Shown: positions 1 through 47,348 of the stretch, piece after piece
How the letters are laid out: each line of letters begins with the position of its first letter
Position numbering within the stretch: the stretch's first letter is position 1
From: an uncultured Pelagibacteraceae bacterium
GTDB taxonomy: Bacteria; Pseudomonadota; Alphaproteobacteria; Pelagibacterales; AG-422-B15
Assembly (NCBI GenBank): GCA_902624455.1
Contig: CACNXQ010000008.1
Span: forward strand, 1-47,348
DNA: 47,348 nt
Direction: 5' to 3'
The notes under the pieces: generated by a model
The model's input: the letters and a program-made list of their open reading frames with translations, nothing else
Told to the model about the DNA's origin: nothing
Databases searched by the model: none
Translations under genes and position numbers: made by a program

Positions 1-865
1 TGCGACTTATAGCGATACCAATAATTACCAGTGTCGCTCCTACAAAAAGTGAAAATTTCAACTCTTCGCTCATAAATAGCCACCCATAAAAAATACCAAA
101 CACGGGTATTAAGTATGCTACCTGCATCATAAATGTAGTACCTGCGGATCTAATTAGAACTTGCCTTAAACTGAAAGCTAGACCTGTCGGGATTATGCCC
201 AAGTAAATAATTGCTGAAATAGCAGAGTAATTTATTTCATAATTTATGGGGTTAGAAAATATTAGCATTAGTGGAGCAAGCCAAATTGTTCCCCATACTA
301 AAGTATTCATTGTAACCATATCTGATGGAAGGCTTGATACTTTTCTAATAATTAAATTTGAAACTACATATGAACAACCAGCAATGTATATTGCTAAAGC
401 ACCAATTAATGTTGTCATATCTGTTACAAATACTTGAACACCAACGGCGAAGATTACTCCTGAAAATCCAATAATAGTACCAATCAATTTTCTTAAATTT
501 AATTTTTCGTCTAAGGTAAAGAAGTGAGCTAGTATCAAAGCAAGAAAAGGATTTGCTGACATTATTATTACACCGATATTACTTGGCATCGAAAGTAATC
601 CATAGGGTATTAGAGTAAATGGCACCGATGCATTAAATAATCCAATGATTGAGTAAGTTTTTGTATTTTTACTAATTAATCCTAGTGATCCAGATCTGAA
701 TTTCACTGCTATAAGAAGAAAAAGAGCTCCTATGAGTGTCCTAAAAAAACCAACTTCAATAGGATTAAACATTTCGTTTCCAAATTTAATAGCAACGAAT
801 GATGCTCCCCAAACTGCTCCAAGAAAAACCAATAAAAGGTAATTATTTAATGTAACATTATTCAT
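1..865 (-). CDS. EamA/DMT-family transporter (C-terminus cut by window edge)
   Basis: Inner-membrane carrier of the drug/metabolite transporter superfamily with two EamA repeats; substrate not predictable. The frame opens at the ATG complementary to 863-865 and stays open to base 1, giving about 288 residues. The first repeat begins with a hydrophobic helix ending GAVWGASFVAIK. The second repeat's last helices are visible near base 1 (PVFGIFYGW, then SEEL, then GATLVIIGIIAISR). Family members have 290-300 residues, so only the extreme C-terminus is missing. The ATG overlaps the stop of the upstream hydrolase gene (ATGA), so the two are probably translationally coupled. Confidence 0.87.
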   Translation of the reverse strand, partial: MNNVTLNNYLLLVFLGAVWGASFVAIKFGNEMFNPIEVGFFRTLIGALFLLIAVKFRSGSLGLISKNTKTYSIIGLFNASVPFTLIPYGLLSMPSNIGVIIMSANPFLALILAHFFTLDEKLNLRKLIGTIIGFSGVIFAVGVQVFVTDMTTLIGALAIYIAGCSYVVSNLIIRKVSSLPSDMVTMNTLVWGTIWLAPLMLIFSNPINYEINYSAISAIIYLGIIPTGLAFSLRQVLIRSAGTTFMMQVAYLIPVFGIFYGWLFMSEELKFSLFVGATLVIIGIAISR

Positions 866-1608
866 GACAATTCTCTAATATTGTCAAATAAGAGCTGTAA
901 ATCACTCTCTCTTGACAAACTGTGATCGCCATCTTCAATAATTGTTAGTTTTTTATTTTTACTTGTAATCTTTTCTATTATCTTTTCTGATGTTTCATAA
1001 CTTACTACTTGGTCAAGTCGGCCATGTAATAGTCTTATGGGACAATCAATATTTATTGCAGAATTAAGTAACATATTGTTCATTCCATCTTTAAGAAATT
1101 TATAAGTTATGGTGTAATCATCATTGTATTTATCCCAGTTAATAATAATTTTCCCGTCATTTTTAATTTGAGCTTTTTGATCATCACTTAACCTATTCCA
1201 TTCTCCAACTACAAAATCAGGAGCTGATGCAATTCCTATTAAAGCTGAGATTAAATTTAAGTTTCTTAATGAAACGATTAACGAAATCCATCCACCCATA
1301 CTAGAACCAATAACAATATTTTTCTCATTTGAAAAACTCTTCAAGACCTCAGTTGCCTCTGAACTCCATTTTGTAATACCTCCATCCTCAAAATTTCCCT
1401 CGGATTTACCATGTCCAGAATAATCAAATCTAATAAAGTTATAATTATTTTTCTCACACCATTGACTTAGAGCAGTGGCTTTAGTTCCTGTCATGTCAGA
1501 TGCATAACCTCCAAAGAAAAAAACCGAAGTCTTAGAACCATTTTCTTCATGGCTGTAAGCCAAATTTTCACCAAAAGAAGATTTCAGATAATTGATATTT
1601 AATTTCAT
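862..1608 (-). CDS. alpha/beta hydrolase (ABHD10-like serine esterase/thioesterase)
   Basis: Probable cytoplasmic serine hydrolase of 248 residues with no signal peptide. The fold markers are in order: a GGYASDMTG oxyanion-type loop near residue 34, FDYSGHGKSEG at 61-71, the nucleophile elbow GSSMGG with Ser103, an acid in RLDQVV (Asp199) and GDHS with His229. The layout resembles the ABHD10 / palmitoyl-protein thioesterase-like family common in Alphaproteobacteria. The natural substrate cannot be inferred. It is first in a two-gene minus-strand unit, its TGA overlapping the ATG of the DMT transporter. A 40-bp gap separates it from the divergent glycosyltransferase. Confidence 0.82.
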   Translation of the reverse strand: MKLNINYLKSSFGENLAYSHEENGSKTSVFFFGGYASDMTGTKATALSQWCEKNNYNFIRFDYSGHGKSEGNFEDGGITKWSSEATEVLKSFSNEKNIVIGSSMGGWISLIVSLRNLNLISALIGIASAPDFVVGEWNRLSDDQKAQIKNDGKIIINWDKYNDDYTITYKFLKDGMNNMLLNSAINIDCPIRLLHGRLDQVVSYETSEKIIEKITSKNKKLTIIEDGDHSLSRESDLQLLFDNIRELS

Positions 1609-1648
1609 AATGATTTACTAACTGCCATTTAACGATTAGATATATCAT

Positions 1649-2785
1649 ATGCAATCAAAAATTGCAGTATTGCAAGTTATTCCAAATCTCGATGTGAGTG
1701 GTGCATCTCAAGGCTGTATTGACATAGCTAATCATCTTGAACAGGAAAATTTAGTATCTTTTATCGTTACAAATGGTGGCGTTAATGAAAATAAATTAAA
1801 TAATGCTGAGTGTATTTTTAAAATGAAGGTGCACACCAAAAATCCAATAAGAATCTTGTTCAACGCATTCGCAATATCCAGAATTATTAAAAAAAATAAT
1901 ATTAGTATTCTTCATGCACGAAGTAGAGCGCCAGCTTGGAGTTGTTTATTAGCATCTAAAATGTGTAATGTAAAATTTGTTGCAACATTTCATGGCACTT
2001 ATAATTATAATAATCCAATTAAAAAACTTTACAATTCTGTGATGTTAAGAACCCACGGCACCATTGCAATTTCAGAATATATCAATTCAGAATCTATCAG
2101 ATATTATAAAATTAAGCCTCCACTTGTGGCTGTTATAAAGCGTGGTATCGACCTGAATTTTTTTAATAACGAAAAAGATTATCAAAATGAAATCAATGCT
2201 ATTTCTGAAGAACTCAATATTAAAAATGATGACATAAAAATCCTTCTTCCCGGAAGAATAACTGGATGGAAAGGTCACTTATTGACACTTAAAGCGATTA
2301 AAAAATTAAATAATTCATATCAAAATATAAAATTAATTTTTGTTGGACCTGATGAAAATGTAAAACTTAAAAATGATTTAATCAATTTTATCGAAGAACA
2401 TGAACTTCAAAACAATGTTATTTTTACGGGTTCAAGACATGATATAAATACATTCTATGCATTAGCTGATTTGGTAATAACTGCATCAACTGACCCAGAA
2501 GCATTTGGTAGAGTTGCGATTGAAGCTCAAGCAATGGGAAAATTTGTAATTGCTTCCAATCACGGTGGTTCCAAAGAAACAGTCATTGACAATGAAACTG
2601 GTTATCTTTTCATGCCAAATGATATCGAGGATTTGACAAAAAAATTAAAGAATTCCATTGATAGTGAAATTTACAAGCAACCTGAAACCATCAGATCTTG
2701 TATTAATCATATAAAAGAAAATTTCACAAAAATAAGAATGTGTGATGAAACTATTAAATTCTACAAAACAGTCCTTGATAAATGA
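1649..2785 (+). CDS. glycosyltransferase family 4 (GT-B fold)
   Basis: Retaining GT-B glycosyltransferase of 378 residues, probably adding a sugar to lipopolysaccharide core or another envelope glycan. The N-terminal acceptor domain opens VSGASQGCIDIA. The C-terminal nucleotide-sugar domain carries GRITGWKGH (about residue 201) and the E-x7-E signature EAFGRVAIEAQAMG (about 283), followed by NHGGSKETV. No signal peptide or membrane span is visible, so it should act at the cytoplasmic face. Its TGA overlaps the next gene's ATG. With the GT9 gene and thrS it forms a tightly overlapping plus-strand run. Donor and acceptor are unknown. Confidence 0.87.
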   Translation: MQSKIAVLQVIPNLDVSGASQGCIDIANHLEQENLVSFIVTNGGVNENKLNNAECIFKMKVHTKNPIRILFNAFAISRIIKKNNISILHARSRAPAWSCLLASKMCNVKFVATFHGTYNYNNPIKKLYNSVMLRTHGTIAISEYINSESIRYYKIKPPLVAVIKRGIDLNFFNNEKDYQNEINAISEELNIKNDDIKILLPGRITGWKGHLLTLKAIKKLNNSYQNIKLIFVGPDENVKLKNDLINFIEEHELQNNVIFTGSRHDINTFYALADLVITASTDPEAFGRVAIEAQAMGKFVIASNHGGSKETVIDNETGYLFMPNDIEDLTKKLKNSIDSEIYKQPETIRSCINHIKENFTKIRMCDETIKFYKTVLDK

Positions 2786-3735
2786 AATCTAATATTTTGA
2801 TAATAAAACATGGATCATTTGGAGACTTAATTCAGATTAATGGTTGCCTCAGAGATATCCGCAATAATCATCCAGATGCAAACATTTCTTTGCTTACAAC
2901 ACCGCCGTATAAAAAGTTGATGAAGCAATGTCCATTCTTAGATGAAATAATAATTGATCAACGTAAGCCCAGGTGGAATCTTATTTACCTTAATCAATTA
3001 AAGAGTAAGTTGATTAAATATAATTTTCAAAAAGTTTATGATCTTCAAAATTCAACTAGAACAGAGTTCTATAGAAATAATATTTTGAAAATTAATAATT
3101 GGTCTTCATCAAGATCAATTCTTAATGACAATGAAAAAAAAGATGATTTTGATAAAAAAAGTATACTTGAGCGTTTTTCCATACAGTTAGAAAGATCAGG
3201 TGTAAAGACTGAATTTACCAATACTCCTCAAATTGAATGGATGGTAGATAAAAACTTTGAAAGTGGATTAGAGGAAAATACCTATATTGTTATTTTTCCT
3301 TTTTGTTCAAAAAAACATCCACAAAAACGTTGGCCTTATTATAAAGAGCTCATACATATTATAAATGAACAAAGTTTACAGGTTGATGTTGTAATCATTC
3401 CTGGCCCTGGAGAAATAAGTCAAGCGCGTGATTTCGATGCAAAATTAATTATGAACGATGAAGAACCGACTGATTTTTTTCAATTAGCAAAAATTTTAAA
3501 AGAATCTTTATTTGTTATATCGAATGATACGGGACCAGCTCATTTAGCGGCACATTTAGGTTGTAAAGGACTATCTATATTCGGTTCACATACATCTCCT
3601 GAAAAAGTTAGTATTATAACAAGTAATTTTCAAAGTATAACAAGAGCAGATTTAAGTACTCTGCCTGCAAAAGAAGTATTTGATAAAATTCATTCTCAAT
3701 TGCAAATAGATGGTATAAATAAAGTCCGAAGATGA
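2782..3735 (+). CDS. glycosyltransferase family 9 (ADP-heptose:LPS heptosyltransferase-like)
   Basis: GT9-type glycosyltransferase of 317 residues, the family of WaaC/WaaF, which add heptose to the LPS inner core. The N-terminal Rossmann-like domain has [10 protein letters not shown], the usual family opening. The C-terminal donor-binding half has IPGPGE and [14 protein letters not shown] followed by FGSHTSPEK, matching the heptosyltransferase signature. Slightly shorter than typical WaaF (about 340-350). It overlaps both neighbours by 4 bp (ATGA at each junction), so the pair of glycosyltransferases and thrS look co-translated. Whether the sugar is heptose is inference from family only. Confidence 0.85.
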
Positions 3736-5468
3736 GTGATAAAGCTGAACATTTAGAAATTTTAAGGCACGATTGTGCACATATAATGGCCATGGCTGTG
3801 CAGGAACTATTTCCAGAAACGCAAGTCTCTATTGGCCCGCCAATTGAAAATGGATTCTACTACGATTTTGCAAGAGATAAGCCCTTTACTCTAGATGACC
3901 TAGAGGTCATTGAAGCCAAAATGAAAGAAATAGTTAAACAAGATTTAGAGATAACATATAAAGTTTTTTCAAGAAAAGATGCAATCAAATTTTTTGAAGA
4001 TAAAAATGAAACTTATAAAATTAAGATTATCAATGATATCCCTGTTGATGAAGAATTGAAAGTCTACTTTCATGGAGATTGGCCTGATCTCTGCAGGGGA
4101 CCACATTTAAATAGAACTAGTGAAGTTGGTACTGCATTTAAATTAACAAAAGTTGCGGGAGCTTACTGGCGGGGTGACTCTAGCAATGAAATGTTACAGC
4201 GTATTTACGGAACTGCATGGGAAACACAGAAAGAACTTGATGATTATCTTCTTTTTCTTGAAGAAGCTGAGAAAAGAGATCACCGAAAATTAGGGAAAGA
4301 ATTAGATCTTTTTCATTTTCAGGAAGAAGCACCTGGTTCAGTGTTTTGGCACTCAAAAGGATGGACCTTATTTAGAACCTTGATCAACTACATGCGTAAA
4401 CGACAAGAAGACGCAGGGTATGAGGAAATCAATACACCCGACATTATGGACAAGTCACTCTGGGAGTTATCAGGCCACCTTGAAAAATTTGGAGATAATA
4501 TGTTTACTACCGAAGCTCGCGAAGAAAGAGTTTACGCTCTTAAGCCAATGAACTGTCCAGGGTGTGTTCAAGTTTATAAGCAAGGAATCAAAAGTTATAG
4601 AGATTTACCTCTCCGAGTTTCAGAATTTGGAAAAGTGCATCGATATGAACCTTCAGGGGCGTTACATGGATTAATGAGAGTAAGGGCATTTACACAAGAT
4701 GATGCGCATATATTTTGTACTGAGGACCAGATAACTGAAGAGAGCAAGAAGGTATGTGATCTTGTGCTTAGCATTTACAAAGATTTTGGATTTGAAAACG
4801 TTTCAATAAAATTTTCAGATAGGCCAGAGAAAAGGGTTGGTAGTGATGATATTTGGGATAAATCTGAAAAAGCCCTTAAAGAGGCGATGGAGGCCACAGG
4901 ACTAGAATATTCTCTCAATCCTGGTGAAGGTGCTTTCTATGGACCAAAATTAGAGTTTGTACTAAGAGATGCTATTGGAAGAGAATGGCAATGCGGAACA
5001 CTTCAAGTTGATTTAAACATGCCAGAAAGGCTAGGAGGAAATTATGTTTCAAATGATGGAGCTAAAAAAAATCCTGTTATGCTGCATAGAGCACTTTTTG
5101 GTTCGTTAGAGAGATTCACTGGTATATTGTTAGAGCACTATGCAGGTAAACTTCCCGCATGGCTAGCTCCAGTGCAAGCTATCATTGCTCCAATAACTTC
5201 TGAACTGAATGAATATGCTGACGAAATAAACGAACAACTTAAAAATAATGGTATAAGAGTTCAAACAGATTTAAGAAATGAGAAAATAAGTTACAAAATA
5301 AGGGAAAATTCACTAAAGAAAGTTCCTTATATGATTATTCTCGGTAAAAAAGAATTGGCAGAAAGATCAGTTACATTGCGTACTTTAGGAAAAGAAGATC
5401 AAGAAAAAATAAATGTTGAAAAATTAAATGATTTTTTTGAAAAAGAATGTATGATGCCGAGCCATTAA
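3732..5468 (+). CDS. thrS: threonyl-tRNA synthetase lacking the TGS domain
   Basis: Class II aminoacyl-tRNA synthetase charging tRNA-Thr. At 578 residues it is about 60 shorter than the E. coli enzyme. It starts directly in the editing domain, with HDCAH (His13, His17), then CRGPH and GAYWRGDS. The catalytic core has [38 protein letters not shown] and [10 protein letters not shown], with the Cys and two His that bind zinc. The anticodon-binding domain ends with [13 protein letters not shown]. The TGS domain is absent. An in-frame TAA at 3720-3722, 9 bases before the ATG, rules out an upstream start. The ATG overlaps the glycosyltransferase stop; infC follows after 18 bp. Confidence 0.97.
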
Positions 5469-5474
5469 TACATT

Positions 5475-5480
5475 AAGGAG
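5475..5480 (+). promoter_or_regulatory. Shine-Dalgarno that sets the ATC start of infC
   Basis: AAGGAG lies 6 bases before ATC at 5487. The in-frame ATT at 5481 abuts it directly and so is too close to be used. No ATG, GTG or TTG lies nearby at normal spacing, which supports ATC as the initiation codon of IF3. Confidence 0.75.
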
Positions 5481-5486
5481 ATTAAC

Positions 5487-6035
5487 ATCGTAGTTCAAAG
5501 AAAAAATAATAGGTCTAATCAAAGTTCAAAAGGCCCCCAGTTCCGTATCAACGAATTCATAACATCATCAAAAGTAAGACTCATAGACGAGAAAGGTAAC
5601 AATATTGGTGTCGTAGACACAGCAGATGCTCAAAAAAAAGCAAGAGATGTTGGCCTTGATCTCGTAGAAGTTTCTCCACAAGTGGATCCTCCTGTTTGTA
5701 AAATTCTTGATTTTGGAAAGTTTAAGTATGAAGCTCAAAAAAAGGCTAGTACTGCCAAGAAAAAACAAAAAGAGATTACAATTAAAGAAATTAAGATGAG
5801 ACCTGGTATTGATGTTCATGACTATGATTTTAAAATTAAAGCAGCCCAAAAGTTTATTGGTGCAGGTGATAAAGTGAAATTCACTATAAGATTTAAAGGA
5901 CGAGAGTTCGAACATCACGATATTGCTGAAAGTTTAATGGAAAGAATAAGAGAGCGAATGGGTGAGATAAGTAAGATTGAACAAGAACCAAAACTTGAAG
6001 GCCGCCAGTTTACAATGATATTTACAGCAAATTAG
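5487..6035 (+). CDS. infC: translation initiation factor IF-3, non-canonical ATC start
   Basis: IF-3 binds the 30S subunit, blocks premature 50S joining and proofreads the start codon and initiator tRNA. Read from ATC it has 182 residues: a basic N-terminal tail, then FRINEFITSSKVRLIDEKG, DLVEVSP, PPVCKILDFGK, the lysine-rich linker and the C-terminal domain with FRGRE-like FKGREFEH. Starting at the GTG at 5682 would delete the whole N-terminal domain. AUU, AUC or AUA starts are a family trait: IF-3 discriminates against them and so represses its own synthesis. Downstream lie rpmI and rplT, the conserved infC-rpmI-rplT cluster. Confidence 0.95.
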   Translation: MVVQRKNNRSNQSSKGPQFRINEFITSSKVRLIDEKGNNIGVVDTADAQKKARDVGLDLVEVSPQVDPPVCKILDFGKFKYEAQKKASTAKKKQKEITIKEIKMRPGIDVHDYDFKIKAAQKFIGAGDKVKFTIRFKGREFEHHDIAESLMERIRERMGEISKIEQEPKLEGRQFTMIFTAN

Positions 6036-6108
6036 CTAGTTCCTTCCAACAATTATAAAACTAAAAACCTTTGATTTTTTCCATTCTAAGGTCTATAAAC
6101 CACATTCA

Positions 6109-6306
6109 ATGAGCAAACTGAAAACAAAAAAAGGTGCCACTAAAAGATTTAGGCTTACAGCCTCAGGTAAAGTTAAGTCTTACCAAAGTGGAAAAAGACA
6201 CGGAATGATTAAAAGAACTAATAATCAAATTAGAAATCAACGTGGTTCTACAATTTTGTCTGATCAGGATGCTAGGATAGTTAAAAAGTTTTTACCTTAC
6301 GGTTAA
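6109..6306 (+). CDS. rpmI: 50S ribosomal protein bL35
   Basis: 65-residue, strongly basic ribosomal protein with the family opening [20 protein letters not shown] and the conserved C-terminal end KKFLPYG, i.e. full length. It is assembled into the large subunit. The 73-bp spacer from infC has no close Shine-Dalgarno; a short AAGGT sits about 17 bases upstream and could pair with ACCTT at 6067-6071. In other bacteria L20 represses this operon through the rpmI leader, so such a control is possible here, but the structure is not evident. Confidence 0.97.
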
Positions 6307-6316
6307 AGGATTTTAG

Positions 6317-6673
6317 ATGGCAAGAGTCAAAGGTGGTGTTACCGCACACGCGAGACATAAAAAAGTTATAAAACAAGCAAAAGGTTTTAGAGGTAGAAGA
6401 AAGAATACCTTTAGAGTAGCTAAGCAGGCTGTAGAAAAGTCAATGCAATATGCATATAGAGATCGAAGAGTCAAAAAAAGAGACTTTAGATCATTATGGA
6501 CTCAAAGAATCAATGCAGGCGCTAGAGAACATGGTATTTCTTATTCCGTATTTATTAATGGATTAAAAAAACTTAATGTATCTCTGGATCGAAAGATACT
6601 TGCTGACCTAGCAATGAACGAACCAAATTCCTTCAAGCACATTGCTGAGCAAGTTCAATCTTCAGTAAAATAG
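6317..6673 (+). CDS. rplT: 50S ribosomal protein bL20
   Basis: 118-residue 23S rRNA-binding assembly protein. The family opening [16 protein letters not shown] and the motif [13 protein letters not shown] are intact, followed by [14 protein letters not shown] and [14 protein letters not shown]. It starts 10 bp after rpmI behind AAAGGA. bL20 binds early in 50S assembly and, in other bacteria, is the repressor of its own operon. A 72-bp spacer to pheS follows. Confidence 0.97.
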
Positions 6674-6745
6674 CCTGACCCCAACTTCTCAGTTACTTAA
6701 TAATTAAGCTACAGAAGATATCCAAATCTGATAATATCTAAACAA

Positions 6746-7816
6746 ATGCAAAACTATAAGGATTTAGAAAAAAATATCGAAAAAGATTTCTCATCAGTTA
6801 GCAGCCTAGAGACATTACAAGAATTTAGACTTAGTTATCTAGGTAAGAAGGGAAAAATTTCATTACTTATGAAAGAGCTTTCTTCACTTGATGCAGATCA
6901 AAGAAAAGAAAATGCGGAACAACTAAATATCTTAAAAGGTAAAATTCTCGAATTAATTGACACGAAAGATAATGAGTTGCAAGAACTCATTCTTAATGAA
7001 AAGTTAGAAACCGAAAAAATTGATTTGACTTTAAACGTTGAGTCTAAACAAGGGACTATTCACCCAATCACTCAAGTAATTGATGAAGTAATTGAAATCT
7101 TCGGTGATTTAGATTTTTTTGTTGCCGAAGGTCCTGAAGTAGAAACTGATTACAATAATTTTACAGCTCTTAATACTTCTGAGAATCATCCTGCTCGTCA
7201 AATGCATGATACTTTCTATGTAAAGACAGAAACAGATGGTATGCCTAACGTATTACGAACCCACACATCACCTGTTCAAATAAGAAGTATGTTAGAACAG
7301 CAACCACCAATAAGACTTATTGCTCCTGGTAAAACATTCAGGTGCGATAACGACCAAACTCATACTCCAATGTTCCATCAAGTAGAAGGGCTTGTTATCG
7401 ATGAGGAAAGTAATATGAGCCATTTAAAAGGTTGTTTAGAAATTTTTCTTAAAAGTTTTTTTGAAACAAGTGAATTAAAAATGAGATTTAGACCTAGTCA
7501 CTTTCCATTCACTGAACCTTCAGCCGAAGTAGATATAGCCTACACAAGAAAGGGAAACCAACTTATTATTGGCGATGGTAAAGAATGGCTTGAAGTATTG
7601 GGTTGTGGAATGGTTCATCCAAACGTTCTTCGAAATGTTGACATAAATCCTGATCAATTCCAAGGATATGCATTTGGAATGGGCATTGAAAGGCTAGCAA
7701 TGTTAAAATATGGAATAAGTGATTTAAGGACATTTTTTGATAATGATCTCAGATGGAACAAACATTATGGTTTCCAGCCACTTAACACTCCATCAATATT
7801 GAGGGATCTTAGCTGA
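6746..7816 (+). CDS. pheS: phenylalanyl-tRNA synthetase alpha subunit
   Basis: Catalytic subunit of the heterotetrameric class II PheRS that charges tRNA-Phe. 356 residues, the usual length is about 330-360. It has an N-terminal coiled-coil region with LSYLGKKGK, the HPARQMHDTFYV segment, motif 2 (FRCDNDQTHTPMFHQVEG) and motif 3 (GYAFGMGIERLAMLKYG, then DLR). The upstream 72-bp spacer shows no Shine-Dalgarno; GATAAT at 6730-6735 is a possible -10 very close to the ATG. Its TGA overlaps pheT's ATG (TGATG), the usual coupling of the two subunits. Confidence 0.97.
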   Translation: MQNYKDLEKNIEKDFSSVSSLETLQEFRLSYLGKKGKISLLMKELSSLDADQRKENAEQLNILKGKILELIDTKDNELQELILNEKLETEKIDLTLNVESKQGTIHPITQVIDEVIEIFGDLDFFVAEGPEVETDYNNFTALNTSENHPARQMHDTFYVKTETDGMPNVLRTHTSPVQIRSMLEQQPPIRLIAPGKTFRCDNDQTHTPMFHQVEGLVIDEESNMSHLKGCLEIFLKSFFETSELKMRFRPSHFPFTEPSAEVDIAYTRKGNQLIIGDGKEWLEVLGCGMVHPNVLRNVDINPDQFQGYAFGMGIERLAMLKYGISDLRTFFDNDLRWNKHYGFQPLNTPSILRDLS

Positions 7817-10203
7817 TGAAATTTTCTTTTTCTTGGCTTAAAGAGCATTTAGATACACACTTAAATGCAATTGAAATTTCAGAAAAGCTTACATCTATCG
7901 GTTTGGAAGTTGAGTCTTTTAATGATGCAAGCTTGGCGTTCAGAGATTTTATAGTTGCAGAAGTAATTGAAGAAAAAAAACATCCTAATGCAGATAAATT
8001 AAAACTATGTCTGGTAGATACAGGAAAAGAAAAAGTTGATGTCGTATGTGGAGCACCTAACGTTGAAAAAGGCATGAAAGTTGTTTATGCGCCGCCAGGA
8101 TCGATAATCCCAGTCAATCAAATGAAATTAAAAGTATCAAAAATTAGAGGAGTAGAATCGCAAGGAATGATGTGTTCTGAGTATGAACTTGGTATTTCAG
8201 ATGAACATGACGGCATAATAAGATTAGATGATAGTGTAAAAGTAGGCTCAAGTTATGCAGAAATAAGTGGAATGAATGATACTTTTTTTGAAATTGGAAT
8301 AACTCCCAATAGACAAGACTGTCTTGGGGTAAATGGAATTTCACGTGATCTCTCAGCTTCCAAATCGGGCAACTACTTACGAAAAGAATTTTCAAAAATT
8401 GATGGATCGTTTGACTCTCCTGTTGATGTAAAAATTGAGGATCAAGTAATGTGCCCAGCTTTTGCAAGTCGTTATATCAAAAATGTTAAAAATTGTGAAA
8501 GCCCGGACTGGTTAAAATCAAAACTAAAATCAATAGGTCTCAGACCTATATCTGCATTGGTAGATATTACAAATTATGTTATGTACGATCAAAATAGACC
8601 GTTACACGTCTATGATGCTGATAAAATAAATAAAAATATTATTGTTAGATCAGCAAAAGATAAAGAAACACTCAAAGCTTTAGATGAAAAAGAATATGCA
8701 TTAAGTAAGGGAATGTGCGTAATTGCTGATGACATGAGCCCACTTGGGCTTGGCGGCATAATGGGAGGAGAAAGCACAGGATGTTCAGAAAATACGACTA
8801 ATGTTCTATTAGAGTCTGCATTATTTGACCCAATAAATACTGCTAAAACTGGAAGAAAATTATCAATATTAAGTGATGCAAGATACAGATTTGAAAGAGG
8901 TATTGATCCATTGTCTGTAATCAGAGGTATAGATCAGGCATCTCAATTAATTTCAGAGATATGTGGAGGAGAATTCAGTCATACTGTGGTATCTGGTTCT
9001 ATTGATGATACTAAAAAATCTTTCGAAATATCAGTAAATAAAATCAACAAAAGATTAGGTTTAAGTATTGAGAAATCAGAAGTAATAGAAATACTCAGCT
9101 CTTTGGGTATTGAATGCAAAGAAGCAGGAGAGAAAATCAACTGTGTGATCCCAACATGGAGACAAGATATCGATTGTGAAGCAGATATTAGTGAAGAAAT
9201 TATTCGTATAAAGGGTTACGATTTTATTCCACAATCTAATATTAGATCTTCTAAAAAAATCAATGAATCAATTTTAAACTATCGACAGAAAAATCTTTCT
9301 AAAGCAAAAAGATATATTGCGAGTTTAGGATATAATGAATTAGTTACATATTCTTTTGCTAATTCCAAGGATTGCAACTTTTTTGGTAATATAGATAATC
9401 TTAGAATTGTAAATCCAATATCTGAGGATCAAGACATACTACGTCCAAGCTTGATACCAAATCTTTTAAACGCCATTAAAAAAAACCAATCAAGAGATAT
9501 TGAAAATTTTGAGATATTTGAGGCAGGGAGCCAATATACGTCATCTACTCCTGGTGATCAATTTAACTCAGTGATTGGTCTAAAGTCAGGAATAAATAAG
9601 AAAAAATCTTGGAGGCATGCTGAGCAACAATATGATGTTTACGATATTAAAAATGATATCGTTAATTTGATTGATTACTTAATACCCAATCAAAAAAAAA
9701 TTACTTTAGATGATGAAAGTCCAGAATGGATGCACCCTGGAAGATCAGCAAGCATTATATTAAATAAAAAAATTAGATTAGGTTATTTTGGAGAATTGCA
9801 CCCAAGAGTCATTAAGAGCTTTAAAATTAAAAATAAGGTCAATGCTTTCGAATTATTTATTGACCAAATGCCTGAGTCAGCGAGAAAGCTGAATAGTAAG
9901 GTTGATATTAATTTGAGTGAATTTCAAAGTGTGAAAAGAGATTTTGCTTTTGTAGTTGATCAACACATAAGAGCGCTAGATTTAGAGGAGAGTGCAAAAA
10001 AAGTAGATAAAGATTTGATCAGGGATGTCGAAATATTCGATATATTTGAAGATGAAAGTCTTGGTCCCAACAAAAAATCCATGGCAATAAAGGTTACAAT
10101 ACAGGCTAGTGATAGAACTCTCAAAGATAATGAGATACAGGATATCTGTTCAAAAATTGTAAAGTCTATTGAAAAATCTACCTCTGGATCCGTTAGATCG
10201 TAA
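7816..10203 (+). CDS. pheT: phenylalanyl-tRNA synthetase beta subunit
   Basis: Beta subunit of PheRS, 795 residues, full length. The N-terminal half carries the EMAP-type tRNA-binding domain (AEVIEEKKHPNADKLKLC). The B3/4 editing region follows with LVDITNYVMYDQNRPLH and GGIMGGE, then the B5 domain around RYRFERGID. The catalytic-like core has YNELVTYSFA and SEDQDILRPSLIPNLL. The C-terminal ferredoxin-fold anticodon-binding domain contains VKRDFAFVVD and ends before residue 795. It overlaps pheS by one base and lepA follows after 9 bp, so pheST-lepA probably share a transcript. Confidence 0.97.
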   Translation: MKFSFSWLKEHLDTHLNAIEISEKLTSIGLEVESFNDASLAFRDFIVAEVIEEKKHPNADKLKLCLVDTGKEKVDVVCGAPNVEKGMKVVYAPPGSIIPVNQMKLKVSKIRGVESQGMMCSEYELGISDEHDGIIRLDDSVKVGSSYAEISGMNDTFFEIGITPNRQDCLGVNGISRDLSASKSGNYLRKEFSKIDGSFDSPVDVKIEDQVMCPAFASRYIKNVKNCESPDWLKSKLKSIGLRPISALVDITNYVMYDQNRPLHVYDADKINKNIIVRSAKDKETLKALDEKEYALSKGMCVIADDMSPLGLGGIMGGESTGCSENTTNVLLESALFDPINTAKTGRKLSILSDARYRFERGIDPLSVIRGIDQASQLISEICGGEFSHTVVSGSIDDTKKSFEISVNKINKRLGLSIEKSEVIEILSSLGIECKEAGEKINCVIPTWRQDIDCEADISEEIIRIKGYDFIPQSNIRSSKKINESILNYRQKNLSKAKRYIASLGYNELVTYSFANSKDCNFFGNIDNLRIVNPISEDQDILRPSLIPNLLNAIKKNQSRDIENFEIFEAGSQYTSSTPGDQFNSVIGLKSGINKKKSWRHAEQQYDVYDIKNDIVNLIDYLIPNQKKITLDDESPEWMHPGRSASIILNKKIRLGYFGELHPRVIKSFKIKNKVNAFELFIDQMPESARKLNSKVDINLSEFQSVKRDFAFVVDQHIRALDLEESAKKVDKDLIRDVEIFDIFEDESLGPNKKSMAIKVTIQASDRTLKDNEIQDICSKIVKSIEKSTSGSVRS

Positions 10204-10212
10204 TTTGTTATA

Positions 10213-12012
10213 ATGTCTGAGATTAAAAACATACGTAATTTTTCTATTATTGCCCACATTGATCATGGTAAATCAACTCTTGCTGATAGATTGATACAGT
10301 TTTGTGGTGGACTATCTGAACGAGAGATGAAAGCTCAAGTGCTTGACTCAATGGACATTGAGCGTGAGAGAGGTATTACCATCAAAGCTCAAACAGTCAG
10401 ACTTGAGTATAATTCTAAGAGTGGAGAAAAATTTTTACTTAATATTATTGATACTCCTGGACATGTAGACTTTAGTTATGAAGTTAATAGGTCTTTATCT
10501 GCATGTGAGGGATCTTTACTTGTGGTTGATGCAAGTCAGGGAGTGGAAGCTCAAACTTTAGCAAACCTTTATCAAGCTATTGATAATGATCATATTATTA
10601 TTCCAGTATTAAATAAAATTGATTTACCTGCATCTGATCCAGAGAGAGTTAAAGCTCAAATCAAAGACATACTCGGCATTGATACGTCTAATGTATTAGA
10701 GATTTCAGCAAAGTCTGGAACTGGGATTGAGGACGTTCTTGAGTCAATTGTTAACCTTTTGCCACCACCCAAAGGTAATGAGAAAGAACCCCTTAAAGCT
10801 ATGCTTGTTGACAGTTGGTATGATGCATACCTTGGTGTTGTAATTCTTGTTCGCGTTATCGATGGAATCTTAAATAAAGGAATGGACGTAAGATTTCATC
10901 AAACAAATACTAAGCACCTCATTGAAAGAGTTGGATGCTTCACTCCAAAAATGGTTGCGAAAGATTGTATCAAAGCCGGTGAACTAGGATTTATTACTGC
11001 TGCAATAAAAGAAGTTGCACAAACTCAAGTAGGTGACACAATTGTTTCTCTTAACGACAAGAAAACACAACCACTTCCTGGCTTTAAGCCCAGTCAGCCC
11101 GTAGTTTTCTGTGGTCTATTCCCAACTAATGCTGCTGATTTTAAATTTTTGAAAGATGCACTTGGAAAACTTAAACTTAATGACTCTAGTTTTCACTACG
11201 AACAAGAAACATCTACTGCTCTTGGAATGGGATTTAGATGTGGATTTTTAGGCTTGCTACATTTGGAAATTATTGTTGAGAGATTAGACCGCGAATTTGA
11301 TTTAGACTTAATTACAACTGCACCAAGTGTTATTTATAATATTGAGCTTACAAATGGTTCTAATTTAGAGCTTCATAATCCAGCAGACATGCCAGAAACT
11401 ATGAACATTAAATCAATTTCTGAACCTTGGATTAAAGCAACTATAATTTGCCCAGATGAGTATTTGGGTAGTATCATTTCACTTTGTGAAGATAAGCGTG
11501 GAATGCAAATAGAGCTTTCATATTCAGGCTCAAGAGTAATTCTAATTTATAAATTGCCTTTAAATGAAATAGTTTTTGATTTCTATGATCGTCTAAAATC
11601 AATTTCAAGTGGATATGCAAGTTTTGATTATGAAATTGACGAATACATTGAGAGTGATTTAGTGAGATTAAGCATACTTGTTAACGATGAGCCTGTTGAT
11701 GCACTATCTATAATTGTTCATAAAAATGCTTCTGAAAAAAAAGGTAGAGCAGTCTGTGAAAAGTTGAAAGAATTAATACCTCGACATCAATTTCATATTC
11801 CTATTCAAGCTGCAATTGGAGGTAAAATTATTGCTCGTGAGACTGTGAGCGGTTACCGCAAGAATGTGATTGATCGTATTCATGGTGGGGGAGCCACAGA
11901 TAGAAAACGTAAGCTTTTAGATAAGCAAAAAAAGGGAAAAAAAAGACTTCGTACTTATGGCAAAGTAGAAATCCCTCAAGAAGCATTTATAGCAGCTCTA
12001 AAAGTTGAATGA
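10213..12012 (+). CDS. lepA: elongation factor 4 (LepA GTPase)
   Basis: Ribosome-bound translational GTPase linked to back-translocation and 30S biogenesis; 599 residues, typical. G-domain motifs are intact: [33 protein letters not shown] and SAKSG. The LepA-specific features follow, including [16 protein letters not shown] and the C-terminal domain with [21 protein letters not shown]. The stop codon is followed without any gap by tRNA-Ser. Confidence 0.97.
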
Positions 12013-12102
12013 GGAAAGGTGGCCGAGTGGTTGAAGGCGCACGCTTGGAAAGCGTGTATGCGGGTGACCGTATCGTGGGTTCGAATCCCATCCTTTCCGC
12101 CA
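12013..12102 (+). tRNA. tRNA-Ser (anticodon GGA), CCA encoded
   Basis: 90-nt type II tRNA. The acceptor stem GGAAAGG (12013-12019) pairs perfectly with CCTTTCC (12092-12098), followed by discriminator G and an encoded CCA. The anticodon loop TTGGAAA (12045-12051) gives GGA, reading UCU/UCC serine codons. A long variable arm, typical of tRNA-Ser, lies around 12057-12074, and the T arm has GTGGG-TTCGAAT-CCCAT. The 5' end abuts the lepA stop, so it must be processed from a lepA transcript or use a promoter inside lepA. Its 3' part is duplicated at 12802-12860. Confidence 0.97.
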
Positions 12103-12103
12103 A
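12045..12103 (+). repeat. att-like direct repeat, copy 1 (3' part of tRNA-Ser)
   Basis: 59 bases running from the first base of the anticodon loop to one base past CCA, perfectly identical to 12802-12860. This is the usual footprint of tyrosine-integrase elements that insert in tRNA genes and restore the 3' end. This copy is part of the intact tRNA. Confidence 0.85.
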
Positions 12104-12180
12104 GCTATTGATATACAATGACAATTTCTCAAAGCTAGAACTGACAATCCTTTAACTGAGTTCAGATTGACCTATTTGGG

Positions 12181-12195
12181 CACACTCTGGTCACA
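12181..12195 (+). repeat. 15-bp direct repeat CACACTCTGGTCACA, copy 1
   Basis: Exact match to 12704-12718; both copies lie inside the att-bounded segment and nowhere else noticed. It contains the half-palindrome TGGTCACA. It could be an arm-type integrase site or a relic of an internal duplication. Confidence 0.6.
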
Positions 12196-12223
12196 ACAGA
12201 AAGGAAAAAGTGATGGCGTTAGC

Positions 12224-12556
12224 CTAGTTGATAGTTTCTCCTGGCGAAATACACATTTCAATGCCTAGGTCATCCATTCTCATCACACATGAGATAACAT
12301 TTTGCAGATTATTAAGGCTATCAAGATTCATATCCATTAAACCTGGTATGTCAGCATATGTATCTCTTTGAAAGTGATAAATTATAAAATATTCGCCGTC
12401 ATCCCAAGATGCGTCTGTCGACGTTAAAGCATAATCACAGTCAACTAATTGATTCAGTGTTTTAACTTCAGATATATCGCTTAATTCACATGATAAGGCA
12501 TTGGATGTAAAAAAAGTTATAATAAAGATAGAAGCGACTGAAAGATATCTGTTCAT
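12224..12556 (-). CDS. small secreted cysteine-containing protein, unknown function
   Basis: 110-residue hypothetical protein. An N-terminal signal peptide is clear (MNRY, then a hydrophobic stretch through residue 18, then SNALSC), so export to the periplasm is expected. The mature part is acidic with four cysteines (about residues 23, 40, 90 and 102) that could form two disulfides. AGAGGA lies 8 bases before the ATG, supporting real translation. It is the only gene inside the att-bounded segment at tRNA-Ser, so it is the cargo of a presumed former mobile element. I recognise no family. Confidence 0.6.
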   Translation of the reverse strand: MNRYLSVASIFIITFFTSNALSCELSDISEVKTLNQLVDCDYALTSTDASWDDGEYFIIYHFQRDTYADIPGLMDMNLDSLNNLQNVISCVMRMDDLGIEMCISPGETIN

Positions 12557-12703
12557 TGCATAATCCTCTAATAAAGAATTGATTTAATAAGCATTACGCT
12601 AATAATTTATAAAAGTTTTTTCAATAGTATTTTTAAATAATTTATTAAATCCTTATTTACTAGGTACAATTATTAATTGATCTAATACGTATGATATGAC
12701 CGT

Positions 12704-12718
12704 CACACTCTGGTCACA
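12704..12718 (+). repeat. 15-bp direct repeat CACACTCTGGTCACA, copy 2
   Basis: Second exact copy, 523 bp after the first and 84 bp before the distal tRNA fragment. It is preceded by GACCGT, giving an imperfect TGACCGTCACA palindrome in this copy. Confidence 0.6.
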
Positions 12719-12801
12719 CTCACTCAAAATAATTCACTTCTTCCCTATATGGATTTCCCCGTTTACAAGGAAAAATTATCCTCTAATCTGTGACTCATAA
12801 T

Positions 12802-12860
12802 TTGGAAAGCGTGTATGCGGGTGACCGTATCGTGGGTTCGAATCCCATCCTTTCCGCCAA
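12802..12860 (+). repeat. att-like direct repeat, copy 2 (orphan tRNA-Ser 3' fragment)
   Basis: Perfect 59-base copy of 12045-12103. It lacks the acceptor 5' strand, D arm and 5' anticodon stem, so it cannot be a functional tRNA. It marks the distal junction of the presumed inserted segment and lies 20 bp before the MFS gene. Confidence 0.85.
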
Positions 12861-12880
12861 AATAAAATCAAGGATATTAG

Positions 12881-14086
12881 ATGAAACTAGACTTTTATAA
12901 ACATTCATTTCCAGTTCTTGTAATTATTGGAGGCTGTGTTCTTCTTCTGATTTCGTTCGGCGTTAGGCATTCCTCTGGCTTATACTTAATTCCAATTTCA
13001 GAACATATTCAAACTGGTAGAGAAGTATTTGGTTTTGCAATTGCCATCCAGTTCCTCATGATCGGTATCGGATCTCCTATATTTGGAGCAATAGCTGATA
13101 AATTTAATTCTGCCGTAGCTGGGCTTTATGGAGTAATCTTTTTTCTAATAGGTTTATACATGATGGCTCATGTTGAGAGCTCCCTATTTCTAGTTTGCTC
13201 ACAGGTCATATTTGGATTTGGTTGTGCTGGATGTGGTACAGCTGTAATTCTCGGCGCTGTTGGTAAAGCAGTTACTGGAAAAAATCAAACATTAGCACTT
13301 GGTGTTGTGATGGCCGCTGGCTCTCTCGGTCAATTTTTAATTGTTCCATTTACGGGAATGCTTATAGAAATGTCATCATGGCAACAATCAATAATTTATC
13401 TGAGTTTTATATCATTAATCATGGTTTTATTTGCTCTTACAATAAGCATTTCTTCAAGTGCAAAGGAAGATAGCGATCAAATTAAACAAACTCTATCTCA
13501 AGTATTAAGTGAGGCATTTGCCAATAAAAGCTATGTATTCCTAACGCTAGGATTTTTTGTGTGCGGTTTTCATGTTTCCTTTGTAGCAACGCATCTCCCG
13601 GCATACCTTGATGATTTATCCTTACCTCTTTGGATAGGATCATGGTCACTTGCGCTTATTGGATTATTCAATGTAATAGGCACCCTGATGTTTGGATACC
13701 TGGGGGACAGTAGGTCTAAAAAAGATTTGCTTGTTATACTATATTCGCTCAGATCAATTTTATTTTTAGTTTTTATATTTCTACCTAAAACAGAAATCAC
13801 TATTATTATTTTTGCCTCACTTTTGGGTATCTTATGGCTTTCAACCGTTCCCTTAACAAGTGGTATTATTTCTGTAATTTTTGGATCAAAATATATGTCT
13901 ATGTTGTACGGCTTTGCATTTTTGTCTCATCAGATTGGGTCGTTCATGGGATCATGGTTTGGAGGTAGATTATATGACTTCTACGGCTCTTATGATGTTA
14001 TGTGGTGGGTGTGTGTTTTTCTGGGTTTTGCTTCAGCTTTAATGCATTATCCAATTAATGAAAAAAACGTCGCGCTATCAAAATAG
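12881..14086 (+). CDS. MFS transporter (12 TM), substrate unknown
   Basis: Major facilitator superfamily carrier of 401 residues with about 12 hydrophobic segments and the loop after TM2 beginning FGAIADKFN (D-K/R signature). It has GFGCAGCGTAVILGAVGKAV in the TM4-5 region and GYLGDSRSKK in the mid-protein equivalent loop. The architecture resembles the oxalate/formate antiporter-like or monocarboxylate-type MFS proteins, but a substrate cannot be assigned. AAGGA lies 8 bases upstream of the ATG. It begins 20 bp after the distal att-like repeat, so it flanks the inserted segment rather than lying within it. Confidence 0.88.
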   Translation: MKLDFYKHSFPVLVIIGGCVLLLISFGVRHSSGLYLIPISEHIQTGREVFGFAIAIQFLMIGIGSPIFGAIADKFNSAVAGLYGVIFFLIGLYMMAHVESSLFLVCSQVIFGFGCAGCGTAVILGAVGKAVTGKNQTLALGVVMAAGSLGQFLIVPFTGMLIEMSSWQQSIIYLSFISLIMVLFALTISISSSAKEDSDQIKQTLSQVLSEAFANKSYVFLTLGFFVCGFHVSFVATHLPAYLDDLSLPLWIGSWSLALIGLFNVIGTLMFGYLGDSRSKKDLLVILYSLRSILFLVFIFLPKTEITIIIFASLLGILWLSTVPLTSGIISVIFGSKYMSMLYGFAFLSHQIGSFMGSWFGGRLYDFYGSYDVMWWVCVFLGFASALMHYPINEKNVALSK

Positions 14087-14182
14087 TTTTACCGTTCTTT
14101 ATCCACATATCCACAAGCTCACCAGAAATATTGATCATTAAATTTTTGTAAATTTTTTTATTTTTATATATCGTTTCTTTTA

Positions 14183-14281
14183 TCGGAGCGTGAAAGTCCG
14201 AAATCCCCTTGGGGAGTTTGTTCAAGATCGTGACGTGTTTCGGGGCCGTAAAATACCTTTCGGGGAAATTGAGCGGCCCCG
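14183..14281. other. GC-rich palindromic stretch, possible structured RNA or repeat element
   Basis: In the 540-bp gap between the MFS and ACC deaminase genes, this stretch is visibly richer in G+C than its surroundings and full of inverted repeats. CGGGGCCG (14241-14248) pairs with CGGCCCCG (14274-14281), 8 bp. TCGGA (14183-14187) pairs with TCCGA (14197-14201), and TCCC/GGGA closes CTTG at 14204-14215. The large stem begins just 3 bases after the stop of the minus-strand small gene, so it may also help termination there. A plus-strand T-rich run follows (14282-14290). I cannot match it to a known RNA family. The rest, 14087-14182 and 14549-14626, shows no gene. Confidence 0.4.
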
Positions 14282-14284
14282 TTT

Positions 14285-14548
14285 CTATTTGGGATCCTTT
14301 TTTTCCAGACATCTAAAGTCAACCTCAGGTTTTTGCCCATCAAAATTAAAATGACATACATTGAGTTCGTGCCTTCTGCACCATACTTGGAAGCCTCTGT
14401 CAGAAAAGCCTACATCTAACTTAGTATATTCCTGTAATGATTTTGCATCAGTAGAACCCTCAATAAATTCATCTGAACACTTAGTACATACAACAGGTCT
14501 GTTAATATTAAACAGTAAGTACTTTAATCCACTGATGTCATTTGTCAT
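14285..14548 (-). CDS. small cysteine-rich protein, unknown function
   Basis: 87-residue hypothetical protein without signal peptide or membrane span. It has CTKC at 21-24 and further cysteines in VWCRRHELNVCHF (57, 65) and at 80, compatible with metal binding. Minus-strand upstream sequence carries GGAGC about 8 bases before the ATG, supporting real translation. It is flanked downstream by the GC-rich palindromic stretch and stands alone between two plus-strand genes. I do not recognise a named family; the compact motif WCRRHELNVCHF looks conserved in character, but this was not tested. Confidence 0.6.
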   Translation of the reverse strand: MTNDISGLKYLLFNINRPVVCTKCSDEFIEGSTDAKSLQEYTKLDVGFSDRGFQVWCRRHELNVCHFNFDGQKPEVDFRCLEKKDPK

Positions 14549-14626
14549 TTTATTGCTCCATTTATTATTTTCTAAGGGTAATATTCACTATAAAATATTT
14601 ACGTAAAAAAAATAAAATAAAATTTT

Positions 14627-15643
14627 ATGAATCTAAATAAATTTGAGAAATATCCTCTTACTTATGGGCCGACACCAATAGAGTTTTTACCTCGTTTGAG
14701 TGAAGCAATTGGTGCAGATGTAGAAATCTTTGCAAAACGTGATGATTGTAATTCAGGCTTAGCCATGGGTGGAAATAAATTGAGAAAACTTGAGTATATT
14801 GTTCCTGATGCGATTGCTTCTGGAGCAGATACGTTAGTATCGATTGGAGGTGTTCAATCAAATCATACCAGAATGGTTGCAGCTACTGCAGCTAAAATTG
14901 GAATGAAGTGTGTTGTTGTTCAGGAAAGTTGGGTTCCTCACGATGATGCAGTTTATGATAGGGTCGGAAACATATTGCTTACAAGGCTTATGGGTGCAGA
15001 TAGTAGATTAGTGAGTGATGGATTTGATATTGGTATCAGAAAGAGTTGGGAGGAGGCGCTTCAGTCAGTTAAAGATAGAGGAGGAGTACCCTATGCAATA
15101 CCTGCAGGAGCATCAGTACATAAATATGGTGGATTAGGTTATGTTGGCTTTGCTGATGAAGTAAGATCACAAGAAAATAAGATGAATGTAAAATTTGACT
15201 ATATTATCGTGTGTGTAGTTACAGGATCAACGCAAGCAGGAATGATTGTTGGTTTTGCTGAAGATGATCGTGCGAGTCAAGTAATTGGTATTGACGCATC
15301 TGGCACACCTGACAAAGTTAAAAAACAGGTAAGGGAAATAGTTGATAACACTGCTGAACTTGTTGAATTAGGCAGAACTGTCCAAGATGATGAAATAATT
15401 ATCAATCCTGATTATGCATATCCAGCCTATGGAGTTCCGAGCGAAGAAACAAATGAAGCTATGAGATTGGCTGCTAGAACTGAGGCGATGATAACTGATC
15501 CAGTTTATGAGGGTAAATCAATGCAAGGAATGATTGATCTTGCAAAGAAAGGTTTTTTTAAAAAGGGCTCCAAAATACTTTATGCACACCTAGGAGGTGC
15601 TCCTGCAATTAATGGCTATTCTTATACATACCGAAATGGCTAA
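14627..15643 (+). CDS. acdS: 1-aminocyclopropane-1-carboxylate deaminase
   Basis: PLP enzyme of the tryptophan synthase beta fold that opens the cyclopropane of ACC, the plant and algal ethylene precursor, giving 2-oxobutyrate and ammonia. 338 residues, the same length as the Pseudomonas enzyme. Lys51 (GGNKLRK) is the PLP lysine and Ser78 lies in SIGGVQSNH. Tyr294-Glu295 (DPVYEGKSM) and Leu322 (YAHLGG) are both present. These two positions separate true ACC deaminases from D-cysteine desulfhydrases. No Shine-Dalgarno is visible in the A/T-rich leader. Its end overlaps the convergent ABC1 gene by 3 bases. Confidence 0.92.
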
Positions 15644-16962
15644 TTTTTTGAATATTTTATAAAAAACTCACTAAGTTTCAATTTTACTTCTAGTGTTCTA
15701 GCAAGAAAGAAAAGTCCACTTATTTTTCTTTGTATCATTAGTATTTCAGAGTCAGGTAATGAAACAGGTTTTTCAAGTTTGATAATTTCTTCACTTAACT
15801 CATTCATTCTATCTATTACATTGGTATTTTTAAAATCAAACCCAAACTCACTATTCAATTCTTCAGAGATTTCAAAAAAATGATCTAGTATTTTACTCTT
15901 AATATTGAGAGGCAGGTTCTGATCTATAATGTTAAGCTTATATAAAATATTTTTTGATTGATCATGGTCCTTATTGACTATTGATTTCAGAAGCTCTGAA
16001 AAATTTTCTTTATATTTTTCATTGATGTCAACACAGGATCCAAAATCAAGAAGAATAATCTTTTTCTTATCTACATTATACAAGAAGTTTGCATAATTAG
16101 GATCAGTTTGCATACAATTTAATTCAAAGATTTCTGAAAACAAAAGTTTAACTAGATTGTAAAAAATAAACTCTTTTTCTTTTTGAGGTCTAGAGGCTAC
16201 TTTTTCTATTGTCACTCCATTTTTAAATTCCATACAAATAATATTATCTGTTGAATATTTAAAATTAGGTTTTGGTACTTCTAAAATTTCATCATTTTTG
16301 AAGTAATTGTAAAATTTGTCTAAGTATTTTAATTCAGTTTTATAGCATGCTTCTCTGTGCAGTTGTCGGCTTGCAATTGCTAACAAGTTTTCAATATCAA
16401 TCGAGGCTGGTAATAATTTTGTACTTTTTAGTATTAATCCAAGATTATCTATGTCATCTTCGATACTTTCTTTCACACCTGGGTACTGAATTTTTACTGC
16501 TAGAGTCTCATTTGTTTCTTTAAGTTTTACTTTATGAACTTGACCTATTGAGGCCGCAGCAACTGGTACAAATTGAAAAATACTAAATTTCTTTTCAAAA
16601 TTTTCTCCCCATTCGTTTTTTAGTGCCTCAATCACTTGTGTTTTTGGCATTGAATAAGCTTGATTTCTGCATGCTGATAAAATTTCATTGATTTCTTTTG
16701 GCAAAAACTCACCAGTCTCTAAAGACAATAATTGTCCCACTTTAAGGGCAGCCCCACGCATAATGGATAGTTGAGTTACAAATTTTGTAAAGTTTTCCTT
16801 TGTTAAAAGTAATTCTTTAAAATCTACATTATTTTGGGTGATGTAATTTTTAGATGCAGCCAGTGCAACATTACCTGCAATATTTAATGTTGTTTTACTT
16901 AGACCAAAAAATCTTTTTACTCTTCCAGTTGGAATTGGATAAGAATTATTTTTATTATTCAT
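15640..16962 (-). CDS. ABC1/UbiB-family atypical kinase-like protein
   Basis: 440-residue member of the AarF/ABC1/UbiB/COQ8 family, whose best-studied members support ubiquinone synthesis or quinone/lipid handling by an ATPase activity. Hallmarks are KVGQ (74-77) in the N-terminal KxGQ helix, the alanine-rich loop [11 protein letters not shown] in place of a P-loop, and the metal site LLDFGSC. No C-terminal membrane helices are evident. It overlaps the photolyase-like gene by 8 bases, making a coupled minus-strand operon. Since UbiB sits elsewhere in most Alphaproteobacteria, I call the family but not ubiB. Confidence 0.88.
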
Positions 16963-18103
16963 GACCTAAATTAAATTTATTTATAATATTTAGAATATTT
17001 TTCTTGAAATTGAAAAAACCCTTATTTGAAAACTGCCATGAGTACAAATCTTGATTTTTATATTTAAAATTCAATTGGCTTTTAAGTTTGACACTTAACT
17101 TATTAAGGATATCTAAATTTTCACCGACAAAGGGGTATATCACATCAATCTTTGGATTTTTGGAAAGTAGGTTTTCAAGTTCTTCAAAATTAATAATTTT
17201 TGCATTCGAGATTAATTCAGAAATATTTTTAATAAGAGATGCTTTGAAACTCATTACCCTATGAGATAATTTAATTTTTCTTGAGTAATTATCGATTAAT
17301 ACAAAAAAGATATTTTTATATCTTTCGCTTAAATCTGATAATTCTTGAGCATTAAGATTACTATCAAAGATAATTAGATTTTCGCACTTAGTTTCAGAAT
17401 TTTTATGGTCTAACCTTTTGAGTTCATAATTTTTATCCTCAAAAATTGGTTCTGCATCAGTTGTCAATTGAGTATATTGAAACCGTTGATTTGTGAATTT
17501 TGATATATTACTCGACCTTGCAAGATAGTGCTTCCCCTTAGTTTGAATGCCAGCAACCCATCGCCAACTGAGTGTATTAGATGCAGGATCGCCATCGTAC
17601 AAGTGTTCCATAAAAAATGCTGCACCTAGTTGCCATGGCAACTTTAATGAAAATATCCAGATGCTCGCAAACCACATTCTTGTATGATTATGGAGATAAT
17701 TGTTTTCTTTAAGCTCAAGGACCCATTCATCAAAACATCTAATTCCTGTATTACCTTCAACAGCTTTCTGATAAAATTTTGATTGTTCGATAGATTGATA
17801 ACTTTCACAAAAATCAGTCCATACCTCAGGTCTTAATTCTAACCAACCTTTCCAGTATACTCTCCAGAAGATTTCTTGAATAAATTTTTCAATCTGATCA
17901 AATTCATATTTTTCGAGACATTTTTTAACTACATCGTATTCAAATAATGATCGATGTGATATGTAAGGAGAAAGTAATGAAGTATTATTTCTGCTGTCTG
18001 GTCCAAAATCATAATTTCTATCTCTAGAATAATTTTTAAGATTATTTTCTATAAAATAATTGAGTTTTGAAATACCTGTATTGTAGTCAGGTTCAATATT
18101 CAT
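16955..18103 (-). CDS. photolyase/cryptochrome-like FAD-binding protein, FAD domain first
   Basis: 382 residues. The FAD-binding half, normally C-terminal in photolyases, occupies about 1-215. It has TSLLSPYISHRSL (41-53), FWRVYWKGWLE, HNHTRM (138-143), YDGDPASNTLSWRWVAG (169-185). After a short linker, 240-345 read as an alpha/beta domain (LIIFDSNL, IFFVLID, DVIYPFVGE) that may correspond to a displaced photolyase Rossmann domain. The usual N-terminal antenna domain is absent. Whether it repairs DNA or acts as a light or redox sensor is unknown. It is coupled with the ABC1-like gene and preceded by DoxX. Confidence 0.85.
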   Translation of the reverse strand: MNIEPDYNTGISKLNYFIENNLKNYSRDRNYDFGPDSRNNTSLLSPYISHRSLFEYDVVKKCLEKYEFDQIEKFIQEIFWRVYWKGWLELRPEVWTDFCESYQSIEQSKFYQKAVEGNTGIRCFDEWVLELKENNYLHNHTRMWFASIWIFSLKLPWQLGAAFFMEHLYDGDPASNTLSWRWVAGIQTKGKHYLARSSNISKFTNQRFQYTQLTTDAEPIFEDKNYELKRLDHKNSETKCENLIIFDSNLNAQELSDLSERYKNIFFVLIDNYSRKIKLSHRVMSFKASLIKNISELISNAKIINFEELENLLSKNPKIDVIYPFVGENLDILNKLSVKLKSQLNFKYKNQDLYSWQFSNKGFFNFKKNILNIINKFNLGHE

Positions 18104-18130
18104 ATGTGTATCTAAAAAATTAAAATTTAA

Positions 18131-18586
18131 TCAATCTCGACTTTGAGAGTTATTAGATTTATTTGGAAAATTACCTACAACTAAAAAATATAATGCAACT
18201 GCCAGTAAAAAGATTTCCTCACTTTGCATAAGTTTTTTTAATTCCCACCCAACTAAATAAATTGCAATTATCATGATAACGACAATTGTAAATGCTGATG
18301 CTCGAGTAATGAGATGCCCTAATTTAAAGCTAAGTGAGCCTACATTATTACTATTTAAAAATCCTCCAAGTATAATTCCAACACCTGCAACACATTCGAA
18401 AATCGCAACAGCGCTAGCAAGGGACGGAGAAAGATTAAAATAGTCTATCAATCCCTGAGGAGGGAGTGGAAACTTATCTAGCCCGTGTAAATAGAAAGAG
18501 ACACCCGTCGCTATTCTTAAAAAAAAATGAGAATAAGCGACGAACGGACCAGCAATCTGGTCTAAGATTTTATTAATTAGATCCAT
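18131..18586 (-). CDS. DoxX-family inner-membrane protein
   Basis: 151 residues with four hydrophobic helices and the DoxX features: an N-terminal LRIATGVSFYLHGLDKF helix, then FECVAGVGIILGGF. Family members are small four-helix proteins, some associated with thiosulfate:quinone oxidation or redox stress, but none of those functions can be assigned here. It lies 27 bp upstream of the photolyase-like gene and 8 bp downstream of a small secreted protein, all on the minus strand. Confidence 0.85.
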   Translation of the reverse strand: MDLINKILDQIAGPFVAYSHFFLRIATGVSFYLHGLDKFPLPPQGLIDYFNLSPSLASAVAIFECVAGVGIILGGFLNSNNVGSLSFKLGHLITRASAFTIVVIMIIAIYLVGWELKKLMQSEEIFLLAVALYFLVVGNFPNKSNNSQSRD

Positions 18587-18594
18587 ACAGTTGG

Positions 18595-18843
18595 TTAGAG
18601 ATCTAATAGTCTAAGTGCAGCTTTTAGTAATTCTTCAGACTTCATGTGGTCTCCACCTTCGTGTAGTTCCATGCCCTGTTCTTTTAATGATTTTGCTATA
18701 GAAACAATTTCTGGGTGAGCTGACTCATCGACTTTAGCAAGTGCGTGTTTTATCTGGTTGTTAACCATTGGACACATACCCGCATAAGAAAGAGAAGTGA
18801 AAAGCAGAAAAATCGCTAGTGTGCTTGTAATTATTTTTTTCAT
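18595..18843 (-). CDS. small secreted protein, unknown function
   Basis: 82-residue protein with a classical signal peptide (MKK, hydrophobic core, cleavage likely after SYA near residue 21), then GMCPMVNNQIKHALAKVDES and an alpha-helical remainder rich in His, Glu and Lys. Upstream is AAGGAATTCTG on the minus strand, giving a Shine-Dalgarno about 6 bases from the ATG. It opens the minus-strand unit with DoxX, the photolyase-like protein and the ABC1 protein. The HxxxGxH-like spacing (LHEGGDH) could bind metal; that is speculation. Confidence 0.75.
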   Translation of the reverse strand: MKKIITSTLAIFLLFTSLSYAGMCPMVNNQIKHALAKVDESAHPEIVSIAKSLKEQGMELHEGGDHMKSEELLKAALRLLDL

Positions 18844-19026
18844 CAGAATTCCTTACGTTTTAATAGTTTATATAAAATATCCTTCAAATTAAACATTTCA
18901 ATTGATTAAATTTTGCTAATTTTCAACACTTTCAGGCTTATTTTATGCGACAATTTGCACTTCAACACATTGTTTTCATTTCAGAATTTACCTTTATTTT
19001 GCAATTTTGATAATTATATAAATTGT

Positions 19027-19704
19027 ATGGAATATAACTTTTCACATCACAAACCCGAGAATACAAGTGATTATATTGCTTTGTATTTCACAAAGTTCCT
19101 TCGTTTTTTGGCTGACACTTTTTTTGCAAAAAGGTACGGCCACAGGGCTGTTGTACTTGAAACTGTAGCAGCGGTTCCAGGTATGGTTGCCGGTATGTTA
19201 AATCACTTGAAAAGTTTAAGAAGAATGGAAGAGGACAGAGGTTGGATCAAGACGTTACTTGATGAAGCTGAAAATGAGCGTATGCATTTGATGACATTCA
19301 TACATATAGCAAAACCAACTGCACTTGAGAGATTTTTAGTCATTTTGGTTCAAGGTATTTTCTTTAATCTATATTTTATAATGTATTTAATTTCACCAAG
19401 AACATGTCACCGAATTGTAGGGTACTTTGAGGAGCAAGCTGTTGTTAGTTACACAGAGTATTTAGAAGAAGTGGAACAAGGAAGAGTTGAAAACGTTAAA
19501 GCTCCAGAAATTGCCATTAATTATTGGAACTTATCTTCAGATGCGAGACTTATTGATGTTATTAAAGTTGTACGTGAAGATGAAGCTGGTCACAGAGATG
19601 TAAATCATAACTTTGTCGATGACCTTGACAAAAAAACATCACATCAAAACAAAACTGTAGAAGTCAAAGAGAAAGAGGTTAATATAACGGCACAAAAAAA
19701 ATAA
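19027..19704 (+). CDS. aox: alternative oxidase (cyanide-insensitive ubiquinol oxidase)
   Basis: Diiron, interfacial inner-membrane ubiquinol oxidase that reduces O2 to water without pumping protons. Read from ATG 19027 it has 225 residues. The iron ligands are all present: Glu45 in LETVA, Glu84 and His87 in ERMH, Glu135 in FEEQAV, Glu186 and His189 in DEAGH. The spacing Glu45-Glu84 (39) and Glu84-Glu135 (51) matches the trypanosomal enzyme. The frame extends upstream to an ATG at 18913, but those 38 residues do not resemble the family. No Shine-Dalgarno is evident. A LysE-type exporter follows after 6 bp. Confidence 0.95.
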
Positions 19705-19710
19705 ATTTTT

Positions 19711-20337
19711 ATGCCATTAGATTTTTCCCTCCTTTATTTTTTTATCCCTGTATTTTTTGTTATCTCTATTACACCTGGTCTGTGCATGACGCTTGCATTA
19801 ACTATGGGAATTACAATTGGAGTCCGTAACACGATGAAGATGATGGTAGGGGAATTAATCGGAGTATTAATTGTTGCTGGGACTGCCGTGATTGGAGGTG
19901 GAGCAATTATTGCAACTTTTCCAGTCACATTTTTAATTTTTAAGTACTGTGGTGGCCTATATCTAATTTATGTCGGTTATCAGTTATTCAATTCTAGAGG
20001 AGCACTCGCACTCAATCTTGATGGATCTCATTCTTTTGAAATTAAATTTTATAAACTTGCCTCACAAGGTTTCATTACAGCTGTCGCAAATCCTAAGGGT
20101 TGGGCTTTTTTTATAGCTATGGTACCTGCATTCATTAATTACGAAAATGATTTACCACCTCAAATGGCTGCGTTAGTTGTAATTATTTTAATTATTGAAT
20201 TTTGTTCTTTAATGATCTATGCCGCAGGCGGTCAACTTCTTGGACAAATCTTAAAAAAACAAAACAATATCAAATTAATAAACAGAATTGCGGGCGTATT
20301 GATGATTGGTGTAGGTATCTGGCTTGCTTCGAGCTAA
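19711..20337 (+). CDS. LysE/RhtB-family amino-acid exporter
   Basis: 208-residue inner-membrane protein with six hydrophobic segments and the family signature SITPGLCMTLALTMGITIGVR near the N-terminus, plus FKYCGGLYLIYVGYQLF and ANPKGWAFFIAM. Members export amino acids or analogues; the substrate is not predictable. It starts 6 bp after the alternative oxidase gene and is likely co-transcribed with it, which does not by itself imply a shared role. Its stop overlaps the convergent gene's stop by 3 bases. Confidence 0.9.
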   Translation: MPLDFSLLYFFIPVFFVISITPGLCMTLALTMGITIGVRNTMKMMVGELIGVLIVAGTAVIGGGAIIATFPVTFLIFKYCGGLYLIYVGYQLFNSRGALALNLDGSHSFEIKFYKLASQGFITAVANPKGWAFFIAMVPAFINYENDLPPQMAALVVIILIIEFCSLMIYAAGGQLLGQILKKQNNIKLINRIAGVLMIGVGIWLASS

Positions 20338-21065
20338 CTAGAAAAAAGCATTCCCGGACCTGATTTATTAGTATTCCCAGATAGTGTCATCATATGCCAC
20401 GTAAGTGCAAGATTTGATGAAATAACGGGGATTTTTAATTTCTGTTCTACTTCTTTTATAATTTTAAATGTCTTTAAGTTAGTGCAAGAAATAAAAATAG
20501 CATCACATTCTCGGGTATAAACTTTGCATGCAGCATTTAATGTATCTTTCTCGCTTATGCGTGCTACTACAGTGTCGTCTGATTCTTCATATGCTAATAT
20601 ATTTTTTATTTTAAAACCTTCATCTTCAAGATGACTCCGCATACCCTCTGTAACTCCTCTTTCATAGGGAGAGACAAAACCAATATTTTTACAATTAAGT
20701 TTATTTAAAGCAGCTTTCACTGCTTTAATGGGATCTGTCACATGATTACAGTTTCTTTGAGATTTAATGATATTTGAAATCATTTCTGATCCAATAAAAG
20801 TTGCTCCTGAAGTACACGCATAACCTATGACATCAAAGGAAATGTTTGGTAAAAGATTTGTTGAAACTGGAAGCTGCTCTTCCATTTTTTTTAAATTATC
20901 TTTAGTCACTACTTTATCACAAGGTATCCTCGAATGGTAAATTGATGTTGTACCATCTAAAATATATCTAAACTCCTGCTCAATTGTTTCATCGCTTTCT
21001 AAAACAATAAGGCCTAGCCGATGTTTATAATAGCTTTCATCATCTAGGCTGTATTCAAAACTCAT
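20334..21065 (-). CDS. Asp/Glu racemase-superfamily protein (maleate isomerase / arylmalonate decarboxylase-like)
   Basis: 243 residues of the cofactor-independent two-cysteine superfamily. The paired catalytic positions are visible as YACTSG (about residue 104) and SCTNL (about 194), with the linker GFVSPYERGVTEGMRSHLE typical of the maleate isomerase / AMDase branch. The reaction is probably an isomerisation or decarboxylation on a small dicarboxylate. Its start overlaps the carboxyltransferase stop by 4 bases (ATGA), so the two probably act on linked substrates. The exact substrate is unknown. Confidence 0.82.
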   Translation of the reverse strand: MSFEYSLDDESYYKHRLGLIVLESDETIEQEFRYILDGTTSIYHSRIPCDKVVTKDNLKKMEEQLPVSTNLLPNISFDVIGYACTSGATFIGSEMISNIIKSQRNCNHVTDPIKAVKAALNKLNCKNIGFVSPYERGVTEGMRSHLEDEGFKIKNILAYEESDDTVVARISEKDTLNAACKVYTRECDAIFISCTNLKTFKIIKEVEQKLKIPVISSNLALTWHMMTLSGNTNKSGPGMLFSS

Positions 21066-22582
21066 AATATTTTTACTGCTTTAAGAATTGTTTGCCTTGT
21101 ATCAGCAGGATCAATGACTGCATCAATTTCTAAATGTGCAGCAGCTTCGATCGCTTTACCTTTTTTATAAAGTTTGTTTACAAGGTCATTAAACATTTGT
21201 TCTCTTTTCTCATTATTTGCTTCTGACTCTAATTCCTTTTTAAAACCAAGTTTTACTGCACCTTCAAGTCCCATCGCACCAAATTCACCATCAGGCCAAG
21301 CAGCTGTGAAAACTGGATCATGTAAACTACCTCCGACCATGGCTTGAGCACCTAAGCCATAACCTTTCCTAATAAAAATGGCAATCAAAGGCGATACTAT
21401 TTTAGATCCTCTAGTAAATAGTTTCGACATTCTTCTTACAGCTCCATCTTTTTCACTATCAGGACCAACCATAAATCCTGGCGTATCTACCAATGAAACT
21501 ATTGGCATTGCATACAAGCTACATATTTCAATGAAATCTGACATTTTATCAGCACTTTCAGTGTCAATTGCTCCTCCAAGATGTTTACAGTCACTTGCTA
21601 CTAAACCAAATGGGATACCTTCAATTCTTATAAATCCTGTGACGATGCTTTTCCCATAAAGTGGCTTTAATTCTATAAATTGGTCTATATCGGAGATTAT
21701 TTTTATAATATCCCTTACTGGGTAAGCCCACTTTCTATCATCAGGAAGTATATTTCTGAGCTTCGTTTGATCCTCGCAATCCCATTCTTTAAGATCACCT
21801 TGAAAATAACTTAACAATTGTTTTGCAACATCTGCTCCGTGGGTTTCATTTTCGGCTACGTAATCAACTACTCCGTTGTATTGGTGCTCTTCTACCGGAC
21901 CAATTTCATCAGGACTGTATTTTCCTAGACCTCCACCTTCAATCATTGCGGGACCAGCCATTCCAATCCATGATTGTTTAGTGGCAATTCTTATATCTGC
22001 ACATCCAAACAATGCTGCATTTCCTGCAAAACAATAACCATTATTGACGGCTATCCTAAGACATTGTCCTGAAAGTCGTGCCCAAGTTGAAAAAGAAGGT
22101 ACATGTAAACCAGCAATATTAGTTTTTACATCTGTATCTCCTGGTCTACCCCCGCCACCTTCTGTAAAAATTATTATAGGCAATTTAAATTCTTCAGCTT
22201 TTTCACAAATCCGATCAAGTTTCATATGATGAAAGTAGCCTTGAGTGCCAGCTAAAACTGAGTAATCATAAATGATACTGATAGCATGGGAATTTTCTGT
22301 GCCTATTAATTCTGAATTTATTTGGCAAAATCCTGTGATGATACCGTCTGCTGAAGTTTCGATTTTAAGATCTTCATAATCTCTTCTACTTCTTTGTGCA
22401 GCTACTGCAAATGATCCAAATTCTAAAAAAGTACCTTTATCAATTACATTATTTAGATTCTCTCGCGCTGTATTAAAATTTTTATTGTGTCTTTTATCAA
22501 CTGCTGACTTCCTTGAAGTATCCTCAGTTTTTTTTAGTCTATCTATGAATTCCAAATAATTATTATTTTTTGCCCTACTCAT
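21062..22582 (-). CDS. acyl-CoA carboxyltransferase subunit (PccB/MccB-type)
   Basis: 506-residue biotin-dependent carboxyltransferase with N- and C-terminal crotonase-like halves. The N-half has EGGGGRPGDTD, LSGQCLRIAVNNGYCFAGNAALFGCAD and GMAGPAMIEGGGLG. The C-half has DTPGFMVGPDSEKDGA, FIRKGYGLGAQAM and the terminal DPADTRQTILKA. The partner biotin carboxylase and biotin carrier are not in this window, so it must use a distant one or act alone. It sits between yjbQ (3-bp gap) and the racemase-like gene (4-bp overlap). It is unlike AccD, which is shorter and carries a zinc ribbon. Confidence 0.88.
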   Translation of the reverse strand: MSRAKNNNYLEFIDRLKKTEDTSRKSAVDKRHNKNFNTARENLNNVIDKGTFLEFGSFAVAAQRSRRDYEDLKIETSADGIITGFCQINSELIGTENSHAISIIYDYSVLAGTQGYFHHMKLDRICEKAEEFKLPIIIFTEGGGGRPGDTDVKTNIAGLHVPSFSTWARLSGQCLRIAVNNGYCFAGNAALFGCADIRIATKQSWIGMAGPAMIEGGGLGKYSPDEIGPVEEHQYNGVVDYVAENETHGADVAKQLLSYFQGDLKEWDCEDQTKLRNILPDDRKWAYPVRDIIKIISDIDQFIELKPLYGKSIVTGFIRIEGIPFGLVASDCKHLGGAIDTESADKMSDFIEICSLYAMPIVSLVDTPGFMVGPDSEKDGAVRRMSKLFTRGSKIVSPLIAIFIRKGYGLGAQAMVGGSLHDPVFTAAWPDGEFGAMGLEGAVKLGFKKELESEANNEKREQMFNDLVNKLYKKGKAIEAAAHLEIDAVIDPADTRQTILKAVKIL

Positions 22583-22585
22583 TTA

Positions 22586-23008
22586 TTAAGCCATAATAGT
22601 AATTGTTAATTTTCTCATAATCTCAGAGTCATAATTTGGTCTTCGATGTTCAAATAAATATACTCCTTGCCATGTTCCTAACTCCAAAGAATTATTTTTA
22701 ATTGGTATGTTTAAGTCGGAATTTGTCAATGTGGACCTAATATGTGCAGGCATATCATCGGGACCCTCTTGACTGTGAATATATTGATCATTTTCAGGGA
22801 CTAATTTGTCATAAAAATTATTTAAATCTTCCAATACTGCTGGATCTGCATTCTCCTGTATAATGAGAGAGGCACTGGTATGTTTGATGAACAAATTACA
22901 AATTCCTTTTGAGACCTCATTTTTTTTAATTGTCTCATTTACTATGCTAGTAATATCGTGAATACCTTTTCCTCGAACAGTTAATGAAATCTCTTTTTGT
23001 ATAAACAT
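22586..23008 (-). CDS. YjbQ family protein (UPF0047)
   Basis: 140 residues, complete. Family hallmarks are FIKHTSASLIIQENADPAVLEDL, the DDMPAHIRSTLT segment with catalytic-type His, and LGTWQGVYLFEHRRP. YjbQ proteins are small trimers with a conserved metal-like pocket; E. coli YjbQ was reported to have weak thiamine phosphate synthase activity. It starts the minus-strand operon with carboxyltransferase and racemase-like genes. The divergent selO gene begins 36 bp away, so a shared control region is likely. Confidence 0.88.
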   Translation of the reverse strand: MFIQKEISLTVRGKGIHDITSIVNETIKKNEVSKGICNLFIKHTSASLIIQENADPAVLEDLNNFYDKLVPENDQYIHSQEGPDDMPAHIRSTLTNSDLNIPIKNNSLELGTWQGVYLFEHRRPNYDSEIMRKLTITIMA

Positions 23009-23044
23009 TTTGAAATAAGATATTAATTGAAATAGCTTACACTA

Positions 23045-24508
23045 ATGAGCAATTTTGTAGAACCGTTTTCAGAATTAGGCCTCAGTATTCAAAATACATA
23101 CGCCCAACTGCCTGATATCTTTATGACGAAAATGGATCCTATTCCTGTAAAAGATCCAAAAGTAGAAATTATCAATTACGAATTAGCAAAAGAATTAGGT
23201 TTAGAATTTGAAAATATTGACAGAGATGCTTTAGCCCAGATTTTTTCTGGAAATAAATTACCAAAAAATAGCACACCTTTAGCTCAAGCATATGCCGGAC
23301 ATCAATTTGGTCACTTTACAATGCTTGGCGATGGTCGGGCTTTAATGATGTGTGAGCACTTAACACCTAAAAATGAAATTATTGATATTCAATTCAAAGG
23401 TTCAGGAAGAACTCCTTACTCACGTGGTGCAGATGGACGTGCAGCTCTTGGACCAATGTTAAGAGAATATTTAATGAGTGAAGCATTACATCATTTAGGC
23501 ATACCAACTACTAGAAGTTTAGCTGTTGTTTCAACTGGTGAAAAAATATTGAGAGAAGTTCCTATGAATGGTGCCATTTTAACACGGGTTGCTTCAAGTC
23601 ATATAAGAGTTGGCACATTTCAATATGCAGCCGCAAGAAATGATAAAGATGCTCTAAAAAAATTACTCGATTACTCTGTTAAAAGACATTTCCCAGAAAT
23701 TAAAAATGAGACAGATAATGTTTTGTTATTTTTAAGATCCGTAATGGAAAAACAAATTGATCTCATCGTAAATTGGATGAGAGTTGGTTTTATTCATGGC
23801 GTGATGAATACTGATAATTCGACAATATCTGGTGAAACAATTGACTATGGACCATGCGCGTTCATGAACAGTTATGACATAAACACTGTATATAGCTCCA
23901 TTGATTTACAAGGAAGATATTCTTATGGCAATCAACCTAATATAATTCATTGGAATATTCTAAGATTGGCTGAGTCTTTAATTGGCTTAATAGATGAGGA
24001 CGAGAAAAAAGCAGTATCAATAATAGAGAAAAAAATTAGTGATATATCATCACAAATCTCATCCAAATGGTTAAACATGATGCTTCAAAAAATTGGAATT
24101 GAAATCGCTGAGCCTGAAGATGAACAGCTAGTTCATGATCTTTTAAAATGGATGCAAGAGAATAAAGCTGATTTTAATAATACATTTTGTTATTTGATGG
24201 AACATAACCATATAAAAGATAAAGTATTCGAAACAGATAGTTTTAAGCTCTGGAAAAATAATTGGACCTTGAGAGTTAAAAAAGAAAAAAATTATTTAGA
24301 TAAAATGAAAAGAGTAAATCCTATTTTTATACCTAGAAACCATTTAGTTGAGAACGCCCTAGATGAAGCTGACAAAGGAAAAATTGATAAATTTAATTCA
24401 CTAATTAAAGTTATTAATAACCCATACTCATTTCAGTCTAAATATGAGGAATATTATCTTACACCAGAAATCGATGAGACAAATTACCAAACTTTTTGTG
24501 GGACCTAG
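23045..24508 (+). CDS. selO: protein adenylyltransferase SelO (YdiU/UPF0061 family)
   Basis: Pseudokinase that transfers AMP from ATP to Ser/Thr/Tyr of proteins, linked to redox homeostasis. 487 residues, near the E. coli length of 478. The recognisable blocks are GHQFGHFTMLGDGRA, IQFKGSGRTPYSR, DGRAALGPMLREYLMSEALH, PTTRSLAVV and GVMNTDNS with IDYGPCAFM. The chain ends with a conserved cysteine (YQTFCGT) in the position used by selenocysteine in eukaryotic homologues. It overlaps the convergent permease gene by 4 bases. Confidence 0.93.
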   Translation: MSNFVEPFSELGLSIQNTYAQLPDIFMTKMDPIPVKDPKVEIINYELAKELGLEFENIDRDALAQIFSGNKLPKNSTPLAQAYAGHQFGHFTMLGDGRALMMCEHLTPKNEIIDIQFKGSGRTPYSRGADGRAALGPMLREYLMSEALHHLGIPTTRSLAVVSTGEKILREVPMNGAILTRVASSHIRVGTFQYAAARNDKDALKKLLDYSVKRHFPEIKNETDNVLLFLRSVMEKQIDLIVNWMRVGFIHGVMNTDNSTISGETIDYGPCAFMNSYDINTVYSSIDLQGRYSYGNQPNIIHWNILRLAESLIGLIDEDEKKAVSIIEKKISDISSQISSKWLNMMLQKIGIEIAEPEDEQLVHDLLKWMQENKADFNNTFCYLMEHNHIKDKVFETDSFKLWKNNWTLRVKKEKNYLDKMKRVNPIFIPRNHLVENALDEADKGKIDKFNSLIKVINNPYSFQSKYEEYYLTPEIDETNYQTFCGT

Positions 24509-25263
24509 CTTACTTTAAGCTTCTTTTCAAGACGTCTAACTAAAAAAGATACAACTAATATTAAAACCAAATACTCTAGTACTAAGAATGTATATATTTC
24601 TAAAGGACGATATTGACTAACAACGAGTTCATTAGCTTTCCTTGTCAATTCATTTAGACCTATTATTGAGACAAGAGATGACATTTTTAGCATATAAACA
24701 AATTGATTCCCAAGTGCGGGTAAGATTATCCTTACAGCTTGAGGAAGTGTTATATGGTAAAAAATCTGGAAGAAAGACATACCCATAGATGAACCTGCTT
24801 CTTTCTGACCCTTCGGAACCGCCTGAATTCCCGACCTAAATATTTCTGCTATAAAAGGACTCTCACAAATACTAAGAGCGATAATTCCAGCTGTAAATGC
24901 TGTGAAATTTAAATTTAATAATACTGGTAAACCATAGTACACCCATAAGATCATTACTAGGACAGGTATTGCTCGCACAATTTCTGTATAACCAATATTT
25001 ATAACATTCAAGGCTCTACTTTTTGTAATGCTCGCAATTGAAATTAATAATCCGATCAGTATTGCAAAGAAAATTGAAATTATTGATAGAATTACTGTGT
25101 ATCCTAAGCCTCCGATCAAAAATTCTATATTTGATAGTCCAACTTTGTTATTTGGCATGATTGCATACCAACCCCACTGGTAATTAGAAGAACACCCATT
25201 CAGAAATAAAAGGCTTGAAAGAGCTATAAAGAGAGAAATCTTTTTCACGCTATTGAAAATCAT
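24505..25263 (-). CDS. amino-acid ABC transporter permease (His/Glu/Gln/Arg/opine family) with lipobox-like N-terminus
   Basis: 252-residue permease. The EAA loop is clear (QKEAGSSMGMSFFQIFYHITLPQAVR), as is FTAFTAGIIALSICESPFIAEIFRSGIQAVP. About five hydrophobic helices follow residue 45. Unusually, the chain begins with a signal-peptide-like stretch ending LFLNGC (Cys24), which resembles a lipobox; the fit at -2 (Asn) is imperfect. No ATPase gene is nearby. The substrate-binding protein gene is divergent, 73 bp away, and probably supplies substrate. Confidence 0.87.
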   Translation of the reverse strand: MIFNSVKKISLFIALSSLLFLNGCSSNYQWGWYAIMPNNKVGLSNIEFLIGGLGYTVILSIISIFFAILIGLLISIASITKSRALNVINIGYTEIVRAIPVLVMILWVYYGLPVLLNLNFTAFTAGIIALSICESPFIAEIFRSGIQAVPKGQKEAGSSMGMSFFQIFYHITLPQAVRIILPALGNQFVYMLKMSSLVSIIGLNELTRKANELVVSQYRPLEIYTFLVLEYLVLILVVSFLVRRLEKKLKVS

Positions 25264-25299
25264 TATAAAAAATATAATTATATATTCTTAATATTAACG

Positions 25300-25305
25300 T
25301 ATAAT
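25300..25305 (+). promoter_or_regulatory. candidate -10 box for the substrate-binding protein gene
   Basis: TATAAT, a perfect -10 hexamer, 31 bp upstream of the gene in the 73-bp divergent spacer. No convincing -35 is present. The whole spacer is A/T, so chance occurrence is a concern. Confidence 0.35.
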
Positions 25306-25336
25306 TTTCAAAAATATTTAAAAAAAGGAAAGTCAA

Positions 25337-26101
25337 ATGAAATTAATTCAAACCCTAATTGTAGCAATTACATTATCCCTATCATCGCTAGTCAGTGCAT
25401 CAACACTTGATGATATAATGAAAACTGGAGTACTCAAAGTTGGAACTACAGGTGATTTTCCTGGATGGAGCTACAAAAATCCTGACACTAATGAATATGA
25501 GGGTTATGACATTGATGTTGCAAAAAAATTAGCCGAAGATATGGGAGTTGACTTGGAATTTGTAGCAACGGATTGGAAGAATTTAGTATCAGGTGTTGTA
25601 GCCTCTAAATATCACATGACTTCTAGTGCATCTATTACTGCTAAAAGAGCATTAACTGCAGGTTACTCAAATTCTTATTATGGAACTGGTACTGTTGCAA
25701 TGACATTAACTAAAAATCTAGATAGTATTGGTAGTTGGGACAATATTAATAATGACAGTACTACAGTAGCTGTAACACTTGGTACCGTTTTTGAAAATGA
25801 AGCAAAAAAATCATTTCCTGATGCAAAACTAGTAATGGTAGAAGCTCCTGCAAGAGAATATCAAGAGGTTTTATCGGGTAGAGCAGATGTTTCGCTAACT
25901 AGTAAAGTTGATGCAATGAAATTAATCAGTTTGTATCCTGAGCTATCTATTATAAATTTAGATGAGCCAAAAAATGCAAAATTATTTGCAATCTTGTTGC
26001 CAAGAGGAGATCAAGAGTGGATCAACTTTATCAACCATTGGATTGCTGATCAAAAAAACAAAGGCTTTTTTAGTCAAACTGCTTCTAAATTTGGCTTATA
26101 G
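25337..26101 (+). CDS. periplasmic amino-acid-binding protein (SBP family 3), PheC-like
   Basis: 254 residues. A signal peptide (MKLIQTLIVAITLSLSSLVSA) precedes a bilobed solute-binding domain with GVLKVGTTGDF, EYEGYDIDVAKKLAEDMG, TDWKNLVSG and GRADVSLTSKVDA. The ending LLPRGDQEWINFINHW and the TTGD opening resemble periplasmic cyclohexadienyl dehydratase (PheC), a catalytic relative of these binding proteins. With the adjacent divergent permease it is more likely a transport protein, and this window also has a cytoplasmic prephenate dehydratase. AAAGGAAAG lies 5 bases upstream of the ATG. The 3' end overlaps the convergent MATE gene by 28 bases. Confidence 0.82.
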   Translation: MKLIQTLIVAITLSLSSLVSASTLDDIMKTGVLKVGTTGDFPGWSYKNPDTNEYEGYDIDVAKKLAEDMGVDLEFVATDWKNLVSGVVASKYHMTSSASITAKRALTAGYSNSYYGTGTVAMTLTKNLDSIGSWDNINNDSTTVAVTLGTVFENEAKKSFPDAKLVMVEAPAREYQEVLSGRADVSLTSKVDAMKLISLYPELSIINLDEPKNAKLFAILLPRGDQEWINFINHWIADQKNKGFFSQTASKFGL

Positions 26102-27435
26102 TTTTTTTGCTCGAGGCTTATTTGATAAATTGAGAACCTGTAAACCAGCGCTGCAAAAATATAGTTTATTGTAAGGATTACTAGAAGCATTGTGGTAAAT
26201 TCAACTTTAAAATATATAACTGCTACGGATAGTGCACAAATTGGTAGTATTACCATTCTTAAAAGATTTATTAGCATTTGATAGTTTGGTTTTTTAAGAC
26301 CTTGAAGTAAAGCAGATGAAATGAAGAATATTGGGTAGCATGGTCCAGCAAATGCAGCAATTTTCAAATATGTTGATCCGTAATAAATAATTTCTTCGTT
26401 ATCACTAAAGAAAATCATTATATAATCTGAAGATAGAAAAACAAAGAAACCACAGGTTGCCATAAACACTGTCCCATACAATATAGATTTTTTGTACGTA
26501 TCAAAAATTCTTGAAAAGTTTTCTGCACCAAAATTTTGACCGACTAATGCTAGTGTTGAAGCATTGAGACCTAAAACTGGTAATAAAAATAATTGCTCAA
26601 AACGAATTGCTGCGCCATAACCTCCGGCAGAATAATCGCCGTAAGTTGAAACAAAATATAAAAGAACAAATACACCCAAACCTATAAACATCATTGAACC
26701 TGTTGCCGGTATTGCTTGACTGAGAATTTCTCTTTGAAAACTTATTTTTGGCACAAAACACTCAGGATACAGATATTCTCTAAGATTAGTTTTATGTACT
26801 TTTATTATGATATAAACCAATCCAAATAGTTGTGCACAGAGAGTTGCCAATGCAATACCCTTTATACCCATAGCTGGAATGAATAGTGCCCCGTATATGA
26901 ATAATGGATTTAAAAATAAATTAAGGAAAAAGGTAATAATCAAAACATTCCTTAGTGATTTTGTGTCACCTTTCGAAACAAGAAAGGAATTAATAGTGAG
27001 TTGTAAAAAAAATAATGATGATCCTAAAAAAATGATATCCATATAATCTTTTGCATACAATATGATAGAGGGACTTGTTTTGAGAAATATAAGTATTGGT
27101 TCAGTTCCGTATAGTCCAATAAAAGTCACAAAAATTGAAATGATCAAACTTGCAAGAATGGATTGAGCTAAAAATAAAGACGCTTTTTTTTCATTTTTTT
27201 GACCAAGAGCGTTTGATATTAATGCTGTAACACCAATAGACAAGCCAGTAGTAAAGCCAATTATAATAAAATAAATTGGAAATGATTTTGCAATTGCTGT
27301 AATTGCATCTGGAGATATGAGACCAGCGAATTTAACATCAACAATATTGTAAAGTGTTTGAAATAGAGTTCCAATGCTTGAGGGTACTGCGATTTGCCTT
27401 ATAAGTGTGGAAATTTTATCTTTTGTTAAATCCAT
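26074..27435 (-). CDS. MATE-family multidrug/metabolite efflux transporter
   Basis: 453-residue inner-membrane antiporter with 12 hydrophobic segments in two bundles. MATE features include IAVPSSIGTLFQTLYNIVD at the start, GLSIGVTALISNALGQKNEKKA in TM2-TM3, and the second-bundle counterpart GLNASTLALVGQNFGAENF. Family members exchange cationic compounds for Na+ or H+. The last 28 bases of the gene overlap the end of the binding-protein gene on the opposite strand. Confidence 0.92.
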   Translation of the reverse strand: MDLTKDKISTLIRQIAVPSSIGTLFQTLYNIVDVKFAGLISPDAITAIAKSFPIYFIIIGFTTGLSIGVTALISNALGQKNEKKASLFLAQSILASLIISIFVTFIGLYGTEPILIFLKTSPSIILYAKDYMDIIFLGSSLFFLQLTINSFLVSKGDTKSLRNVLIITFFLNLFLNPLFIYGALFIPAMGIKGIALATLCAQLFGLVYIIIKVHKTNLREYLYPECFVPKISFQREILSQAIPATGSMMFIGLGVFVLLYFVSTYGDYSAGGYGAAIRFEQLFLLPVLGLNASTLALVGQNFGAENFSRIFDTYKKSILYGTVFMATCGFFVFLSSDYIMIFFSDNEEIIYYGSTYLKIAAFAGPCYPIFFISSALLQGLKKPNYQMLINLLRMVILPICALSVAVIYFKVEFTTMLLVILTINYIFAALVYRFSIYQISLEQKNYKPNLEAV

Positions 27436-27527
27436 AGTAATAAGTAATAATTTCTATTTTGTTATCAAAAATTTGCAAATTTAATCCTATTACATGCAAA
27501 ATTATAATTATTAAAACAATTTACAAT

Positions 27528-27557
27528 TTGACTATAAATCTGTACATTCCGTCTAAA
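27528..27557 (+). promoter_or_regulatory. candidate sigma70 promoter of the cold-shock gene
   Basis: TTGACT (27528-27533) is separated by 18 bases from TCTAAA (27552-27557). Transcription would start near 27564, giving a leader of about 60 nt. The -35 is good and the -10 is weak (4 of 6 matches). Confidence 0.4.
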
Positions 27558-27566
27558 GATTGCGTC

Positions 27567-27621
27567 ATTGTTCCTTATTGCGGACTATTACGAGGTCTAA
27601 AACTTAAAATAAAGGAACGAT
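27567..27621 (+). promoter_or_regulatory. leader hairpin that could sequester the csp Shine-Dalgarno
   Basis: ATTGTTCCTT (27567-27576) can pair over ten consecutive positions (one G-U) with AAGGAACGAT (27612-27621), which contains the Shine-Dalgarno and ends just before the ATG. A 35-nt loop separates the arms. This is inferred from complementarity only. Confidence 0.4.
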
Positions 27622-27622
27622 T

Positions 27623-27829
27623 ATGGCTACAGGTACTGTAAAATGGTTTAATCCTAAAAAAGGCTATGGCTTCATAGCACCTGATGAAGGTGATAAAGAT
27701 ATTTTTGTTCATATCACTGCTGTTCAGGCTGCAGGAATGAAAGGTCTTGATGAAGGTCAAAAGTTATCTTTTGAGCCTGAGGATAAAGACGGTAGAGTTT
27801 CTGCTGTAAACTTACAAACACAGGAATAA
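27623..27829 (+). CDS. cold-shock domain protein (CspA family)
   Basis: 68-residue single cold-shock domain that binds single-stranded RNA/DNA. RNP1 KGYGFIAP and RNP2 DIFVHITAV are intact, with the usual start [11 protein letters not shown]. It may be cold-induced or constitutive; the 5' leader suggests post-transcriptional control. A Shine-Dalgarno (AAAGGAA) lies 6 bases before the ATG. A convergent gene begins its stop 2 bases after this one. Confidence 0.95.
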
Positions 27830-27830
27830 A

Positions 27831-28217
27831 CTAAGCAGCTTTTTCTGCGCAATCAAGCCATGCTTTGAATTCTTCAAGAAGTTCAGAGGATGGTTTGATA
27901 ATTTTTACCCTCTTATCATTTAAGCTTACCTCTGTAATTAGTGAGCCACAACTTATTTCATCATTTAAAAAGTTTATGATTGTTGCTCTAGATGCAAGAT
28001 CAGCCATTTTTTTTGTTAAATATTCCTTAGTACATTCAGTATTTGTGTTTTTCTGATCTAAGAATAATCTCATGATTTCAAAACATATCCTGATGCCATA
28101 AACACTTCTTCTAAAGTGACTTAATCGAACAAATTGCTTTTTATTTCCAGCTATTTCAAATTGAAGAATTTGCTTATTTAACTCTTCGAGTAGTTTTTCA
28201 TTATTCATAATATTCAA
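27831..28217 (-). CDS. winged-helix (MarR-like) putative DNA-binding protein
   Basis: 128 residues, no membrane span. The C-terminal half LTKKMADLASRATIINFLNDEISCGSL resembles the MarR-like HTH with recognition helix (SRATIINFLNDE), followed by the wing RVKIIKPSSELLEEFKAWL. That pattern is seen in small proteobacterial regulators that sense unknown signals. An internal Met at residue 4 is an alternative start. It converges on the cold-shock gene with a 1-base gap. The function is an inference from pattern. Confidence 0.7.
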   Translation of the reverse strand: MNIMNNEKLLEELNKQILQFEIAGNKKQFVRLSHFRRSVYGIRICFEIMRLFLDQKNTNTECTKEYLTKKMADLASRATIINFLNDEISCGSLITEVSLNDKRVKIIKPSSELLEEFKAWLDCAEKAA

Positions 28218-28337
28218 GTTTATTATTAATTATTATAGATAAAAATTAAGATTAAATATTTGCCAAATTGCCGCCCCAAGAGATATGATTTTTCCTATGT
28301 CATTGATTCTATCGTATTTTTTGATTTTGCGATTTTT

Positions 28338-28565
28338 ATGAACAAAGAAAATTCAGCCAAATTATGGAAATTGATACAAGAAACGGGCGATTACTTAAAA
28401 GATAAATTACCAGCTCATCCTTCACACCCTAAAGGTCGTAATCCATACGCACATGTAGCTTTAGAAGTTAAAAGTCACTTTAAAAATAGTTATAAAGATA
28501 TTCCAGATGATCAGTATGAAAAAGTAGTTAGATATATCGAATACATTAAGGATAATCCCTCATAG
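28338..28565 (+). CDS. conserved small protein, unknown function
   Basis: 75 residues read from ATG 28338; the frame extends upstream to an in-frame ATG at 28260, but those 26 residues (SYVIDSIVFFDFAIF) look like untranslated sequence. The protein is soluble and helical: KLWKLIQETGDYLKDKLP, then HPSHPKGRNPYAHVALEV, then a charged C-terminus. The PSHPKGRNPYAHV block looks like a strongly constrained motif. No function is known to me. The last 20 bases overlap the next gene on the opposite strand. Confidence 0.7.
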   Translation: MNKENSAKLWKLIQETGDYLKDKLPAHPSHPKGRNPYAHVALEVKSHFKNSYKDIPDDQYEKVVRYIEYIKDNPS

Positions 28566-28968
28566 ATTGATTTCTGTATGCAATTATACTTGCAATTATA
28601 AGAACAACTAAAATGTAAATATTATTATGACCAGGAACAATTATAGGCAAGGGTTTAAAAATATAAAGAATGGAGACTCCCATACCAACTAGAATTGTTG
28701 TAAAAGTCAATATTATAGCTATCATTTTTTTTGCATAAAATAATACATAAAATTGAAGAGCTCCCCAGATAATTTGACTTGCCCCAAGGCTTGCAAAAAT
28801 AGTGATTATAATTTGTTTTTGGTCTCCATTTCCAATGTCAAGTCCAGCAATCAGTATTGATCCTCCATCAGGTAAAAAAAAATGAGCACTTCCTCTAAAT
28901 AAATTCAAAATTGCATGGAGACTTAAAACTATTATTGGGAAATTTTTGAGAATATTGTTAAATCTCAT
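28546..28968 (-). CDS. four-helix membrane protein, unknown function
   Basis: 140 residues read from the ATG complementary to 28966-28968; the frame runs farther upstream, but that part overlaps the desaturase gene deeply. Four hydrophobic helices are separated by short loops, with HAILNLFRGSAHFFLPDGG near the N-terminus and ASQIIWGALQFYVLFY in the middle. It overlaps the end of the hydroxylase gene by 11 bases, implying translational coupling and a shared role, perhaps in membrane lipid or pigment modification. No family assigned. Confidence 0.68.
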   Translation of the reverse strand: MRFNNILKNFPIIVLSLHAILNLFRGSAHFFLPDGGSILIAGLDIGNGDQKQIIITIFASLGASQIIWGALQFYVLFYAKKMIAIILTFTTILVGMGVSILYIFKPLPIIVPGHNNIYILVVLIIASIIAYRNQSMRDYP

Positions 28969-29803
28969 TTTCAATTTTCTTTGGTTTCCATTCAGGCCTG
29001 CCAAAAATTGATAATAATTTATTTTTAAGTGTCTTCGATTTAGAAAAATCATCTGCAATTTGAAACCAAACTCTGAAAGTAATTTTAAAAGGATTAAATG
29101 TTTTCACGTTTTCTCTAATTCCGTATTTTACTTTCTCCTTCTCTTCGGCAAATGTGCCAAACATTCTATCCCAAATAATTAATAAATTTCCGTAATTTTT
29201 GTCTAAATAACATTCATTACTTCCGTGATGAACTCTATGTGAAGATGGAGTAACTAAAATATATTCCAATGGTCCTAATTTATTTATCCATTGAGTATGA
29301 CCTAACACACCCCACAATGTAGAGGCAACACCAGCTACGAGTGTTATTAGTGGATCAAAACCTACTAAAGGCATAAACATAAAAAAAGGTATTTTTGTGA
29401 TTGGACCAAACCAAGCTTGTCTTAGAGATACTACATAATTCATTTCTTCACTAGAATGATGGTTCATGTGTACCGCCCATAGAAACCTGACCCTATGTGA
29501 GCATCTATGATACCAATAGTACACAAAATCAATTACAACAAAAGTTAATGCCCAGACAGCCCAAATAGGAAGTAAATCATTTACTGTTACTAACCTAAAC
29601 TGATAGAAATAAATGTATAATAACAATATCGATCCTTTAGTAAGCACTGATACCATTACATTACCGGCGAGTAATCCCATTGAAGCGAGAGTATCTTCTT
29701 TTGTATAATAATCTTTTTTATATATGTATGAGTAAATGAATTCGCCAACAATCAGGGCAAAAACAATAGGAATTCCATAATAATAAACGTCAAAATCTGT
29801 CAT
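28958..29803 (-). CDS. fatty-acid hydroxylase / sterol desaturase family protein
   Basis: 281-residue inner-membrane diiron oxygenase. The three histidine boxes are intact: YYWYHRCSHR (HxxxH), HMNHHSS (HxxHH), SSHRVHHGSN (HxxHH), along with DRMFGTF. About four membrane helices surround them. Family members hydroxylate or desaturate fatty acids, sterols or carotenoids; the substrate is not predictable here. It overlaps a small membrane protein downstream, and the TPR protein gene is divergent, 47 bp away. Confidence 0.88.
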   Translation of the reverse strand: MTDFDVYYYGIPIVFALIVGEFIYSYIYKKDYYTKEDTLASMGLLAGNVMVSVLTKGSILLLYIYFYQFRLVTVNDLLPIWAVWALTFVVIDFVYYWYHRCSHRVRFLWAVHMNHHSSEEMNYVVSLRQAWFGPITKIPFFMFMPLVGFDPLITLVAGVASTLWGVLGHTQWINKLGPLEYILVTPSSHRVHHGSNECYLDKNYGNLLIIWDRMFGTFAEEKEKVKYGIRENVKTFNPFKITFRVWFQIADDFSKSKTLKNKLLSIFGRPEWKPKKIENEI

Positions 29804-29850
29804 TTTTTTCTTATTGAAACTTATACCATTTGAATTATTTCATTAAAACA

Positions 29851-30447
29851 ATGAAAAAAATAATATTTACTTTTTTAATCAGCTTCTTGCTTACTTTTAC
29901 CGTTCTTGCAAAAAATGATGGTGGGGGAAACGGCAGTGGTAGTGGGTCAGGTGGCTCAAGTGGGTCAGGTGGCTCAAGTGGGTCAGGTGGCTCAAGTGGA
30001 TCAGGTGGCTCTAGCGGATCAAGTGGTAGTGCGGGAGCTGCAACCGGGGGTAACTACGGTTATTCAACCAGTGGCTACGATGGAGAATTAAAAAAGATAC
30101 TCCATAAAGTTGAAAAAGAAAAAGATTATTCAGGTTCTCTTAAGTCACTTGAAGATTATGTATATGAAAATCCAGAAAATGCAGATGGATGGAATTTAAT
30201 TGGTTTTGTGAGCCGTAAACTTGGGAATTTTGAAGACGCTGAAGTATATTATGCTACTGGTTTAGAAATAAACCCAAATCACGATGATATACTAGCTTAC
30301 CAGGGTGAGCTTTATCTTGAAACAAATAGATATGATATGGCACTTAAAAATTTAGCAATACTTACTAAGCTATGTAAATTTAATTGCGATGAAAAAGTTG
30401 AGCTCAGTGAGGCTATTTCTAAATACGAGCAAGAAAATAATCTCTAA
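29851..30447 (+). CDS. exported Ser/Gly-repeat TPR protein
   Basis: 198 residues read from ATG 29851. A signal peptide (MKKIIFTFLISFLLTFTVLA) is followed by a low-complexity Gly/Ser tract of about 50 residues with a GSGGSS hexapeptide repeat. Then come two to three TPR motifs, including ADGWNLIGFVSRKLGNFEDAEVYYATGLEINP and a second copy ending MALKNLAILTKL. The Gly/Ser tract is probably a flexible spacer that lets the TPR module reach a partner in the periplasm. The function is unknown. Confidence 0.78.
   Translation: MKKIIFTFLISFLLTFTVLAKNDGGGNGSGSGSGGSSGSGGSSGSGGSSGSGGSSGSSGSAGAATGGNYGYSTSGYDGELKKILHKVEKEKDYSGSLKSLEDYVYENPENADGWNLIGFVSRKLGNFEDAEVYYATGLEINPNHDDILAYQGELYLETNRYDMALKNLAILTKLCKFNCDEKVELSEAISKYEQENNL
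29944..30015 (+). repeat. 18-bp tandem repeat encoding GSGGSS
   Basis: Three perfect 18-bp units (29944-29961, 29962-29979, 29980-29997) and a fourth with three or so substitutions (29998-30015), in frame in the TPR protein gene. Perfect identity of the first three implies recent slippage. Confidence 0.9.
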
Positions 30448-30495
30448 ATCATTGATTTATTCTTAAACACTAATTATTCTTAAATCTTATTTTTT

Positions 30496-30714
30496 ATGAT
30501 TAAGTTTTTAGTTTTTTTTGTATTAGGCGCTGCATCAGTCTATTTTTTAATCAGAGCCTTTGTAAAAAGTGATCCTGGAAAATTATCTAGAGTAATTAAA
30601 ACCGTTATTATCATCGCTGTGGTATTTGGTGTATTATTCTTTTTGAGTAGAGGTAACCTCGGTGTATTGGCTCCCATACTTGGCATAGTTCGTAGGTTTT
30701 TTATTGGTGTTTAA
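30496..30714 (+). CDS. small membrane protein resembling the N-terminus of DnaJ-like membrane proteins
   Basis: 72 residues with two membrane helices (positions about 1-20 and 33-52) and a basic loop KSDPGKLSRVIK. The layout resembles the N-terminal part of a family of alphaproteobacterial membrane proteins that carry a J domain, but here there is no J domain and the gene ends after RRFFIGV. Its TAA overlaps the next ATG (TAATG), so it is coupled with the beta-helix protein. Function unknown. Confidence 0.65.
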   Translation: MIKFLVFFVLGAASVYFLIRAFVKSDPGKLSRVIKTVIIIAVVFGVLFFLSRGNLGVLAPILGIVRRFFIGV

Positions 30715-32393
30715 TGACTAACATTTTATTTAAAAAAATATTTATTATTATTTTTTCCTTTTTAGGATCAGTCACATTATTTACTGCTTGTGACTCTGAT
30801 ACGTCAAGTTCGGCTGCATTTACTGGCGTTCGTGTTATTGATAACACATATTCCCCGCCTGTTGTTAGAATCAATGAAGGTGGCAAAGTTCGATTCAATA
30901 ATTGGGGCAATAATCCTCATAATGTTATTGCAGTTGATGAGAGTTGGGGTTCATATGATGAAATACCAAAAGGTGACTACCTAGATGTATCTTATAAAAG
31001 TGAGGGGCTTTATAAATATTTATGTTCCTTTCATGCCTCACCAGATGGTGAATGGGGCATGGTTGGATCAGTGGTAGTTGGAGATATTAATTATGAAGAT
31101 TATACTAATTTTTCAAAACAAGACGTTGTTGAGGAATACACAGGAAATATTAGAAATGTGCCTGATGATTACGAAACAATTCAGGATGCAGTCAATGCTT
31201 CTGATCCAGGCGATCTAGTTTTAATAAAGCCAGGCATATATTACGAGGAAGTAGTTGTTAATGTCCCTTCAATAACAATAAGAGGATGGGATCGAAATAA
31301 AACTATTATTGATGGTGAATTTGAAAGAGGTAATGGCATTCTTGTTGCAGGAGTTGATGGGGTAACAATAGAAAATATAACAGCTCGTAATGCTCTTTTA
31401 AATGGTTTCTATTGGGCCACTGTAAAAGGTTACAGAGGTTCTTACTTAACTGCTTACAACAATGGTGACTATGGTGTGTATGCATTCGATGCGGTTGATG
31501 GAGTTTTAGATCACTCTTATGCTACTGGATCACCAGATGCAGGTTTTTATATAGGTCAATGCTATCCTTGCGATGCAATCGTAAATAACGTTGTATCTGA
31601 GTACAATGGTCTTGGTTATTCTGGGACTAACTCTGGAGGATCACTATATATAACCAGTTCTATTTTCAGAAATAATAAAGGTGGACTAGCACCTAATACT
31701 CTTGACTCTGAATTATTGCCACCAGAGCGTGAAACATTCATTATTGGAAATCTTATTGAGAATAATAATAATTATAATTCTCCTGCAACTAACTCAACAT
31801 ATTTATCTTATGGAAATGGAGTTGTGATTGCTGGAGGAAATAATAATATTATAAAAAATAATGTTATCGTTGATCATGACTTATATGGCGTGATACTCAC
31901 TGCATCAATGGATGTAAATTATTGGCCAGCGCACGGAAATCGTGTTGAGGAGAATTTGATTTTATCTTCAAGAAAAGCTGATATAGCAGTAAGCGGTGTT
32001 TCAAATCTAGCAAATTGCTTTGAAGGAAATTACTTCAATACCTCAATACCTCCAGGATTGCAGGCATTAAACGGATGTGAAAACAATATCATTCCACTCT
32101 CAGCTGATTTGTCAGGTTTGTGGTCGACAATTGCCAGACTTATTTACGCCAATACTGGAGATTTTTATCAAGATGACTGGAGAACTTTGCCAGCACCAGA
32201 GCAACAGGAAAATATGCCTATAATGCAAGAAATTATAGATGCAAACGATAATGGGCAATATGAGCTTGGATTTTATCAATATCTACCATCTTTTAGAAAT
32301 TCAGTAAATCCCGCTGTAAATGTCTACGAAGATTATAAATACACACTCAAAGATGTTCAATTGCCTCAAGACGCAATAAAATATTTGAACTAA
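30714..32393 (+). CDS. lipoprotein: plastocyanin-like domain fused to right-handed beta-helix
   Basis: 559 residues. The signal peptide ends in a lipobox-like LFTAC, predicting an outer- or inner-membrane-anchored lipoprotein. Residues about 35-120 form a cupredoxin domain with copper ligands in NNPHN, YLCSFH and EWGMVG (His, Cys, His, Met). Residues about 145-450 hold repeated short strands with GVTIENI, GVLDHSYA, NIIKNNVI and the like, typical of right-handed parallel beta-helix carbohydrate-binding or lyase domains. It precedes a PLDc_N-domain membrane protein by 34 bp. Confidence 0.8.
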   Translation: MTNILFKKIFIIIFSFLGSVTLFTACDSDTSSSAAFTGVRVIDNTYSPPVVRINEGGKVRFNNWGNNPHNVIAVDESWGSYDEIPKGDYLDVSYKSEGLYKYLCSFHASPDGEWGMVGSVVVGDINYEDYTNFSKQDVVEEYTGNIRNVPDDYETIQDAVNASDPGDLVLIKPGIYYEEVVVNVPSITIRGWDRNKTIIDGEFERGNGILVAGVDGVTIENITARNALLNGFYWATVKGYRGSYLTAYNNGDYGVYAFDAVDGVLDHSYATGSPDAGFYIGQCYPCDAIVNNVVSEYNGLGYSGTNSGGSLYITSSIFRNNKGGLAPNTLDSELLPPERETFIIGNLIENNNNYNSPATNSTYLSYGNGVVIAGGNNNIIKNNVIVDHDLYGVILTASMDVNYWPAHGNRVEENLILSSRKADIAVSGVSNLANCFEGNYFNTSIPPGLQALNGCENNIIPLSADLSGLWSTIARLIYANTGDFYQDDWRTLPAPEQQENMPIMQEIIDANDNGQYELGFYQYLPSFRNSVNPAVNVYEDYKYTLKDVQLPQDAIKYLN

Positions 32394-32427
32394 TTCTTTA
32401 TTTGTTTAACCTATAATAGAGGTCTAA

Positions 32428-32748
32428 ATGCCAGGTGTAAGTTTTTTTCCATTATCAGATGTTCCTTTCTTATCTCTATTTTTTAATTTCTATGGATATT
32501 ATCTACCGCTCTTTTTGTACGCAGTATGGACGCCATTAGCTATTTATGATTTGTCTGCAACCAGTTATCGTAGCTCCTCATCAAAAGTTCTTTGGACGCT
32601 GATTGTCCTTTTAATACCTCTTCTTGGATCAATGATCTATCATATTTTTGTGGCGGACAAGTTAGACGTAACAGTCAGAGCAACAATGATTTTTGGAGGA
32701 TTATTTGTTCTTATATCTGTATTTTTGTATTTGGCTTTAGCGTTGTAA
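32428..32748 (+). CDS. PLDc_N-domain membrane protein
   Basis: 106 residues with three or four membrane helices. The middle carries the phospholipase D nuclease N-terminal-like (PLDc_N) motif LWTLIVLLIPLLGSMIYHIF. It has no catalytic PLD motif, so it is not an enzyme of that type. The family occurs as small integral proteins of unknown role. The gene follows the beta-helix lipoprotein, suggesting a membrane partner. Confidence 0.75.
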   Translation: MPGVSFFPLSDVPFLSLFFNFYGYYLPLFLYAVWTPLAIYDLSATSYRSSSSKVLWTLIVLLIPLLGSMIYHIFVADKLDVTVRATMIFGGLFVLISVFLYLALAL

Positions 32749-32757
32749 AATTATTCT

Positions 32758-33591
32758 GTGAAATTCGACAAAAGAACAAACCCTATCAGAAATGATCTTG
32801 CATCAAAAACTTACAAAGGGATTGTTAGCCGCAAAAAATATGTTGATGGTATAATTCATACTGTCATGTCTACAAATTCTCCTATCTACAATAAAAAAAA
32901 TTCTCAATTGAGTACACAATTACTTTTTGGAGAAAGGTGTAAAGTTTTTGATACGTCAAAAGGTTGGTCTTGGGTGCAATCCTTAAGAGATGATTATGTG
33001 GGGTTTACCCCTTCAAAAAATCTCAAGAAGTTAATTTTTACACCTTCTCATAAAGTAAAATCTCTAAGAACGTTTATTTATTCAAAGCCTAATATAAAGA
33101 GTAAAATTTGTAGTTATTTAAGTTTTAATTCATTAGTTAAAATTTCATCAACTAAATCTGGGTTTTGTAAAATACAAAATTTAGGATGGTGTCCAAAAAA
33201 TGATTTATTTAAAATTTCAGAAAAAAAATTCAACATTGTCAATCTTGCAAGACAATTTTTAAACACACCTTACTATTGGGGCGGAAGAGACTCACATGGG
33301 ATAGATTGCTCAGGACTAATTCAAAATATAATGCAGATGAAAAATATAGATTTTCCTAGAGATACAGATATGCAAGAAGATTTTTGTACTAGATCAATAC
33401 TTAGAAAAAATTTAAAAGCTGGGGACTTGGTTTTTTGGAAGGGACATGTTGCATTAATGACAGACAAAAAAAAGATTATTCACGCAAATGCTTTTCATAT
33501 GAAAACACAAGAAGAACCATTGGTGACGGCAGAGAAAAGAATTTTTAAAACTAATGGCAAAGTAAGAAAGTATGCAAGAATAATTAGTTAA
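32758..33591 (+). CDS. NlpC/P60-family peptidoglycan hydrolase with SH3-like domains
   Basis: 277 residues from a GTG start. There is no obvious signal peptide. Two SH3-type segments (GERCKVFDTSKGWSWVQ and SLVKISSTKSGFCKI) precede the catalytic domain. Cys is in HGIDCSGLIQ and His in GHVALM, with the third residue in IIHANAF. The family cleaves gamma-D-Glu-diaminopimelate links in peptidoglycan. It converges with an AmpG-like gene over 8 bases, making muropeptide recycling a plausible shared theme. Confidence 0.87.
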   Translation: MKFDKRTNPIRNDLASKTYKGIVSRKKYVDGIIHTVMSTNSPIYNKKNSQLSTQLLFGERCKVFDTSKGWSWVQSLRDDYVGFTPSKNLKKLIFTPSHKVKSLRTFIYSKPNIKSKICSYLSFNSLVKISSTKSGFCKIQNLGWCPKNDLFKISEKKFNIVNLARQFLNTPYYWGGRDSHGIDCSGLIQNIMQMKNIDFPRDTDMQEDFCTRSILRKNLKAGDLVFWKGHVALMTDKKKIIHANAFHMKTQEEPLVTAEKRIFKTNGKVRKYARIIS

Positions 33592-34915
33592 ATTTGAATT
33601 TATTTCTTATAAACCATAACAAAATTAAAGAAGGAATTACCATCAAGGCTGTAATTATGAAGAACATCCCCCAATCTCCTTGCAGCCAATCAACTAATGA
33701 TCCAGAGGAGGAGGCCATTAGTGTGCGTCCAGCAGTACCCAATGAAGCCAGTAATGCATACTGAGTTGCCGTGTAGGTTCGATCTACTAATAATGAAATA
33801 AATGTTACGAAAGCAACTGTGGCAAATGCTGCAGCTAAATCATCTAGAATTACGGCAGCTGCAAATAGTAATTCGGATTTTTCTGACCAAGCCATAAAAC
33901 TAAACATTACATTTGTAATTGCCATAGCCACACCAGAAATAAATAATGCACGTACAACCCCAGATTTAATTGAAAACCATCCACCAATTAGAGTAAAAAC
34001 AATCGTTGTTATCCATCCAAGCCCTTTTGAATACACTGCAATATCGGACTTTGAGAAACCCATTTCATCATAGAAAATAATCGACATACGCCCAAGAAAA
34101 GCTTCCCCAATTTTAAACAAAAATATGAAGCCTATTATTAGAAGACTGATTGATAGTCCATTTTTTCTAAAAAAACTTGATAGAGGACTTAGGATTGTGC
34201 TTATAAACCAAGCAGAGAAACCAATAGATGAAAATTTTTCTTGATCTTCTCTTTGAGCAAGATGCCTTTTATTTGATGTGTCCTCAGGAATTAAAAGTAG
34301 CCCAATATTAAATAGAAAGATAACAACGCATATAAATATAAAAGTTAACTGCCAATAGTTAATCAAACCTAAATTTTCAAAATAATCAGCAACAAACAAT
34401 GTTAACATGCCACCAATCTTATATCCAGTCCACCAGCCAACAACTGCTATTGATGCGCCTGCTGCCATTGACGCTTTTTCATTTGCAGCAATTTGCTCAA
34501 TTCTAAGAGCATCAATCGTTATATCTTGCGACGCAGACGAAATTGCAATTAGTAAACCAAAGAAAATAATAACTTCAAGATTATTAACCGGATTCAGTAA
34601 GCTCCATGTAATCAAACATAACAAAATTATTGATTGTAGAGTTATGATCCATGATTTCCTGTGACCTATTTTATCAGTAAGTATAGGAATTTTTAATCTA
34701 TCAATTAGTGGAGCCCACAGAAAATTTATTGCATAAACACTAAAGATTAGTCCTGCCCAACCGATTGTACTTCTGGAAAGTTCATAATCTTTTAACCATA
34801 AAGATAAAGCGCTACCAATGATAACCCAAGGAAAACCACTTATCGCTCCTAGAAGCAATATACGAAGCATCCTATTGTCGTAATAGATTGATATACCTAT
34901 ATTCTCTTTATTCAT
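33584..34915 (-). CDS. AmpG-like MFS permease (muropeptide transporter family)
   Basis: 443-residue 12-TM protein of the PAT/AmpG branch of the major facilitator superfamily. The opening RMLRILLLGAISGFPW resembles AmpG, and the loop LIDRLKIPILTDKIGHRKSW is the characteristic D-R-x-x-P motif. SASQDITIDALR follows in TM4. AmpG imports anhydro-muropeptides for cell wall recycling. The neighbouring NlpC/P60 hydrolase supports this, though the PAT family also contains acetyl-CoA carriers. Confidence 0.85.
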   Translation of the reverse strand: MNKENIGISIYYDNRMLRILLLGAISGFPWVIIGSALSLWLKDYELSRSTIGWAGLIFSVYAINFLWAPLIDRLKIPILTDKIGHRKSWIITLQSIILLCLITWSLLNPVNNLEVIIFFGLLIAISSASQDITIDALRIEQIAANEKASMAAGASIAVVGWWTGYKIGGMLTLFVADYFENLGLINYWQLTFIFICVVIFLFNIGLLLIPEDTSNKRHLAQREDQEKFSSIGFSAWFISTILSPLSSFFRKNGLSISLLIIGFIFLFKIGEAFLGRMSIIFYDEMGFSKSDIAVYSKGLGWITTIVFTLIGGWFSIKSGVVRALFISGVAMAITNVMFSFMAWSEKSELLFAAAVILDDLAAAFATVAFVTFISLLVDRTYTATQYALLASLGTAGRTLMASSSGSLVDWLQGDWGMFFIITALMVIPSLILLWFIRNKFKFN

Positions 34916-34974
34916 AAGATATAAGTAATTTATCTTAGGATTTTAAATTTTAATATAAATAACTTTATTTCTTG

Positions 34975-35526
34975 TTATTCGATTGGAGCAGGAGAGTCAC
35001 TAAATTCTCTCATATATAAAATTACATTTGCCCTGTCAGATGACTTTTTGAGACCAGCAAATGACATTTTAGTGCCTTCAATATACTTTTTTGGATTTAG
35101 AAGAAATCCATTTAATTCCTCATATGACCAGTTACCATCATAGGATGCTAAAGCATTTGAATATTTGTAGTCTTCTTTACCGCCTACTTTTTTATTAACA
35201 ATGTCCCATAAAGCTGGACCAATTTTATTTGCACCACCTTTATCAAGTACATGGCATTGAGCACATTTTTTAAAGACCTTTTCTCCCTTACCGATATCTG
35301 CTGAAGCTAAGAGCATTCTGATATCTTCTACAGGTTCCGCAACAGCTGGCACTGCTACTTCAGAGGCCGCTGTGCTAACACCATCATCAATACCTTCTAT
35401 TTTATAGTGAGCTACTTCAGGTTTATCAACGTGGTAGAGAATTTCACCAAAATTTGCTAATCCAATAAATACTAGAGCTACGACTAGTAAACAGGCTACA
35501 AATTTGTTTATTTCAAAGGAATCCAT
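34975..35526 (-). CDS. membrane-anchored cytochrome c (CycM-like, class I)
   Basis: 183 residues. An N-terminal membrane anchor (residues about 10-30) is followed by a flexible Ala/Val/Glu linker and a class I cytochrome domain with heme motif CAQCH (Cys88, Cys91, His92) and axial Met154 in GTKMSFAGL. Proteins of this kind (CycM/cytochrome c552) carry electrons from the bc1 complex to terminal oxidase in Alphaproteobacteria. The gene is divergent from kdsB, 86 bp apart, a conserved neighbour pairing. Confidence 0.93.
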   Translation of the reverse strand: MDSFEINKFVACLLVVALVFIGLANFGEILYHVDKPEVAHYKIEGIDDGVSTAASEVAVPAVAEPVEDIRMLLASADIGKGEKVFKKCAQCHVLDKGGANKIGPALWDIVNKKVGGKEDYKYSNALASYDGNWSYEELNGFLLNPKKYIEGTKMSFAGLKKSSDRANVILYMREFSDSPAPIE

Positions 35527-35612
35527 TTTGTCTATTGACGATACACTATTATTATTTAAACGGTAATCAATTTAATGCAAGTTTTATGCGACTAGAGGAC
35601 GCATAATTTAAT

Positions 35613-36353
35613 ATGTCGAGTCAACAATCAACAGCAATTATTATACCAGCCAGACTTGCATCTAAACGACTGCCTAACAAGCCACTTCTAGAAATAAACT
35701 CTAAGACCATGATTGAGCACGTATGGGAGAATGCAATTAATTCTCAACTTGGAATGGTGATAGTTGCTACTGATAGTCAAGAAATTATTGATGTTATACA
35801 AAGAAGGAATGGTATAGCCTATATGACTTCTGAAAATCATCAATCAGGAACAGATCGTATTTATGAAGCACTTAAAATTTTTGACCACAACCGAGCAATA
35901 GAAAAAGTAATTAACCTACAAGGCGATCTTCCTACCATTGATCAATTCGCGCTCAAGGAAGTTCTTAATCTTCTAGATAGCGCTGAAGTTGATATTGGAA
36001 CATTAGTTGCACCATTCAAAGATTTTGATGAAATGCAAAAAGCTCAATATGTTAAAGCAGAATGTTATTTTAAAAGTAATAGTATAAAAGCAAGAGCAAA
36101 CAATTTTACTAGAATTGCTAATAAGGAAAAGATGGAAAATCTATACCATCATGTAGGTATTTATTCATACAGAAGGAAAGCATTAGAAAAATTTGTAAAA
36201 TTAAAACAAACTAATCGAGAAAAAGAAGAAAAATTGGAACAACTAAGAGCAATAGAAAACAATATGCATATTGAAGTCAGTTTGATAAACTCGCCCATAC
36301 TTGGGATTGATACCCAAGAAGATTTAGACAATATTAGGGAAATTCAAAAATAA
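35613..36353 (+). CDS. kdsB: 3-deoxy-manno-octulosonate cytidylyltransferase
   Basis: Activates Kdo with CTP to CMP-Kdo for the LPS inner core. 246 residues, like E. coli (248). Key blocks are IPARLASKRLPNKPL (nucleotide binding), MIEHVWE, VATDSQEI, HQSGTDRIYEA, NLQGDLP and HHVGIYSYRRKALEKF. In this organism the tools for LPS synthesis are therefore present, consistent with the heptosyltransferase-like gene. pheA follows after 2 bp. Confidence 0.95.
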   Translation: MSSQQSTAIIIPARLASKRLPNKPLLEINSKTMIEHVWENAINSQLGMVIVATDSQEIIDVIQRRNGIAYMTSENHQSGTDRIYEALKIFDHNRAIEKVINLQGDLPTIDQFALKEVLNLLDSAEVDIGTLVAPFKDFDEMQKAQYVKAECYFKSNSIKARANNFTRIANKEKMENLYHHVGIYSYRRKALEKFVKLKQTNREKEEKLEQLRAIENNMHIEVSLINSPILGIDTQEDLDNIREIQK

Positions 36354-36355
36354 TT

Positions 36356-37186
36356 ATGACTAAAATTTCTTTCCAAGGAGAGTTCGGAGCATACTCACAT
36401 TTAGCTTGTATTGAAGTATTTTCTGATTGTACACCTATTCCATGCGAAACGTTTGAGGCTGCTTTGGAACATGTACATAAGGGTATGAGCGATTATGCAA
36501 TGTTACCAGTGGAAAATTCTGTAGCTGGCCGAGTTGCAGATATTCATTATATGTTAAGTGGTTATGAGTTAAAGATTTATGCAGAACATTTTCAAAAAGT
36601 TGAACATCAGTTGCTTGGCATAAAAGACTCATCACTTGATACCATTGAAAACGTTAGAAGCCACACAATGGCAGTAGGTCAATGTGGTAAAATAATAAAA
36701 GAGCTCGGTCTAAAACCTATTGTTATGGCAGATACAGCAGGCTCAGCGAAATATTTAAATGAGCAAGGAACAATTAAAGACTCAGCAATAGCTTCAAAGC
36801 TTGCTGCTGATACTTATGGTCTAGAAATTTTAAAAGAGAATATTCAGGATGTTAATCATAACGTTACACGGTTTCTTGTTATGTCCAATAATGAACAACA
36901 GACCCGTCAAGATAATACTAATTACCTTACAAGTTGTATATTTGAAGTAAAAAGTGTGCCCTCGGCATTGTATAAAGCGTTAGGAGGCTTTGCTACTAAT
37001 GGGGTGAATTTAACAAAATTAGAAAGTTTCATAATTGAAGGAGATTTCAACAAGGCTCAGTTTTATATTGATCTCGATGGTCACACGGATGATATCCCTG
37101 TAAAGAGAGCTTTGGAGGAACTTGGCTACTATACTGAAAAATTAATTGTTCTTGGTGTTTATCCTAAACATTCTTATCGTAATTAA
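36356..37186 (+). CDS. pheA: prephenate dehydratase (monofunctional, ACT domain)
   Basis: Converts prephenate to phenylpyruvate in phenylalanine synthesis. 276 residues with a catalytic PDT domain (FQGEFGAYSH, LPVENSVAGRVADIHYML, AIASKLAADTYGLEIL and the NVTRFLVM motif with its Thr-Arg-Phe) and a C-terminal ACT domain for feedback by phenylalanine (VKSVPSALYKALGGF, NLTKLESF). No chorismate mutase domain, so it is not the fused P-protein. Adjacent to kdsB as in other Alphaproteobacteria. Confidence 0.95.
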   Translation: MTKISFQGEFGAYSHLACIEVFSDCTPIPCETFEAALEHVHKGMSDYAMLPVENSVAGRVADIHYMLSGYELKIYAEHFQKVEHQLLGIKDSSLDTIENVRSHTMAVGQCGKIIKELGLKPIVMADTAGSAKYLNEQGTIKDSAIASKLAADTYGLEILKENIQDVNHNVTRFLVMSNNEQQTRQDNTNYLTSCIFEVKSVPSALYKALGGFATNGVNLTKLESFIIEGDFNKAQFYIDLDGHTDDIPVKRALEELGYYTEKLIVLGVYPKHSYRN

Positions 37187-37189
37187 AAT

Positions 37190-38104
37190 TTAAGTGTGCA
37201 TCCAAGAAACAATTAATTGATGAGCGACAGCCATAGCGGGAGGAACCCAAATTCGATTAGGATGTTTACCTACGAAAATTCGATTGAGATCTTCTTTGGT
37301 CAGCCATATAGCATCTTCAATTTCATCTTTATCAATATTTAAAATATCACTTTTTGCTTCAGCAAAACATCCAATCATAAGTTGATAAGGAAATGGCCAT
37401 GGTTGAGTAAATTTGTATTGAACATTAGTCACATCTAGTCCGGACTCTTCTTTGACTTCCCTGATTACAGCATCTTCTATTGTTTCGCCAGGTTCCAAAA
37501 AACCTGCTAATGCAGAGTACATTCGAGGAGGAAATATTTTTTGCCTACCTAGCAAACACTTACCCTCGAATGTTGGCAGCATGATTACAACAGGATCTAC
37601 TCTTGGAAAAAATTCAGTTTTGCATTCAAGGCAATATTTCTTGTAGCCCGTATCTTTTATTTCTAATTTACTTGAAGAACATTTACTACAATATTTATGA
37701 TTGAGATTCCAATCAATGATTGATTTCGCTTGAGCGAGTATGCCGGTATCTTCCGCTGAGAGGTTTTGAGCAATTGATCTAAGATCTATAAATTTGCTAT
37801 CATTTTTATATAAATCAGGACTTAGATCATTTTCTAGGTTTATAGCAAAATAGTTTTGATCAGAGTATTGACCTAGAAAAATTACCAATTGAGAATCCAA
37901 ATGACTTTTCACTTGGTCTGAGGAGAAATATCTAATTTGTGATTTTATTGATGTATCACTACTAACTTTAATGAGAGGCTTTCCTGCTTTAAATACTAGA
38001 AAGATACTATTTCCAGCAAGTTTTGATTGTCTTTGCCACTCTTGATCTCCCCTGATGCTGGACATCCTGTCTAGAGGATTATTTGCAAAAATGATTTCCT
38101 TCAT
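37190..38104 (-). CDS. nudC: NADH pyrophosphatase (NudC-type NUDIX hydrolase)
   Basis: 304 residues. The zinc ribbon between residues 130 and 170 has CSKC and CLEC pairs, followed by FFPRVDPVVIML. The NUDIX box is GFLEPGETIEDAVIREVKEE with ESG following, complete, and ends with a QPWPFPYQLMIG sequence diagnostic of the NudC branch. It cleaves NAD(H) and removes NAD caps from RNA. It converges with pheA, 3 bases apart. Confidence 0.93.
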   Translation of the reverse strand: MKEIIFANNPLDRMSSIRGDQEWQRQSKLAGNSIFLVFKAGKPLIKVSSDTSIKSQIRYFSSDQVKSHLDSQLVIFLGQYSDQNYFAINLENDLSPDLYKNDSKFIDLRSIAQNLSAEDTGILAQAKSIIDWNLNHKYCSKCSSSKLEIKDTGYKKYCLECKTEFFPRVDPVVIMLPTFEGKCLLGRQKIFPPRMYSALAGFLEPGETIEDAVIREVKEESGLDVTNVQYKFTQPWPFPYQLMIGCFAEAKSDILNIDKDEIEDAIWLTKEDLNRIFVGKHPNRIWVPPAMAVAHQLIVSWMHT

Positions 38105-38141
38105 TTGATTAAATTTCGATCAATTTTAATTTTAGGTATGT

Positions 38142-38147
38142 TACAAT
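38142..38147 (+). promoter_or_regulatory. candidate -10 box of the SRP RNA gene
   Basis: TACAAT, five of six consensus matches, ends 5 bases before the first base of the SRP RNA stem. No clear -35 hexamer is found at 17 bp. Confidence 0.5.
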
Positions 38148-38151
38148 ATTT

Positions 38152-38243
38152 TGGGAGATTGAGTAGACAAGTTATTCGCCAATCCGGTCAGGTCTGAAAA
38201 GAAGCAGCCGTAACGAAGATACTTGGGTTGCTTTAATCTCCCA
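38152..38243 (+). ncRNA. ffs: small signal recognition particle RNA (4.5S type)
   Basis: About 92 nt. GGGAGATT (38153-38160) pairs with AATCTCCC (38235-38242), closing a hairpin whose tip holds the conserved Ffh-binding core: GGTCAGGTCTGAAAAGAAGCAGCC at 38186-38209, with a GAAA tetraloop in place of GGAA. It binds Ffh and the receptor FtsY for co-translational membrane targeting. Location immediately upstream of dnaX is the usual one in Alphaproteobacteria. Confidence 0.93.
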
Positions 38244-38263
38244 CTAAATTAGAATTTAGTTTT

Positions 38264-39538
38264 ATGTCAAAATCACAGAACAGTCCGATACCTCTAAAAT
38301 ATAGACCATTGACGTTTAATGAGCTTATTGGCCAGGAGCTGGTTTCCCAAACAATTGTCAATGCCATTAAAATGGACAGGGTGGCGAATGCATATCTTCT
38401 TACTGGAGTAAGAGGCGTAGGCAAAACAACAACAGCAAGAATTATTGCTAAAATGCTGAATTGCTCTTCCAAAAATAGAGAAGAATTAAATTTCACACCA
38501 TGCAGTGAATGCGAAAACTGTATTGCAATCACTGAGTCTAGAAGTGTTGATGTTTATGAAATGGATGCAGCCTCAAGAACAGGAATTTCGGATATTAGAG
38601 AACTCATAGAAGGTGTACAGTACGCTCCAGTCTCTTCAAAGTATAAAGTTTATATTATTGATGAGGTTCACATGCTTTCTACCTCTGCATTTAATGGATT
38701 ATTAAAAACACTTGAAGAGCCACCTCAACATGTAAAATTTATTTTTGCAACCACAGAAGTTAGAAAAATACCAACAACAATTTTATCCAGATGTCAAAGA
38801 TATGACTTAAAAAGAGTTGAACCAGAAGAAATGATAATTTTTCTGAAAAAAATTTCTGAGAATGAAAAAATTAATTACGATACAGGCTCTTTAAAAATTA
38901 TTGCAAGAGCTGCTGATGGCTCAGTTAGAGATGCACTTTCATTATTAGATCAGTCTATCGCCTTCACAGATGGAAATTTATCAGAAACTAAAATAAAAGA
39001 TATGATTGGAATAAATAATTCAGAAGAGATCTATGAGTTGCTAAATTTAATTGTGGGTGGAGATACAAACAACTCGATTGCAAAAATAAATTCTTTTTAT
39101 GATCAGGGAGTCGATCCATCTATGATCATAAGGGATCTAATAGTAGCAACTCATCAAATAGCTCTAATAAAAATTAACGCTGAAGAGGGTGTTAAAAGTT
39201 CGTTGACTGAAAAAGAATTTAGTGAAATTAAAAGCTTGGCAGAAAATATTGAGATGCCAACCATTACAATGTTGTGGCAAATGCTTAATAAGGGCTTAAG
39301 AGAAATTTCATCTGCCTTTTCTCCAATAAGTTCAATTGAAATGTTAGTAATTAGAATTGCTTATTTAAATAGTATGGAGAACCCTGACAAAATATTAAAT
39401 GAAATAAGTAACGAGTTGAAGATGGTTGAAAAAGATACTACAAAAGATGTATCTGCTGAGGATATTGAAATTGACTCTAAGGTTAAGGAAATTATTGATT
39501 TCTTTCCGGGCACTAAGATTGAAACTATTGAAAATTAA
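38264..39538 (+). CDS. dnaX: DNA polymerase III gamma/tau subunit, short form
   Basis: Clamp-loader ATPase. Walker A GVRGVGKTT (48-56), a zinc motif around CSECENC (80-86), Walker B IIDEVHML and sensor region ILSRCQRYDLK are intact. At 424 residues it ends soon after the gamma collar domain (LLVIRIAYL-like VIRIAYLN) and carries only a short acidic tail. The polymerase- and helicase-binding tau region seen in E. coli (643 residues) is absent. I find no slippery A-AAA-AAG site that would make a shorter product. ybaB follows after 12 bp. Confidence 0.93.
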   Translation: MSKSQNSPIPLKYRPLTFNELIGQELVSQTIVNAIKMDRVANAYLLTGVRGVGKTTTARIIAKMLNCSSKNREELNFTPCSECENCIAITESRSVDVYEMDAASRTGISDIRELIEGVQYAPVSSKYKVYIIDEVHMLSTSAFNGLLKTLEEPPQHVKFIFATTEVRKIPTTILSRCQRYDLKRVEPEEMIIFLKKISENEKINYDTGSLKIIARAADGSVRDALSLLDQSIAFTDGNLSETKIKDMIGINNSEEIYELLNLIVGGDTNNSIAKINSFYDQGVDPSMIIRDLIVATHQIALIKINAEEGVKSSLTEKEFSEIKSLAENIEMPTITMLWQMLNKGLREISSAFSPISSIEMLVIRIAYLNSMENPDKILNEISNELKMVEKDTTKDVSAEDIEIDSKVKEIIDFFPGTKIETIEN

Positions 39539-39550
39539 AAGGGAATTACA

Positions 39551-39874
39551 GTGACTGATTTTAATAATATGCTTAAACAAGCTCAAGAGCTTCAAAAGAA
39601 AATGGCCGATGCTCAAAAAAAGGTTGAGGAGTTGGAAGCAGAGGGCACCTCAGGAGGAGGCCTCGTAAAAGTAAAAATTAATGGCAAGAATATTACTACG
39701 TCAATAAATATTGATGACAGCTTAATTTCAAAAGATGAGAAAGAAATATTAGAGGACCTTATCGTTGCCGCTCTCAACGATGCAAGAGAAAATGTTCAAA
39801 AAAAAATTGCTGAAGAAATGAGCTCATTAACAGGTGGTTTAAAATTACCTCCAGGCATGAAACTGCCTTTTTAA
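39551..39874 (+). CDS. ybaB: YbaB/EbfC nucleoid-associated DNA-binding protein
   Basis: 107 residues from a GTG start. It has a helical N-terminal KQAQELQKKMADAQKKVEELEAEG, then GGGLVKVKINGK and SLISKDEKEILEDLIVAALNDA, and a glycine-rich end LTGGLKLPPGMKLPF, all family features. It forms dimers that bind DNA non-specifically. It sits between dnaX and recR as in most bacteria. Confidence 0.95.
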   Translation: MTDFNNMLKQAQELQKKMADAQKKVEELEAEGTSGGGLVKVKINGKNITTSINIDDSLISKDEKEILEDLIVAALNDARENVQKKIAEEMSSLTGGLKLPPGMKLPF

Positions 39875-39876
39875 AA

Positions 39877-40482
39877 ATGAAGTCAAAATATTCTAATGAT
39901 GAAATTGAAAAACTTATAATGCTTATCAGTAAGCTACCAGGCTTTGGACCGAAGTCAGCATCTAGGGCAGCTCTGCATTTGTTAAATAGAAAAGATCAAC
40001 TAATGATACCCCTTGCTGAATCATTAATTTCTGCCAGCAGTAAAATTATCAATTGCAATAACTGTGGTAATATTGATCTTTCTACGCCATGTTCGTTGTG
40101 TGAGGATCAGAGTCGAAAAAAAAATCAAATTTGTGTAGTTGAAAGTGTAGCTGATTTATGGGCACTTGAAAAATCAGGTGTATTTAGTGGTGATTATCAT
40201 GTCTTAGGAGGAACACTGTCTGCAATTAATAGTATTGGTCCAGATGAATTAAATCTAAAGAGATTAATAGAGCGTGTTTCGGCTGGTTCAGTCGATGAAG
40301 TTATTATTGCGCTAGGAGCAACTGTAGATGGGCAAACTACTGCACATTATATAGCAGACTCTCTATCAAAACTTAATGTTTCAATCAGTCGTTTAGGTCA
40401 TGGAGTCCCAATTGGTGGAGAACTAGATTATATGGATGAGGGTACAATAGCAGCAGCCATGAATTCTAGGCAGAAAATTTAG
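39877..40482 (+). CDS. recR: recombination protein RecR
   Basis: 201 residues, typical. The helix-hairpin-helix KLPGFGPKSASRAALHLL is followed by the zinc finger (CNNCGNIDLSTPCSLC), the TOPRIM domain VVESVADLWALEKSGVFSGDYHVLGG and the Walker-B-like end with GVPIGGELDYMDEGTIAAAM. RecR works with RecO and RecF to load RecA at gaps. The gene starts 2 bp after ybaB. Confidence 0.97.
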   Translation: MKSKYSNDEIEKLIMLISKLPGFGPKSASRAALHLLNRKDQLMIPLAESLISASSKIINCNNCGNIDLSTPCSLCEDQSRKKNQICVVESVADLWALEKSGVFSGDYHVLGGTLSAINSIGPDELNLKRLIERVSAGSVDEVIIALGATVDGQTTAHYIADSLSKLNVSISRLGHGVPIGGELDYMDEGTIAAAMNSRQKI

Positions 40483-40556
40483 AATAAAGTACTATTTTTC
40501 GCCATAAATTAATCAAACTTGACCAACATCTATTCTTATTCTATCAGTCAAATTAT

Positions 40557-41090
40557 ATGACAATTAAAAAAATAATAACGGTTCCAGACCCATTGTTAAA
40601 AGAAATCTCTGAACCCATCAGTAAGGTAGATAGCAAAATCAGATCTTTATTAGATGATATGCTGGAAACGATGTATGAAGCACCAGGAATAGGTTTAGCT
40701 GCTGTACAAGTCGGTATACCTTTACGTTTGATTGTTATGGACGTTTCTTGGAGAGAAGAAGATGGCAATAAAGAACCAAAGTTTTTAATAAATCCAAAAA
40801 TTGTCAGCAAAAGTCAGAAAATGTCATCATATGAGGAAGGCTGTCTTTCTATACCTGAACAATACGCTGAAATAGAAAGACCTGAGAGTTGTATTGTTGA
40901 ATATTTAGATTATGACGGAAAACAATCAACACTAAAAGCAGAAGGCATCTTATCAACATGTGTACAACATGAGATCGATCATCTTAACGGAATTCTTTTT
41001 ATTGACTACTTATCATCACTCAAAAGAAATATGATGATAAAAAAAGTTACTAAGTCAAACAAATCTAAAAAAGATAGAGTTATCGCTTAG
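40557..41090 (+). CDS. def: peptide deformylase
   Basis: Metalloprotease removing the formyl group from nascent protein N-termini. 177 residues. The three motifs are GIGLAAVQVG, EGCLSIPEQ (metal Cys) and QHEIDHLNG (HExxH). It is directly followed by fmt (3 bp), which installs the formyl group. The 74-bp leader carries no strong Shine-Dalgarno. Confidence 0.97.
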   Translation: MTIKKIITVPDPLLKEISEPISKVDSKIRSLLDDMLETMYEAPGIGLAAVQVGIPLRLIVMDVSWREEDGNKEPKFLINPKIVSKSQKMSSYEEGCLSIPEQYAEIERPESCIVEYLDYDGKQSTLKAEGILSTCVQHEIDHLNGILFIDYLSSLKRNMMIKKVTKSNKSKKDRVIA

Positions 41091-41093
41091 TAC

Positions 41094-42014
41094 ATGAAAA
41101 AATTAAAAATTGTTTTTATGGGTACAGCAGAATTTGCAGTGCCGACATTAGAAAAACTTTTTAAATCAGGACATGATGTAGTAAGCGTATATTCATCATC
41201 CCCAAAAAAAGCTAATCGTGGCATGACTATAACTCAATCTCCAGTGTCATCGACTGCTAAAAAGTTTAATTTAGATTTACATTATCCTGATAACTTGAAA
41301 TCTAATGATGAATATAATCGATTAAAAGCACTCGCACCTGATATCATAATTGTTATTGCTTATGGTATGATTCTTCCACCTGAGATTCTAGCTATACCAA
41401 AAAAAGGGTGTTTTAATTTACATGCTTCGATACTACCGAGATGGAGAGGTGCAGCACCGATTCAAAGAGCAATGATAAATGGTGATGTTAAAACAGGTAT
41501 ATCTATTATTAAAATAGATGAAGGTTTAGACACTGGAGACATTGTTCTTAAAAAAGAAATATCAATAGATGATGATGATAATTACAGAGATCTTGAAAAA
41601 AAACTATCCATTCTAGGAGCAGAAAGTTTTGAAAATTTCTTTGATAAGATTGAGGACCCTGAATTATTTGAGAAACAGGATGATGCAAAATCATCGTATG
41701 CAAAAAAGATTTTAAAATCTGAAGCCAGAATTAGTTGGAACGATAGTGCGTCAGTTATTTCAAGGAAAATCAATGCTTTCTTCCCAAAACCAGGTGCTTG
41801 GTTTGAGTATGAATCTAAAAGAGTCAAAATTATTAAGGCAAAAAAGGATGATCAAAGTGGAATTCCTGGTGAGGTATTAGATTCTAATTTGAAAATTGCA
41901 TGTGGGGAAAATTCAGTTCAAATTATAGAGATTCAAAAAGAGGGCAAGCAATCATGTAGTGTAGAAAAATTTTTATTAGGTAATAAAATTAATAAAGGAA
42001 CTATACTGAAATGA
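41094..42014 (+). CDS. fmt: methionyl-tRNA formyltransferase
   Basis: Transfers a formyl group from 10-formyl-THF to initiator Met-tRNA. 306 residues. The catalytic site is clear: NLHASILPRWRGAAPIQRAM with the Asn-His pair, followed by the SIIKIDEGLDTGD loop. The C-terminal OB-like tRNA-binding domain has AFFPKPGAWFEYESKRVKII. Overlaps truA by 4 bases (ATGA). Confidence 0.97.
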   Translation: MKKLKIVFMGTAEFAVPTLEKLFKSGHDVVSVYSSSPKKANRGMTITQSPVSSTAKKFNLDLHYPDNLKSNDEYNRLKALAPDIIIVIAYGMILPPEILAIPKKGCFNLHASILPRWRGAAPIQRAMINGDVKTGISIIKIDEGLDTGDIVLKKEISIDDDDNYRDLEKKLSILGAESFENFFDKIEDPELFEKQDDAKSSYAKKILKSEARISWNDSASVISRKINAFFPKPGAWFEYESKRVKIIKAKKDDQSGIPGEVLDSNLKIACGENSVQIIEIQKEGKQSCSVEKFLLGNKINKGTILK

Positions 42015-42751
42015 AGAGGTATAAAATTAAAATAGAATATGATGGAAGTCCATTTGTAGGTTGGCAAAGACAAGAAAATGGAGAGTCAGTTCAAGGTTGT
42101 CTTGAGAGAGTTCTAGAGAATATTTTTGAAGAGGAAATTGTAGTTTACGGAGCTGGTAGAACTGATGCAGGTGTTCATGCCATGGGCCAAGTAGCTCATT
42201 TTGATATTACTAAAAAAGATCTGGAAACATATATTATTAAGAATGCTATAAATGACCACTTGCGGCCACATCCAATTTCAATTTTAAATATTGATGAAGT
42301 AGATCAAACATTTCATGCAAGGTTTGATGCTATTCAAAGAAAATATTTGTATAGAATTATTAATAGAAAATCTCCTCTTACAATTGAAAAGGGAAGGGCT
42401 TGGCATGTTTATAAAGATCTGAATGTCGAGAAAATGAAACAATGTATTATACTTTTAGAAGGCAAGCATGATTTTACAACATTCAGGTCTGCTCATTGCC
42501 AGTCAGACTCACCAATCAAAACTCTAGATGAAATAAAGATAAGTAGATCTGAAGAAAATATTTATTTAGGTTTTGTGGCAAAATCATTTCTACACCATCA
42601 AATTAGATCTATCGTTGGTAGCATAAAACTAGTTGGTGAGGAGCATTGGACAATAGATCACTTAGAAAAAGCGTTCATATCTAAAGATAGAAAACAGTGC
42701 GGTGCGCTGGCACCACCCGATGGTCTTTATTTTATGGAAGTAAATTACTAA
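42011..42751 (+). CDS. truA: tRNA pseudouridine(38-40) synthase
   Basis: 246 residues. The catalytic Asp52 lies in YGAGRTDAGVHAMGQVAHF; FHARFDAIQRKYLYRI and FLHHQIRSIVGSI complete the TruA signature. It modifies the anticodon arm of tRNAs. It is translationally coupled with fmt. A 26-bp gap separates it from the convergent dapE; no terminator hairpin is visible in that gap. Confidence 0.96.
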   Translation: MKRYKIKIEYDGSPFVGWQRQENGESVQGCLERVLENIFEEEIVVYGAGRTDAGVHAMGQVAHFDITKKDLETYIIKNAINDHLRPHPISILNIDEVDQTFHARFDAIQRKYLYRIINRKSPLTIEKGRAWHVYKDLNVEKMKQCIILLEGKHDFTTFRSAHCQSDSPIKTLDEIKISRSEENIYLGFVAKSFLHHQIRSIVGSIKLVGEEHWTIDHLEKAFISKDRKQCGALAPPDGLYFMEVNY

Positions 42752-42777
42752 AACTATTTAAGCTAAGGTTTGAAAAT

Positions 42778-43932
42778 TTAATTAAAGTAATTTTTAAGGA
42801 TATTTTTATAAATATTCTTTAATTTAGAAATATCTTCAATTTCAACATTTTCATCAATCTGATGAGCGCTTTTACCAACTAAACCAAATTCTACAACTTC
42901 ACAATAGTCCTTAAAAAATCTAGCGTCTGATGTACCACCAGTTGTTGAAAGATCTGAGTCTAAACCTGTAATTTCATCAACAGATTTTTTTATTATGCTG
43001 GTAAATTTTCCTCTTTGAGTAAGAAAAGGTTCTGCGGTACAATAAAAATCAACTTGAGACTTATAATCGCTATTTTTTGTGAATTTCTCAACAATTTCAC
43101 CTATTAACTTTTGCAAATCTTCTGATGTATGATCAGTATTGAAACGAATATTTAGCTGAGCCGAAGCATTATTAGGAACGACATTTGTTGCTCCTTCACT
43201 GGAACTAATATTTACAAACTCAATATTTGACGGAGGAAACTCTTCAGAACCCTCATCTAATTTAAGACTATTTAATTCATGTATAATTTTATTAAGTGGC
43301 TCAATTGGATTTAAATTCCATTGAGGATATGCGACATGACCCTGCTTGCCAGTAATATTAATCGTTGCCATTAAACTTCCTCTTCTACCAATTTTAATCA
43401 TTTCACCAAGATTTTTTGGTGATGTGGGTTCGCCTACTAAGCATGAGGCTATTTTTTCACCTTCGCTGTAAATTTTATCTAATACTTTCTTTGTACCATT
43501 TATTGCAGGACCCTCTTCATCATTTGTAATCAACATACTAATTGATCCTTTAAATTTATTACTATTAATAAACTCTCGCGCTGCACAAATAAACGCTGCT
43601 ATAGCAGACTTCATATCACTTGAACCACGTCCATAGATTTTGCCTTTATTTTCACTTCCTTTAAAGGGATCAAAAGACCAGGCTGACTCGTCCCCAATAG
43701 GGACTACATCTGTATGCCCTCCAAAGCAAAAATTTGGTTCCTCGTTTCCAAATTTTGCATAAAGATTGTCTACATCAGGTGTATTTTTATCAGTAAACTT
43801 ATACCTTTTACAATTAAAGCCGATAGCTGTTAATTCATTCTCTAAAAACTCTAATACACCATCGTTTTCAGGAGTAATACTTTTATAATTAATCAGCGAT
43901 TTTGTGAGTTCAATTTCATTCATAATGTTCAC
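42778..43932 (-). CDS. dapE: succinyl-diaminopimelate desuccinylase
   Basis: M20 metallopeptidase that removes succinate from N-succinyl-LL-DAP in lysine and peptidoglycan synthesis. 384 residues. Zinc ligands: FGGHTDVVP, GRGSSDMKSAIAAF, TNDEEGPAINGTKK, GEPT and the C-terminal TTGGTSDARF and KSAHQIDE segment. Six bases lie between its ATG and the dapD stop, so dapD and dapE are one operon, upstream genes argB and yidC probably included. This argues that the organism uses the succinylase route. Confidence 0.96.
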   Translation of the reverse strand: MNIMNEIELTKSLINYKSITPENDGVLEFLENELTAIGFNCKRYKFTDKNTPDVDNLYAKFGNEEPNFCFGGHTDVVPIGDESAWSFDPFKGSENKGKIYGRGSSDMKSAIAAFICAAREFINSNKFKGSISMLITNDEEGPAINGTKKVLDKIYSEGEKIASCLVGEPTSPKNLGEMIKIGRRGSLMATINITGKQGHVAYPQWNLNPIEPLNKIIHELNSLKLDEGSEEFPPSNIEFVNISSSEGATNVVPNNASAQLNIRFNTDHTSEDLQKLIGEIVEKFTKNSDYKSQVDFYCTAEPFLTQRGKFTSIIKKSVDEITGLDSDLSTTGGTSDARFFKDYCEVVEFGLVGKSAHQIDENVEIEDISKLKNIYKNILKNYFN

Positions 43933-43938
43933 GAGAAG

Positions 43939-44760
43939 TTAATCTCTTAGGAGTTCATTAATTGAAGTTTTTTTTCTAGTTTTTTCATCAACTGTTTTTA
44001 CAATAACAACACAATAAAGACTAGGTTTTGAAGGATCTTTATTTGGTAGAGATCCAGGAACCACAACTGAGAATGGTGGCACCTCACCATAAGTTATTTC
44101 ACCAGTCTCCCTGTTAACAATCTTTGTAGATGCACCAAGATAAACTCCCATTGATAGGACAGAACCTTCTCTTACAATGACACCCTCTGCAACTTCAGCT
44201 CTTGCGCCTACAAAGCAATCATCTTCAATAATGACAGGGTTTGCCTGCAGTGGCTCGAGAACACCTCCAATTCCTACTCCACCTGACAAGTGACAGTTTT
44301 TTCCAATTTGAGCACATGAACCGACAGTTGCCCAAGTATCAACCATTGTTCCTTCATCTATGAATGCTCCAATATTGACAAAAGAAGGCATAAGAACAAC
44401 ACCTTTACCAATAAATGACCCTTTTCTTACAGTGCCATTAGGAACATGTCTATAACCGGCACTATTCCAATCTTCCTCAGTCCAATTAACTGTTTTTCCG
44501 TCAACTTTATCAAACCAACTTGTGTAGGGACCTTTTAAAACTTTATTATCATTTATCCTAAAAGAGATAAGAACAGCTTTTTTAACCCATTCATTCACAA
44601 TCCATTCGTTATTATTTTTTTCTGCGACCCTAATTAAACCAGAGTCTAGATTTTCAATTGTTTCATTAACAGCTTTAACAATTTCAGCATCTGATGAACT
44701 AATACTTGTTATGTTAGTCCATGCATTATCAATAATGTTTCTAAGTTCATTTTCAGTCAT
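43939..44760 (-). CDS. dapD: tetrahydrodipicolinate N-succinyltransferase
   Basis: 273 residues, as in E. coli (274). The left-handed beta-helix hexapeptide repeats run from about residue 100 to 225: [38 protein letters not shown] and [19 protein letters not shown]. It uses succinyl-CoA to acylate tetrahydrodipicolinate in lysine/DAP synthesis. It starts 1 base after argB's stop. dapE follows 6 bases later. Confidence 0.97.
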
Positions 44761-44761
44761 A

Positions 44762-45649
44762 TTACTTTTTAATTAGTGTCCCAGCTCCTTGTTTAGTTAA
44801 CAACTCCATTAAAACAGCATTTTGTTTTCTACCATCAATTAATGCAACACCTTTTGCACCATTTCTGAGTGTATTAAAACAAGCTCTTATTTTTGGTATC
44901 ATGCCACTTTTTATAGTGCCTTTTTTGATGTATTCAAAAGCTTTTTTACGATCTAATTCAGAAATTAACTTTTTATTATTATTCAATACCCCTTCAACAT
45001 CAGTAAGTAACAACAATCTCTCAGCTTTTAATGTTTCAGCTATGAAAGCAGCGGCGGTGTCAGCATTAATATTTAAACAAGTACCATTTTTTGTATATCC
45101 TATTGGAGCGATGACTGGTACTTTTTTACTTTTAATGATTTCATGAATAGTCTTCTTATGTAATTTAGTTGGTTCACCTACATAGCCAATATTTCCATTT
45201 AGAGCAATTTTAGCTTCTATAACTTTTAAACTTATCCCATCTACTCTTTTAGATATACGACCGAATTTGTTAAGTTCATGTGAAATTGATTTATTAAGTT
45301 TTTTTGCTAAAATATTTTTTACAATTTTAAGAATAGACTCTGTTGTCACTCTAAGTCCTTGATATTCGCTATCTTTAATTTTTCTTTTTTTTAATTCAGC
45401 TTCTATTTGTGGACCTCCCCCATGTACTACAATTATTTTTATTCCAACTTTGTTGAGTAAAGCTATATTTTTAGAAAATGACTTCATCAGGTTATTCTTA
45501 GTAAGTGCATAACCACCATATTTGATAACAATTATTTTATTTTGATATCTTTTTATAAAATTTATTGAGGACGAATGGAATTTTTTACCTGCAGGCCAAA
45601 ATGTGGAAAGTAATTTATTTAAATTTAAATCACCCTTTTTACTATTCAT
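44762..45649 (-). CDS. argB: acetylglutamate kinase
   Basis: Second step of arginine synthesis, phosphorylating N-acetylglutamate. 295 residues of the amino-acid kinase fold: [10 protein letters not shown] near the N-terminus, [29 protein letters not shown] and LLTDVEGVL. The Gly-rich nucleotide-binding motifs are all present. Its position with dapD/dapE is a known alphaproteobacterial arrangement rather than a functional pairing. It follows yidC with an 8-bp gap. Confidence 0.97.
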
Positions 45650-45657
45650 TTAGATTG

Positions 45658-47348
45658 CTAATTTGTTTTGATTTTTGTTCTACGTGTAATAATCCACTGC
45701 TGAATGATTGATAGCACATTGTTAGTAGTCCAATATATTACCAATCCTGCAGCAAACTGCGCTAAAAGAATTGTTATAAATAGTGGAAAGAATGCAAATA
45801 TTTTTGCCTGAATTGGATCTGGTGGAGCAGGATTTAATTTTTGCTGAAGATACATTGTTACACCCATAAGAACTGGCCAAATACCAATAATTAAAAAAGA
45901 TGGCGGGTCCCAAGGTATAAGTCCGAAAAGATTGAAAATTGTTGTTGGATCTTTAGCTGCAAGATCTTGTATCCAACCATAAAATGGTGCATGCCTCATC
46001 TCAATAGATACAAACAACATCTTATAAATTGCAAAAAAGAATGGTATTTGAATTAGTATAGGCAGACATCCAGAAACTGGATTTACTTTTTCTTTTTTAT
46101 ACAAAGCCATTAAGGCCTGCTGTTGCTGCTGTCTATCATCTTTATATAAATCCTTAATTCTAGTCATTTCAGGCTGCAACAGCTTCATTTTCGCCATCGA
46201 AGCAAATGACCAGTTTGCAAGAGGAAAAAATATAATCCTAATAATGACTGTAAGCATGATGATAGCTAGGCCAAAGTTACCTGAGAATTCTGAAAAGTAG
46301 TATATTACATAGAACAATGGTTTCGTTAAAAAGTAGAACCATCCCCAATCAATAGCTAAGTCAAAATTATAGATGTCATAATCTTCCTTATACTGATCAA
46401 TAAGTTTAGCCTCTTTAGCCCCAATAAATATTTGACTATTTTTTTCTAATTCTTGTCCAGGTTTAACGTTTGAAGACTTTAAAGTTCTAAAATAAGCTAT
46501 GTAGCCATTGTCATAAGTGTAGATAGCTTTAAAGTTTTCGGTTTGATCAGGTATTAAAGCTGCTAACCAATATTTATCAGTAATTCCAATCCATCCATTG
46601 TTACTTTCAAAATTTAAAGTTTCACCATCATCTTTTAACTCATCATAATCGATTAGTTCTAATTGTTCCTCTAAAACTCCAAGTAGACCTTCATGAAGGA
46701 TAAACATTCCTGACAATGCTGGCGCAGTTTTACGTTTGATTTTGCTTGCATTATTTAAGATTATTGAGTCGTCTGAATTGTTAATTACTCTTTGATTAAT
46801 ATTAAACAGATAATCTCCATCCATGGATATTGAAGAAATAAAAGTTTGACCAGTATTATTTTTCCATTCAAATTCGATTTCATTTTCTGAGGTTAATGTC
46901 TTATTATTATTAACAAGCTTCCAAACGGTATTAGAATTTGGGAGTTCGATATCTAATGACTGATTTGAAATCCATCCAAAGGTAACTTCATAACCATCAC
47001 GTGTATTGTAAGGCCTTAATACTCTTATTAGATCGGACTCTTCATCAAGTGTTTCTTTATAGTTCTTAAGAGTAATATCGTCAATTTTTAATCCTTTAAG
47101 GTTAATTGAACCAAGGATATTATTTGTATTAATTTGTACTCTCTCATCTTCTCTTAATGCAATATCTAGCGAAATTGAACTAGTGTCATTTGCTTCTAGT
47201 ATATCTTCAATTTCATCAATACTTTGAGACTCCAAATTATTTAGGTTAGAGCTGTCTAAGTTTACATCTGAATTATTATTAGTCATAGGTTGCTGATATG
47301 GATCTTCAACAAATAATGACCAAATTAGTAAAACACCAATTGATAAAA
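45658..47348 (-). CDS. yidC: membrane protein insertase YidC (N-terminus beyond window edge)
   Basis: Inner-membrane insertase for proteins targeted with or without SecYEG. The internal ATG at 47284-47286 is not the start: the frame continues to 47348 and encodes the first transmembrane helix end (SIGVLLIWSLFVEDPYQQ), so the gene is cut there. 562 residues are visible. The long periplasmic P1 domain fills about residues 40-330. The conserved 60KD_IMP core follows, with AIIMLTVIIRIIFFPL, MARIKDLYKDDRQQQQQ-like basic loop and NPVSGCLPILIQIPFFFAIYKML. The tail RRTKIKTN is basic. Confidence 0.95.
   Translation of the reverse strand, partial: LSIGVLLIWSLFVEDPYQQPMTNNNSDVNLDSSNLNNLESQSIDEIEDILEANDTSSISLDIALREDERVQINTNNILGSINLKGLKIDDITLKNYKETLDEESDLIRVLRPYNTRDGYEVTFGWISNQSLDIELPNSNTVWKLVNNNKTLTSENEIEFEWKNNTGQTFISSISMDGDYLFNINQRVINNSDDSIILNNASKIKRKTAPALSGMFILHEGLLGVLEEQLELIDYDELKDDGETLNFESNNGWIGITDKYWLAALIPDQTENFKAIYTYDNGYIAYFRTLKSSNVKPGQELEKNSQIFIGAKEAKLIDQYKEDYDIYNFDLAIDWGWFYFLTKPLFYVIYYFSEFSGNFGLAIIMLTVIIRIIFFPLANWSFASMAKMKLLQPEMTRIKDLYKDDRQQQQQALMALYKKEKVNPVSGCLPILIQIPFFFAIYKMLFVSIEMRHAPFYGWIQDLAAKDPTTIFNLFGLIPWDPPSFLIIGIWPVLMGVTMYLQQKLNPAPPDPIQAKIFAFFPLFITILLAQFAAGLVIYWTTNNVLSIIQQWIITRRTKIKTN

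Follow-up and report, generated by a model that had tools for sequence, protein, structure and literature searches.

A putative integrase-less cassette at the tRNA-Ser(GGA) gene of a SAR11 genome and its counterparts at tRNA genes of other Pelagibacterales

Introduction

SAR11 genomes are streamlined and contain few known mobile elements. Phages of this group integrate at tRNA genes (PMC6811365, PMC7542561); how genes are transferred in SAR11 is described as unknown (PMC7542561). Several described systems come close to the locus reported here. CIMEs are decayed ICEs or IMEs that keep attL and attR and have no integrase (PMC5704250, citing Pavlovic 2004 and Bellanger 2011). Additive flexible genomic islands are found at tRNA genes of Actinomarinales (PMC7771536) and Methylopumilus (PMC10872708), and tycheposons (Hackl et al. 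2023) are, as cited in PMC10872708 and PMC11389934, marine cargo elements residing at tRNA genes. CALINs and MITEs are short, consist of recombination sites only, and are moved by a recombinase acting in trans (PMC11389934). The SAR11 locus analyzed in this study retains its att sites and is devoid of integration and transfer genes, as is a CIME; with a length of 816 bp and no recombinase, it falls outside the definition of a tycheposon.

Structure of the tRNA-Ser locus

The host genome (1.32 Mb in 15 contigs, 99% complete) belongs to SAR11 (Pelagibacterales), and, among named genomes, exact matches to its tRNA-Ser core come exclusively from Pelagibacteraceae/Pelagibacterales (SAR11). In the window, the whole stretch of 47,348 nucleotides that was analyzed, the tRNA-Ser(GGA) gene, which is the integration target, was located by ARAGORN at 12013-12102 of the forward strand, directly 3' of lepA (10213-12012). 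The repeat finder detected two copies of a 59-nt sequence on this strand, at 12045-12103 and 12802-12860 (59/59 identical, spacing 757), which start at the first base of the anticodon loop (TTGGAAA) and end one base beyond the CCA. The first copy is the left attachment core, and the second, a detached 3' part of tRNA-Ser, is the right one; a perfect 59-mer cannot be explained by chance. The cores are separated by 698 bp (12104-12801), so that the cassette measures 816 bp from core to core (12045-12860), or about 0.76 kb as a one-gene piece. Its sole credible ORF (12224-12556, reverse strand) encodes a secreted-like protein of 110 aa with an N-terminal signal-like stretch, which has no significant match in Pfam, PHROG, or NCBIfam and no homologues in 397 SAR11 genomes; its fold, predicted without an alignment, is unusable (pLDDT 37). 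ARAGORN, the repeat finder, and reading of the ORFs confirm the arrangement described in the earlier note, namely a perfect tRNA-Ser repeat bounding 698 bp with one small secreted-protein gene and no integrase.

Neither an integrase nor any trace of one is present between the cores, and the single ORF matches no phage family, which sets the locus apart from phage satellites such as PICI, PICMI, and P4-like elements. No ICE, IME, or conjugation gene was seen adjoining the cassette. The locus has the tRNA 3' repeat and the anticodon-loop crossover geometry of a tRNA-targeted tyrosine-integrase element and lacks an integrase of its own. A search with PF00589 detected only two tyrosine recombinases in the host genome, one XerD-like and one XerC-like. 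That XerC and XerD are the only such enzymes of the genome is compatible with an insertion made by no integrase at all, in which XerCD or homologous recombination captured DNA between tRNA-Ser copies, and, with an element already in place, homologous exchange could draw on the 59-bp identity. The crossover in the anticodon loop, not at a dif-like site, argues against this route.

The key feature of the insert, missed by the earlier note, is a second direct repeat, CACACTCTGGTCACA, detected by the repeat finder inside both ends of the insert (12181-12195 and 12704-12718). In each end, a GGTCACA-like motif occurs twice with a period of 11 bp, both pairs reading on the forward strand: the left pair, TTTGGGCACACTCTGGTCACAA (12175-12196), is imperfect and displaced inward by approximately 29 bp compared with most relatives, and the right pair, GTCACACTCTGGTCACACTC (12702-12721), is located 80 bp 5' of the right core. 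The intervening right-end spacer (12722-12801, forward strand), which contains GTTTACAAGGAAAAATTATCCTCTAATCT, is common to other cassettes. By their layout and left-right matching, these pairs appear to be arm-type sites inside both ends, as expected for tRNA-targeted integrase elements. The imperfect and displaced left arm may mean that the window copy is impaired.

Integrase-less cassettes at tRNA genes of SAR11

The order lepA-tRNA-Ser is conserved in the genus, and the DNA 3' of tRNA-Ser is highly variable. A second tRNA-Ser core is found 0.7-3.2 kb downstream in several congeners, in other genera, and in the other SAR11 family. In total, 15 SAR11 genomes contain 17 inter-core segments of 687-3152 bp at tRNA-Ser, some of them in tandem (G008, G019, and G233), and a recognizable integrase is encoded in none of the 17; similar small cassettes also occur at tRNA-Met. 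The cargo is variable and includes type IV pilin-like arrays, a GIY-YIG-type (T5orf172) protein, a methyltransferase-like protein, and small membrane or secreted proteins, as well as cytochrome-c-like and autotransporter-like proteins (named by eye, without a family search). The arrangement could in principle have arisen artificially, during assembly or amplification of a single-cell genome, as most of the SAR11 relatives compared are single-cell assemblies. However, it recurs in 15 separate genomes, in which the inserts differ and the flanks are conserved, and empty counterparts exist; this refutes the artefact explanation for the family and makes it extremely improbable for the window.

Several individual loci deserve mention. 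The tandem arrays of three to five type IV pilin-like genes in L066 (G019:C7, 1-8000) and in the cassette of L055 (G020:C2) encode proteins whose N-termini are nearly identical (MTQKGFTLIELLVVVAIIGVLAAVGVVAF) and whose C-termini diverge, as though pilin variants were being shuffled. In G012, a methyltransferase-like gene separates lepA from tRNA-Ser, on the side of the tRNA gene opposite to the cassettes (L067, G012:C5, 608-1400); this small insertion was set aside as a cassette, having no bounding att copies.

Comparison of occupied and unoccupied sites distinguished insertion from gradual change. The right flank following the last core in G003 and the DNA following the unoccupied tRNA-Ser of G013 are identical at 190 of 200 positions without gaps, whereas in the control comparison the DNA after the first core agrees at only 84 of 163 positions. 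Similarly, the right flanks of the occupied site in G045 and the empty site in G043 share 186/200 positions, and the tRNA-Met cassettes of G027 and G017 have right flanks identical to G013 at 186/200 and 183/200 positions, respectively. As judged from these alignments, the tRNA cassettes of SAR11 are precise insertions and not products of slow divergence. The expectation of the earlier note that relatives would have empty sites or larger islands is thus borne out in its first part, by precise empty sites for sister cassettes; no integrase-bearing island was found at tRNA-Ser. None of the compared genomes has an empty site with the window's own right flank, and for the window this state is inferred.

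The same note regarded the perfect repeat as a sign of recent insertion or of a maintained repeat. Taken alone, the repeat is only suggestive, because this half of the tRNA gene is nearly invariant in the genus. Detached tRNA-Ser cores in relatives do decay, with 3-12 mismatches, and therefore the window copy is probably not old.

Probable arm-type sites and their left-right pairing

The 11-bp tandem motif is strong within the left 120 bp at occupied sites and missing at empty ones, with mean scores of 9.0 versus 3.3 (Mann-Whitney p 7e-8, uncorrected for relatedness between genomes). The motifs themselves differ between elements, being represented by GTCACA, GCCGCAC, ACCGCAC, AGCCCA, TTCCACA, GCCGTCG, and GGTCGTCG. 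Left and right arms of the same element match each other, with a mean best score of 17.4 within versus 10.1 between elements; none of 100,000 permutations scored as high (p about 1e-5, or 4e-5 with one SAR11 family only), the cases and permutations being phylogenetically not fully independent. An unweighted version of the test gave a weaker yet consistent result (p 2.5e-4), the weakening being due to A+T noise. The right arms are located 79-81 bp 5' of the core in tRNA-Ser elements of the genus where these arms are intact, and 145-146 bp in tRNA-Met elements; common ancestry of the right end accounts for part of this constancy. Insertion through homologous recombination or XerCD would account neither for the paired 11-bp arms and the match between left and right nor for a layout common to integrase-bearing elements, and we consider this explanation very improbable.

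Integrase-bearing elements of SAR11

A profile search for Arm-DNA-bind_3 together with the tyrosine-recombinase domain identified intact P4-type integrases in 7 of 397 SAR11 genomes, a first count that may miss some. These integrases (415-467 aa) belong to elements at tRNA-Thr(GGT) in G007, tRNA-Met in G020, tRNA-Thr(TGT) in G101, G239, and G392, tRNA-Val(TAC) in G292, and tRNA-Arg(ACG) in G053; the G007 site was read from tRNA pieces at both ends, as no whole tRNA was called there. Each element has an arm pair between the tRNA gene and the integrase gene or at the integrase end, and a matching far-end pair is present wherever the far end is in view: TGGTGTAAATATGGTGTAAA in G007, TTGGTACAGTTTTGGTACAG / TTGGTACACTTTTGGTACAC in G020, TTTGTAGTCAATTTGTAGTCAA in G101, and TTGCGTAGACAATGCGTAGAT in G292. 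The elements thus share with the cassettes the tRNA core and the paired 11-bp arms and differ from them in encoding an integrase and, in most cases, a primase-helicase or a DNA polymerase of family A, as is typical for phages and satellites. Because intact integrase elements have the same layout, the 11-bp motif of the cassettes is very likely the arm site of an integrase.

Loci L187, L188, L189, L190, L202, and L100, with P4-type integrases at tRNA-Thr(TGT), tRNA-Val(TAC), tRNA-Arg(ACG), and tRNA-Thr(GGT), are satellite- or provirus-like. Separately, a region adjoining tRNA-Gly(GCC) in G031 (L101, G031:C14, 3195-8965) has a weak match to a REP_ORF2-G2P replication protein. Two ORFs of this region, of 193 and 439 aa, resemble tyrosine recombinases, and the region may represent a SAR11 provirus similar to filamentous phages.

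No autonomous element or phage with the tRNA-Ser(GGA) core was detected in the 397 SAR11 genomes, IMG/VR, or INPHARED. In particular, the exact att cores of both SAR11 lineages have no matches in IMG/VR, and SAR11 integrase queries gave none in IMG/VR or INPHARED (two SAR11 integrases in the case of the latter). Matches of the att core in INPHARED were rejected as helper candidates, being from unrelated phages only and largely tRNA-Ser genes. The strict pattern GTCACANNNNNGTCACA has a single occurrence among the 43 genomes of the genus, the right arm of the window, and no helper with a GTCACA-type arm was found elsewhere in the genus. Such absence is weak evidence, because most of the SAR11 genomes compared are incomplete single-cell assemblies.

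Horizontal spread of cassettes and their ends

At tRNA-Met, the 5.6-kb element of G020, with an integrase of 459 aa, and the 1.25-kb cassettes of G028 and G033, with a glyoxalase-like gene and an integrase cut to 95 aa, share the arms TTGGTACAGTTTTGGTACA / TTGGTACACTTTTGGTACAC. The cassettes of G028 and G033, two species, are 99.0% identical, compared with 93.1% and 92.8% in their flanks. So close a similarity of cassettes with a broken integrase gene points to transfer after the break and hence to an integrase acting in trans. On this sequence comparison, the identity seems hard to explain otherwise; homologous exchange with its ends at the element edges retains a small residual probability. 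A third tRNA-Met cassette (G029) contains an epimerase-like gene, and its arms have changed in step at both ends (GGGACA/GTGACA). As for the glyoxalase-like cargo, three other species have 94% identical chromosomal copies (L238, L239, and L240), which adjoin a gene for an ABC transporter ATPase and are not near any tRNA gene; this suggests that the cargo is a captured chromosomal gene.

Right ends, too, have moved between species. The right end with the core is 98.8% identical over 160 bp in G019b and G020 versus 70-73% for other shared chromosomal DNA, 99% over 98 bp in G003 and G008 versus a background of 72-82%, and 90% over 159 bp in the window and G020 versus 83% on the lepA-tRNA side and 74% in an MFS gene. 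Since near-identical right ends accompany different cargo, ends and cargo recombine.

These data bear on the two alternatives of the earlier note, an island deleted to a scar or a minimal element relying on a trans-acting integrase for its movement. If the first were correct, a larger integrase-bearing island or prophage at tRNA-Ser would have lost most of its interior, including the integrase gene, and the remainder would be immobile. The truncated integrase gene inside the G028 and G033 cassettes, the imperfect, displaced left arm of the window, and a core-left arm-right end-core remnant in G047 are consistent with such decay. This remnant (L174, G047:C2, reverse strand, 2400-2614) comprises, in 214 bp, a core, a left arm, a right end, and a degraded core, and represents a cassette deleted down to little beyond its ends. 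On the other hand, both arm pairs are kept in many independent small insertions with different cargo, the cassette with the broken integrase gene spread after the break, right ends are nearly identical in distant hosts with different cargo, and the window insert is free of any integrase trace, which together make a dead scar unlikely. The second alternative is favored by the empty sites, the paired arms, the SAR11-wide family, the Xer-only genome, and the horizontal movement.

Proposed mechanism

We consider it likely that 12045-12860 is a non-autonomous cassette which was integrated, and could probably be mobilized, by a P4-type integrase supplied in trans. The integrase, from an incoming satellite, prophage, or similar element, would bind both arm pairs, and crossover in the anticodon loop would bring the cassette circle into tRNA-Ser, so that the tRNA gene is restored on the left side and the 3' half that belonged to the host ends up on the right. 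Such an enzyme would have to combine a GTCACA-type arm specificity with a tRNA-Ser core specificity; given one, the window copy may still be able to excise. Between cells, the DNA might travel by transformation, in phage or satellite particles, or in vesicles. The family probably originated from autonomous elements that lost the integrase gene, kept both ends, and then exchanged cargo.

If this is true, integrase-free cassettes would be a cheap means of gene gain for SAR11: each gene would take up a few hundred bases, and rare satellites would bear the cost of the enzyme, as the frequency of intact P4-type integrases would suggest. The arm sites provide a sequence signature for finding cassettes and pairing them with helper integrases, and thus the idea is directly testable.

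Comparison with known systems

In the open-access literature, with incomplete coverage of the relevant papers, we found no account of SAR11 cassettes that lack an integrase and have arm sites paired and specific to the element. CIMEs resemble the SAR11 cassettes in being att-flanked, in having no integration or transfer genes, in forming tandem arrays, and in needing the integrase of a partner. However, as described, they are decayed conjugative elements moved in cis after accretion with an ICE, whereas the SAR11 cassettes are 0.7-3 kb in size, carry mostly one to three cargo genes and both arm pairs, and occur singly or, when in tandem, beside further integrase-less cassettes only.

The additive islands are likewise small cassettes (330 bp and larger) at tRNA genes, in which the tRNA end is directly repeated; most of the encoded proteins are unknown. 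They come from other hosts, and the accessible portions of those reports describe no arm sites, element-specific left-right pairing, or autonomous partner with the same arms. Tycheposons, as they are summarized in PMC10872708, are also cargo elements at tRNA genes of abundant marine bacteria and are linked to tyrosine recombinases; according to that description they are 4-200 kbp long and contain a tyrosine recombinase, whereas the SAR11 cassettes fall below this size range and encode no such enzyme.

Finally, CALINs and MITEs share with the SAR11 cassettes a short, site-only organization and, probably, a recombinase supplied in trans. The sites differ: CALINs use integron attC and MITEs use transposase ends, whereas the SAR11 cassettes have tRNA att cores and putative arm-type sites of a tyrosine integrase. 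We tentatively suggest that SAR11 may possess a tRNA cassette economy, in which single-gene cassettes with full attachment machinery, an arm "address" diversified in step at both ends, and tandem stacking would be moved between species by the integrases of rare satellites, as a tRNA-integrase counterpart of MITEs and CALINs.
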